Assembly: GCA_022575985.1 (NCBI GenBank)
Contig: JAKSXM010000007.1
Coordinates: 28,584,501-28,648,500 of the forward strand
Source: Anagrus nilaparvatae
Lineage: Eukaryota > Arthropoda > Insecta > Hymenoptera > Mymaridae
Length of the DNA stretch: 64,000 bases
Direction: 5' to 3'
Shown: positions 1 through 64,000 of the stretch, piece by piece
Layout: each line of letters starts with the position of its first letter
Position numbering within the stretch: the first letter of the stretch is position 1
Translations under genes and position numbers: made by a program
The notes under the pieces: model-generated
The model's database searches: none
The model's input: the letters and a program-made list of their open reading frames with translations, nothing else
Told to the model about the DNA's origin: nothing

Positions 1-1233
1 TTTTCAGATTTTTTTCCACTTTTTTGCTCCCTTTTCGGCCATAAATCTTGCCCTATTTAATTTAGAAACTTGACCTTCCGTATAGGAGTAAAAGAAACAT
101 TTTCCTATTTGAAAAATTTTATCCGGATGTTTTGTGACCATTTTTATGGAAAATATGAACAAAAGTTCAGAGGGTCGCATCTTTTTTTATCCGACAGTAG
201 TTTGAATGAAAGGCGAGGTAGGTTATAAGCCAGAAAAACGATTTAAAAGTAACTTTTCACCATCTGCGTTAAGAACGGCTACAAATTTATTTTTATGGTC
301 TCTGAATACTTTAAACATTTGCAGATTTATTTAAAAATTACTACGTTTTTATCTACAATTAGTACTTCAAATTATTTATTATAATAAAATAGAGATTCTG
401 AAAGTACAAATGATTTGTAGATTTATTTAGGGTAATAAAAAACTATCAAAAAGCTTGAAATAAAAAAAAATAAAAAATAAAAATGATCTAACAATATTTA
501 AAAGCTCTCACTGTAAATAAAACGTAAAAAAGAGTAACTTTTTTATAAATTATTGCGCCCACTAGGGCGTCCGACTAAGTTAAGTCCCTAAACTTAGAAG
601 CTCTAATATACAGGAAATTTAGGTTGAATATATAGAGAAAAATTAACATATGTAATACAGAGAAGATTGATTTTAACACACACGCATATAAAAAATTAGT
701 AAATATAACCAAAATAACGATTTTGTTTACTAAGTTCAGTGTGGTTAAAAGTCACTATAAATTTTTAGTAAAATTCACTAATAAAATTTGTTTATAAAAC
801 TAAAACTTCAATTTTTTTAGTAGAATTTACTAATTTTTTGGTTATATTTACCAACATTTATTAATTTTTGTTTACTAAATTCGTTGAGGTTAATTTTACT
901 ATTGTTTTTTTTGCATGCAGTGTCTTAGCAATCCATTATTAAAATGACTAAATTTTTTTCAGTTTCTTTCTTTAAATTTTTATCAATGGTTTTGTAATTA
1001 GTATAATATTACACTTTTACAGATCATTCCAAATGCCTTAAAACGTAAAGAAAATTTTAAAAAAATGCGTGGCAGGATGGGTCTTAAAAAAAAAATTTTT
1101 GTCTAAAAAAACCTTTCCTTAGCTTTTATATCATTTGTAACCAATTGAAAGAAAAAAACATTGGCAGCTGCCACAAAATTTTTTTTTTGTACTTGCATTG
1201 AATATTTGTAAATGAGCTTGATTTTTTTTTTAG
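1..1233 (+). other. Intron sequence upstream of the first visible shootin-1 exon
   Basis: AT-rich DNA ending in a T-tract and TAG acceptor at 1231-1233. No further exon was recognised. Around 690-855 there is an imperfect palindrome (a TTAGTAAATATAACC-type stretch facing its complement). At 1035-1065 a stretch resembles part of the MITE at 43,451-43,738. Confidence 0.5.
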
Positions 1234-4200
1234 TTGATCGAGATAATACTGAAATGGAGAGGAAGTATCAACAACTTCTTAAAGAAAATGAATCATTACA
1301 ACATTTATTACGGGATAAAGATAATAAATTGGAAAAAATGCGAACAGGTAAGTTAAAATGTTTTTATTATTTCATAAATATTTTTTCAAAATTGCTTTGT
1401 TTTTTAATTTTTTGATTATCAACCCTTTAAAGACCATCGTATCCTACAAGATAAAAGGATGGCAATAGTGCCTTAAAAATCTGTTAAGTTACCCTTAATT
1501 TAATGCTTAAAACTATCTAAAACTGCATTGCATTCTTTTGAATCGAGTAAATAAATTAAGAATCTGTTAAATATTCAATAAAGTTTCACTCTGCTATGTT
1601 CAACGGTATGATTTTTATTAATTATATAAGTTATAAATAAATTTAAAGGCCACTAATATAGTAGGCATAAGTATTAAAATCTCTTTAAGGTGTTACATTA
1701 CTAAAAATTTATGATAACAGAAATGAATGAAACTTATACAACATAAAGATAAAGTCTTTAAGAAATGAAATAAACTTTCTTTTACAACTTTGGTTGCCTA
1801 ATTATTATTTAATCAAGAAAAAAGTGTAGGTTTAACATTGCTCTTATGGAAAATCATCTTTGGAGCTTGTGAAAAGTATGATTGCGATTACACAGATTAA
1901 TGAAACTTAAATAATATGATAAATAAAAGCTCAAAGATTATATTTCCAATTTGTTTTACTTGTTTCATTGCATAATTATTAAATAATTAAATAAAAAGTA
2001 TGTAAATAACCTAATATTATACTAATAAATATACGATTTTACACATGTATGTAGCGTCGATAATTCAGAAATCTTAAAAAATGGCGGATTTAGTAATGCA
2101 CCACCTTAAATACATTTACAAAACATAATTACGAATTAAAAAAAAGAAAATTGAGAGTTTTTGATTTTTAAATTCACTACAATTAGCAAGTTGACAATTT
2201 AACGATTATTTCGAAAATTTAGCGAATTATTTTGCAAGTTAACTATTTTTTTTTGTGTAAACTTACAGGACTTAGTTTTAACAGCGTGCAAATAAAATAA
2301 TCTATATATTAAAAATACGTGTTTTATTAACTCACAATCAGGCAAAAATCAGTTTGCGACCCTGTAAGATTACATTGAGATTTCTAGAAAATATATGAAA
2401 ATTCTGGGTCAGTTTTCTATTATCATAGCTTTTAATTCAAAGTAATTCTTTGTTGTTATTTCCTAGTTTATAAAAGAGTTACAAATGTAAAAAAATGTCA
2501 GTTTATAAGATATCATATCAATTTTTTAAAATATTTGTTTATTATTTTTATCTAATATGTAAATAAATTAAGGATTAATTGTTAAAAATAAATGTTTGAC
2601 AGTTTCCGAAGCAGTTTGCACAGAATATGAACAACTTAAGCACCAATATCACGTCGAGACGGGGGCGATGCACAAGGCTATGCAACAGGCGTCTCAAGTA
2701 GGTTAATATTTATATTGCATACGAATGATATTATAATTAAAATTTCAAGTTCACCTTATTTTTTACAATATTTGCAACATTTAAACAAATAGGATATACC
2801 TAATTTAAGAAAATATCTAATTGTAAGTGAATATTTTCCTAAATAATGTTTTCTGATTTTAATAGTAAATTTAAGCGGGCAATTTGACATGCTGCGAGTA
2901 CTAAATTATAACACTAAACTGAAAATAAATTTTATTGCTTAACTGGAAATTACCGGTTACCACAACTGGAATTTTTCCATTTACAGCAACTGTTAGTGAT
3001 TTTTTTTATTTGTTTCAAATTTTACATATTTATTTGTAATAATTTAATTTATTAATACCCAAATCTGTGTTTTCGGTAACGGAAAAATTCTTATAATTTA
3101 TTTGAATAATTATTTGAAAAATTCTTGTTGTTATACGAATGGAAAATTTTTCGGTGTTTAATTTTAAAATTATTGCTAGGTTTATAATTCTAAAAAAAAA
3201 TTAGTGACTTTCAACAAATCTCTACAAAAAAATTTTAAGTTCAAATAATTTAATAATTCAATTTACGATACCTTCATATATTTTATTTTTAAATAATAAA
3301 AAGTTGAAATAAAACAAATGAACTATTTTACTTAGATGAATATTTAGTTCATGTTATTTTAGTACATTAGGACATGTAGTTAGTTTATCATACTAATAAT
3401 TACACATAATTTATCTGTAATTTATAGCTTTTTGCGTTCAATGTAAAATAAGAGCGTTATAAAAAAGTTTATACAAATAAAAAAATTTAGAAAAATTTAA
3501 AAAGAAAAAGAATATATTTGAATTCAAGCAATCGAATATTTCTGTACAAAGAACTTTATAAATACATCCGATCAGATCTGATTAAAAAAATAAAAAACTT
3601 TCTTAATTAAAAAAGTGAAAAATCGGGCTAAATAAAAATAAACGAGTACGTTTTATTTTTATTCTTGAAGGTAAAAAAGAAAAATTCTAAATAAAAAGAT
3701 AATTAATTTAATAAACAAGGGCTTTTAGTTCTTTTTTCTTACTTAAAAAATGTTTCAAGCACCAAGGGTCGTAGATAGTTTCTCCAAGATAAAATGATTA
3801 AAAAAGTTTCTTTTCAAATATCTTGTTGGCTTTCACAGTATGCTATTGTCTTCTCTGAAATTAAATTCGAACATTTTATTATTACTATTATTATTAATAT
3901 TATTTTTAATTTAAGATCAAAATTGAATCAAAAGATTTTTAGTTATAATTAATAATTATTAATTAACCTTAACTGGTTCTAAGAAGAAATGAAAAAAAAA
4001 TCACCCTGAATTAAAAAAAATATCTTTTAAATTTTAATTTATTTTAATTAAATTGCTTATTTTCATGTCTAGTGGTATCGACAAAACAGAGTATTAAAAA
4101 GAAGAAGTCAAATAATTACTGAAAGATATCTTCAATCCAATCCAGATATTGTAAATGAGTTAGAATTGCCAGATGAAGTTGATAATCATTCAGATGATAT

Positions 4201-7200
4201 CGAACAAATTCGAGAAACTGTTGCAGGTTGGAATAATAACTGATTAAATTATTTTAACTTTTTATATTCAGTATTCATAAAATTTTGTTTTTTTCTCTAC
4301 TTTTGTCCTTTAGAGCTTAGCAGAGAGATAGCGAAACTTCAAACTGATCTTAATGCAGCAAAATTGCAGGAATTTGAGGCAATGGAACAAGTTATGCAGT
4401 TAACAGGGCAACTTGAAGAAGAGCGACAATATCGGCAACAAGGTAAAAATTATTTTACTTTTACCTTTAAAATCTGCTTATTTACTGTCTAAATTTATTG
4501 AATATTTATTATAATTTATAATTTATACAAGTTCAAAATTAAAATTCAAGTGATTGAAACAAAATTATGCTCTTTAATGATTGAAACAACGGTGATGTAG
4601 TATAGACTTATTTTTATTTTAAAATATTTTCCATTCTTTGAGATGATAAACTAAACATCTATAAAAAAAAAAAATATACATCAAATATTTCGGCCAAAAA
4701 ACTCACCCAGTAGGTAATTTGGGTCGCTCTTTTCATTTCCGGAGTCCATTTTGACCTAAAACCCCTATTAAATGAGATATCCACTCCCAAAATGGAGTAT
4801 ATTTTCATATAACTTTTAAAGAAACTTATTTATAATTTAAGCTTAATAATTAAAGTAGGATAAATTTCTGAACGATAAATAAAAATTTATTCTATAAAAA
4901 TCCTGATAATTTAATTTATAACCTTGTCATATTTTTTTTTGGAAATAAACAACCGTCAAAAATGTAGATAAAATACCGATCTTTTAAAATTTTAAGGGTT
5001 AATTATATACTAAAAAAATTTTAATTTTTAAATTAAAACATTTTTAAATGTTATTAATACTAAAATTAAATGATTGTTTTTTTTTTAGCTGATGAAAAAG
5101 TAAAAGAATTAATGCTTCACAAAGAAAATATGGAAAGGATATCAAAAATGGTTGAAGAAGAAGTTCAAGTATTAAAAAAGCAATGTGATCAAGAAAAAGA
5201 AAACGCAAGGTGTATAAAATTAGAAGCTGACAGAGTAAGTTTAATTTGCTTATTATTCTTTATCTTTACCAGAGTTTTCACTTATTATCCAAACCAAATT
5301 CGTTCTAGATTCAAAAAGAAAGAAACGTTCTTGCTCATCAATCGGCCCTATTAATGGCGGATATTGGCGATGATCCAAGTGGTAGACTTTTGATTGTTCT
5401 ACAAGAAGTTGAAACCCTAAAAAGGACTTTAGAAGAGGAAAAACAAAGTCACACAGCACAAATTCAACTTCTCCAAGAAAAATTAGAAGAAAAAGAGTCC
5501 AACATCGAATTTGAAATCGTTGAAGAAAAATTAAAGCTTTCGGAATCAGAATTAGAATTAGTGGCTGAAAGAGCTGAGCAAGCTGAAAAATTGGCGGAAG
5601 GATATCGGCAGCAACTTCGGGAATGCGAAGAAAAGATTAAAGAATTAGAAAAAAAAAACTTAGCACCACCTCCACCTCCTCCTCCACCTCCACCTCCTCC
5701 GCCTTTTAATTTGTCACCAGGAATTAAATCGTCCATTAAATTGATTTCTGGAGAGAAAATGAACTCTGTAAATAATAAGTCTGCCATATCGGACATGGAA
5801 AATATGCTTGGAATTAATAAAAAAGCACTTCCAGTTCCTCAACAACCTGGTAATTAAATTATTTTAAAAAAAGTCTTTATTTTAATAAACATATTTAATT
5901 AATTTTATAAAAAATATTTCCTACAGCCATTGATGATATAATTAATCAAATTAAGGGAGGAAGGTTTACATTAAAACAAACTGACGTAAGTTTTCATTTT
6001 TAATTTAATGAAGAAATCGAGAACTAATGTATATTTATTCAAATATTGCATGTTCAAAATTAATTTATTAATTATAAATGTAGTATTTCTTAATGACCAA
6101 TATTGGGCAGGTTGAAAAAACAAATTAGTTTTTTATCATGTATGTGATACTTTTATTAGACGTTTATATAAATATATAAGAAATAATCTTTACATGAAAT
6201 ATGAAATTTTATATATAATTGGAAAATTTAATTTAAAAAATACCTATAATATTAGAAAAACATGATTTAAAATGTAGTGACCGGCTGGTGAATCAATTAA
6301 ATTATAATTTATAACAATCATTTTAAATTATAATAAAATATGAAACGTACAAAAAGAAAAAAATTTCTTGACCAAGAGGGCAATAAATTAGACAATAATA
6401 TATTTATATATTGTGCTAAGTTTCGTGTGCCGTCTAAAATATATAAATTGTTTGAGCAATATTTGATACAAAAATACTATACTAAATAATTAACAAGAGT
6501 TATTGCATAAAAATATATGAAAATTCCATTATAAATTAAATAATTATCTTTGATACCTTCAGAAAAGGTATGTAGATGGCACACAAAACGTCGCACATGT
6601 GGGGATTCACTTTCACACATACACTACCTTAAATATACACACATATACACACAGACACTCACGGCTGAAAAAAACGCCGGTTTTGCAGTCTACACTACAA
6701 TATACACGTAAATCATAGTACTTATTAGAAATATATCATTCGATCAATATCAATAAATAATCATTATATTTTATGTTAGTGGTGAATTATTTAACCCTAA
6801 TTATTGTCTAATTTATTTCCATCTTGGTCAAGAAATTCCTTATCACTCGCAAAATTAATTAAGGGGACACAGAACCGAAAAAATTTGTAAATCAGTTTTT
6901 TTAATTTTTAACAAAATTTATTGATTAAATTAAAAAAATATGAGTTTCACGCCCTCCGCAATAAAAAAACACATCAAATTATTCTAAACAAAAATTTTAA
7001 TATGACCATTTCTTCGAGAATTTTTGGAAATTCGGAAATCTAGAATTTCCAAAAATTTTCGAAGGGATGGTAATATTAAAAGTTTTTTTTAGACTAGTTT
7101 TTTTTATTGCGGAGGGCATAAGATTCATTTTTTTTAAATTTAATCAATAAGTTTTGTTAAAAATATAAATAACTGATTTTAAAATTTTTTTGGTTCTGTG

Positions 7201-7754
7201 GCCCCTTAAGGCTTAAAAATACTGAATTCCTAATTAATTTTATAAGCTTATGCAAATCGTTTATAACATTTAGGTTCTAATTAATTTTTATTTTCCACAA
7301 AATAATAGATATTACAGTACATAAAACGTATCTTATGAGAAACTACAATTAATATAACATATAGAACTTAATGATGCTATCAGTATTCTGTGTTTAATTT
7401 TTGCTTAAACTTGAAAATTTATACATTTGCAGAAAAATAAAAAATGCAGAATAAATTGAAAGCAAATAATGCAAAAAATTACAAATTTTAAAAAAATGTT
7501 AAATTTAGACATCACATTACAATGCTATAGCTTCTTTAAAAATGTTGTAGAAAGATTTTCTCCGTTTAGATTTTAAATAAATAATTAAATTAATTTTTTT
7601 CTTTTAGAAACAAAGAGACGAGGAAAGAAAAAAGAAACAGGAAGAAGATAAAACACCACCAGCACTTTCAGAAATGCTGAATATTTTAGGAACTATGAGA
7701 AAAAGAACAAAGTCCACAAGATCATCTTTTAAATTTTCTAACGAGCCCTCTTGA
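1234..7754 (+). CDS. Shootin-1-like protein, 5'-partial, eight exons
   Basis: Spliced coding exons read at 1234-1347, 2603-2697, 4073-4226, 4314-4442, 5089-5234, 5309-5849, 5927-5985 and 7608-7754 (stop TGA). All have AG acceptors and GT donors and the phases join, giving about 460 residues. Known family role: shootin-1 is a cytoplasmic clutch protein that couples F-actin flow to cell adhesion in axon outgrowth. Visible here: almost continuous Glu/Lys/Gln-rich coiled coil over residues 1-330, with the family pattern NRxLKRxS followed by an acidic stretch in exon 3. There is a run of 13 prolines at about residues 332-344, a WH2/DAD-like helix in exon 7 (IINQIKGGRFTLKQ), and a C-terminal ILGT motif before a basic Ser/Thr-rich tail. 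The order of coiled coil, poly-Pro, short amphipathic helix and ILGT box matches vertebrate shootin-1, but the tail is much shorter. The first exon shown starts mid-codon, so the start codon and probably a few dozen residues lie upstream. Identification is from remembered family sequence, not a search. Confidence 0.88.
1800..2110 (+). repeat. Dispersed repeat, copy 1 (in shootin-1 intron)
   Basis: Clear but diverged similarity to 20058-20325 in the same orientation. Shared stretches include CTTATGGAA, TTTGGAGCTT, GTAAATAACCT and ATATACTAAT-like blocks in the same order. No ORF and no obvious terminal repeats, so the class is unknown. It lies inside the intron 1348-2602. Confidence 0.6.
6361..6838. 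repeat. Foldback element in the last shootin-1 intron
   Basis: Inverted arms of about 39 bp at 6361-6399 and 6799-6838, sharing TTTCTTGACCAAGA and ATTAGACAATAAT with few mismatches, around 400 bp of non-coding sequence. The interior includes CA-rich runs and a CGCCGG-bearing patch near 6670. Looks like a non-autonomous DNA element; no target duplication identified. Confidence 0.65.
6863..7205. mobile_element. Palindromic MITE with TTAA flanks
   Basis: The whole 343 bp folds on itself: it begins GGGGACACAGAACC and ends GGTTCTGTGGCCCC, with further matched blocks inwards to the centre near 7030. TTAA flanks both ends (6859-6862, 7206-7209). TTAA fits piggyBac-type insertion, but a TA target with termini AGGGG/CCCCT is equally compatible. 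No coding capacity. Confidence 0.75.
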
Positions 7755-7794
7755 TGATTAATAATTAATATGATTATTTTATAAGTTTATGTTT

Positions 7795-7800
7795 AATAAA
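7795..7800 (+). terminator. Polyadenylation signal of the shootin-1-like gene
   Basis: AATAAA lies 41 bases after the stop codon, in AT-rich DNA, as expected for a compact 3' UTR. The cleavage site itself cannot be read from sequence. Confidence 0.5.
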
Positions 7801-9183
7801 AATATGACATTCATATGACATCTGTTATAATGTGTAAATAGAATTTAAAGTTTGAATTTCTCTATAAGTAATTATACTCTGTTTTAGTTTAATTGTTTTA
7901 TTCAGGTCATAATGTATTATTTTTTTACAATTAATTTTTTAATTTAAATTACCGTTTAATAATTAATACTATTATTAATACATGACGAAAAAACTTTGTA
8001 ATTACTAGAAAAAATAAGTGAATTTTGTAAATTTAACTGTAAATTAATATTAAAATATTAAAACTCAACAGTTTTATTATTATTGATAAATTTTTTCAAC
8101 ATAAGTCTTTAATTGCTTAAATATTACTCAAAAAAATGCTATCAACTTTATCCAAAAACATTCGTAGAACATAAGAAACTGTTTTTTTATTTTACAAAAT
8201 AATAATTATTCAAAAATGAATTTATCATTAATGGTAAGACCTAAGGGAAATTTCATTTTATATTTCTCAAAAAACCTTATTTTAAAAAAAGAAAGAATAT
8301 TTTCATTAAAATTAACTTTTAATTTTTTTCGTTGTATCAACTTTAGTAACGAAATGTCATTTTAGACTCAAAGGGCTCATTTTGCTCTTGGAAAGCAGCT
8401 TTTATTAAGAGTGACTGAAATTATTATTCGGAAATTATTTTTCAAACATAATAAAATTCGTAACACCGACTCTAGATTCAGTTTTTATGTTATTATTAAC
8501 ACGATTGACACAGTTGACACAGTCTTTTTCGAAGAGCAAAAATTAAAAATTTTTTCTTGGCTGGAGCTAAGAATAAATCATAAGATTAGTTAATATAAAA
8601 ATTAACACAGTTAAATTAAAAAAAAACCATATTATAATAATGTAAAAAATTTGCGAGAAATGAGAAATTTCTAGAAGCTTTTTAAGCCTCCGTGGGTCCT
8701 TTGGATTTTTGCCTACTCGCTGGGTGCTCTATGACGATATCGTCAGGGCTAATTTTTAACCCTTTAAAAAATAATTTTTAGTCAAAATTTTTTAAAAGGT
8801 TTTAGATAATTATCTCAATTAAAGATTAAAAAAGGTTTTTGGTTAAAATGTCCGCTCAGTTTTGCGCCGAAAAATCCGGAGCAGCGGAAAACGAGCATTT
8901 TTTTGATTTTTGGTTAAATATTCATGTCTTAGGCCCTAATAGATATTAAGAAAAATGACGATTTTGGGCTCGGCTCAACTTTGCATCCAAGGTATGGACA
9001 AACAGCTAAACTAAAACTGATGCGGTTTGGCAGGTGTTAATTGAATTGGGGTCATTTGTTTTGGGATCTCTGGTAGAACAAATTCATAGAACTAACCTTC
9101 TATAATATACAATAAATATTACATTAAACTAAACTTTAGTGTTTTCATTTATGTAATAGACATTCTTAACATCATAAGCCATA
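7801..9183. other. Intergenic AT-rich DNA, no gene seen
   Basis: About 1.4 kb between the shootin-1 end and the first LINE relic. A somewhat more GC-rich part at 8690-9080 may be old repeat debris. No exon, RNA gene or inverted repeat that I can support. Confidence 0.4.
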
Positions 9184-9612
9184 GGGGTTCTGCTTGACAA
9201 CAAGCTGTCCTTCAGTATCGAGTTAATGAAGTCGTGTGAAAAGGCTGTTAAGGTGACGTCGTCTCTGGCACGGTTAATGGTAAATATTGGTGGGCCTAGA
9301 TCAGGAAGGCGAAAGCGTCTAATGTCTACGGTCAACTCCATCCTGCTATATGGAGCAGAGATATGGCCGGACACCGTCCAGATGAAAAAGTACTGCAAGT
9401 GAATATCTGCAGTACAAAGACAAGGAGCACTTCGAATCGCTTGTGCGTACCGAACGGTTCCTGTCTTGCCACGGATACTTCCGTAGCCAGCTCTTTAAAT
9501 GGGGCAAGGTAGGAAAAGCGCAGTGCTTGCACTGCGTGGGTGAGGTAGACCCTGCAGAACATATCTTTTTCGCGTGTGCGAGTTTCATTGATGGGCGACC
9601 AGCCTTCCCCGA
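9184..9612 (+). pseudogene. R1-like non-LTR retrotransposon fragment (RT C-terminus)
   Basis: Translation of 9184-9450 gives the region just after the reverse transcriptase core of R1-type LINEs (GVLLDNKLSF, then IGGP and SILLYGAEIW, then QRQGALRIACAYRT). A stop interrupts it near 9402. At about 9455 the reading jumps to the far C-terminal zinc-knuckle-like region (CHGYFR, SQLFKWGKV, CLHCVGEVDPAEHIFFAC). This implies an internal deletion of very roughly 130-150 codons, judged against the fragment at 15616-16748. Dead, truncated at both ends. Related pieces lie at 15.6, 17.6, 21.7 and 40.5 kb. Confidence 0.8.
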
Positions 9613-9714
9613 ATGAAGGCCAGAGAGGGACTAAAGTGACTAAATTTTAAAACAATGAAAAAAATATTATAATATTTTCTTTTTCAAACTTGTCATTTTT
9701 AGTATAATAAATTA

Positions 9715-10535
9715 TCTCCCCCCACAAGGGGAGAAAAATATCCCTAAATTCAAAAAAATAAAAAAAAGTTTATAAAATATTCTCTTTCAAACTTTTCATC
9801 TAATAACCGAAAAAATAACTACATTTTTAGTAGAGAAATTTAGCCCTCCTCCCCACTCCAGGAGTGATAGTAGTGAAAGCCACCAAAAATTAAAAAAAAA
9901 TGGTAAATTGATGTAAATTTTAATTTTCTATTAATGAATGATAATATTTGCTTGAAATTTAAATACAGTGATTTCAATTTTTATGTATCAGTTTTGTAAT
10001 TTTTAAAAAATGTTTTTAATTTTCAATAATAAATTTTTTGAATTGAAAAAATGTATTGTAAAATAACTTTTATTAAGTTTCATATTTGGAGGTTGTTTTC
10101 ACTCCCTGGGGGAGGGAATAATTTTTTATACTAAAAATATTAGTTTTTCTGTTTGTAAGACGAAAAGATTCCAAAAAAAAAAATGTTATTTCCTCTTCTT
10201 CATTATTTTTAAAATTAAGTATAGTTTTTACCTTCCGGGTCAGGCAAAATTTTTTGTACTACCAATTTTGTTACTTTTTCGCTCCTTTTTAAGAAAAAAA
10301 GTGTAAAATATAAAATTTAACAATTTTTTGTATAATTGTTTTTACATTTAGGGGTAGTTTTTCACCCCCTGGCGGCAGGGATAATTTTTTGTACTACAAA
10401 TGTTAGATTTTGGTTGCAAGACGAAAAGTGCAAAAAAGAAAATTTTATAAACTTTCTTTCATTTTTTTTAAATTATGGGGTAGCTGCCTCCCAGGGGGGT
10501 GAATAAATCAAAATTATACTAATAAGTCCATTTCA
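9715..10535. repeat. Degenerate ~130-bp tandem repeat array
   Basis: Four diverged units begin near 10090, 10220, 10352 and 10477. Each has a G/C-rich block of CCCTGG...GGG type followed by AATTTTTTGTACTA and then a TT-rich part ending in AAGACGAAAAG or similar. Spacing is about 125-132 bp. At 9715-9900 a similar C-rich block appears in the opposite sense (TCTCCCCCCACAAGGGGAG), so the array may be one arm of an old foldback. The copia element sits at its right edge. Confidence 0.6.
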
Positions 10536-10562
10536 CCCCTCCTGATTGAAACATCAATTTGA

Positions 10563-10567
10563 GTTTG
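10563..10567. repeat. Target-site duplication, left copy (copia element)
   Basis: GTTTG immediately before the 5' LTR; the identical GTTTG follows the 3' LTR at 15283-15287. A 5-bp duplication is standard for copia integrases. Confidence 0.85.
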
Positions 10568-10895
10568 TGTTGAATTTTGTATATTATACATGCTATGTAT
10601 TATATTATTTTAGATCTACATAACAGCGCTTTGAAAATCATATACTTTATGTAATAACGATAAGAAGTCGTTGTTTCTTTTTATCGATTCTCTAGCATCT
10701 GCTGATGCTTTCTAGCTTCCTGCAACTCCCCCGCATGGAACAGGCCCAGAGACATTATGCTAATGTCTTTTTGGGCGTTAGTCTTTAATAAGCTTGACTC
10801 AAATATAGTCGCATCTATATTCTGTATCACATAATTATTTTACACTTTATATTAATAATAAATCCTGTTTTATATACATAATCTTGTTTTTTTTA
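10568..10895 (+). repeat. Copia 5' LTR, 3'-truncated
   Basis: Matches the 3' LTR from its first base through about 10890, with roughly five substitutions. It then stops short: the 3' LTR's terminal segment (TTTAGCAAAATATTCAACA) is absent, and the gag ATG follows within a few bases at 10898. The LTR contains an AATAAA near 10857-10862. Likely a deletion that also removed the primer-binding site and leader. Confidence 0.85.
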
Positions 10896-10897
10896 TC

Positions 10898-12127
10898 ATG
10901 TCAGACAAAGAAGTATTAGAGTTGACGAAGCTCGATTCTTCAGGAGCGAATTTCCCTTTGTGGAAATTCAGCATCAGTTTCGCACTGCAAGGTAGAGGAC
11001 TGATGGAATTTGTCAAAGGTACAGCCGTAGCACTGGCTGATGACAATGAAGGAAAATTGCAAAAGCACAACAATAAAAAGGCACTAGCATGTGCTTTCTT
11101 ATTAGCATCAATTGATAGAAAATTGCACCCTTTATTGATAAATTGCACGAATGCAAAAGAAATGTAGGAAAAGCTAGAAAGCTTATATGGCGCCAGAAAT
11201 GAGGATGCAAAAACAAGCGCATAGGAAGATTTCTATGCATATAAAATGAAAAATGGCATAGCAATGTCAACCCAAATTGAAGAATTTGAGCAAATTGTGA
11301 AAAGGCTGGAAAATGCAGGTGATAAGCCATCTGAGGACGCCATAAAATCTAAGTTGTTAAATTATTTGCCACCGAAATTTTCAACTTTCCGTATGGCGTG
11401 GGAATCGGCTCCAGCAGCTGAACAATTAAAAGACACCCTAATAGCAAGATTAATTAGGGAAGGTAGGCGCCTTATGAAATCAGAGGAAGAAACCTCTTCA
11501 GATCTGGCATTACAAGTAAGACAGATTAATTTAAATAAAGACGGGAATAATAAGGCTCCCGTCAAGAAAAATTACAAGGCCGAACGCGAGAAAAAGATAA
11601 GGGAGTTAAAAAAGAGGACTAAGTGTGCGTTGTGTAAGCAGAAGGGGCATTGGGTACGAGAATGTCCGAAAAAAGCCGAAGACGAGCAAGCAGTCGATGT
11701 AACAAAAAGTGCAGGTGATTATCAGCAGTCATCTGCATATGTATGTGATTATATAGCTATGTATTCAAAACAGCTTGACTGCTGCACAGCAAGTGATTGG
11801 ATTGCCGACTCCAGCTCCGGTGCAACAGCACATATGACATCAAGTGAGAATTATTTTTCTAGCTTAAAACCACTTAATTTCAAGCATGGGGTAGAAATAG
11901 CTAATAAAGTGATTATTGAGGCTGCTGGAATTGGTACAATTACTATTGAAGAAAATTTAAATGGCAAAATAATACGGTGCGAATTAAGAGACGTTTTATA
12001 TGTACCTGAATTAAATCGAAATCTTTTCTCGGTCAGTAAAGTGACTGATAAAAACTTTTCTTTTCATGCTTACAAAGAAAATGTGAAATTCGCAACCCTT
12101 TCGGAAAAATTTCATCAAAAGGTATAA
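10898..12127 (+). pseudogene. Copia gag and protease region, interrupted
   Basis: Opens with ATG at 10898 in one frame that is broken by in-frame TAG codons at 11165-11167 and 11222-11224, then stays open to TAA at 12125. Visible: Gag-like N-terminus (GANFPLWKFSISFAL), a CCHC zinc knuckle (CALCKQKGHWVREC, around 11624-11665), and an aspartic protease site in which DSG is expanded to DSSSGAT (around 11806-11826). The gag-pre-integrase part begins near the end. The reading continues in another frame after about 12120, so a frameshift separates it from pol. Confidence 0.88.
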
Positions 12128-14913
12128 GGAAAAATGGGCTTTTCTATTTTCCATATAAAGTAATAAAATCTGAAATTGAAAATTCAGCAGCATTTATTGC
12201 CAAAACTCCCGAAGAAAAATTGCATTTATGGCATGAGCGCTTTGGTCATATAAATGAAAAAGCAGTCCGTAGCACCGGAAAGCTTTTTAATTTAGATAAA
12301 GTTTTTGAAAACATGCCAGTAGGTAAGAAATTTTTTTGTGAAAGCTGCTTGTTTGGAAAGCAAACTAGAAAATCTCATAGAACTGTAATGCGGAAAAGTA
12401 ATTATAAGCCCGGTGAAAAAATACATACCGATTTATGTGGCCCGGTAAATATTGAGTCCCCAAAAGGGACAAAATATTTTTTACTTTTTAAAGATGAGGC
12501 AACTAGTTATAGAAAAGTGTACTTTCTAAGATACAAGTCTGAAACTTTTGAATTTTTCAAAGCTTTCGAGGCATTGGTTTTAAGACAAACTGGCAATAAT
12601 ATTAAAGTCTTAAAATCAGATAATGGGAAAGAATATGTTTCAAATGAATTTTCAAAATATTTACAAGATAAAGGTATAATTTCTGAGCATTCGTCACCTT
12701 ACATTCATGAGCAGAATGGTCGCGCCGAAAGAGAAATAAGGACTATTACTGAGTGCGCAAGAACAATGTTATGCAACAGAAATATTGATAGGAGACTTTG
12801 GACAGAAGCAGTTAGCACAGCGTGCTACATATTGAACAGGGTCAATTTAAATCAAACTGAAGAAAAAGTACCTTACGAAAAATGGTTTAGACAAGCACCG
12901 GAAGTAAATCATATGCGAATATTTGGGGCAGCAGCATATTTAAATATTCCAAAAGAAAAAGGCCGAGCAAAATTTGATGAAAAAAGTGAAAAAATGATTT
13001 TTGTAGGTTATGATGGCGATTCCTCAAACTATAGATTATGGAATGCAAATTCTCAAAAAATTATTATAAGTAGTGACGTTGATTTTAATGAATACGAGAT
13101 TCATCGCATAACGGAAACCAATACATTCAAAGTCAACCTCGATTTTTGTATTCTAGAAGAGAACGAAATAGAAGAAAATCAAGAGGAAGTTGCTGAACAA
13201 GACGAAGAGCAAGAGTTAAATATCGACGAAGCAAACCTGCAAGATCAAGAACCTGCCCCCTTAAGGCGTGTGTTAAGAAATAGACAGCAGCTGACTCCGA
13301 TTCAACGGTACGGCATATCGGTAGCATTTCTTGCCGAAGTTATACCAATAACTTACAATGATGCAATTTCAAGTGAAAATGCGGAAAATTGGGAAACTGC
13401 AATGAGTGAGGAAATGCAAGCCCTTCAAGAAAATCAAACTTTGTTTTTAACGAGTTTACCGAAAGGCCGACAAGCTATCGGCTGTAGATGGGTATTTTCT
13501 GTGAAATCAACCCCAGAAGGCAATATTTCTCGATATAAAGCACGATTGGTCGCAAAGGGTTATTCACAGCGTGAAGGCATCGATTATGGCGAAACCTTTG
13601 TACCTGTCATTCGTTACGAATCTATTCGAGTACTTTTAGCAATAGCGGCTAAGGAAAATTATGAAATTGCAAAATTCGATGTCAAAACAGCTTTTTTAAA
13701 TGACGATTTAGAAGAAGACATATATATATATGCATATGCAAATACCACAAGGATATGCAGTAAAAAGTCAAAACAGCATACTCAAGTTGAAGCGGAGTTT
13801 GTTAGGATAATGCAGGCTTCTCGCTGTTGGAATGAAAAATTTGTGAAATTTTTAAGTGAGTTTAATTTTAAAAATATTGAAAGTGATAAGTGTGTTTTTG
13901 TAGGTAAAGTGCTAAATTATAAGGTATTTTTAGCTTTATATTTCGATGACGGATTAGTGATTTCAAAAAGTACTCGCGCAGTAGAAGAAGTGCTAAATTA
14001 TTTAAAATTGCATTTTAAAATTACGCATGATTCAGCGAATGAGTATGTTGGTATGGAAATAAAAAGCGTGATAGAGAGAATTATATTTTAAAAATTAGTC
14101 AAGCTGGCTATGTAAGAAAGTTGTTAGAAATTGAATATGTTAGAAACGAAACCAGTAAGTACACCCGCAGAGCCTGGTCTTTATTTGAACAAAAGCGAAA
14201 GTAAAAATGAACTTGTAAATGTACCTTACCGTGAAGCTATCGGTTCGCTTTTGTTCTTATCTAGAGTAAGTAGACCAGACATAGAATATGCGGTGAATTA
14301 CTTAAGCCAGTTTCTTGATTCCTATGACCAGGAACATTGGAAAGCCGTTAAAAGGATTTTTCGATATTTAATCGGGACAATTGATGTCGGTTTAGTTTAT
14401 GGAAACAGTGGGAGTACAGGTGACGTGAACTTTGAAAGTTCCACACAACTTGTAGGTTACATTGATGCTGATTATGCCGGTTGTTTAAGCACTCGAAGAT
14501 CCAGAAGCGGGTATATATTTCTTTTTAACGACACTCCAATTTCTTGGTCATCGCAGCGCCAAGAGGTAGTTGCATTATCTACGGCTGAAGCCGAATATAT
14601 TGCATTATTTCAGGGCACAAAAGAGTCGGTATGGTTGCGAAGAATGTTGAATGAATTAGGTCATGAGCAAAAATGTGTACCTATATTTGTTGATAACCAA
14701 GCCGCAATTAAATTGGCAAAAAGCACTGAATACCATAAGCGAACTAAGCATATTGATGTACGGTATCATTATATTTGCAAAATAGTTAAAAGAATAGAAA
14801 TTGATATTTCTTATGTTAATACGAAATTGCAATTGGTAGATATTTTAACAAAGCCATTGACAAAATTGCCTTTTGCCAATTTAAGACGAATGTTAAATAT
14901 TTTTGAATTTTAA
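12124..14913 (+). pseudogene. Copia pol region (integrase, RT, RNase H), interrupted
   Basis: Starts with the gag-pre-integrase box (HLWHERFGHIN). The integrase core has its D,D,E residues in HTDLCGP, LKSDNGKEY and EQNGRAERE. Reverse transcriptase follows, with RWVFSVK, YKARLVAKGYSQ, FDVKTAFLN and a YFDDG catalytic box at about 13938. RNase H/C-terminal boxes are YIDADYAG, STAEAEYIAL and RTKHIDVRYHYI. Between about 13725 and 13815 the open frame is nonsense, while the +1 frame encodes the expected RT residues (IPQGYA, KLKRSL); paired frameshifts bracket it. A second shifted stretch (about 14065-14125) contains the stop at 14089-14091. The last frame ends at TAA 14911-14913. Confidence 0.9.
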
Positions 14914-14926
14914 ATAGATCAAAAAT

Positions 14927-14935
14927 AAGTGGGAG
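14927..14935 (+). other. Copia polypurine tract
   Basis: AAGTGGGAG directly abuts the TGTT start of the 3' LTR. This purine run is where plus-strand DNA synthesis primes in LTR elements. Confidence 0.7.
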
Positions 14936-15282
14936 TGTTAAATTTTGTATATTATACATGCTATGTATTATATTATTTTAGATCTACATAACAGCGCTTT
15001 GAAAATCATATACTTTATGTAATAACGATAAGAAGTCGTTGTTTCTTTTTATCGATTTTCTAGCATCTGCTGATGCTTTCTAGCTTCCTGCATCTCCCCC
15101 GCATGGAACAGGCCCAGAGACATTATGCTAATGTCTTTTTGGGCGTTAGTCTTTAATAAGCTTGACTCGAATATAGTCGCATCTATATTCTGTATCACAT
15201 AATTATTTTACACTTTATATTAATAATAAATTCTGTTTTATATACATAATCTTGTTTTATTTATTTAGCAAAATATTCAACA
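14936..15282 (+). repeat. Copia 3' LTR, complete (347 bp)
   Basis: Begins TGTTAAATTTTG and ends ATATTCAACA, forming short TGTT/AACA inverted ends, followed by the GTTTG duplication. It preserves the terminal 20-odd bases that the 5' LTR has lost. Confidence 0.9.
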
Positions 15283-15287
15283 GTTTG
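15283..15287. repeat. Target-site duplication, right copy (copia element)
   Basis: GTTTG, identical to 10563-10567. Confidence 0.85.
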
Positions 15288-15615
15288 TTTAAAGCATTTT
15301 TTAGGATATTAGTTATTTTAATTAAATTTAATATTATCAAATTAAAATTAATTCGGGATATTTTCCCCCGGGGAAACTCCTAAAGGGGCTTTGAAGTTAA
15401 TTTTTTGAATTTTTTAAAGTTATTATTTTTTAATGCACGATGGGTGGATGAAGATTTGTGGGTGGCACGTCCTAAGCTGAAGTTATGCCTCAACAGGGAC
15501 AATATGTGTCAAAGGAAATAGGGAGGGGAGTTTAGTGGGTAATTGCATCATTGGCCGTTCAATCGTGGATTGTAGTTCACTATGATCGATGATTTCATTA
15601 TTCCAATTTACCTAC
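15288..15615. other. Spacer; possible 3' UTR of the minus-strand LINE
   Basis: AT-rich at first, with a CCCCCGGGG palindrome near 15367. From about 15440 the base composition rises and probably belongs to the 3' untranslated tail of the LINE on the minus strand. No ORF. Confidence 0.35.
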
Positions 15616-16748
15616 TTCCAGTTTTCAGGACTTCGTCGCATTTCCGGGACCACTCGCTCTGGAGTCCAAGTCTAGAAAAGCGAGCACTCCTCTGAGTAGC
15701 GAACACATCCAAAGAATATGTGCTCTACGGTATCTACCTCACCCGGACAGTGTAAGCACTGCAGTGTTGCCACCTTGTGCCTCTTCCTCAGCATGTCACG
15801 GAATTATCTGTGACCTGTTAAGAATTGGGTGAGATAGAAATCTACCTCCCCATGTTTGCGTCCCGTCCAAGATTCCAGTTCCAGAATTAGTCTGTGCGTC
15901 CACGGGCCATACTTGTTGCTGTCCCATCGTTCCTGCCATTTAATCATAGCATTGGAACGGTTGCAGGTGGAAGCTACTTCGCGCTCCTTTACACTTTCGT
16001 ATATGAATTTGCACTCCAATGCTAGCAGGACAATAAGAAGGACACTAGCTACCACCTAAATCACCGATAGCGATACTGTATGGTATGCGCTGGTGATCCT
16101 GAGTGCCACTTGCCTCTGCACAGAGCAGATCTTATGCCTGTACTTCTTGATTCGGGCAGCGTCCGCCCAAACTTCCGAGCCGTATAGCAGAACAGAGTTC
16201 ACCAAGGACATCAGGAGCCTTCGCTTTCCTGGTTTGGGCCCCCCTACGTTGGCCATGAGCCTTGACAGGAAGGATGCGACCGTCACGGCCTTTCACTCGT
16301 CTCCTGAAATTATTCCCAGAAGCTCTGCTTGTTGTCAAGCAGAATTCCCAGGTACTTCACCGACATTCTGGTTCGGATCGAGTGAGGATTCTCGCCATCG
16401 TCGACGTTAATGTCATATCTGGTGGGAACTCTTTGACGGGTCAGCAGAACGATCTCCGTTATTGGGATCGCGAGCTGCAGCCCATGCTCGCCCATCCAGA
16501 GGTTGATCTGTCTCATGACCTGATTCAGCTTCTGCTGGGCCACTTCCTTCTCTCTAACCTTTATGGTTAGAGCCACGTCGTCCGCGTACCCGATCAGGCA
16601 GACTCCTTCCGGAAGGTCAACGCGCAGCAAGCCATCGTAAAAGTCATTCCACAGGTCAGGTCCAAGAACCGACCCTTGGGAAATGCCCGCGCTTAACGCC
16701 CTTTCCCGCCTACCATCGAGCGTGTCGTAAGGCAGCCTTCGCACAGTG
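15616..16748 (-). pseudogene. R1-like LINE, 3' half: RT palm to C-terminal knuckle
   Basis: On the minus strand, 16744-16310 encodes reverse transcriptase from SAGISQGSVLGPDLWN through the catalytic YADD (about 16588-16577) to GILLDNK. A frame change near 16300 leads to NVGGPKPGKRR, SVLLYGSEVW and QRQVALRITSAYHTV. A second change near 16056 leads to KWQERWDS, GRKHGEVDFYLTQFLTGH and a Cys-rich end (CLHCPGEVDT). At least two frameshifts, so dead. The 5' part of what may be the same element continues at 17641-18620 in the same orientation. Confidence 0.85.
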
Positions 16749-17640
16749 ATCTAGAAAAAAAAAAGCGGAATGAACTTTTGCTTTGATCAAGTTTCCATCT
16801 AATTTTAATGTGGGTTGGGTTGTTTTACTTCTGAAGACCTGTATTTTACGAAAATAACGACAAGAAAATTTTTTTCCACATTATTTTCACCCCTGTTTAA
16901 CCAACCCCCAAAAAAAAAATTTGTATCAAAATAATAATTTATCGAAAAAAATTTTTTAGGCCTTAAAAAATTATTTGTATGCTTAAATTTGATTGGAAAA
17001 CAAAGAAATTATGTTAAAAAAAAAATTTACCCCTATTCTAAACATTTGAAAATATAACTTTGATAAAAGCTACAGACATAGGGTTTACGGCAAAAGACGG
17101 CAAAAATTACGGCTCAAAAGATAGGCTAGGTTTTATTTCGATTGATAACGACAGAAAATTTGTATGTTGAGAAAACTGAATTTTCAAGAAAAAATTTTTA
17201 TCAAATTTTCAAAAAAAACTAAAAAAACTGAAAACCGAGGGAAAATATTTTATAAAAAAGAATTTCATTCGATTTGGGCATATTTTTTACGTATCTACCT
17301 AAATTTTCAAGGTAAACGGTTCGATCTGGGGAAGGGTAATCATAGGGAAGGGTAATCAAGCTTTGTATCGCTGATCACTAACGTATGTAATTTTTATAAT
17401 TTAGTAAATTTTAGATAATAATTCGGGGAAAAAAATGTTATTATACAAAATATTTAGTAACCTAAAACAACAAATCTTTGGAAAAATCAAATTGTAGGGG
17501 TCCAGGGACCCACTGCCCCCTTGGCGGTTGCCGAGGTGAGCGAAGTGAGCCGGAGGCAGTTAGTATATATATAAATCTTTAATTATGTTTATATGTTTGT
17601 ATGTCCAAACGCGATAAACGAGAAAACGATAAAATTTCCT
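16749..17640. other. AT-rich segment splitting the minus-strand LINE
   Basis: About 890 bp with no LINE similarity, in the place where roughly 190 codons of the RT fingers and palm would be expected. It ends in a G/C-rich patch (GAGGTGAGCGAAGTGAGCC, near 17534) followed by an AT repeat and TATGTTTGTATGTCC. That pattern resembles the ends of some arthropod non-autonomous DNA elements (possibly Helitrons), but I could not define its borders. Confidence 0.45.
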
Positions 17641-18620
17641 TTGTTCAGGAGCACGAGGCGAGCCACCTTCCACTCCCTCGGAAACACTCCCACCACTAAG
17701 CAAGCATTAAACATGCCCAGCAGGATACTAGGGATTACTTAAACGGCCCGTTTGATGACCTCCGCTGATATCCCATCCGCGCCTTGCCATTTTTCATAGA
17801 TTTCATAGCCTTGATCATCTCAACCTTGTTGAATAGTGGCACTTCATCCCTGGGTATTTCCTCTACTAGATTCTCCCGCCTGTTCAGGGAACAGAGCGCC
17901 CACTATACTTTCGGTCGTCGCCGCGTTCATCGTATTATCGGACCCCCGATTCTATTTGCCCATTACAAATTTGCCCCAGAGGTCCTTGCCATGCTTTGGC
18001 GTATGGCCTTAGACAGCCGATGTTTAGCATCTTTGTGTTTCCGAGTGAGCATCGCGGCCTCGGGTGTTTCCCGTGCTCTCTGCGCCTTCCGTCGCGCCCT
18101 GTGACACTCCCTTCGGAGGTCCGTTATTTCGGGAGTCCACCAGTGAACTGGCTTTCTCCGCTACCATCGTCGCCGGCGAGGCATGGAGGCATCTCAAGCC
18201 CCGCATAGTAACGAGGTTACTTTCTTTACTAAGATTTTAGCCTCGCAGGAACTTGTAAATCCTTCGCGGCAAGCGGGGATGGACGCTGACTCGATCCGAA
18301 GATATTCTTCGAATCTATTCTCTTCCATCTTTGACACGTTACAACCTAGGGGGCGTCTCTTGTAAGGAGGTCATTGGGAGGTTCCCTCTAAAACCCCGAA
18401 GGTGATGTATTTATGGTTGCTACCATTTTTGCCATTTTCGCCATCCATCACCCTCCAGTCTTTGATCCTACTAGACGCTCCTTCTGTTGCGAAATTTATG
18501 TCAGGGATGGAGGTACCTCCCCTCGAACTTGCGTAGGTCTGACTTTTTCCTCAATTTTGGACCACCAGTTTGCATCTAGTGACCATTTCGATTACCCTTC
18601 GTCTCCTGGGGAAATGTCTT
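17641..18620 (-). pseudogene. R1-like LINE, middle part: endonuclease end to RT start
   Basis: Minus-strand translation shows the C-terminal end of an APE-type endonuclease with SNHKYITF at about 18425-18402, where SDH would be catalytic. Then comes a basic linker (DLRRE...ARRKAQRARETPEAAMLTRKHK), then the start of the reverse transcriptase (GPDGISAEVIKRAV, then GVFPREWKVARLVL). Several frame changes and stops. The sequence stops abruptly at 17641, where the 890-bp foreign segment begins. Confidence 0.8.
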
Positions 18621-18767
18621 AACGACATTATGTAGTTATTATTCTATGTTACACAGCAATATTTGGGTGAAGCAAACCGTCGACTTAAAAAAATTACCTT
18701 AATTTGATTAATTTTTTGAGACAAGAAGCTCGTTGCTATGAACCGAATCAATAGCATATTTTTACTG

Positions 18768-19437
18768 GGTATGAATTAGGTAAATTTTTTGAAGAAGCAC
18801 CAGATGAGCAATATTTAGATATGAAGGTATGAATTCCTTTTTAAAAAATTTTTAATTTCTAATAATTAGTTATTTATTTTTGCAGGTGATTGCTATTTTG
18901 GATGTATATGGTACTTGTAGAGGTGTTGAAATTTGCGCTATTTCTGTTAAAGACCTTCAAGATATGATTGAGCGTAGAATAATGAAAATAACTATTAAAA
19001 AAACTGAAAATTATGTAAATAGATCATTTTTTTTTTGAAAAGGAAAATTATGATTATGTAAAGAAGTATCTTGATTTGAGACCACCGAATTGTCGAACAA
19101 AACATAACAATTTCTTTTAAACTATCGTAATGAGAAATGTACCAGACAGCCTATTGGCAAAAATAAAATTGCTAGTATTCCGGAAAAGATTGCTACTTAT
19201 TTAAATTTAGATGAATCTGAGAAATATACTGGTTACAGTTATCTTCGAACATCAGCGACTGTTATGTCTGATGCAGGAGTTTCAATTAAGGTCATGATGA
19301 AAGCAGGTGGTTGGAAAAGTTTCATATTTGCTGAAGCATATAATGCTCACTCAGAAGTTCAAATATATATTACGTGGCAAATAAATGTAAATAATGTAAA
19401 TAAAAAAGAAAAAGAAGAACTACAAATTGTTAATTAA
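18768..19437 (+). pseudogene. Eukaryotic tyrosine recombinase relic (Crypton-like)
   Basis: Exon 1 ends KFFEEAPDEQYLDMK at 18826. A 59-bp intron with GT/AG ends (18827-18885) follows, and exon 2 opens with VIAILDVYGTCRGVE. Later blocks are KYLDLRPPNCRTKHNNFF, then NYRNEKCTRQ, KIASIPEKIATYLNLDE, TGYSYLRTSATVMSDAG and KAGGWKSFIFAEAY, ending at TAA 19435. This block order matches the phage-integrase-fold recombinases of Crypton elements and their domesticated relatives. The first Arg and the final Tyr are kept. The HxxR box reads YSYLR, lacking the His, and the GGW box is preceded by Ala instead of the usual His. Two frameshifts (T-run near 19035, and near 19121) make it a pseudogene. Confidence 0.75.
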
Positions 19438-20057
19438 ACTTTAGCTGGAGTTAGTGATAAAATAATAAAGCTTGGAGTAGCGGTATTAATCGAGTTATAC
19501 CTTAAGCTGAACGCAGTGGTATTAATTGAGTTACAACATTGGCTGGACCTAGTAGTATAAATAAATCTAGATTTGGTGATCATAAGTCTCGTAAACTAAC
19601 TCAAATAATATTTCTCTTGGGGCAAAAATATATATTTTCGCCTCTAGGGACGTAAAGTAGTGACCAAAATTCCCTCTTTCACCACAGTTAGTAGGTCTGA
19701 AAAAGCACTCTGGTTCCCTCAGATAAAAAAAAGTTTTCGACCCGCTAGGAAGAAAAATTATATTTTGATCACGGCTTTACTTCGGATATTATTTACGTGC
19801 ATTCTGGGCCATTGTTTTTTCTGCTCCCTTGATTAAAAATATAGTATTTTTACTTAAAAATTACTAAGCGTTAGTAATATTGTGTTCATTAATTTTTACT
19901 GTGTACATGAAATATTTAAGGTCCCTAAAGGTTGAAAAAATGATGATAGACCTTAATGAAATAGGAAAATTTTTTAAATTTAATCATTTTAAAACTTAAA
20001 TAAACTTTATTTGACCCCTTTTACTGGAAGTGTTTTTTTTAAACTAAGAAATAAAAA
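19438..20057. other. Repeat-rich spacer after the recombinase relic
   Basis: At 19469-19550 a short motif, GCGGTATTAATCGAGTTA-like, occurs twice about 50 bp apart. At 19870-19912 the stretch TTAGTAATATTGTGTTCATT recurs at 23501-23521, so it is a dispersed repeat. No gene seen. Confidence 0.4.
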
Positions 20058-20325
20058 TCGTAGCTCTAACATTGATCTTATGGAAGATAAACTTTGGAGC
20101 TTATAAAAATATTGAAAATAATGACACAGGAAATTAAAATTTGCATAAAATGATAAATAAATGTTCAAAGATTGTTTTGAAAATTTGTTTGTTTCTCCTT
20201 ACAGGCTTTAATATTAAATAATTGAATAAAAACTATGTAAATAACCTGAATTTATACTAATACATATATGATTTCACATTTGTAAGTATGTAAGTATGTA
20301 AGTATGCGTCAATAATTTAGAATTA
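20058..20325 (+). repeat. Dispersed repeat, copy 2
   Basis: Same-orientation relative of 1800-2110. It ends in a small tandem array of TAAGTATG (about four units, 20284-20306), where copy 1 has only one. Confidence 0.6.
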
Positions 20326-20439
20326 TATAAAAAAATCCTTTAGCTTTCAAGAGACCTTAAATCAATAATACTTTAAGCTGAAATTGTATTACATTTAACC
20401 AACTAACGCCCAAGATCCTATCTACGTTTCAGTTTGTTT

Positions 20440-20880
20440 TTTAAAACTAAATTAATTTTGAAACCAAAATTTATATTTTTAAAAATGTATCCCGATGTAA
20501 AAATGTCTTATTTTTCAGAATCTGGAGTGAAATTTAGGATAAAATAAACAGAAAACTTAATATTGTGGGTCAAAGTTGGCCACTATAAAAATCACCATGT
20601 TACTTATCAGAATTTTAAATAACATTTTAGGTCATATTTTTTTGTATATTTAATTTTTTTTAAATTCCAAAATGGTAGATTTAAAATATCTTATTTAAAA
20701 TATATTATGTAATTTACAAAACTGATAAACAACTTGTCGATTTTTTTAGTGTCCAACTTTGACCCAAAATATTGAGTTTCTGCTTGATTTTATCCTAAGT
20801 TTGGAATCAGATTCTGAAAATTTATACTTTTGTACATAGGGCTAGATTTTTAGGGATAAATAAATTTTTAAAATAATTTA
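20440..20880. repeat. Imperfect foldback element (~440 bp)
   Basis: The two halves face each other: TTTTCAGAATCTG and GGGTCAAAGTTGGCCACT on the left pair with AGTGTCCAACTTTGACCC and CAGATTCTGAAAA on the right. Further matched blocks run outwards (TTAGGATAAAAT). No ORF. Borders approximate. Confidence 0.65.
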
Positions 20881-21689
20881 GTGTGCAACAATGAAACGTC
20901 ACGTAGATAAAGTCTTAGGCATTAAACGTTATTTCATTAAACGTTTATTTTGCATTATTATGATATTTCACCGATGCAAAGTTTATACAAAAGTTATAAA
21001 ATTTATAGCGCAGCTGACATTTATAAGGTTTTTCACCTGTGTGAAGCAAAAATACAAGAATAAACACGCCTTTAGAAATACCGGATAGGGTCCAAAAACT
21101 ATAGGCATCATCAAATCGATAAAAAAAAACTCAGTTTTTAATAATAAAAGGCAATCTGATTGATTATTTTTGTTATACCCTGTCCACATAGTGTCGATTT
21201 TTTCATCCTATAAGGTAGAACTTAATAAATATCAGCAAGCCTGAATTATTAAGAGTCCATAAACCCGGATTATTCTAAGTCTCTAAATTAAAATTCTTGC
21301 CATTTGACCCATCCCTCTTGATTTTTGTATTCCCACCTTTTACTGCAGTCAATTATACGGGGTTAGGGTGTATAACTCCTGGCCGCCACCAAAATCAGTC
21401 TATTATTACTTGGTTTATTATTTTGTTTTTCAAGTCTCTGAATCCGAATATCTGAAAATCGCCCTTAGGAAATGTGCGCATCACCCTAAATTAGCAAAAA
21501 ACACCTCTTAGGATATATTATTTAATGCCTATGAGTTTTTTTGAAATAATTAATTTTGTTTATTGTCCATCGTGCCTAAAAAATATAAAAAATAAAATAA
21601 ATTTTCAACCCCATAACCTGAAAAATAAGAACAAAATTGAAAATTAAAAAAAAATAAACTCTACTCCAGGGAACCCTCCTCCTGCTTCC
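20881..21689. other. Intergenic DNA with partial dispersed repeat
   Basis: At 21230-21330 there is a fragment of the repeat family seen at 26.5, 34.3, 37.0 and 52.2 kb (CTGAATTATT...AAACCCGGATTATTCTAAG). Nothing else recognised. Confidence 0.4.
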
Positions 21690-21935
21690 GCTTTAGCGTG
21701 GTCCTTACGTACTCTTCTACCCTGTACCAGTTTTCGGTACTACGTAGCATTTCCTAGACCACGCTTTTCAGTCTTCATCGGCGAAAGGCTAGTCACTCAT
21801 CCGCGAATCTAACACACCCAAAGAAGTACACTATCCATCTCACCCGCGCAGTACAAGCACTGCGCTGTTCTTACTTTGCCCCATTTGAAGAGTTGGCTAT
21901 GGAAAAATCCGTATCCAGATAGGAACTGGACACGG
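21690..21935 (-). pseudogene. R1-like LINE 3' end fragment
   Basis: Minus-strand translation gives GYGFFHSQLFKWGKVRTAQC and then CAGEMD, the same C-terminal region as in the fragment at 9455-9612. It contains a stop. Only the extreme 3' end is present, as is typical of 5'-truncated LINE insertions. Confidence 0.7.
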
Positions 21936-21964
21936 ATAAGCGAGGGGCTACTGACTTGAGATAC

Positions 21965-22140
21965 CTTACGGACTCACCCGGCCTCGTACGGCCTCGCACG
22001 GTCTCGCAGGATCTTTCCGGCCTTTCTCGGCCTCGAACGGTCTCGCAGGGTCTCTCCGGCCTCGCACGGCCTCGCACGGTCTTGCAGGGTCTCTCTGGCC
22101 TCGCACGGTCTCGCAGGGTTTCTCCGGCCTCGCTAGGCTT
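21965..22140. repeat. GC-rich minisatellite with ~10-bp rhythm
   Basis: Repeats of GGCCTCGCAC and GGTCTCGCAG-type decamers, alternating with CTCTCC, over about 175 bp. Strongly GC-rich against surroundings that are mostly A/T. Both strands stay open here by chance because the period carries few stop codons. The motif decays rightwards into the arm at 22133-22240. Confidence 0.8.
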
Positions 22141-23140
22141 TGCAAGGACTCTCAAGGACTCGCACTATCTAAAAGGTCTTAAATGGCCTCTAAAGGTCTC
22201 CTAAGATCTTTAAAAGTCTCAAAATGCCTCAAAAAGCTTAAAAAGGTCTTAGAAGAATTTACAGGGCCTCTTAAAAATTCAATGTAATTTTTTTATTTAT
22301 TTATTTTTTTTTTAATCAAATTGCCGAGATTTTATTTAATGCCTCGTTTAATGCAAGATTTTTGTACTTTAATTAAACTAAATTTTGTGCTAAAAATGAA
22401 AAGTAAAATTAAATTGTATACCAAAATTCAGTGTCAAATAAATACTGTGGAGAACTTTTACTTTATCTATTTTGTGAAAAATTTCTTACAAATTCTTTTT
22501 GGGAATCCTGACACATGTTAAAATTAATATTAAGAAAACGCTCATTTTTAATATTGACTTTGAAGGGCCATATCTTAAAAACGACTCAAGGAAATGAGAC
22601 AAATAAAAAAATTTTGGTAATTTGAAGCTTGTAGGAATTTTTCGAATCATATAAAACCCTTTTTTTCAGAAATTACGAATTAGGCAGCAATTTAAAAATT
22701 GGCCATTTTCAGCCAAAAATGGCTATTTGGTTAATTAGCTACATTGATGAGAAAATTATAGATTAAAAATTGCGGCTTATGGTGTTTGAAAGGTGACACT
22801 TACACCAAAAAAATGAGACCTACCAGAAGTGTTTTGGTTAACTTGCGAAGTTAAGCGTTTGATTGAAAATTACCAAAAAATCCTATTTTATAACATTGAA
22901 CCCTGTGTTTCTAGGCCCTGAAGGCCCATTGGAATGAACGGAGGGTAGCCGGCATGTTTTTAAACATATTACATTAACTCATCCATAACCATTTGGTGTA
23001 ATTTGATGTTCCAAATGTATTTAACTCCCCTTGTAAGACTTTTTCAAGCTTTTTGAGGCATTTGAGACTTTTCAAGATCTTAGGAAACCATTAGAAGCCA
23101 TTATAGACCTTTTAGGTCATGCGAGTCCATGCGAGGCCTA
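22133..23140. repeat. Large inverted repeat enclosing a dispersed repeat
   Basis: Left arm 22133-22240 and right arm 23045-23140 are reverse complements with modest divergence (CTCAAAATGCCTCAAAAAGC faces AGCTTTTTGAGGCATTTGAG; TCCTAAGATCTT faces AAGATCTTAGGA). The arms are themselves made of decayed versions of the neighbouring decamer. The 800-bp interior holds the repeat at 22570-22970. Confidence 0.7.
22570..22970 (+). repeat. Dispersed repeat, copy A
   Basis: Reverse-complement relative of 55670-56060. Shared blocks in the same order include GGCAGCAATTTAAAAATTGG, GGTGACACTT, TTAACTT(G/A)CGAAG and CATTGA(A/G)CCCTGTGTTT. No ORF; class unknown. Confidence 0.7.
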
Positions 23141-23142
23141 GT

Positions 23143-23402
23143 TATTGCTGTTTTTGTCCACTAAGAATTGCCGTAGAGCCTAAAGATGGGTATTTTTAGC
23201 TTCGACCCTATTGAGACTTTTGATCAGGGGTACAAAACGAACAATTTTCCAGCATTAAACATAATATTTAAAAAAAAATGAATTTTTGCCGTTTTTCTCC
23301 CTTAAAAATTGCCGTAGAGCCTAAAGATGGTTGGAGCTTTGACCCCATGGAGACTTTTGATCAGGGGTACAAAACAAACAATTTTCCAAATTTTTAGCAA
23401 AT
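23143..23402 (+). repeat. Tandem direct repeat, two ~138-bp units
   Basis: Units starting near 23143 and 23285 share ATTGCCGTAGAGCCTAAAGA, GAGACTTTTGATCAGGGGTA and ACAATTTTCCA with few differences. Immediately right of the inverted repeat above. Confidence 0.8.
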
Positions 23403-24719
23403 TTCACCGGAAGACCATTTTCCGTATAAAATTTGCGGGGTCCTTTACTATTTTTGTAGTAATATTGCTAAATCATAGTAAAATATAAATTAATAAACGG
23501 TAGTAATATTGTGTTCATTATTTTTTACTGTGTATATGTAACTTACATCTATGAAAAATAAAGTAGAGCAGTGGATATGAAATCCAAAGGGCGCGGGTTC
23601 GAGGCGCTGATGGCAATTCGGGTCCAAATTCAGAATTTTAAACAATAGAAACTTTTTTTTCAAATCAAATATTATAGGTTCTTGAATTTTTTTAATTTAG
23701 AAAAATATGTTTACGAAATCTGTGCAAATTGGAGTAAGTAAATTTAAGAAGAGCATTTCATAAAAAAAATTAAGTCCTTAATGAAAATTTTATTTCTTTT
23801 TAAGTCATTTTTCTGAATTTGCTTATAAAGCTTAATATTTTATAGTTTTGCATTGAAAGGGACATCTTCAAATTCAGAAAAGGGCTTTGTTATTTTCTTA
23901 AAATTAAATAATATTTGGTTAATTGAATATAATTTTTGTTCCGATATTTTAAAAATTCTACTTAGCACTTAGTTTTTTAAGCTTTTAAAACTATTCGTTG
24001 GTCTTTAGGATTAAAGGGTGAAATTTCAACGGTAAACTATTTCTGTTTTGAAAATTATCTGCTAGCAACTAGTTCAATAAAAGCGTTATTTGGGATACTT
24101 TAAATTTTTTTATGTAACTTTTATTTTTGCCGAAAAATATTTTTAGAAAAGAATTAATTTCATAAATTATAAAAAATTAAATTTTTTTAAAATACTTTTT
24201 GCAAGTTCATAAAAAATTATATTATTTTAAAATATATGCTATTTATTTACTATGCAAAAGTGTTAAATAGCATATTTTATCGATCATAAATTCATGTCTT
24301 TATAGATAATGCTCTCCCTCTTTTACAATGTATAAGTAATATCGCGCATGAACGCAATTTCCGATTTAACGTAATTATTATACTTTTTTTTTTTAAATAA
24401 TTTATTTATAAAAACTGTAGTCGCAATTTGCAGTCAGTAATTCTATGAAAAATTAAAATTGTATTTTTTGTCTGACTAAATATAAACCCTTTCTACTTGA
24501 TAAAGATAAATTTGAAAAAAATGATTGATGCAGAAGTAAATAACTTTTTATTACCCTATTTTTTATTTAAACTTCATAGGCTACTTTTTTTTTAATAACA
24601 AAATTTCTTCATAAAAAAATTTTTTTTTATTAAAATATATGATCTGTATTTTTTTGATAAAACTCGAGAAAATATATGGGAGAGAAAAAAGAAAAGAAAA
24701 CGATTTATTGTTAACGGCG
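23403..24719. other. AT-rich DNA with a tRNA-like fragment
   Basis: At 23568-23612 GAGCAGTGG...GAAATCCAAAGGG and GCGGGTTCGAGGC resemble part of a tRNA (anticodon arm and B box), but no complete cloverleaf forms. It may be a tRNA-derived SINE head. The rest has no recognised feature. Confidence 0.3.
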
Positions 24720-24915
24720 TTTAGCTAAAGGTAAAGGATTCGATTATATGTGCTTTCAGCGCATGTTCCAATGAATTTGATAAGCATATAGTGTTGAGCA
24801 ACAAAATATTTCTTGGAAGGGGTTGAAGAGAACTTTGTGGCTGTCCGCGGGAAGCTGCGGCCGGCCAGAGTTCGGACTCCTTTTGGCTGCTTTGTAACTC
24901 GCACCACTCTATTAA
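24720..24915. other. Isolated GC-rich patch, possible regulatory or exon DNA
   Basis: About 200 bp of mixed composition, including CTGCGGCCGGCC, within very AT-rich DNA. Overlapping minus-strand frames of 60-65 codons are open, but neither resembles a known family and no clear splice sites bound them. Could be a promoter, 5' UTR exon or old repeat. Confidence 0.3.
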
Positions 24916-26454
24916 CAACGTGCGTTTCTTTTAATGTTAAATTTTTTTTTTTAAATTGGTATCGAAATTAAAAGTTAAACCTTTTTTAAAAAAGGGCTCA
25001 TAAACGCGCGCGAACTCGCGCGCGGGTGTGTGTGTGTGTCCGTAAAATTATACTAGTGTAAAAATAAAAAAAGTTTTGTTATCACTTTTCTTTTCACTTA
25101 TAAAGATAAAGTCTTAAATCTTAAAGAAGTTTTCCTTACTTTTTTTTTCTCGAGAATAATAGAAAGCTTTGATAACAATAGAGTGTAAAAGATGCGGAAA
25201 AGGATACACTGTTGTGATTTTTTTATTATAAGAAATACGGATAAGCCAGTTGTTTACAAAAAAGCTACTGTATTTTAAAAAAATAATAATTCAATTTTTT
25301 CTATGCAAAAATAAAAGTTTTTTTTTTTTTAAATAATTGGGTGTTTGTGCTTGTAGCTTATAAAATAATAATGATGAAAATAATAATATATGTGATCTTA
25401 TAAAAAGAAAAAATATAAGAAGCTTGAAGAAAAGGATTATTTTAGATTAGTTTTGAAGAAGTCAGAATTTATATATTTTTATTAAAATCAATGTATCTAT
25501 CGTTATTATAAATTGCCTGTCACAGTATAAAAAATAAAAAAATTATTATTATTTTTATTTTTTCGTGACATCTGTTATTACTACTACAAATAAATGTTTA
25601 TGTTTTTTATTAATGATAAGCTTTGTTATTATAAATGTAATGAAGATTTTTCTTAATGTATGCTAGCTTTATTAAACATTTTAGTATTTTATTAAAGAAA
25701 ATAAAAATTATACAACAAACCAATAGTTGTAATAGTTATTATTATTTTTCTTTTTTTCATTATTTTTTATAAATGTTAGAAAAATTTTACATTTTTACAA
25801 AAGAGAAAGAATAGTTCTGAAAGGAATGTTAGATAATGCAAATTATTCTGAATAGGACGTAACTCTGGAACTCGATTCTAAAACTCTGGCCCGGGCCTGG
25901 CTTCCAAACATTTCTCATTTAATTAACTATATTCAGTATTTATTTTCTATACAATTAAACTTCTTTATTTACATGTAATTTATATATCGAGTGTGGAAGC
26001 GTTTACAGCCCTCTTTCCCGCTTTAACAAATGAAGGACTGGCCCGTTTTGGTTTCCAGACTGGGACAGATTTGCGTAGTCTAGTTTTGCAAACCAGGTCT
26101 GACCAGCCCAGACTTACAGATTCTATTCAGGATTAAATATAAAATGTTCTGCTTTTTGGCTGTTGTTATATTTAAATGTTTTTTTAGCTTTTAGTATATT
26201 GCTATGTGTTAAATATCAAACACATTTTCATCTATCAAAGTTTATTAAATGTTAGTTCAATGTTAATTTTTATTAAATTTGACTTATTATGACATTTTTT
26301 TTTATTACGTGAGTTTAGTCATTAAAAATCAATCGAAACACCGATATCAATTTAAATTTATAATATTTATTTTAAATGACCATGTAATATTCTACTTACT
26401 AGAGACTATCAGTTTGTTGCTCAGAAAAAAAACCAATCAAAAAACTTATAATTG
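24916..26454. other. AT-rich DNA, no gene seen
   Basis: Contains a short alternating purine-pyrimidine stretch (GCGCGCG...CGCGCGCGGG then a GT run, 25005-25040). A small G/C-rich inverted pair lies near 25890-26110 (CTGGCCCGGGCCTGG facing GGACTGGCCCG and CTGACCAGCCCAG). Confidence 0.35.
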
Positions 26455-26690
26455 TTTTGCGTAAACACAACCTAAATGCACGGAACATGATTACTACAGC
26501 TGAGGGTTAGGTGTAATAAATAAGTGGTACGCAACATTACAATACAATTCGCTATTCTTAATTTACTAGATATTAAGATTCTCAATTCAAATTATTCTGA
26601 TTCTCTAAACCCGAATTATTCTAGGTCCCTAAATCAAAAATAATCTCCCGGGAAAAATTTTTCAGATCTAATCAGATCTGACCAGGGGGG
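26455..26690 (+). repeat. Dispersed AACATG-family repeat, partial copy
   Basis: Shares ACACAACCTAAATGCA, GGAACATG, CAACATTACAATACAATT and AAACCCGAATTATTCTA with the longer copy at 36985-37550. The right terminal repeat is not present here. Confidence 0.6.
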
Positions 26691-29600
26691 GTCAATTATT
26701 TTTATAATTTATTTTAGGTGTATTATTATGTAAAAAACATCCTCAGAAGTTTTTATTAAATTCTACTTCTACCATATTACTGTTAAACACCTTAAATAAA
26801 ATAAAATTTTTGGTAATTTAGGTTAATTTTAAGTTTAATTTTTGCCGTTTAGAGTATATGAGAAGGACTTACAAAAAATAAATTTGTCTTGAAAAATCAA
26901 GTACCAGCGAAGTATCCAGAAAAAAATCGGTGCATGCAATCTTAACTTTTAGGGTCAATATACAAGAAATATTAAAAGGAAAGATTTTTATTTACTTGGA
27001 TAATTTTTATATAAAAGTTAAGATTTATCGAATTTTACTTGCTAAAAGTTTTTGATGTAACATTACGTTTAAAATTATATTTTTATAAATAGCTGTTTGT
27101 GAATGATAAAAAGACATGAATTCAATTTATGGAGAAAATTAGATCTTTAGTTAAATTAATGTACATTGGCTCTGAAAATTATAAATACTTCGTTTTTATC
27201 CTTCTCTTTTCATTTTCAGTTTCAAACCCTTAAAGCTTCTTTCAAAACAATTAATTAATGCAAACGCCTTTTTAATTAAATATTAATAAAACTTGAATAA
27301 GATTCAATTTTTATCATACTAATTATTTGTATATGAGGTTTTCCATAACAACTAGGTTTGTATTAGAGTATAGTCACCAGATTATTTGCTCTAAAAAAGT
27401 TTCCACTCAGAGCGTAAAAAAAATATTTTCCTTTTTTTCGTAGCCATTTATCTTTCATTAAAATTAAACAATTTTGAAACTCTTTGCCCACCACTCATTA
27501 ATACATCTAGAATTTAGCAACCACCTTTTTCTTTGCAAAAAACACTTACCTGATATAAATTTATTTTTTCCATTCTCTCTTTTATCCATTGCATACATTA
27601 CCCAATCTTACTACCTATAGGTACGTAAGTATGACGGAAAAAATTTAAGGATTAATACTACCCTCAGATGTTTTTGCTTTTAATAAAAATCATGTGCTGA
27701 ACAGTAAGTATAAACGCGCTTGAAGTTCAGGCAATTTTAACTAGTTTAATGATAATATAGGAGACCATAAAGGAGTAAACAAAATCAGTATAAATAAGAT
27801 TTTTACTTCGATGCTGCCTACACTCGCTCATTATGCCCGATGGTTCATGATATTAATGATATTTTTTCCCTTGCTTAACACAAATGGATATTTTTATTCT
27901 TTTGTACACCTTTGAACAATAAATTAACTTAAATTCGATATTGGGTATTTTTTAAAAATAAAATTTAAGTTTTGTTAAAATTTAATTATTTGAAAGACAA
28001 CCATTGCCAAGCAAAACAAAAATTTATAAAAAGAATAAAAAATTTAAAATTGAATGTTCATAATAAATATTGAAAATAAAGCAACAGCTTATTGAAAGTT
28101 TCCATAAGCGTGAATTGAAAGCTTTATTTTTATGTATATTTATATGGAAAGAGAAATAGAACACGAGTAAATCCAAGCACGTATTTCTTATCATCAGAAG
28201 CAAGAGTCTCATAAAAAGTTGTGTTCATCCTCTCTGTCAACACCCTTCGCATTTCATGTCTCGCATAAAAGCTCGAATACTTTTCTTTTCTTAAAACATA
28301 CGCATGTATAAGTTTTGCGCGCGTACACACGCACACAAACTCAAAGGACTAGTTTCACGAGCCGTTATATACGCGAGGCAAGTAATGAAATTAACTCATC
28401 TGGCTACATCATAGGGGCGTGTTTTCTAAAGCACTGCACGCGACTTGGAGCAACTGGTTGATTTATGGGTTACCTCTTTTTCATATCTTTTTTTACTGTA
28501 TATCCATGTATTATTCTATCACCTCATTAGTATTCAAGTTTTATTTTTATTTTCTGTCATGGTGATTAATTTTTTCTATTTTTTCTTTGTCAAAACTTTT
28601 ATTTCAGTCAACTCAACACTTTTTAACGAGGATGCTGCTCAACTTTTTTAATTTACTGTATCATGAATAATGCAAATTTATTCTTTTTATTAACTTTATT
28701 ATCACTGAATTTAAATATATTTTTATTTTACGATGATTATTTTAACAAATTCAAAAAATACCTACTATTTTTTCAATTTGTGATTATTTATTAATTTTTT
28801 TATTTTATTTTATTTTATTAAATTACTTATCATTTAAGGCATGAGGTCTTAACTTTAATAAAATCTCTCTTTATAAAATTTCACGAAAAACTTGTTAACA
28901 GTCTATCATAATTTTGTGATATTTATCGACTTGAAATTTAAAACTACCACTCTCGTACATTTCTTCAAATACTTTTATTTTCATCTTCATATTCTTTTCT
29001 TAATTAGTTGGAACAGGTTAGTTTGAAAATTATCAAGTCTTTCACAACTAAAATGTACCTATAAACTTTTAGGTAATGTTCAGGGCACAATTCTATCTAG
29101 ACATTTCGCATGTTAAGGTTACCATTATCATTTTTTACTTTTCTTGGGTGATTTTTTTTCCTAATCTTCTTAAAAACATTGTATTTTAATTTATTTTTTT
29201 TACTACTTTACCCTCCTTAGTCTACAGGGTTGGCACGCGCAGTGACGGAGTCTCAAACGCATTTAGAATTTAAAATATTCCCATTCTAATTTTATGCATA
29301 TGAATGAGAAAACAAATGTTTGATACTTTTTCGTAACGCAATTAAATTTATAAAAATTTTGAATTTATGAAATAATTTTTATTTAAATTGTACATGATAA
29401 ATTTGCTCATATTTATAAGATTTTTTAGCTGAAAAAATTGAGAAATGGATATTAAAAAAAATGCACGTTCTTGGGGCTGCAACGTCTATATGTGTGGAGG
29501 TGCAGAAACAAATGCAAAATTTTACATTCACATACATACTATTATATGTAAAAAATCTTACATACCTATATTTAACACTTTTTACTACTAAAAAATTCAA

Positions 29601-30448
29601 AAATCTCATCAAAAACGCGTTTTTCTTACTTTTTTTTATTTTTTGAAAATTTGGTAAAAAAGGTCTAAACTTTGACCGCTTATAACTCGGCCCCAGTGCG
29701 TCCAACTGAAAAATTACTAATGATCATTTTTGCAGGAAATTTTTTTAGGTACAACTTTTACTTGAAGCTTTCTTTTTATTTATTTTGCTTTTTGAGTTAT
29801 TTGCAAAAAACCGTTTTGCCCCAACTTTAGCCCCCTTGGGAGAGGGGGGGGGGCAGTACTAGGTTGGAATTTCTGATTTTGTTTCCCCTTACAAATTAGC
29901 CCAAAACCAGCACACTCCACAACTTTTTTTTTCTGGAGGATTTTTGTCCATGTCGAGACCTTTATTCAATAGTCTAAATAGTATATGTTTTAATGAAATA
30001 AAGATTTGAAAAAGATTCAAGTCACATGCAAGCAGTATACCTAATATTACTAAAAGTTAATAATTTTTCTCCGAAATAGTTATGTCGATCACATTAAATT
30101 TACTAAATTTTTAGTAAATTTTAATATTTTCAATGAACTTAATTCGTAGCGTTATTTTATTTATCTAGAAAAAAAGTTGGTAATGTTTCTACAAGATTTA
30201 CTATTAAGGAAAACATATTTCCTTAATGTTTTCTGATATATAGTTTATAGAAAATTATCATCTGGAAATTGAAGAACAAAAGATGAATATATATGGTATA
30301 GAAATATAGAAAATGTATAATATGTACAATCTAACGACGAAAAAGAGAGTAAAGAGACTCTATATATTATAATATATGACCCAATTGAATATACTTATTA
30401 CGTGCAGAATATACGAAAGTGTATACACATAGAGACTGCGTGTCTACG
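26691..30448. other. AT-rich DNA, no gene recognised
   Basis: About 3.7 kb without a recognisable exon. It includes the short element at 27805-27875, a CACAC-rich patch near 28310-28450 of higher GC content, and a possible old repeat at 29640-29960 (GCTTATAACTCGGCCCCAG, and a G-run at 29839-29853). Confidence 0.35.
27805..27875 (-). repeat. Short CAAGGGATA-type element, partial copy
   Basis: Shares GATTTTTAC, TGC(C/T)TACACTCGCTC and TTTTTTCCCTTGCT-like ends with the copy at 58720-58810. Confidence 0.45.
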
Positions 30449-31178
30449 GCAGCTTGTAGCGGCCTCTCGTTGACACGCATGTAAATCGCGTTTTTTGCTT
30501 GCTTGCATGCATGCAAGCAAAATTTTTAAAAAAATTTTTTAATAAAAAAAAGAAAATAACAGCTTAATGTTTATTTTTAAGTGTAATAAACCTAAACAAG
30601 GTGAATTTTATACTAAATTATGCAATAAAAACAAAAATTTGATATTAATTAAACCCAAATACCAAAAATGATTATTGGTTATATCAGAGTACTATTTTTT
30701 AATGTTGATTATTGATGAATAAATGGTGGACAATAAAAATAAGATTTAGTTTTATAAATTTAATCCTTTTTTTTTCAGATTAATAACATTTTAGATCATA
30801 TAAAATAATAGAATTTCATTGTTTTTAATATGGGGGACACTATTTTACTATGAAATTCATGTACTAAGTATAAGCATAACTAAATTTGAAAAAGGGACAA
30901 TGCAGAATGATTAAACTGCTGAAAAAGATAAAAGGATACTTATTTGTTCATAATGTGCAAGAATCAAATTACATGCTGATCATCGAAGAAACTTTATTTT
31001 ATCAAGAGAAAGTTTATACGATAATTCAAGTCCAAAACTTATTATTTTTATGAACTCGCTTAGTTTTCAAAGGATTTCATAACAGACCAGAAACTAATTC
31101 TATATCAATTGCCTCTCTTACATATCCTGGTTGAAGTCGAGTCAAATGCTGAAACTCGAAGCCCAGAGTATGGTTGAA
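30449..31178 (+). repeat. Left arm of a 730-bp inverted repeat
   Basis: Compared line by line with the reverse complement of 31650-32379, I found no mismatch and no indel across all 730 bases. It begins GCAGCTTGTAGCGGCCTCTC, contains the nested palindrome CTTGCATGCATGCAAG near 30501, and has no substantial ORF. The longest stretch is 48 codons (30907-31053), too short to trust. Past 31178 the match continues weakly for about 40 bp into the spacer. Confidence 0.95.
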
Positions 31179-31649
31179 ATGCCTACCAAACATCATCTTT
31201 TACACTCACCTTATTATGCAGAGCATTAGTAACAATTTAAAGATTTCATTTCATTTGTTTATTAATTTATTAGAGATTTTTTTGCTATGTCTTTATATAT
31301 TGGTAGGTGAAAAATTTATTAAAAACCACTTTTTTACTGTTTTAAACTGGAGCAGATTGAAAAATGAGGACTTATTTTTCTTTTTCTAAGCCATCATTTG
31401 AGTCTTCTGCAAAATCTTCAAGCTTTTACCTCATATGTTTATCAAATTATTTAAATTTTCAAGTATTCTTATTCGTTAAATCTTGAGAGAGGGTGAGAAA
31501 ATTGTATTTACACAACTATATATTTAAAAACAAAAAATTTGAGACAAAGAGAAAAAGATACTAATGTTTTATAACAATTGAAGACAACAATATATTTCAA
31601 ACCTGGAGCATAATAAGATAAGATTAAAAGATGATGTTTGGTATTTGAA

Positions 31650-32379
31650 TTCAACCATACTCTGGGCTTCGAGTTTCAGCATTTGACTCGACTTCAACCA
31701 GGATATGTAAGAGAGGCAATTGATATAGAATTAGTTTCTGGTCTGTTATGAAATCCTTTGAAAACTAAGCGAGTTCATAAAAATAATAAGTTTTGGACTT
31801 GAATTATCGTATAAACTTTCTCTTGATAAAATAAAGTTTCTTCGATGATCAGCATGTAATTTGATTCTTGCACATTATGAACAAATAAGTATCCTTTTAT
31901 CTTTTTCAGCAGTTTAATCATTCTGCATTGTCCCTTTTTCAAATTTAGTTATGCTTATACTTAGTACATGAATTTCATAGTAAAATAGTGTCCCCCATAT
32001 TAAAAACAATGAAATTCTATTATTTTATATGATCTAAAATGTTATTAATCTGAAAAAAAAAGGATTAAATTTATAAAACTAAATCTTATTTTTATTGTCC
32101 ACCATTTATTCATCAATAATCAACATTAAAAAATAGTACTCTGATATAACCAATAATCATTTTTGGTATTTGGGTTTAATTAATATCAAATTTTTGTTTT
32201 TATTGCATAATTTAGTATAAAATTCACCTTGTTTAGGTTTATTACACTTAAAAATAAACATTAAGCTGTTATTTTCTTTTTTTTATTAAAAAATTTTTTT
32301 AAAAATTTTGCTTGCATGCATGCAAGCAAGCAAAAAACGCGATTTACATGCGTGTCAACGAGAGGCCGCTACAAGCTGC
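31650..32379 (-). repeat. Right arm of the 730-bp inverted repeat
   Basis: Exact reverse complement of 30449-31178. Spacer 31179-31649 is 471 bp of ordinary AT-rich DNA. No target duplication is evident (left flank CTACG, right flank ATTAA), so it does not look like a simple transposon insertion. Transcription through it would give a 730-bp perfect dsRNA stem. Confidence 0.95.
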
Positions 32380-34274
32380 ATTAAAAGAGATGATTCCTCT
32401 TCATAAGAGTAAAATCTATCTATACACAAATACATACTTGGGTTTGTGTGCGTGTCTATATATATTTTGTATATGGTTGATTTGCAATTTCTCATGTTTT
32501 TATTTCAAAATTTTCCTGTGATAACTACCATTGATTTAATTAAAATATTCCCCAAAATATTTTATTGTAATATTACAATAAAGATTTTCGGAAAAATAGA
32601 TAAGATCTTATAAAAATCTTGAATTTTGTCGTTATTTTGTCCTAAATTCATGTCTTAAATTAAATTCTTTTCTTAAATTCGTCTTAAAATTACTTCAAAA
32701 TGCAACAAATCAAGGCGTTCATCTTTAGAACTAAATATTTTAAATTTATTTCTTTATTTCTTTATTTCAAAATTAACGGGCTTATAACCGTTTTAACAAT
32801 TTTCTAATATAAATTAATTGCATTTAATTCAGATTACAGTATATGCACTATATTAATTTGTAAATTTGTTATAAATTACAAGAATGGAAAATTTAAAAAA
32901 TTAAAAGAAAATTAGATCTATTTTTTTATCAAAATTTATGTACATTTGAAATTAAGAATATTAACAAATTATACAATTAATGTGATTTTAATAAAAGAAT
33001 TATAATTTTGTCAAATGTAAAATTGGACTAGAGAAATAATTTTGATTTTTGTTGTTTTATCACAGCATAAAATATAATAAACTTTTAACAGGTTCAGGAT
33101 GTTATGGTTATAATCGGTCATGTTAATCGTAGTGGCGTAATCTATTTTTTTTCAGATATTGTTTGAATAATTGGTTATATCAGAAGTTTTCCCTATCTCG
33201 AGGCATAGACTATTCCACTCTCTTCTGATCCAGAGAGAGGGGAGCGGAGCAGAAAATCTCTTCTAGTGGTCTATAGGCCTTCTTAGATTATAGTTTGAAT
33301 TTCTTCTCATCAAACAAAGCGCAAAGTAAAGTAATTAGTCGAATGGATCACTTTGTATCGTGAATTTGATTTGCAAAGGCAAGCTTTGGCGAAAATTTTT
33401 TTAATTACAAAATTTTTTGTAAAGATTACATAAAATTTTTAACTTGTTTATGAATGAATTTTAGTAATATTGAAAATGGTTATAATTACTATAATTTTTG
33501 AGCATAAAATAACCAAAGATTATAATGTAAATAAAACTAGCATTTTTGGTTATAACAGTAATTTTTCTCCGTATGGAATCAAATATCTCGTAAAATTAAA
33601 AAATAAGTTTTATATTTCTTATAAACAGGGTGATTTGTAGAGTACTATTGAAGTAGTATAAAGTTTATTAGAATCATATTAATAAGTGTATTAGGCACGT
33701 GATACATAAGCGATGATGATCCAAGTTTTAAAAAAAATCCCCTATAAAATTTATTTACGTACATGGCAAAAGGATATTAAACTTCAACAGTCTGAAATCT
33801 CGCGCCCCCTTTTACATACTTCAGTATAGAAAATAACTAACGGCACGTGGCGGAAAATGCTTTTGTCACATGCCTATGGCTATACGTATAATTTAGACAT
33901 TTTGAATTTCATTTACATTTATATTATTCATTTTTAGGGGGGTATTTCTATATATTTTAATTTTAACAAATTTAATATTACTAAATAGCTATTTTTAATC
34001 TTATTTCACCAAAATTATTATCTGAAAAAGTTTTTCAATGGTACAAAAATAATGCATTAAATACTTTTCCATAAAGGTAGCGCCTTGAAATGCAATCAAT
34101 TGAATATGCCAAGTCAGGAGTCAATGATTTTTGGCCTGGAACAATTTTCAAAATTGGGCTTGGACTAAAAAAGTAAATACCAAATGAAGGTATGCGTGAA
34201 TTATGTACGATGAAAAATATATTGTCAAAAATTGAACAAGATGATTAAAACCTCTTTTTTCAAGTGCATAAGAA
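32380..34274. other. AT-rich DNA, no gene recognised
   Basis: A patch at 33190-33360 with GA/CT-rich sequence (GAGAGAGGGGAGCGGAGCAG) stands out in composition but has no convincing ORF or splice context. Nothing else to report. Confidence 0.3.
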
Positions 34275-34560
34275 AAAATTTATAACCGGTTTGTGTAACT
34301 ATACAACCAACGAGCATAGAACATGTTCACTCATAACAGTAATAAATCCAAAAACCGAAATTACAATGAATCCTGAAATATAAATTATCCTAAGTCCATA
34401 AACTTAAGGTATTCTAATTTGTTGTTATTATCAGGGTATGATCAGGTCCTGACTCCCACTTCAAATTATTTTAAGTCCCTAAATTGAAAATAAGTCCATT
34501 TAACCCCCCCCCCCCTAAAACGTCACTTTTTCACCCCCCCCCCCCCTGCCGAGACAAACT
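34275..34560 (+). repeat. Dispersed AACATG-family repeat, diverged copy
   Basis: TATAACCGGTTTGTGTAA, then GAACATGTTCAC and repeated CCTAAGTCCATAAAC/AAGTCCCTAAAT phrases, ending in two C-runs of 11-13 at 34506-34550. Same order as the copy at 36985-37550. Confidence 0.6.
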
Positions 34561-34659
34561 TTTTCAAATACCCCATCCAATGACAATTTGTTTTCAGTAT
34601 TCCGAATATTTTAGCGTTCATAATTCAATATATATTATCAATTGTCAAAATTGTCCATT

Positions 34660-35387
34660 TTAAGGTTGTAGATTGGATTGGAAAATGAAAAAAATCGATT
34701 TTTATTTTATTTTATTTCTCAGCTGTTTTATTATGAATGACTTTACAAATTTTTTTACTTAATTCTTAATAATTAATCTTCAAAAAAAACCAACCAAAAA
34801 TTTAGTATCATGATTAGTACCATTTATAGAGGGCAGCAAAGTAGAGGTCTGAAAAGCATGGCCGCAAGATGATCTCGGAAACGGCATTTTGAAAAAAAAA
34901 AACCAAAAAGATTCTTAACAAGGAAGGTCTCTTACGTGACAATTTACCACTTTTTGAAAAAAATTTGATAAAATAAAAAAATGGGAGCGCCTGAAAAAAA
35001 AAGTACGAAAATCTACCCCCTTTTTTACCCTTCAACATCCCCTGAAGCAAGCAAAAAATATTTTTTTTAATGAAAATGTGGTAAATTGATGCGTAATTTA
35101 TCTATACGAATAAAACCCACCAACTTTTTTTGAAATAGGGCCAGCCAATCCTGAGATCATCTTGCGGCCATTTGAAAAAAAGTAGTTTCGAGTAAAACGC
35201 GTTTAAAGTTTTTTTTTGCTGTGTTACACATACGAAGCGCGCTCGGTAAATTTCGTTTTTGATCTTTTAAATGTTTGAATTTTATTAAAATATTTTAACA
35301 GGTGATTTTTAAGGGTATAAATAATTCAAAAAAAAAATTTTTTTAAAAATCGATTTATTTTTTATACAATCCAATCTACAACCTTAA
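34660..35387. repeat. Foldback element (~730 bp) with diverged arms
   Basis: Outer arms TTAAGGTTGTAGATTGGATT (34660-) and AATCCAATCTACAACCTTAA (-35387) are complementary. A second complementary pair lies inside: GGCCGCAAGATGATCTC near 34860 faces GAGATCATCTTGCGGCC near 35153. Non-coding; diverged between the pairs. Confidence 0.75.
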
Positions 35388-36625
35388 AAAAATCTCATAT
35401 GGGTACTTATTATCCTAAAAAAATTTCAGATTCAAAAAAAAAATTTTTTTTTTTGGTCATCATAAGCATACATACTTTTTTGAGAAAAGAATTAATATGA
35501 TAGATTCGTAGCATATTGGCCTAAATTAAACCCTTCGTGAAATTTAGAACTACCAGAAAATACCCAATAAACTCGAATAGGTGCAATCGTCCATCTAACA
35601 AAGTAAAATCTACTGATTTACCTATTCAGATGATCGATTTGACCAATTTGAATTAAGTGGGTAAATTTTGATTCTATGGGAAAAAGTAGATTGAAGTTAA
35701 AAAAGTTTTATTAAAAATTGTATATTTTTATTTAAAAATGAGTTTTTTTTTTTAATTTGCAACATTTTCAGAGGGAGGGATATTCTATTAAAACTTCTTA
35801 CAGAATAAGGATTAAGAAAGACAAATTTACTTAAAATTATTTTAATTCAAAGACTTGTAATAATTGATTACTTATTGTTAATATCTACCAAGTATTAATC
35901 ATTTATGGAGCATTTTTGAATGATTGATATTGGAATCTAGATTAATAAGTCTGATTATAAATTTTCTATTTTTATTAATATTTGTGTTTAACTGTTAGAT
36001 ATCTTGAGTAAAAATAAAAAGAAATCGTTAATTTATTCTTTTGATGTTTAAATAATGTATTTGGATATTGTATTTTCTATTTCAAAACTTTATTTTGTAT
36101 AAAAAAATTTATATTTTAAGCCTTACTTTCTGTATAAAACGTAAAAAACTTGTATTCATAACGGCATGCACTTTTTAATACGCACGGATAAACTTCATAA
36201 AGCTTTTATTTGATTATTTATAAGAAAAAATAGTGTATTTTAAATGAAAAAAGTCATTTTCTTTTGATATATTGGAATAAAAGAATTTTACTTTTATCTA
36301 AGCATTAAAATTATCATAGGTATGTTTTGAAACGCGTAAATAAATTAATTTTGATTTTTTTTATTTTATATTAAATTACATATATGTATATTACCGTTAA
36401 TGTACACCCAACCGATAAAGTCCACTTTAGCTGGGTTAACTTTAGCGAAACTTGAGTGACTTAATTTAACTCTCCTCGAAGATGTAACTTTAACCAAGCC
36501 TTGTTAGTTAAAGTCCATGAATAGTATTAAAAAGAATAATTTTAGCACGGTCTTATAGCAAATGGTCCACCAAGTGGATGGATAAATTCTCTACTCAAGC
36601 GCTGCTGTATTTATATATTATAATG
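35388..36625. other. AT-rich DNA, no gene recognised
   Basis: No exon or repeat border seen. From about 36395 there are GTTAACTTTA-type phrases that recur near 37640-37680, again in old repeat context. Confidence 0.3.
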
Positions 36626-36963
36626 TACGATTCTCGCTATAAGTACCCTAAGGGTTTAGGTTAGACTATTTTTTTAGAGAAGTTTTTCTTGGGACCACTA
36701 ACCAATCCTAGTTATAAGACACCCCTAGGATTAGGTTAAATTATTTAAAAAAAGGCTTTGCAGCATTCACTTACAAACTTACGTATGGAGCCTTCAGCAT
36801 CCCTTGCCCATTATCTGGGAGATGCCTTTCTGTGACTATGACAACCTAAACCTAGGGGTGCCTTATAACTAGGCTTAGTTACTGGTTCTGGTTCTAAGAA
36901 ATGCCCTTTTAAAAGAGGAGCTTAATTTAAACCCTTGGGGTGCCTTACATAGCGAGAATCGTA
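36626..36963. repeat. Palindromic MITE-like element with CCTAA-type motifs
   Basis: Ends TACGATTCTCGCTAT and ATAGCGAGAATCGTA are exact complements. Next come ACCCTAAGGGTTTAGG and TTAAACCCTTGGGGTGCC, and internally GTTATAAGACACCCCTAGG faces CCTAGGGGTGCCTTATAAC. So a short module (TATAAG-ACCCC-AGG) is used twice per arm. Confidence 0.75.
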
Positions 36964-36984
36964 TAAAATAAAAACTTATAACCG

Positions 36985-37550
36985 GTTTGTGTAAACACAA
37001 AACACAACCTAAATGCATGGAACATGTTTACTTCCAAATGAGGACTAGATATAATACAAATGTTACTCAACATTACAATACAATTTTCTATTGTAGTAAT
37101 TTGTAATTATCACCTTACTAGTTGTTAAGATTCTAAACCCAAACTATTTTGATTCCCTAAACCTGAATTAATTATTATAAGTCCCTGAAACTGAATTATT
37201 CCAAGTCCCTAAATCGATATTATTTTAAGTCCATAAACCTGTATTGTCCTAAGTCCTTAAGCCCAGATTTTTCAAAGTCTTTTAAAAGTATTTTATTTAT
37301 TTATATATACTTCCCTAATTATTCTAAGTCTTATTTGACCCCCCCCCCTTAAATAGGACAAATTTGACCCCCCCCCCCTTAAAAAGGACAAATTTTACCT
37401 CCCCTTAAATAGGACAAATTTGACCCCCCCCTTAAAAAGGACAAATTTTACCCCCCCCCCCCCCTAAATAGGACAAATTTGACCCCCCCCCCCCTTTTAA
37501 TTTTCAAGTTCTAAAGTACCCCCTCCCTATAAACATGTTCCATGTTAATA
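36985..37550. mobile_element. AACATG-family MITE with internal C-run minisatellite
   Basis: Inverted ends CATGGAACATGTTTA (37016-37030) and TAAACATGTTCCATG (37530-37544). Inside are several AAGTCCCTAAA/CTGAATTATTC phrases, then the C-run array. Other copies at 26.5, 34.3 and 52.2 kb and a scrap at 21.2 kb show it is a family. No ORF; probably moved by a transposase encoded elsewhere. Confidence 0.7.
37330..37500. repeat. Minisatellite: C-runs separated by TTAAAxAGGACAAATTT
   Basis: Five to six units of about 30-37 bp. Each has C(7-14), then TTAAATAGG or TTAAAAAGG, then ACAAATTTGA or ACAAATTTTA. Array units differ mainly in C-run length. Confidence 0.85.
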
Positions 37551-37803
37551 ATACAAACTCGAGCACCTACATGAAACTCATATTTATTCATTTTAATTTT
37601 CTTCGTGGGCTGAAACCAAGACGCTTCGTCAAAGTTAACTTAAACCAGCTAATGTTAACTTTAACTGCAGTGCGGACGTTAACTGTAACATATATATATT
37701 TAGCAGGGTTGTTTAGTACGTACAACCCTCTAGCGTTCATTAAATGAATATACGATGAATTTATCGATTAGCTACGTCGGTATATAGTAACACTTTGGAC
37801 TCA

Positions 37804-39061
37804 CGCAAAAAAAACCATGACGGTTTACCATCTGGTTACCAGATGGTTTACTAGATGGTTAATCACCAGGTATTTTAAGAAAATAATAAGAAGTATAATA
37901 ATAATAATAATAAGAATAAAATAATAAAATAATAAGACCTTCAGTATGAAAATGAACCTTGCAGGTAGAAGCGGATACCCTGGGGGTATGATTTTGAATT
38001 TTTTAACCCAAGATATTTTCCGATTTTCCAACATGGTGGACCACAAAACTTAAAAAAATTACATTTTGACTTTATTAGGGGATTTTTTAGGGCGAGAAAA
38101 ATGAATTTTGTGTGGAAAATATTCAATTTTTCGAACCAACATATTTTCCAATTTTCCAAGATGGTGGACCATAAAATTTAAAAAAATTAATTTTTACCTT
38201 TACAAAGAGGTTTTCTAGGGTGAGAAAAATGAATTTCGGGTGGAAAACAAAGTTAATCCAAATAAAATGCAATTAATCCAAATAAATCTACTATATTAAT
38301 TAGTTCAATAGATTCAATATGCGTGTATTTATATCTAAGAGGACAAGCGTACTTAACAAAAGTTCCAAATTTGTACCATTATTATTAAAAATAATTTTTA
38401 AAAAAATTCTCTTTCAACAACAAATTTCTTATAGAACGAATGTGTAAAATTATTTTCTTTTAATAACCTTAAAAACTCCTATTCAATGTACAAATGTTCT
38501 ATATCGTACTACATATTTCCTTATCATAGAAAACTTCAAAATGCGTGAGAGTAAATAATTTTAAATTTTCCACCTCAAATTCATTTGTCTGGCCCTCTCA
38601 AACGCTCCTGTAAAGTATAAAGTTAATTTCTTTATGTTTTTTATTCTTAGGAAGTCGAAAAATATTTTGGGTTAAAAAATATAATATTTTCCACCCACAA
38701 TTCATTTTTCTCGCCCTAAAAAATCCCCTTTGTAAAGTTAAAAATTAATATTTCTAAGTTTTATGGTCCGATATCTTTGAAAATCAGAAAATATCTTGGG
38801 TCGAAAAATTGAATATTTTCCACCAAAAATTCATTTTACTCACCCTAAAAAACCCTCTTATAAAGTTAAAATGTAATTTTTTTAAGTTTTGTGGTCCGCC
38901 ATCTTGGGAAATCAGAAAATATCTTGGGTTGAAAAATTAAAAATTATACCCCCTGGTTATCCGCTTCTACCTATACGGTTCATTTTCATCCTGAGGGTCT
39001 TATTATTTTCTTAAAATACCTGGTGATTAACTATCTGGTAAACCGTCATGGTTGTTTTGCG
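37804..39061. repeat. Large foldback (1.26 kb) with internal ~140-bp tandem units
   Basis: Outer ends CGCAAAAA...CCATGACGGTTTACC and GGTAAACCGTCATGG...TTTTGCG are complementary, as are ATTAACTATCTGG/CTAGATGGTTAAT and GGTAGAAGCGGATA/TATCCGCTTCTACC. Towards the centre each arm holds repeated units of about 140 bp (AGATATTTTCCGATTTTCCA, ATGGTGGACCA, TAGGGCGAGAAAAATGAATT). There are two units on the left and three, inverted, on the right. Non-coding. Confidence 0.8.
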
Positions 39062-39085
39062 CGAGCAGGCACAATAACTATAAAT

Positions 39086-39143
39086 TTAAATTCTTGTTTT
39101 TTCTTTTTTAATGATCAGAACTGGGCTATTTTTTTTTTTTTTT

Positions 39144-39176
<33 letters not shown>

Positions 39177-39437
39177 TATACAAGGACTTAAATGATAATG
39201 TAGGGTTTTGGGTATAAGGTTGGAGTAGCTATTATAATTAGATGTAACCGGTCTAACTGGAATAATGGAATAAGGTTGTAAATTATCTATTGAATCTATT
39301 TTATGTAATTTGGTTGGGAAATAAATAGTGGGGATTGAGGTTTGAGTTTGTGTGAGTAGATATGGGTCTTGGTTCGGCATTAAGTATCCTTGTTTTTGCC
39401 CAGTTCTGGTCATTAAAAAAGAAAAAACAAGAATTTA
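39086..39437. repeat. MITE-like element with 38-bp inverted ends
   Basis: Ends TTCTTGTTTTTTCTTTTTTA + ATGATCAGAACTGGGC and GCCCAGTTCTGGTCAT + TAAAAAAGAAAAAACAAGAA pair with one mismatch. The interior has a poly-T tract of about 50 bases (39130-39175) and non-coding sequence. Confidence 0.75.
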
Positions 39438-39609
39438 ATTTACTAAAAAATGGTCAATACACAAAACAACAATTATAAATTTAAAATTTTGAGAAAATCA
39501 TACCTTTCAATTTTCTCTTTCAAAAAATGAAAAGCTGTTGAAAATTTTCAATTCATAATTAATAATAAATTTTTTTATTTTAAAGTTTTGTGTTCATACG
39601 ATAACTATA

Positions 39610-39844
39610 CCCACGTAAAAGGATTAAGCTTAATTTTGGTTAAACTTAATGAATTAAGCTTACTGGAGTAAGCTACTGGATTAAGCTTACTGAAGTAAGC
39701 TTACGGACTAACCTAAAAAGGCTTAATTTTTAAAATTAAGCTTACGGACTAACCTAAAAAGACTTAATTTTTAAAATTAAGCTTACTCCAGTAAGCTTAA
39801 TTCATTAAGCTTAACCAAAATTAAGCTTAATCCTTTTACGTGGG
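39610..39844. mobile_element. Palindromic MITE built on AAGCTTA, TA flanks
   Basis: CCCACGTAAAAGGATTAAGC at the left end and GCTTAATCCTTTTACGTGGG at the right end are exact complements, and TA flanks both. The interior is almost entirely TTAAGCTTA/GTAAGCTTA modules plus a direct repeat of GCTTACGGACTAACCTAAAA. Could fold into one long hairpin. Confidence 0.8.
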
Positions 39845-40019
39845 TACTATCAAAGATAAAAAAAAAGTTGGTTCCAGAAAGCTATGTCCAGTATCTTTGA
39901 TTCTAGTTCAACCTTAATAAGGTGGCCTGAACTACCTTCCTTCTTCATCAACCTTATGAGGTGCCGGGCTTAGGACCGGTATAGCGGAGTTAATAGTATC
40001 GTAAATAAAAACATTAACA

Positions 40020-40440
40020 ATGAATATAATAAAATACTTGATTATCGTAAACTTTTAGTGGAAGCTGCAAAATTTGATTGGAAGACTACATTATTTCTAA
40101 ATGATCCTGATTTTGCACTGAATAAATTAACCGAAATGATAAAATAATGTGTACAAAAATCATACAAAAAAAAAATAAAAATAAAAATATTGCTAGAAAA
40201 GAATGGATTACACAAGGAATTTTAATGTCTATATATAACAAAGAGTAAATGTATAAAAAAAGAAAGTTCTAATAAAAATTAGTAAAAAAATACAATAAAT
40301 TTTGTAAAATATTAAAAAAAACTATTAGTCTAGCAAAAACTATTAATAATAATAAAAGAGTACTTAAAATTAAAATAAATTCAAAAAAAAACTTTATAGA
40401 TAACAAAATTGGTAGAAATAAGGCTATAAAATAAGACTAA
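40020..40440 (+). pseudogene. Non-LTR retrotransposon linker-region relic
   Basis: Conceptual + strand reading gives DYRKLLVEAAKFDWKTTLF, then ALNKLTEMI, then after stops and shifts ARKEWITQGILMSI and a Lys-rich YKK... tail. This is the endonuclease-RT linker pattern (WITxGLLxSI) of several LINE clades. No RT core follows. Heavily decayed. Confidence 0.55.
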
Positions 40441-40474
40441 AATTAAGAAAAACATAGAAATAAATGTAAACTCA

Positions 40475-40815
40475 TCCAGTTTTTCACAGGTCACGGATAC
40501 TTCCGTGACATGTAGAAGAAGTGGAAAAACAGGAAACTGAACAATTCTTGCACTGTTGGGGTGAGGTGGATACCGTACATTCTTTTGATGTGTGCGCTAC
40601 TAGGAGAAGCAACTGCTTTTCCCAATATGGAGGCCGGAGGGAGTAGTCCCGCAAATGCTTCGAGGTCCTGAAAACTGGGACAAAGTATCAGAGTACTTCA
40701 GAACCACCCTGTTGATGAAAAACGGAGGGAATTTTATCATCAAAAGCTCTCCCACCCCTAAGCAGGGAGAAGGCAGCGAAGTTGCCTAGGCTGCGCGTCC
40801 CAAATCGAATTAATA
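40475..40815 (+). pseudogene. R1-like LINE 3' end fragment
   Basis: Reads TGHGYFRDM, then (other frames) CFEVLKTG and VSEYFRTTLLMKNGGNF, as in R1-type C-termini. It contains stops and frameshifts. It lies next to the unrelated LINE linker relic, so the two are separate insertions or a deletion junction. Confidence 0.65.
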
Positions 40816-43099
40816 CCTGAAAAGGGAGTTACAGTTTGGGATATAAAGCATAGGAGGGCGTAGCCAGTAAGAATCGATAGATTCTTTATCACGAAGCCGG
40901 GGATCGCTATTGTTGGTAAAGTCTTTCAGGTATGCTGAGTACAACTGTGCAGTCATGGAAATTAGTGGGACTTTATGGCCTGAAAACATTGGCTGATGCA
41001 AGATTTACATATTTCCCTTGAAAAAAAAAAATAAAAATAAAAAAAATAACTGGAATATTGAGTATTATGTAACAATTTCATTTTTACAAAACAATATTAT
41101 CACTATTGATATCAGATTGATATCGATATTTTTATAAATTATATTTGGGTTATATCTTATCTTATTACGTAGCCTCTTGAATACCTTTGCAAATACATTT
41201 CTGTAATTAATAATTATAAATTTACTGCAGATCTCGCTGGGTATAGAATTAGGCTCCTCTGAAAACTCTGAATGTGTTTGCATAATTATAAATTTGCTGT
41301 GAAAAACGACTTTTTTAAGCAACAAAACGAAACACCCAACAAAAATAGAAAAAAATGTTAACAGGGGGTGGGAGGTGCGGAGCCCCCTCTAACTTTTGCT
41401 TGCTTGATATATATGAATTATTATTGTTAATCAAAAATTTATTTATCTCAAAGTATAATATTTTTTTTCAAATATTAGTTGTAATAGTATTTAGGATTTC
41501 AAAAAGATTATTATTTTTGCAACTACATTTTTCTATTTTTATCTTTTCTAATTTAGGTATAAATTTCAATAAGTTTAATAAACCGTAATTAACTACTTCA
41601 GAACCTGATAAACATGCAAAAATTTGAAGATCAAGTTATTGTATTATATTTAGACTGTGATAATCTTTATAAAATACTAATTTACTTGTCTAACTCACGC
41701 GTTCTATTAATTCGTTAAACTTTGTTATTACCATTATAAATTATTTAAGTATTACCAAAATACTTATCAAATTATACTTTAATAAATTAATTATAAACTA
41801 CAATTATTATTATTTTTACTTGTACATATGTATTAGAAAGTATCTTATTTTTTTTTTCGATATTTTTTGGCTCCCCCTATTTTTTTTGAATATTTCGGTC
41901 ATAAAAAACCCCCAACTCCAAGGATTTTGATTTCCGATTTTAAAAACCGGTATACTACCGAGCGCCTGACGTTTTCCATTTAAATAACATGAGAATTTTG
42001 AATTTTGAGGATTCTAATTTAATAATGTGCTTCAAAATTTTTTTAAATCCTAGCAAATAGGTATAAAATGTTGTTCAGACATTTAAAAACTGACCCCTAA
42101 AATTGTAGAAGCCCCTCCCAGAACGCTTTATTTTATCAAAATAAAATTTTTAAAAATCGCAATTTTCCCATTTAAAATACATTGTTTTTTATTTGTAATT
42201 ATTTTTCTGCTCCTCACTTTTTGGTCACTTTATATAGTCTAAAATCTTGTTAAAAATATTAAATTAAAATTTTTTTTTTTAATTTACCTCCCATCAACCC
42301 CGAAATTGGGGCAGGTCTCCCCGAGACGAACGGTTTAAATTTCAGGTCAAGCATTTACTGCTTCAGGACACCCTATAGAATTAGAAAAAACCATATTCTA
42401 TATCTATAATTAAATATTATACAACTGACTTTGTTCCTTTTATTATAAATTTTATAATATTTAAACTTCTATATATTTTCTTATAAAGAAATAGATAACT
42501 AACAAACACAGAGAAAGGTTGATTCTATTACGCATTATTTCTGCAATTTCCGCAAATGCACGATCTTAACAATAATTTTCTATTAACTAATAAACTGTTT
42601 TAGGCGTATAACTTTTAGGATACTTAAATCAATTGTAAATTTTAATGGATAAAACTTTTATCAAGATATTTTAATCATTATTTCAATGAAAAAAAAGTTT
42701 TTATTTCTTAAAATTTACTAATTCTGGGTCTCCTAAAAAAGATTCTTACAATTACTTCAGTGTTAAAATTACTATAAAAATGTTATTATAAACAAAAATT
42801 GCTCTGATCAGGCACAATCACAGAATCCTTTAAGTTTTTTGGTGGTTTCCAGTCATTAGACACCCTTTGCATTATTACTGTATATTAAAAAATGGTTCAT
42901 TTTTTAACATTTTTTCTCTTAAATTTGTAAAATTTAAAATCGGTATTTTTATTATTTCTCTGTAATGACTGCATGAAATTAACTTCAGATTAAAAACCTT
43001 GTAAGTAGATCTGATTTGAATAATATGCCCCAGGGGATTTTGGATTCATCGATTAGGTTCTGAGAAATAGATGATACTACAGCAAAATACCATCTCGAA
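40816..43099. other. Old repeat debris and AT-rich DNA
   Basis: 40816-41020 has gene-like composition and may be LINE 3' UTR. At 41364-41400 GGGGTGGGAGGTGCGGAGCC precedes a TTGCTTGATATATA stretch, similar in style to the patch at 17520-17590. 41870-42370 looks like an ancient non-coding repeat ending in CAGGACACCCTATAG. No gene. Confidence 0.35.
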
Positions 43100-43810
43100 T
43101 ATGATACTTCAGGTCATATAAAACTATTATCTAAAAACACTAAGCTTTTACATACGTTTTTACATACATCATTTTATTTTACTACTAAAATTTTCGTAAT
43201 GAAATATTTAAAGAAAACTGTAAATTAGAGCATAAAATTAAAATATGATATTTTAACCTAATTTAAAATTTATAGACATTTAAAAAGTAATTATCCACGC
43301 TTATCGCTATTTCACGGATTATTTATAAAAATGCATATTTCTTATTTTGATGACCAGGCGATCAAGGAATAGCTTCAAAAATTGATAAAAACATCTTAAA
43401 ATAACCACTTATATTACGATTTACAGTTTTCTTTGAATATTTCATAACTACACTGAAAAAAAAACCGCTTGCCTTAAGCGGAATTCCGCTTTTAGCTAGC
43501 GGAATTTTTTTTCTCGTCAAACGATTGCAAATGACTTGAAACGTAAAGAAAATTAAAAAAAAAATTTTTTCTCGCTTACTTGGGGTATGCGTATATCGGT
43601 ATGATAAAATTTGAGAAAATTTTGGAAAAAGAAAAGAAAAAATGTTTTTTTTAAATTTTCTTTACGTTTCAAGTCATTTGCAATTGTTTGCAAAGAAAAA
43701 AAAATTCCGCTTGCCGTAAGCGGATTTTTTTTTCAGTGTAGCAAGCTTTTAGAACATTTTAGAAGTAATAACCTTTTTTTTAGATAATAGTTTTATTACC
43801 AGAAGCATCA
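43100..43810. repeat. Older foldback interrupted by a MITE
   Basis: Left arm blocks AAACTATTATCTAAAAA (43120) and AAAGAAAACTGTAAAT (43210) are complementary to TTTACAGTTTTCTTTG (43420) and TAGATAATAGTTTTATT (43781). Between those two right-arm blocks sits the MITE 43451-43738, showing that it inserted later. Confidence 0.6.
43451..43738. mobile_element. CACTG-ended MITE, TA flanks
   Basis: 288 bp beginning CACTGAAAAAAAAACCGCTT and ending in the complement (AAGCGGATTTTTTTTTCAGTG), with TA on both sides. Inner blocks TTGCAAATGACTTGAAACGT and ACGTTTCAAGTCATTTGCAA are complementary. CAGTG ends with TA duplication fit the Tc1/mariner group. No transposase. Confidence 0.85.
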
Positions 43811-44029
43811 TAATTTAGACAGTATTTAATTTGGGAAATAAGAAACACTTTAATAAATACCTACCTAAAGCAATTCAATAAAAGCATATTAGAGGCATCG
43901 AAATGACCTGGAAACCAAATTCCTCTAAAAATCAGACATTTTTAGGACTTTTCTAGTTTTTGACCTGACGAATTTATGAACTCGATTTCATCTGTGTACT
44001 GCATGCATAGAGTAGTTGTGCCTAAAAAT

Positions 44030-44195
44030 TTATTTTTTTAAACTTTATAAATATTAAAATTTTTATTTATTTTTTATTCATAACTTGTAAATAACGTGCT
44101 CGCACAAATTATTCTTTGTACTTTATCTATATGTATATATTTTTGTACAATTTTGTATAAATAAAGTTACTAATCAATCAATCAATCAGTCAATT
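44030..44195 (+). other. LINE 3' tail with TCAA simple repeat
   Basis: TTTGTATAAATAAAGTTACT is followed by (AATC)n-type repeats, AATCAATCAATCAATCAG, the kind of tail found at the 3' end of several CR1/Jockey-like LINEs. No coding part directly upstream. Confidence 0.45.
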
Positions 44196-44250
44196 TTGAT
44201 TCACAAACTTTAAATAATCTGATGGGTTTAAAATAGTATATTACCCATGG

Positions 44251-46047
44251 CCAGAAAAGTAAAGACTGGCCCAAATCGCACGTAAATGGTAAACTGCGAT
44301 TTGGGTCATTCCTTATTTATGGACAAGAGTCGTGTAACATTTTTCTGTATCTGTGGTGAGAAAACACGTCTTTGCCGGACGCGTAGCCTCCGGGAAATAC
44401 GTGCTTTCTCGACGCAGACCAGAAAAAAAAATTTCGTCTTTGTCTGCTGAACCATTTTCAAGACAAAATTTTAAATTAAGGTGCTAGCTTCAAACCATCA
44501 TCACTCAAAAAAGTTAATAGTAATTTTTAAAAAATGAGTCGAATGTTAAAATGGTAATACTGGCAGCAAATTAAAAATTGCTCACTTTAAATGAAAAATG
44601 AATATTTGAAGTATTGATTAATTGAATTGAAAGAATGAATTCGAAAAAGCTGTAGTTCAACTGTAGTTGATAAATTCTGAGCAGTCTAGTTTTTCTATAT
44701 ACGAGAAAGTAAGTTCGCTTAGTATGTTTATTCGTCGTTGAGATGTATACAAATTCCTAGCTTATACAAATTTTCATTTCGCGTTTCGAATTCATGATGC
44801 AATCAGTTTATATGTCTGTAGATACCATCTTAAATCTCTCAAATACCATCGGTTGATTGGGATTGAGATTATAGCTTTATTATGAAAGTTCTCTTACGAC
44901 AATGTTTAACTCATTAACGCCGGGCAGAGAGTTTTGGAAGTGAGCAAAAATAAATATATTCTCTTATAGATAAGTGGCTAAAAAGTTCATTCTTATAGTA
45001 AAATTTCATGCTCAGAATCTGACATTAGTTTTCACCAACAACCCTTAAATATACCCTCAAAACGGGGGTGAAAGGGGTAGCTCAGGCATTATTAGGAAAT
45101 GTTTGGAAAAATCATTAAAAAAAGGGCATATCCTGGATGCTAAAAGTACGAAAATAGTAAAATAACTTCTTTTGGGGGGTAGTTTTAGCCAATTTAGGTG
45201 TGAAATTTTAATTATTTATGAAAAAGAAGTCGAAATTCTTGATCAGTGACTCAAAAAGCCCATATGGTATAAATATGAGCGCTCAAAGTGCGCAAATATG
45301 TAAAAAAACCTCTTTTTGGGGGTAGTTTTTGTAAATTTAAGGGCGAAGCCCGTATTTCTCTGCCAAATGACCCCAATTTTCGTTTTTAGCGACCCGAAAA
45401 ACTTCCAGTAGAGAAAATTTGTTGTTCGCCAGTGATAATACAACCAAACCCATAATTTGACTAGAGTACCACCCCTATCCACCTTTTCAGGGTTGTAAAT
45501 AGGGCCGAAATGAATGAGACCTCAATGTATACAAAGTTTACTTAAATTTGCATAAAAAATATTATTTTCAAATATTTTTCAATAAAGTAGGATACTTTTT
45601 TCATTGATTTTTCCAAACATTTCCTAATAATGCCTGACCTACCCCTTTCATCCCCGTTTTGAGGGTATATTTAAGGGTTTTAGGTGAAAACTAATGTCAG
45701 ATTCTGAAAGAGCGTGAAATTTTACTAATAGGATGAAATATTTAGCCACTTATCTATAAGAGAATATATTTATTTTTGCTGACTTCCAAAACTCTCCGCC
45801 CCGGTGTTAATGAGTTAACCACAAATTTTTTTATAGTCTATAAGAATAATCTTATTTGATAACATTAAAGTCTTTTGTTCGAGTTCCATTATAAAAAAAA
45901 AAGATTTTACAAGACTTTTTTATGTACCTGCCAATGTATAATTACTTAAATAATGTCAAGACCCTTGTCCAGAAATAAAGAATGCCTCAAATCTCAGTTT
46001 ACCATATAAAATTTACGTGAGATTTGGGCCATTATTTACTTTTCTGG
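44251..46047. repeat. 1.8-kb foldback containing part of another foldback
   Basis: Outer pair 44251-44335 / 45957-46047 (CCAGAAAAGTAAA...GGCCCAAATC faces its complement) and inner pair 44905-45115 / 45580-45820 (TAACTCATTAACGCC; CTTATAGATAAGTGGCTAAA; CCCTTAAATATACCCTCAAA) are complementary in the right order. The centre, 45115-45480, is similar to the right half of the element at 53944-54852 (GAGCGCTCAAAGTGCG, GGGGGTAGTTTTTG, GTTCGCCAGTGA). Confidence 0.75.
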
Positions 46048-46814
46048 ACTCAAGCCGTAAATATATGACTATATTTTATGTATAATTTTGTTTGTTAAAA
46101 TATCGAGGTTGGTGATGTTAAAATAGGATACATTTTGAACATTTATTTTAACATAATAGAAAATAAATTTTTTTTTATTTAAGGAGGTTCATTTGTTGAA
46201 AAAAATGATGAGAGAATTTAATAAAACGTGAACAATATTAAAGTTTTTACATTTTTAAGCTTAAATCAACATTTTTTTACTTTTGTTGCAGACTTATAAT
46301 TAATTTTTAATGAATAAAATAAAAGAGGTATTTTAAGATTGCTTTTATTGGAAAATTGGTTTTATATAGATTTCAAAAAAAAAGGTGTTGATAAATAATT
46401 AATTAAAAATTATATTCCTCATTAGTTTTACATACATTATCGACTTTATTTTCATAAGTTAAATAAAAAACACGTAAATAACATGACCAAAAACTCATTG
46501 TTTTAGTTTACGTTTTTTTATATTTTATAAAATACTCTGAGATTATTTTTTGTAATAATCTTGGATTATTAATAGTTTTTATATTTTCATTTCAAACAAT
46601 TCTTATCCAAAATAAAGTAAAAATAAAATATTTATATATATGCCAGCAATCGTAATGCCTGCAAATGCAAAATCAACGAATGTCGATCCTCCTTAACTAA
46701 ATTAATATATTAATTCAATTATAAATAAAATTTTTTTTTTTAAGAAAGTTTTCACATTTAGTACTAATGATGAACTCGTATACACATTGTATTAAAATAC
46801 GCAAATACATTGCT
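46048..46814. other. AT-rich DNA, nothing recognised
   Basis: No exon, repeat border or RNA gene seen. Weak resemblance to the dispersed repeat of 1800-2110 near 46290-46490, not strong enough to call. Confidence 0.3.
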
Positions 46815-47225
46815 CTTCTCACCGCTAAAATTCTGGCCTTAGCAGTTTAATAACTATGCAGATAGATAGCTATTCATAATGTAAAACATTGAGAGAAATG
46901 CAAAAGCAATGCTGCTGAAGCTTTCTAGTATTATCAACAACATAGCTCCGGGAAACAGTTTCCTCCCACCTTTTAAAGCAAAAAACTGATAGAAAAAGAT
47001 AGAAAGCTTGATTCGACGCAAGCTCCGGGTAAACATTCTCCCACAGAAAACCAATGTGGGTGGAGCTTACTTTGGACTTGGCGGACCAAAAGATATGCCG
47101 TCGAAAATTATATATTTAGTTCCATAAGTAGTTTATTACTCGAGCGTCCGAATCGCTGAGCGCCCCAACCCGACGAGGGCGCCCTAAACGGGCTACCGCG
47201 GGCATAGTTGCTCCTTTTTATTAAA
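46815..47225 (-). other. GC-richer island, possible minus-strand 5' exon/promoter
   Basis: About 400 bp of raised GC, including GGCGCCCTCGTCGGG read on the minus strand. A 66-codon minus-strand frame (47054-46854) has a hydrophobic stretch (AMLLIILESFSSIAFAFLSM), and GCG|GTGAGA near 46822 could be a donor, but the frame stops before it. No family recognised. Could equally be part of an old transposon. Confidence 0.25.
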
Positions 47226-50160
47226 TACGGTATTATATATTTATTTTATACTACAAATAATCTTACATTAATTATACAAACACACACGCTATAATGCAAA
47301 AAGATAAAACATCTATGCGGGACGCGCTTAAGATTAAGCCAGGGACCATTTCCGCCATGATTGTTAAAGGTGCGCGAAGCTATTTTTTTGTCATTTACCA
47401 ATTTCGGTGCAAATAATTTTTTCATAGTTAATGCATTTTTTTCATTTTTTGATGGTAACATAATTTAATTAGTGCTTTTAACTCGTTGGTGCTCTTATTA
47501 ATTTTTTTGCACGCTTTTTAAATGTCTTTATTACTTCGCTTATTTACAGTGTAAATATTACCTTAATAAAAAATAATTAAATATATTAAATCTAAGGTCT
47601 TAAAAAACATAAAACCTTGAAATCTGTATTTAATAATTTTACTATATGTTGTAAAAAGTAATTGAATTTTTTTTTCTTCAAGTAATAATCGATAATCAAT
47701 TTATCCATAATTTTATTGGATAAGTACTTTTACTGATTACAGTGTTACGTTCTTGAAACTTGATTGAATATTAAAAAAGATTTTAATTCATGCATGACTC
47801 GACAATATTTTAATTTTTTAACATGGAAGAGAAAAGAATAGCATTTTGATTTTCAATTTTTTTATGCACGAACAATTTTAAAATTAACTAATTATAGGAA
47901 TTTAAAAATTTAAAATAGTGCATAAATATTTAAACAAATTTGAAAAAAAGTTTCTAGTTTAGGTTATTAATAAATAAAATACATTCCAAGAAATTGTTTT
48001 TCTATCTAAAAATTAAATTAACAATAATTTAAATTTATTGACCAAACGGAATAATTATTCTATAAGTTAGATAAAATGGAAAACAAAATCAGTGATATCA
48101 TTAAAAAAGAATGAAATTAATTTCTCTAAAATAAAGCAGTGAACCAATTTAATCAAAAATCCAACATTTGAATTTGACTCATTGTTTGCGATTCGCTGAA
48201 TTAGGAATAAAAAATTTTTGCGAATCGTGAGCAATTAGTTGCATATTATAAAAACAATTATGTTTTTCTAGCCATTTCTTCTAGCTTTATTTTTTAAAAA
48301 TTCATGCTTTTCGAAGTAAGTTATCAAATCGCAAACAGCGAGAAAATAAGTATTTATCTTCTTTTTACATTAATTATAAAGTAACAAAAATTTTTGAAAT
48401 AAATTATCAGACATTAGCTTGGGTTAAATTTTTAACATAATGTGGCCATCAATTATTATCAGGTTGACGTTTATCCATAATTTTTTTCTTCAAATTTTTT
48501 TGCTTATATTGCATAAAATCATCCCTTATACCCCTCCAAGTAAGTCCAGAAAAAATACGAAAACCGAGATTTATGAGTAAAGAAGTTAAAATTATGAATT
48601 TAAAATAAAAATATTCATTTAATTTTATTATCATTTTATATCAGGTATTTATCAGAAATATTAATTGCGTACAAAAGAAATGTCTTTGGGACTTGAGAAT
48701 CTAATAACATAAATATTTTGAAAGATTCCTATTGCTGAAATAGATCAAATTAGAATCGCTAAGAATAAACAAGGTTTTTTAAATTAGAAAATCTGTTTAT
48801 AAAACACCTAAGGATTCAAGTCATTTTTATACTTAGGAAATATACCCAAGCGGTAATTGAATCAATTATGAAATTAGGTTTGATGAAAATATTGTTTCGA
48901 ATGGTCCCACTATAAGTAAATTTTTCTTAACTCGAAAAGCATTAAATGAATTGCTATAGGCACTTTAATTTGTCTTGTTTATTTTTAAATGAAAATAATT
49001 TTTGGAAACTTTTTGATAATTTATATTTATAAATTACATACTCCTATGCGGGAAATCGTAATAACAAATATATATTATTCTGAAAAAGTAGATTTAAAAA
49101 TTAAGATTATTTTTTAATTTACTCTTAATTAAGTTTAAATATTTATCCATTTATACAAAATTATTTTTATAGCTATATATAGCCCATTATAATCTATATA
49201 TTTATTAAAAAAATTTTTTTTTTAATTTTAATTTTAAACTTTAACTTTTGTTATGTCAAATGTCAACCTGATGGCCACAAAAGAAAACTAGAAAATATAG
49301 CCATATTATGGTAAAAATTAAACACAGGGTATTTTCATTGAAAATAAAACGAAATTTAGTTTTTATTAAAATTTGCACAATAGCTTTTGTTAAATTGTAG
49401 TAATAATATTTCTGATAATTATTAGAAAATTTGGAGCATATACTAGTTAATTTAAATTTGAAAATTTCATTAAACAAGCATTTTTACAATAATTATAAAA
49501 AAATAATATTAATAATAATAATAATTCCAATCGGTTCACATAACGAAAGGCACAAACATAAAAAGAAAAATTTTATTTTTTGCACAGAATTGTAGATTAT
49601 ATTTTGAAATTTGGTCTGATAATATTTTTTAAAATCAAAACTCGAATAAAATATAAAATGACCTTAATTGGAATTAGAGCGTAAGCGGGTTCAATATTCT
49701 GTAAATTCTCATACAATTTATTACATAAATGAATTGTCATCATGATTAAAAAAAATAATAATTTTTTTTTTAATCATGGAAAATCCTTGGAATAAAATAT
49801 ATGTGAACTTGTTTTGATTTTGAATAAGAGTACAGAGTCTATAGACTCTCTGTAATTATAAATATTCAAGGTAAAATTTCTTCCTCTTACTCATATTAAT
49901 CTGTGCACGCATAATATGTGAAATAAAATTCACTCGTACAGAAGGTCATAGGTTCGTCCATTCTTTCTCGCATAAGGCATAACCGGTGAAGAAGCCGTGT
50001 CGTCGTAGTAAACCGGCGTTCATTTAATACACACGCACACTGAAATAATATCGATACCAGTTTAATTCTTTTTTTTTTTTTTTTGCTAACATATTTTAAT
50101 TAATGTCCAATATTTTTAATTCGTATAGATCAACAATGTGAGTGTGCGCTTTAAAAAAGG
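47226..50160. other. AT-rich DNA; upstream region of the 50.3-kb exon
   Basis: No coding exon seen in nearly 3 kb. The last 200 bases (49950-50060) are less AT-rich and contain AACCGGTGA and AAACCGGCG, similar to Grainyhead-type sites, and ATATCGATACC. These might be part of the promoter-proximal control region; this is inference from motif likeness only. Confidence 0.3.
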
Positions 50161-50166
50161 GTATAC

Positions 50167-50200
50167 TATATAAATATATAGTGCTCGCGAGTGGCAGTAA
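50167..50200 (+). promoter_or_regulatory. Core promoter: TATA box and initiator
   Basis: TATATAAA at 50167-50174, and an initiator-like GGCAGTAA whose A is at 50196, 29 bases after the first T of the box. This is the canonical spacing in arthropods. It precedes an ATG-bearing first exon with a perfect splice donor. Confidence 0.6.
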
Positions 50201-50312
50201 AATTTATTTATTACATATTGTGAAATTATCATCTCGAAGCTATAAAATATCCTGCTTTAAAATCCAATAGTCAGCAAGAAAAAGAGCTAAATCATCGATA
50301 ACATTGCCATAC

Positions 50313-50342
50313 ATGAAGAGAAATATATACATTTGGAAATGA
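50313..50342 (+). other. Upstream ORF overlapping the main start (ATGA)
   Basis: ATG at 50313 opens a nine-codon frame (MKRNIYIWK) whose TGA at 50340-50342 overlaps the main ATG at 50339 as ATGA. Such an arrangement can reduce or couple translation by termination and reinitiation. Only the layout is seen; the effect is inferred. Confidence 0.55.
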
Positions 50343-50417
50343 CAATAAACATGCTGTCGATGAAATTCAAGTTAATTTCCTCTATTATCATTTCTATGCA
50401 ACTGCTGATTCACTATG
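50339..50417 (+). CDS. First coding exon of a probable secreted/membrane protein
   Basis: ATG at 50339 (a second in-frame ATG at 50351) encodes 26 residues that look like a signal peptide: a short N-terminal part with Lys, then a hydrophobic core LISSIIISMQLLI. The exon ends TATG|GTAAGT at 50417/50418, a strong donor, leaving a phase-1 intron. Phase-1 after the signal peptide is common in genes for extracellular modular proteins such as Ig or CUB families. The TATA/initiator unit 140 bases upstream supports a real gene start. I found no convincing second exon to the end of the window, so the gene probably has a long first intron, and I cannot name it. Confidence 0.55.
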
Positions 50418-52219
50418 GTAAGTTTTTCCTATTATTCGTTAAATTGTTGATTTATTAGTTTTTACCGTTTTTATCAGGCTGTGCACCCTGTTTTTTATGT
50501 ATATATATATATGTATATGTAGCTAAAATAATTGCAGTTTCAAAAGATAGCTAAAGTATTTTAGTCAAAGTTTCCTATACTCGTTTATCTGTAACAAAGT
50601 TACGGCAAAAAGTTTATAAATAAATGCAAAGTCTCTTAAATTATAATTACAGTCGAGTACATATTTTGGGATATTACGTAAGTAGGAGCCATGGCCCAAT
50701 TCACTACTTTTTTTAATTACACACAGATGAGATGACTTTCACCACACATAATTTTAAATATTTTTTTTTGCCAATGAACGTGTACATAATATTCACAAAA
50801 TAAGATAACGAGGACAGCTTAGAGTAAAAATAAATAAGAACTTTGCACTACTTTTTGCAATTATTTATTCGGTAATTTGATTGCTATGGACAATGGAAAT
50901 AAAAACTAATTTTTTTAAACTAGTAAAATAAAAACTGCTTAAATTTATACTGCACGCTAAAATAAAACGTCAATAAGATGTAAAGGTGTTTTTTTTTTAG
51001 TTGAATATTTATTTTGGTTTTATGATTAAAATAGATGACGTAGAAAAAAAAGTTTTAATTTTTTTTTGAAATGAGTTCAAGTTCAAATATACAATCTGAC
51101 GTGTATGAAAAAATATTTAGTGATTCATAAAAAAAAAATAATAAAAAAAACGATCAAATGTTTACAACAAGATATTTCTATTTGTCTTGATTGAAAAAAG
51201 TAAATCATAACAAGTCCTTGCTATATTTTCTGAAGAAATTTTATGTGCTCATAGTTGCATAAAAGATCTAAAATATAATTATATAACTAAAAATTCACAT
51301 GTAGTTTCTGTATTTGTCAAGGACAGCTATTGAAGCTTGAGGATATTTATTTATTTAAAAAAGTATACACCTGCATGTTAAATATTTCTCAATATTTTTT
51401 ATGCAATAAAATACACGACACAAATCCTCAGATGCGTTTTTATATACTTTGTGAAAACATAGCATTATATATTATAATAACAGTCGACTTTCTAATTTCG
51501 TAATAAAATAACGTATCAAAATTATTATGCTCATTATTTATGTATTAAAAATAATTTTATGCATAGAAAATTAATTTATATGTTTTTATAATGAAAATAA
51601 TTTTGATGATTTGGATGTTTCGTAACATTCTAGTTTATTTTTAAATTATTGACCTACACATAATATTATATGCATCATTTTTTTGATAAATCGGATCAAA
51701 CAGACCACTTTTTGGGAGAAAATAAAAAAGTTTTATCTACCTACATTTTTAAAATAATATTTTTTGAATACAAATTTTTCAAAAACAAGTTTTGGATCCA
51801 AGAAAATATTTTTTAAAATTATGCTACACTGTGAAAACATATTGCTTAAATTTTCAAGCGAATCTTTAATCTGTGGTATCATTGTAAAATCGTTATTTTT
51901 TTATAATTTTATGATGATTTGCATACCCAAGGCAAATTTTTGATTAACTGCTTGAATGCCTGCATGAATCCTGCAAGCAAATGCCCCTTAAATTCAAGCA
52001 AGTGCTTGCGATTTCAAGCCATATATTTGCACAGTTTATTGATTTCAAGATATATTGCTAATATATATTGTAGACGGCACAATGGAATAACTTCAACATA
52101 GAAGTTTCGCGGCTGAAATTCGGGTCTTATAATTATTTTGATCTCTTAAAAATGATGCTCATAATAGTTTTTTAAAAAAAAGAGGAATGGCCACTTTGCC
52201 CACTTTAGGGAAAAATAAT
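50418..52219 (+). other. Probable first intron of the 50.3-kb gene
   Basis: AT-rich; no exon seen. Starts with the donor GTAAGT. Contains the AT microsatellite near 50500-50520 and no recognised repeat before 52220. Confidence 0.35.
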
Positions 52220-52905
52220 TTATAACCAGTTTTTGTTAACACAACTCAAATAAATGGAACATGTTTACTTACAGCGAAGGGCTAGATATAATGCACAAAT
52301 GTTAACCGTATTGTACACTGTAAAAAGTAACTTTCTTATATTAACAAAAAAATTAGTAAATTTTCGAAAAAATTTGTAAACGTTCGAAAAAAATCGTATA
52401 ATTACTAAATTTAGTATATATTAACAAAAAATTCGAGTATTCTCGATTTTTTTTTGTGAATTCGCAAGAAAAATTGATAATTCACAATTTTTATCTCGAA
52501 AATTTACAAAAAAAAGTTGTAAATTTCCGAAAAATAGTTGTGAATTTACAACTTTTTTCGTAAAATCACAAAAAAAATTGAGGATTCTCGAATTTTTCGA
52601 TAATACACTAAATTTAGTAAATTTACGATTTTTTTTGAATATTTACAAATTTTTTCGAAAGTTTACTAATTTTCCGAAAATGTTCTAATTTTTTTGTAAA
52701 TTTAAGAAAGTTACTTTTTACAGTGTAACATTACAATACGATTCGCTAAGTCCCTAAACTTAAATAAACCTGAATTATTCCAAGTCTCTAAATCAAAATT
52801 ATTCTAAGTCCCCCTTCCTCCTTTAATCGGACACATTTGATTTCCCCCTCCACCTTGATTTCCGGGTTCTAAGGTACCTCTTCCTATAAACATGTGCCAT
52901 GTTAG
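52220..52905. mobile_element. AACATG-family MITE carrying a nested MITE
   Basis: Left end ATGGAACATGTTTAC (52254-) and right end TATAAACATGTGCCATGTTA (-52904). The interior phrases (AACATTACAATACGATTCGC, CTGAATTATTCCAAGTC) match the copy at 36985-37550. The sequence is split at a TA by 52316-52725; removing that insert restores the family order. Confidence 0.75.
52316..52725. mobile_element. CACTG-ended palindromic MITE, copy 1
   Basis: 410 bp, CACTGTAAAAAGTAACTTTC at one end and GAAAGTTACTTTTTACAGTG at the other, TA on both sides (52314-52315, 52726-52727). Nearly the whole element is palindromic, built from TTCGAAAA, ATTCTCGA and TTAGTAAATTT modules. Tc1/mariner-type ends and target; no ORF. 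Confidence 0.9.
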
Positions 52906-53943
52906 TACGCGTTTTAACATGAGATATGTCTATTGGGAGGGATACCATAAAAGGTCTGGAAATCGAAGGGGGATAAAATATGAGTTAGAACAATTCCGTT
53001 TTATGGATTTGGAATAATCCGGGCTTAGGGGCTCATTTAATTTTACAAGGTACTTTGTAGCAAGCTGTAATGTTTGTAATAGAAAAATAGTCAGTAAATA
53101 CTCTATCCTAATCATATAAATACTCTATCGCTGTCATAATATCGTTTTATCTTGATCACAATAGCATGTGCAATCTTAGTATTTTTTGGATTCAATTACG
53201 AAAAATTATATTTTGGTTCATAAATTGGATCGCATCGGCTGCAGAAACCATGAACACTAGATAAAAGGATTTTTTCTCCACATTTTTTCTCTTGGACTAA
53301 CATTCTGATAATTGCTGCTTATTTTATCATTTTAGTTAATAAGATAGTGAATCGATTGAACCAAGACTTGACCGGTTTCGTATAAATTGTTAAATTAAAT
53401 AAAATTATTTAAATTTAATTTATTTTTTTTAAAGAAATATTATTTTCGTTTTTATACCAATTTTTATAAAAATTAGTTTAATAAAAATTGGTTTACGTAA
53501 TTTTGTTTGTTAGACCTTGCATTGTAAAACAAAAATTATACCTAGAAAACCACGATAAATAATGTTTCAAAAATACATAGAAGTTAAATATAATTATATT
53601 GTATTTTTTTCGAGATTTTTTTGTTGTTTACTTAGGGAGCTTATAATGCGATTTTATGTGCTTAAGAGTAGAGGTATGAGTTGTAATACGCGCAGGGAAT
53701 ATTGTTTTCTCAAAATGTTGGTGCACAAATTGCTTACGTTTAGCAGCTTACATGGATTGTATAGAGCAAGTTGAGTTTTGGCAGGGGGACTTATATCTTT
53801 TATAAAATATTCTATATACGTATAAATTTTAAATTGAAATCGCAGAAAAAAATACACGCTAAACCCAAATATTAAGCACAGCATTTCAAAGAGTATTTCT
53901 TCATTATAAATTCGAATACATATTTATATTTATTTTTTATACT
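52906..53943. other. AT-rich DNA, nothing recognised
   Basis: No exon or repeat border that I can support. Confidence 0.3.
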
Positions 53944-54852
53944 CCAGTCAAAATACAGGGGGGGGGGGGCGGGGGCTTGTATTTTCACTGGCGAACACGA
54001 GATTTGCTCTACAGGTTTTTAAGTCGCTGAACACGAAAATCGGGATCATTTCATAAGGAATTGGGGAAAAAAAAACCTTAAATTTGCAAAAACTACCCCC
54101 AAAAAGGTTTTTTTTACATATTCGCACTTTGAGCGCTCAAATTTGGAACCATACTAGTTTTATGGGTCGCTGATCAAGAATTTCAACTTCTTTTTCATAA
54201 ATAATAAATATTTCACCCTTAAAATAGCTAAAACTACCCCTAAAAAGGAGTAGCTTATTTTTGATATTTTTACACATTATGCGTCCGAAGTAAGTTCTTA
54301 TACATTTTTTAGACCGCTAATCTAGAATTTCGATTTCTTTTTCAAAAATAATAAATATTTCACCCTTTCGCACTAAGAGCATCCAGGATATGCCCATACA
54401 GGTTTTTTGGGTCAGTAATAAAAAATTTCGACTTCTTTTTCATAAATAATAAATATTTTTCACCCTTAAATAACTAAAACTAACCCTAAAAAGGGCGTTT
54501 TTGTTATTTTCGTACTTTGAGCGTCCAGGATATGCCCATACAGGTTTTTTGGGTCGCTATTCAAGAATTTCAACTCCTTTTTTGTGGTGAAATTTTAATT
54601 ATTTATGAAAAAGAAGTCGAAATTCTTGATCAGCGACCCAAAAAACCCATACGGTACAAATCTGAGCGCTCAAAGTGCGAATATGTAAAAAAAAAACCTT
54701 TTTGGGGGTAGTTTTTGCAAATTTAAGGGTTTTTTTTCCCCATTTTTTTATGAAATGACCCCAATTTTCATGTTTAGCGACTTAAAAACCCTATAGTTGA
54801 GCAAATCTCGTGTTCGCCAGTGAAAATACAACCAAACCCGTATTTTGACTGG
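53944..54852. repeat. Foldback (909 bp) with internal tandem units
   Basis: Ends CCAGTCAAAATAC and GTATTTTGACTGG are exact complements, followed by TTGTATTTTCACTGGCGAAC + ACGAGATTTGCTC facing its complement. Inside, units starting (G/A)G(G/A)(T/C)C(G/A)(C/G)T.AT near 54164, 54311, 54409 and 54549 repeat 'AAGAATTTCAACTTCTTTTT + CATAAATAATAAATATT' and 'GAGCGTCCAGGATATGCCCA'. A G-run with CG (53958-53976) sits by the left end. Part of this element recurs at 45115-45480. Confidence 0.8.
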
Positions 54853-55669
54853 ATAAGATTAAAACTTGTTTTTAATATTTTGAAGTTCTTATACCATTTT
54901 CAGTAGTTTAAGCGAAGCGAAAAATCTTTTCGCCACAACCGAGATTACCAATTTAGTTTTAAGGGCAATAAGCTACCTGGAGCTATTGATAATTTTCTAT
55001 AAATTAAAGTAACATTGCAAGATTTCAACACCTTTTTTTTATTTTGCAAAATCGTAATCAATCTAATTTTTTGTTGCATTGACTTTATAATTAATACATC
55101 GATTTGAAAAAAATAAGTTCTGCGAAACAGGTGCACTTTTTTAATTACAAAAGATTCTTTGTGGTTGAATTTGCAAATAATGAGATTCATAGTAGGAGGC
55201 GAGCTTTTTCTAAGTGAATACCTAAGAATTGGTACCTAGGAGGTTTTCAAATTATCACATGCATGCATATTTGTATTTAACTCTTAGGAATTCTTAAAAT
55301 TTATTTGTTCTCTTAAAATATGTTGATCCAGATAAAAAATAAATCCAAAAACTAAATTTGACTAAATAATAATAGTAAGTGCTCCTGCGGCATTCCTGAC
55401 CATTTATAAGTATGTATGGAATAACCTTTTATCACTTTCAGAGAAAATATACAGGTAACGTCACCTCGAATTAAACAACATTATAGCTTATGTTTATTTG
55501 GTATAAACCATTTATTGGGAGAGATACATTGTGAATCTCAAAATTGAGAGGAAGTCGAATATGTCCTACAAGAGGGAGGGAGGATCAAATGAAATTTGGT
55601 ACTAACAAGGGATGACCGCTACCTTTGGAAAACCAAATTGAAATCTATAGTTATGAATGAATGTAGTAT
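54853..55669. other. AT-rich DNA, nothing recognised
   Basis: No gene. The stretch near 55380-55620 is slightly richer in GC but has no convincing ORF. Confidence 0.3.
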
Positions 55670-56060
55670 GTTTGAAAAACTCCCCCGATACCTGCCATTT
55701 ACTCCTATGAGCCTTATGAGCTTATAAACACAGGGCTCAATGTCATAAATAGAGTTTTATGGTAATAACGCTGCAGCTTCGTAAGTTAATCAAAAAACTT
55801 CATGTTGGTCTCAATCTAGTATCATTTTTGTGGTTCAAGTGTCACCATCCATTTTACGTAAAATACATTTTTTATTACTAACTCTTTCGCCGTTATAGCA
55901 TATAAACCGAATATCTACCGATTCTTGGTCCAAAATAACCAATTTTTAAATTGCTGCCGAAATTTTAATTTTTGACAAAATGAATTTTATAGGTCTCAAA
56001 CGCTTACCACAAACTTCAAGTTTTCAAAAATACTTTACTCGTCCTGTTTAAATTAATTAC
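55670..56060 (-). repeat. Dispersed repeat, copy B
   Basis: Reverse complement of the copy at 22570-22970, diverged. Matching blocks are AAACACAGGGCTCAATGTCA, CTTCGTAAGTTAA, AAGTGTCACC and CCAATTTTTAAATTGCTGCC. Confidence 0.7.
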
Positions 56061-56725
56061 TTGATAGATATAATAATTTAAATTCAGAATATCAGTTTAA
56101 AAATTTTTAAAGAAAAGTCATTGCCGTTGAAAAGCGATTATTTAAAATTTTATACATAGTTTATATTTTAAAATTATTTAAAATTTGGAGTGTAAATATT
56201 CATATTCAAAAAAATTTTTGTCACTGTTAATTTTCATTGAAAAAAAAATTTAATTAATTTTTTTTATCATATAACAATATTCATTATATTTTTTCCCCAT
56301 TCCATTATGCCTCTTTTTTTTTTAAAGCTTTATGTTGAAATATTTTGCAAAAACCTTTTTAACAATGACGAGTTGAATGAAAAAGTATATACAAAAAGAA
56401 AATGTTAAAATGCCCTTGGCGCTGTGACAATCACGAGGTTACTCTCCTTCGGTATATAAATAATTTTTCTTTAAATGGAATGTGCTTTTCAAATATTTTT
56501 TTTTCCTGCGTATAAAATAGAATCTCGTTAAATTGCATTGTATTATAACAGCCTTGTTATGTAGGTGTTATAATATAAAGTTTTGTCTGTTTGTGATTTC
56601 GAGGAGAAAAAATTTAATATTAGAGGGTAAACATTTTTTAAAACTAATCTCTCACTTTTACTAGTAAGAATCATAATTCGATTCACTGTTATTAATTTTA
56701 TTGTAAAAAATAGCTATTTATTAAA

Positions 56726-56805
56726 CAAGGGATAAAATATTGGTTTTGTCTTAGCATGCAGACAACATGCAAAATCGAACCCAATATTTTGTCCCGTGTT
56801 CTAAA
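56726..56805 (+). repeat. Short CAAGGGATA-type palindromic element
   Basis: CAAGGGATAAAATATTGG at one end and CCAATATTTTGTCCCGTG at the other form inverted ends of a roughly 80-bp unit. Inverse copy at 58720-58810, partial copy at 27805-27875. Sits 11 bases before the MITE at 56817. Confidence 0.6.
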
Positions 56806-56816
56806 CAATAGTTTTA

Positions 56817-57151
56817 CACTGTAAAAAGTAACTTTCCTATATTAACAAAAAAATTAGAACATTTTCGAAAAATTAGTAAATTTTCAAAAAATTGGTAAAT
56901 ATTCGAAAAAAATCGTATACAAAAAATTCGAGTATTCTCGATTTTTTTATGTGAATTCTCAAGAAAAATTGATAATTTACAATTTTTTTCGAAAATTTAG
57001 TAAATAATAGTTGTAAATTTCCGAAAAATAGTTGTGAATTTACAACTTTTTTCGTAAAACCACAAAAAAAAATGGAGAATTCTCGAATTTTTCGATAATA
57101 TACTAAATTTAGTAAATTTACGATTTTTAAAGAAAGTTACTTTTTATAGTG
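56817..57151. mobile_element. CACTG-ended palindromic MITE, copy 2
   Basis: 335 bp, CACTGTAAAAAGTAACTTTC to GAAAGTTACTTTTTATAGTG, TA on both sides (56815-56816, 57152-57153). Strongly similar to 52316-52725 throughout, with about 75 bp missing, mostly in its right part. Same orientation as copy 1. Confidence 0.88.
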
Positions 57152-57153
57152 TA

Positions 57154-59947
57154 GATATGTAAAAAATTGAACCTGTTTTTCTGTAATACTTTATAACGTA
57201 TTCCATGTGATGCAGAGCGGGGCGCGCTGTTTGCGTATGAAAAAAGCGATGGCAGATTGAAAACGAAATCACATTCCGCTCCTAGTATAAACAAGTATAA
57301 ATAGGTAGATAGGTAGATAAACGAAAAAGCATAAAAATAATAATATGCACATGTGTGTAAATGTACGATAAGTTTTATATTGCCATAAATTCATATCAAT
57401 AAATAAGAATTTATATATATCATGTTGTATTAGATTGAGAATTTTTATTGCAATTTTTATCTGCTTCACAAGGGATAGTTTCTTCCGGTTCAAAAGTTCC
57501 CCCTTGTCGAAAATTCAGTCAGCTTTAAGGCAGATTAAATGCCCTTCAAAATCGTATTTATAAAGCTCTTTATTACAAACGAATTTATAGATGATAAGTA
57601 CCTAATAATGAACTAACGTATAATAGCAAACTTTGTAAATATTTGATTAAAATATTTCATATTCTAAACTTTTAACTAATGATTTAAATTAAAAAAAATT
57701 ATTTATTATAATTTTTGCTTATTAGAAACAGAAAAGCTTTCATTATCGTTACCGGGTACAGTTCATTCATAAATTAGACACTGTTAAAATTAGAAATGAG
57801 AAAAGGTCGGATACGGCTCGAAAATTCAGTCTTTTGTTTAGATTTTTCAGATTTCTAATCAGAGAAATTTTCGATTCACTTTGTACATACAGAATTTTTC
57901 TGAAAAATTTAATATTTTACTGGAAACCTGATCCAACCCGACCTAACCTGAAAAAATTCCGAACTTTCGAATTGGTCGGGTACCCAACATTGCGAGTAAG
58001 CACGCACCCTAAGTTTAAAAGCAATGGTTATTTTTTCAAAAATTAGTTAATATTTATATCGTAAAGTTTTTGAGACACATTTTAATAAGAATTTAAAATT
58101 AACTTTCTTATTGTTGTAAATTAAAAATTTTTTTTGTGAATTTACGAAAACATTTATTTGTTTTTCAAGGGATAAAAGAGTATCATAGCTGACGAGTTTA
58201 CGTCAACGAGAGATATGATTCTTTCATCCCGTTGTGAAGGGCATAGTTTTTTATCTTCAGATGTAAATTGGCGCACTTGATGCAAAAAGAAAAAATAACA
58301 AGATTATGAATATTTAATAATTTACATATCACAAACAAATGTTCAGAGCATATGATTACCAAAATTCGATATTAACGCATATGCAACGATAGCGTAGTAG
58401 TAGCGATTTAGCTTTGTAATAAAAAGGCAAGATATAGTTTATCAGTTTAAAGGTTTTTTGTTAAAAAGTACTTACCTTTTTTCTACTGTGAATATACAGA
58501 AAAGGTTATACACTTTCCATTAGTTAAATTGTTTTCATGATGCTATTCGTTTGTATTATATACTTTGACTTTTTATGTTATCTTATTTATTTTCATCTTT
58601 TTTGCATTTCCTTTTTTTATTTCGGTTCTAAAAATATATTTTACATATCTAGGGCAAAAAAGGCCTATTTTCTACCTTAGGGAGATGGCTTTTTTGCCCA
58701 TTATATGTAAAACTATGTTTTAGAACACGGGAAAAAATATGGGGTTCGATTTTTACATGCTGTCTACACTCGCTCGTGCATGAAAACCAAAACAAATATT
58801 TTATCCCTTGCTAATGATTTTAAGTCATTTTCTTGATGGGGCAAAAATACAATACATTGCTACAGAGGAGTCAAGATTTTTGATTCTTCTGGTCTCTATT
58901 TTTAGAGCTTAGTAACGACTAAGTTTGACCATTTAAAAAAAGTTCGTCAAGTTAAAATCCCTTATAAAAGTAGAAGGTAGTGATGGAAAGTCAACTTTAT
59001 AAAAACAAAAGGAACCTAATATCAAGTACTAGCAGAGGAAGTATCTTCTGGAATGTCTTCTTTTTTTTTCCATCTCGTTGTTTAATCGATCAATAAACAT
59101 CAATTCGAAAAAAGCTCAATAGAACTTTGATTTACGACAAGGAAATATTGAGAAAGCTTCTAAAAGCCTTTTATAAAATCTAATAACTTTTACAGCAACG
59201 TCAATCAAACGTGATTAAAGAAAAAAAGAGAAGAAATTAAAAATAATTTTTTTTTTATGAAATTGCAATATCAACGAATGGAATTTATATGTGAAAAAAG
59301 TAAAAAGAAAAAAAAATGTTTAATATACATTAGGTAGGTAGTATATAAAAAAGAGTTTTGAATAAAAAGTAATATATGTTGAGCACTTAAAAACAAATTG
59401 AACTGACGATTAATGGTACACCACTATGTAATATAAAAGTCTCTATTTTCCCTAAGTATTTGTAGGATCATATTCGTTTTGAGATATGTGCGTGTACGAT
59501 ATATTTGAGTAAAGTGGAGGGTAAAATTTGAAAACCCCGAGAGTATATTGGCAAGAAACATCTGGTGTTACGTACGTGCGCAACAAGTATAATAATATAG
59601 CAAGCTTTTTCATTTATATATATTTTATCATCAGTATTCATTATTTACACCAAATGAAAAATTAACATCCTGTCTTTTTTTTTTTTTAATTACAATATCG
59701 ACATATTAAACTCTAATTGCAATTTTAGAAAAAAAAATTTTTTTTATCATCTTTGCAAATTTTTATTCATATTGAACACAGGTAAAGCGGATCAAAAAAT
59801 TAGATACGCAAATAGATATGACTTTAAAATTATCGGCAGATAACTAAAAATTATATACTTTATCTACTTGTTTCTAGAAAAGCTTAAGTTTTAAATATGA
59901 TTGATAGATTTTTTTAAAATCGCACCCACAATATATATTGCAATATA
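57154..59947. other. AT-rich DNA with one short repeat, no gene
   Basis: Contains the short element at 58720-58810 and a possible diverged relative at 58168-58245 (CAAGGGATAAAAGAG...TCATCCCGTTG). A GC-rich spot (GCGGGGCGCGC, 57217-57227) has no ORF. Confidence 0.35.
58720..58810 (-). repeat. Short CAAGGGATA-type palindromic element, inverse copy
   Basis: Reverse complement of the unit at 56726-56805: TTAGAACACGGGAAAAAATA at the left end, ATATTTTATCCCTTG at the right. The middle carries TGCTGTCTACACTCGCTC, which the partial copy at 27.8 kb shares. Confidence 0.6.
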
Positions 59948-60120
59948 TAGTCCTGTCGCCAGAAATGCTATTTAATGCCCTAAAAGCTCCATGGAAAAAA
60001 ATGGGTGGTATTTATGTTTTTTGACCCGCTAAACATAAATACCACCCATTTTTTTCCATGGAGCTTTTATGGTGTTTTAGGGTTTTAGGGCATTAAATAG
60101 CATTGCTGGCGACAGGACTA
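59948..60120. repeat. Near-perfect 173-bp hairpin element
   Basis: TAGTCCTGTCGCCAG...AACATAAATACC and its complement form two arms of about 75-80 bp around a loop of roughly 11 bases (TTTGACCCGCT), with small indels in the right arm. ATATA is present on both flanks and could be a target duplication (TA is also possible). Either a tiny MITE or a MITE-derived hairpin that could feed small-RNA pathways. Confidence 0.8.
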
Positions 60121-63100
60121 ATATAAATATTGCAATAATTCTTAGTCTACTGAGAGAAAAGTTTGTATTTCGCGAGTAAAGGAGCTGCTAGAATTATTAC
60201 TGTCAGCCCAAATCAATAAAAATTGAATTGATTTGAAAATTTAAAATTTCATGAATGTAAAGTACGAAATTAGCTGATAAACATGCACGAAAATAAAAGA
60301 AATATATGTAAATTTGGAGATAAAAATTCTTGAGCTTATTGTTACCTATACAGTTACATAACGAATAAAAAAAAAAAAAGCAGAAAAGATTCAAAGAACG
60401 AGGAAACATTCGTCTATATCAAATTCTAGGATATGTATTCTAGTCAGATAATAAAAATGTGTCTCTGGCATGCGTGGCATTGCAATGGCAATAAACAATG
60501 CAAAGTATACACATAGAAATCGAAATATCAATAGTTATGAACAAAACGATGCCATTATTATTATTATTATATGCAACCAATTCTCTCTATGGTATGCATA
60601 GTGTTTTTTTTCTCTTATAATGTCAACTTTATCGTATGACATAGGACAATGGCCTTTCTTTATTTGCATAAAAAACTTCAAATATTTTGAAATGTTATGC
60701 GCATTTTATATCGATTACATCTAGACAAAAATTATGAATGCATCAGTATTTCATGAACTAGAATTATCCAGGACGCTTTAATCGATATTTCGAAAACAAT
60801 ACTAAAAAATATTCGTAAAAAGCGATAGTAACTGATTAAATAATAAAAAGTTTGCATACTTTTTCCATTTTTAAGTTTCATCAAAGTTTTTGAGGCATTA
60901 ACCTTCAGTTAGATTTCAGCACACCTAAATTTCATCATCATTAGATTTGAAAAAGACATAATGTAATTAACAATTAATTAGAATGAAACGATGCGAAGTG
61001 AGTATGGAATTTTCAGTAAACGTTAAAATTAATTCAAGTTCTCGAACTCTATTTGAATTTCTACTGTAACTTAATTACGAGAATCTGCTCATGCATTAAA
61101 TTTATAGAAAAGAAATATATTTTAAATAGTGAATTTCTTAGCAGAAAATAAATTTCACAACATTTTTCTTGGGTTCTGCGTTGTACGTTGAAAATTTCAA
61201 TTTTCCAAAAACTAAATTAAATATAAATAAATATAAAGACAAATGTGCATGCAGTAACTTTAATTATTTGGATAAATGATAAATAAGCTGCTTTGAAATC
61301 GAAGTAAAAAATTTTATAAATTTACGTCACGGCTTTTATTTCTCTTGGAAATGCCAAATCGACCTTTCTTGTAAGCTTTCATTTAAAAATACAACTCAAT
61401 GTTGATATGTTCTCTTTCAAAAGCTTTGCAAAGTTTTTAGCGATTTCTCACGTTTTTCAATTCTTTATCATTTGTTTTGAACGATTGATTAAATCCTACT
61501 TTTATTTTCTTGGAACTGTTTTCTCTTTTATTTTCATAGAAGCAAAGTAAAAGTAAATTTACTTTTTAATTAAAAAATTATTTCTTAACCGTCTTTTTTG
61601 ATAAATTATTGTCTTCGACGTTTTCCTAAATTATAACATCAAGACTATCGATAATAATTTATGTTAATAGTCAAAAAATTAAAAAAATATTGGATTTTGA
61701 AAAAACCGCAGTAGTTGTTCCACGCACTTCCGATACTATTATAATAAAAAATAATGTCAAGGAAACAAGAAAAACTAAGCAATTCATCCGATAAAAACCA
61801 AACAAAATGTAACCTCCCACTACAAACGCGACATTTAACAATTTTTAATAAAATTCTGATACTGATAATAGATAAAATAGATATTAATAAAAGAATGTAG
61901 TAAAACTTGATTAAACAATGGTTATCGAAGTCAACAAACAAATGGCTAAATTATTGAAAACAAAGTTTTACCTTAATGTGAACTTTGTCTAAAGTAAAAA
62001 AGGTTGCAGGTAATTATGTGTAATATTATGTGAGTAAATACATAAATTGAATAAATTTTTGCCACAAAAGTATGAGCTATAAGCAATATTTAGCTGAGCA
62101 CAAAAAATAGAAAATTTCCAAAAGGTAAGAATCTAAGAGTATGTATTGGTGAGCAATTCTCAATAAATTTATTCAAAGTACTTTGGATCGAGAATACATT
62201 ACTTCACCCCAAAAACTGATAAAAAAAAGAAAATAAAAATAAAGTAAAGAAATTTGTAATTCCAAAAGTAAAAAACTTATTTTTATTCTTATTATTATTG
62301 CTATTCAATATTTTTGATCACTTAAAAAAATTAAACAAATTGTTTTTAAATTCTTTTCATGTTGACCATTTTTAACATCCTTAGATAGTACCAGTAAAAG
62401 AAAATAAAAAATAGAGTCTAAATCAAATACCTTGGAAGAAAGAAAGAAACAAAAAATAATAAAAACAAATTAAAAATATACATTATTATCTTCTTCTACA
62501 AAGTAATCCCATTATGAGTTATGACGGCAAACATGAAAGACAAAATACAACCTTTTTTTTCTTTTTATAAGATTTTTATACTACTAGAAAAAAATCTTTA
62601 AAAATTCAAATATATCTATAGTTTTTCTTCTTTTCTTCTTTTCTTCGGCCGAGCAGTTCTAGAATGTGTGCTTATAAACTGGTATAAAATATATTATATC
62701 GTGATGGTAAATGGAGTTGTACAAAAAAGGCGTTCTTAATGCATTTCCCAAAGCAGCGTGTATACGCATCAGCAAGCACCCTTTCCGCAAGCTCAGCGTA
62801 TTTGGTGCGTTTTGGTCCCTTTCAGCTTCTTCCATACAAACATATATTCATGTGGTTTTTCGCTATACGCAGTCCTTCTTTTTTCGAATTATTCAACCCC
62901 TTGTTCTTCTTCTTCGTCTTCTACTATTTTTTAAAATATATAATACGCTTTTAAAAAATGAAATGTCCCCTACTTTACCGTGACTTTAATCTCTTAACGA
63001 ACGTAATGGGACACATATATTTTATAACCTACACATGTGAAAGAATAAATGTTTTTTTACTTTGTTTTTTATGGCTTATACGAGAAAAAGGTGTAAAATA

Positions 63101-64000
63101 TATAAAACAAAAAAAAGACAAATATCAAAGAATGCATGACAAACTTGTGTGTAACCGACTCTTTAATTACGAAATTGCTTGTCGAAAAGGCTTTTACTAT
63201 TTCTAATGTATTATACAATAAAACAATAATCACTTCATTTCTAATTGATTCTTAATATTCCTTAATAGAGGCCCTTTTGAATAAACCGAAGGCGTATATA
63301 ACATAATATGTTCAGGATCAGATTAAAACGGACCAAATTTTTTTTTTTTTTTAATTTAATTTTATTCTTAATTAATATCTTATTTTAGATTTTTTTTAAA
63401 AAATTTTAATTTTTACCATTTCTAATACTTGAAAATTAGTTTTTTTTGTGTTGAGATTTTTGATTTTCCGAACTTAAAAAAGGATTAATTATTTCGAAAC
63501 CAATGCCATTTTTATTTAAATATTGATTAAAGAAAAAATTTCCTTTTAACCTGGATTATCATTTAAAAAAATTTTTATTTTTGGCCGCTTTTGGGTCCAA
63601 TTTTAGTAATTTAAAGTTTTCATAATGACCGAAAATCGAACCAAAAATTTACTATGATGAAATTTGCTCAAATTTTCACGGAATTTTGGCCTAACTGTTA
63701 GTTTGTTACAACAAAAATTTTTAAGCTTGGTCTTGCAGTTAAAAAAAATTTTAACCACATCAATATAACTCCTGTTTTCAGGTATAGTTTGAACCTATAG
63801 AAGAACAAAAAATTCGTGAACAAGAAACTGTCTATAGGTGCCAAAAAGATTTTTCCATTTTTCCGTCAAAAATCGTTCTTTTCAATTCTGAGCTACCCAA
63901 CATTTTCAAAACAACTTTTATTGAAATAAAATTTTTAAAAATAAATTTGAAATTAGGATTGTCAGGGAAAAAATACTCCTGAAGATAAAAAAAAATTTTT
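60121..64000. other. AT-rich DNA, no gene recognised
   Basis: Nearly 3.9 kb without a supportable exon. Open frames around 62711-63206 have low-complexity translations. The stretch 63590-63960 has the look of an old non-coding repeat. If the 50.3-kb gene extends rightwards, this would still be intron. Confidence 0.35.

What the first reader, a model, noticed from the sequence alone, without database searches (positions are those of the whole stretch)
30449..32379. Perfect inverted repeat: two 730-bp arms, 471-bp spacer
Every base of 30449-31178 pairs with 31650-32379 on my reading, with no indel, while all other foldbacks in the window are visibly diverged. It has no clear target duplication, no transposase and no real ORF. 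The possibilities are a very recent inverted duplication, an actively homogenised palindrome, a hairpin-RNA (hpRNA) locus that would give endo-siRNAs when transcribed, or an assembly artefact. The weak continuation of the match past the perfect arms suggests a once longer palindrome kept identical by conversion.
Basis: partly seen in the sequence, partly recalled or inferred. Interest (0 to 1): 0.75.

Follow-up and report, generated by a model that had tools for sequence, protein, structure and literature searches.

The report
Young foldback transposon with identical arms

Summary
The own-genome search answered once in 34 tries: the arm has 45 matches in a 488.7-Mb genome, counting the window's two arms. 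Other copies are paired inverted (L013, L014/L015, L016), and L013 shares the spacer. The real termini lie 4 bp further out (30445 and 32383). A 41-nt terminus recurs with 0-3 mismatches at 10 ends in 9 of 20 fetched loci, while arms of the two subfamilies are only 76-81% alike.

So this is a young, non-autonomous long-TIR (foldback-type) DNA transposon, not a private inverted duplication and very unlikely an artefact. Arms evolve element by element: 22 sites group arms by element and 0 by side in one subfamily, 14 and 0 in the other; in a tree the arms are sisters in 4 of 4 elements. Spacer edges keep left/right identity. Other paired copies have diverged arms; this one has none of that yet. 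Drosophila Galileo shows the same pattern (PMC2775673, passages). Target duplication, transposase and superfamily are unresolved; an hpRNA role is untested. New member of a known kind.

The parts
30445..30485 (+). Left terminus of the element (TACGGCAGCTTG...), 41 nt conserved across copies
   Evidence: 0-3 mismatches at 10 termini in 9 of 20 fetched loci
30449..31178 (+). Left arm (long terminal inverted repeat), identical to the right arm
   Evidence: 730/730; 45 genomic matches including both arms
30499..30520 (.). 22-bp perfect palindrome TTGCTTGCATGCATGCAAGCAA in the left arm; four other loci are broken or interrupted at or next to it
   Evidence: break points
31179..31219 (+). Inner edge of the left arm: homologous to the right edge but diverged; side-specific, shared with L013
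31220..31607 (.). Single-copy spacer of the element (also in L013, same orientation); no homology between its halves beyond chance
31608..31649 (-). Inner edge of the right arm, with one private block of about 6 nt next to the perfect arm
31650..32379 (-). Right arm, exact reverse complement of the left arm
32308..32329 (.). The same 22-bp palindrome in the right arm
32343..32383 (-). Right terminus (reads TAATGCAGCTTG... inward; 2 of 41 differ from the left end)

Best explanation
A young, non-autonomous DNA transposon of foldback type: two long terminal inverted repeats around a short non-coding spacer. Shown: it belongs to a dispersed family with the same terminus, arms and (in L013) spacer; arms are more alike within an element than between elements; spacer edges are not homogenised; the three other paired copies have diverged arms. 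Inferred: a transposase supplied in trans binds the conserved 41-nt terminus; arms are equalised by copying one arm from the other (gene conversion between arms, probably during repair or replication of the folded or excised element) in the lineage that gives rise to new copies; after insertion this largely stops and arms drift apart. This copy has perfect arms because its last equalisation, most simply its insertion, is very recent.
For: Dispersed paired inverted copies. Shared 41-nt terminus, conserved although arms of the two subfamilies are only 76-81% identical. Sites grouping arms by element versus by side: 22 v 0 of 523 columns (window, L013) and 14 v 0 of 670 (L014, L016). Arms sister in 4 of 4 elements: support 100/99 for L014, weaker for L013 (91/92) and L016 (88/88); the window pair is identical. 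18 window-lineage changes on both arms and 0 on one arm; 11 of the 18 lie in one 17-bp block and may be one event, leaving 7 v 0. Spacer and inner edges of window and L013 match side for side. Window arms are younger than the Copia insertion 15 kb away: 0/730 v 6/330 LTR differences, Fisher p=0.0009.
Against: No target duplication in the two copies with both termini (window, L016), apart from TA at both ends and a 5-of-6 match in L016. No transposase linked to the family. Of the 20 fetched loci 11 have no terminus and 8 of the other 9 have only one. The right end of the window copy differs from the family end in two of its outer four bases. The 45 matches came from one answered search that scores only best candidates. 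Only four paired elements could be compared.
Confidence: 0.82

Rival explanations
1. An older insertion whose arms are still being equalised in place by gene conversion at this locus (a maintained palindrome).
For: Window-lineage changes are on both arms and none on one arm; an abrupt inner boundary is what a conversion tract edge would give.
Against: L013, L014 and L016 show arm differences (13 of 523, 32 and 29 of 670 columns), so conversion in place is not general. A recent insertion needs no continuing process.
Confidence: 0.2
2. A hairpin-RNA locus: transcription through both arms gives a 730-bp dsRNA diced into siRNAs, possibly against sibling copies (a transposon-derived silencer).
For: Perfect self-pairing (predicted -1282.5 kcal/mol, 730 of 730 arm pairs); the arms of sibling copies L012 and L013 are 94-96% identical to these arms, gaps left out.
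Against: Any long-TIR element pairs like this; no data on transcription were at hand; no non-transposon target seen (no 20-nt match to the rest of the window); the 45 genomic matches were not all annotated.
Confidence: 0.08
3. A private inverted duplication made by fold-back synthesis from a short imperfect inverted repeat at the inner edge (as in PMC3907307 and PMC11724301, passages read).
For: Perfect arms bounded inside by an inverted seed of 36 columns, 32 identical, and no target duplication; I held this view.
Against: Other loci carry the same paired arms, spacer and termini.
Confidence: 0.02
4. Assembly or polishing artefact (false inverted copy, or arm differences erased by short-read polishing).
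For: Exact identity over 730 bp; reads were not available.
Against: Independent copies share the architecture; contig C62 is 74.1 Mb; other copies in the same assembly keep arm differences; left and right inner edges agree with L013.
Confidence: 0.05

Closest known systems
Galileo (GalileoN copies, Drosophila buzzatii; PMC2775673, passages read)
   Same: About 575-bp TIRs around a 350-bp middle segment; TIRs over 99% identical within a copy but about 7% divergent between copies (GalileoN-1 and -2)
   Different: Galileo has 7-bp target duplications and (PMC3573991, abstract passage) internally repetitive TIRs and a P-superfamily transposase; here no 7-bp duplication, no tandem array in the arms, transposase unknown
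Tetris (Drosophila virilis foldback element; PMC4079207, passages read)
   Same: Foldback structure, few complete copies, no conserved ORFs, TIR repeats grouping by element in 2 of 3 complete copies
   Different: 8-10 bp target duplications and TIR-220 repeats that also form arrays; neither seen here
Tm1 Mutator/Foldback (root-knot nematodes; PMC3169594, passages read)
   Same: Long TIRs, MITE-like non-autonomous copies, conserved terminal motifs
   Different: 8-10 bp, mostly 9-bp, target duplications in 45 of 53 complete elements, tandem motif-C repeats, TIRs of one element 93% identical on average
Maintained inverted repeats of Caenorhabditis (PMC1803023, abstract and discussion read)
   Same: Near-perfect long arms that stay alike, gene conversion proposed as one cause
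   Different: Loci with paralogous gene pairs kept in place between species; here a mobile, dispersed family

Membership tests
Foldback-type (long-TIR) DNA transposon, structural class | Long terminal inverted repeats making up most of a dispersed element | tested here: met
Foldback-type (long-TIR) DNA transposon, structural class | Conserved termini shared by copies | tested here: met
   41 nt, 0-3 mismatches (limit of the scan 11), 10 termini in 9 of 20 loci; the loci were chosen as hits to the arm
Foldback-type (long-TIR) DNA transposon, structural class | Target site duplication at intact copies | tested here: inconclusive
   2 copies with both ends: none in the window; 5 of 6 nt in L016; TA at both ends of both
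Foldback-type (long-TIR) DNA transposon, structural class | Cognate transposase | tested here: inconclusive
   a tnp2 fragment near solo arm L012 only; a Polinton-like cluster near L026 has other ends
Galileo / P superfamily | 7-bp target duplication | tested here: not met
   0 of 7 in the window, 2 of 7 in L016 at the TACG boundary
Galileo / P superfamily | Internally repetitive TIRs | tested here: not met
   no tandem array at score 50 or more listed within 30449-32379
Mutator/MULE foldback | 8-10 bp target duplication | tested here: not met
   window 2 of 8, 1 of 9, 3 of 10; L016 1 of 8, 4 of 9, 6 of 10
hpRNA locus | Transcribed hairpin yielding Dicer-dependent siRNAs (features as in PMC10317233, passages) | not testable with these tools
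   no RNA data
hpRNA locus | Arms complementary to a distinct target gene | tested here: inconclusive
   no target in the window; the genomic matches fetched look like sibling or repeat copies, but the 45 were not all annotated
Polinton/Maverick | Element ends equal to the Polinton TIR | tested here: not met
   the Polinton-like cluster has its own inverted repeats, about 6 kb inside the family terminus

The most novel reading that the evidence does not exclude
New copies of this family are born with two identical arms because one arm is re-copied from the other during each transposition cycle (arm regeneration through the folded element). If so, arm divergence is a clock started at insertion, and the inner edge marks where the copying stops.
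Probability: 0.2. Interest if true: 0.55.

Novelty: new member of a known kind. Interest (0 to 1): 0.3.

Why it matters
It turns a striking 'perfect palindrome' into a dated event: the youngest of the four paired copies examined of a long-TIR family, with clear concerted evolution of the arms. The contrast between perfect outer arms and side-specific inner edges, visible across independent copies, makes it possible to test when and how foldback transposons equalise their arms, a pattern reported in Galileo and Tetris (passages read). Nearly identical, closely spaced arms also mark a potential break and inversion site.

Tried and rejected
Fold-back inverted duplication seeded by the 36-column inner inverted repeat: my leading idea until the genome answered; rejected by dispersed copies.

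Coding or exon origin of the arms: 9 ORFs from arms, spacer and edges (two of them reach into the left flank) gave no Pfam match except one at E 0.22, far below its cut-off; a 57-aa and a 40-aa ORF found no relatives in the protein collection; no Rfam or tRNA.

Viral, phage, plasmid or bacterial relative: 4 exact patterns gave 0 hits in viral contigs; 3 bacterial hits to an 18-mer, not followed up; no phage or plasmid match.

Polinton as autonomous partner: suggested by genes inside the L026 terminus, rejected because that cluster has its own inverted repeats. tnp2 fragment beside solo arm L012: left open, no second arm in the 30 kb on its inner side.

A 12-bp hairpin at the left outer edge (11 of 12) looked special: 0 of 679 GC-rich random 12-mers reach this, but 4.2% of all random 12-mers do. 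Four of its outer bases are the family terminus TACG and the rest is flank, so I give it no weight. A 14-nt piece of the terminus has two further 3-mismatch hits in the window (24845, 37961), not pursued.

The host gene at 5309-5854 was first taken for a formin from memory; no call supports that name.

Full report
Observation. The inverted repeat is exactly as described: 730 of 730 bases of 30449-31178 pair with 31650-32379. With gaps the match runs inward to 31219/31608 (764 of 773 columns). This inner 41 bp is beyond chance (0 of 300 shuffles), the rest of the spacer and the outer flanks are not. In 11 other foldbacks of the window the longest exact run is 40 nt.

First tests. The arms have no copy elsewhere in the window beyond short AT-rich matches of at most 38 bp, no long ORF, no Pfam match except one far below cut-off, no protein relative for two of the ORFs, no Rfam family, and no relative in phages, plasmids or, by four exact patterns, viral contigs. 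No target duplication was seen. On this evidence I favoured a fold-back inverted duplication seeded by the short imperfect inner repeat, which fits the literature on such events (PMC3907307, PMC10164571, PMC11724301: abstract or passages read).

The genome changed that. One own-genome search of 34 tries was answered: the window is G000:C62:28584501-28648500 in a 488.7-Mb assembly of 393 contigs, and the 730-bp arm has 45 matches, including its own two arms; the tool says such counts are lower bounds. Apart from one 97-bp piece, no other match exceeds 95%. Several matches come in inverted pairs: C161 (L013), C373 and C281 (L014 and L015, 99.7% alike over 4395 columns and so counted once) and C196 (L016). 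In L013 the similarity runs through the spacer (93.8%). Aligned arms span 619/627 bp in L013, 1050/1042 in L014 and 1136/1170 in L016, with identities of 94.3%, 93.4% and 86.6% when gaps count. L012 and L017 have one arm only; L024-L026 match at the terminus only over the outer 59-90 bp (L026 has further inner-arm and spacer pieces 1.2 kb away on the other side).

Termini. Aligned ends show that the element starts 4 bp outside the perfect arms, at TACG. The 41-nt left terminus of the window recurs with 0-3 mismatches at 10 ends in 9 of the 20 loci scanned, the other 11 having none within 11 mismatches; L014 and L015 are duplicates, so 9 ends in 8 independent loci, and only L016 has two. The loci were fetched because they match the arm, so this is not an unbiased count. 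Yet the arms of the two subfamilies (window, L012, L013 versus L014, L016, L017) are only 76-81% identical, so the terminus is more conserved than the arm, as expected of a transposase recognition end (inference). The window's right end reads TAAT instead of TACG. Neither copy with both ends shows a convincing target duplication: in the window nothing but TA at both ends, in L016 the same TA and a 5-of-6 match. The superfamily is therefore open.

Concerted evolution. Arms were aligned outer to inner. Among 523 columns present in window, L013 and L012 arms (the outermost part of the L013 arms is missing), 22 sites group the arms by element and 0 by side; in L014 and L016, 14 of 670 by element and 0 by side. 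The window carries 18 changes found on both arms and none on one arm; L013 has 4 on both and 13 differences between its arms; L014 and L016 arms differ at 32 and 29 sites (with the wider column set the counts for L013, L014 and L016 are 15, 33 and 51). Eleven of the 18 window changes fall in one 17-bp block and may be one event or an alignment effect; without it the contrast is 7 to 0. A maximum-likelihood tree puts the two arms of each element together in 4 of 4 cases; support is strong for L014 (100/99), below the tool's star level for L013 (91/92) and L016 (88/88), and the window arms are identical; shuffled labels do as well in 1 of 200. By contrast the spacer edges and spacer of the window and L013 match side for side (2 sites by side and 0 by element in the 41 inner columns). 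So the ancestor already had distinct left and right inner edges, while the outer arms have been equalised since.

Timing. Zero of 730 differences bounds divergence at about 0.4%, or about 0.7 million generations at a recalled rate of 2.9e-9 per site. A local yardstick agrees: the Copia insertion at 10567-15264 has 6 LTR differences in 330, significantly more than 0 in 730 (p=0.0009). Since the three other paired copies have drifted to 2.5-5% arm divergence by substitution, the simplest reading is that equalisation acts in the lineage that makes new copies and fades after insertion; this copy is simply new. Conversion still going on at this locus is not excluded.

Comparison. Drosophila GalileoN copies have about 575-bp TIRs around a 350-bp middle; two of them are over 99% identical within a copy and about 7% divergent between copies (PMC2775673, passages). 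Tetris TIR repeats group by element in 2 of 3 complete copies (PMC4079207, passages). The present family works like these but fails Galileo's 7-bp duplication and repetitive TIRs and the 8-10 bp duplication of Mutator-type foldbacks. I file it as a foldback-type element of unknown superfamily. I did not compare it with a transposon library, so I do not claim that the family is undescribed.

Function. A transcript would fold into a 730-bp duplex (-1282.5 kcal/mol predicted), and siRNAs from it could match sibling copies; but this holds for any long-TIR element and no expression data are at hand.

Limits. The terminus, spacer and whole-element searches of the genome never ran (33 unanswered calls in all). 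Copy number, target duplication, transposase and empty sites remain open.

Noticed in passing
window 10567-15264: Copia-type LTR retrotransposon; LTRs 324 of 330 identical; coding region split over several frames, with gag, integrase and RVT_2 matches.
   Followed up: partly
window 37922-39013, 44903-45821, 53977-54831, 20404-20924, 6859-7209 and others: Many diverged foldbacks (arms mostly 68-90% alike); 6859-7209 has TTAA at both ends, like a TTAA-targeting MITE (the MITE reading is recalled).
   Followed up: partly
window 5070-5854 (+): Host gene exon(s): coiled coil plus polyproline; for 5309-5854, 43 relatives with E <= 0.001 (up to 67% identity) in the protein collection, none named.
   Followed up: partly
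L014, L025/L035, L026, L017: Four family loci are truncated or interrupted at positions 47-64 of the arm, at or next to the 22-bp palindrome (51-72), as if that hairpin were a break or insertion hot spot; L024 ends at 90 instead.
   Followed up: partly
L036:599-2191 (C95): A different compact foldback (arms 790/772 bp, 93.4%, spacer 31 bp, ends GGGTAATTCC) flanked by ATTA on both sides; the same arm follows directly on the family terminus of L035.
   Followed up: partly
C342:6.148-6.166 Mb (L047, L040, L039): Polinton/Maverick-like gene cluster (name recalled; Pfam supports a type B DNA polymerase in two frames and a phospholipase A2-like domain) with its own short inverted repeats; described only.
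   Followed up: partly
C317:31.419-31.514 Mb: Arm fragment 566-730 recurs four times at 31,443-base steps, suggesting a tandem segmental duplication.
   Followed up: no
L032:1289-1786 (-): tnp2-type transposase fragment (PF02992, E 3e-6, just under its cut-off) about 0.4 kb from the solo arm L012.
   Followed up: no
L021:1935-2690 (C95): Inverted repeat built from the inner arm segment in reversed polarity, with its outer seven deciles perfect and the inner three at 81-88%.
   Followed up: no
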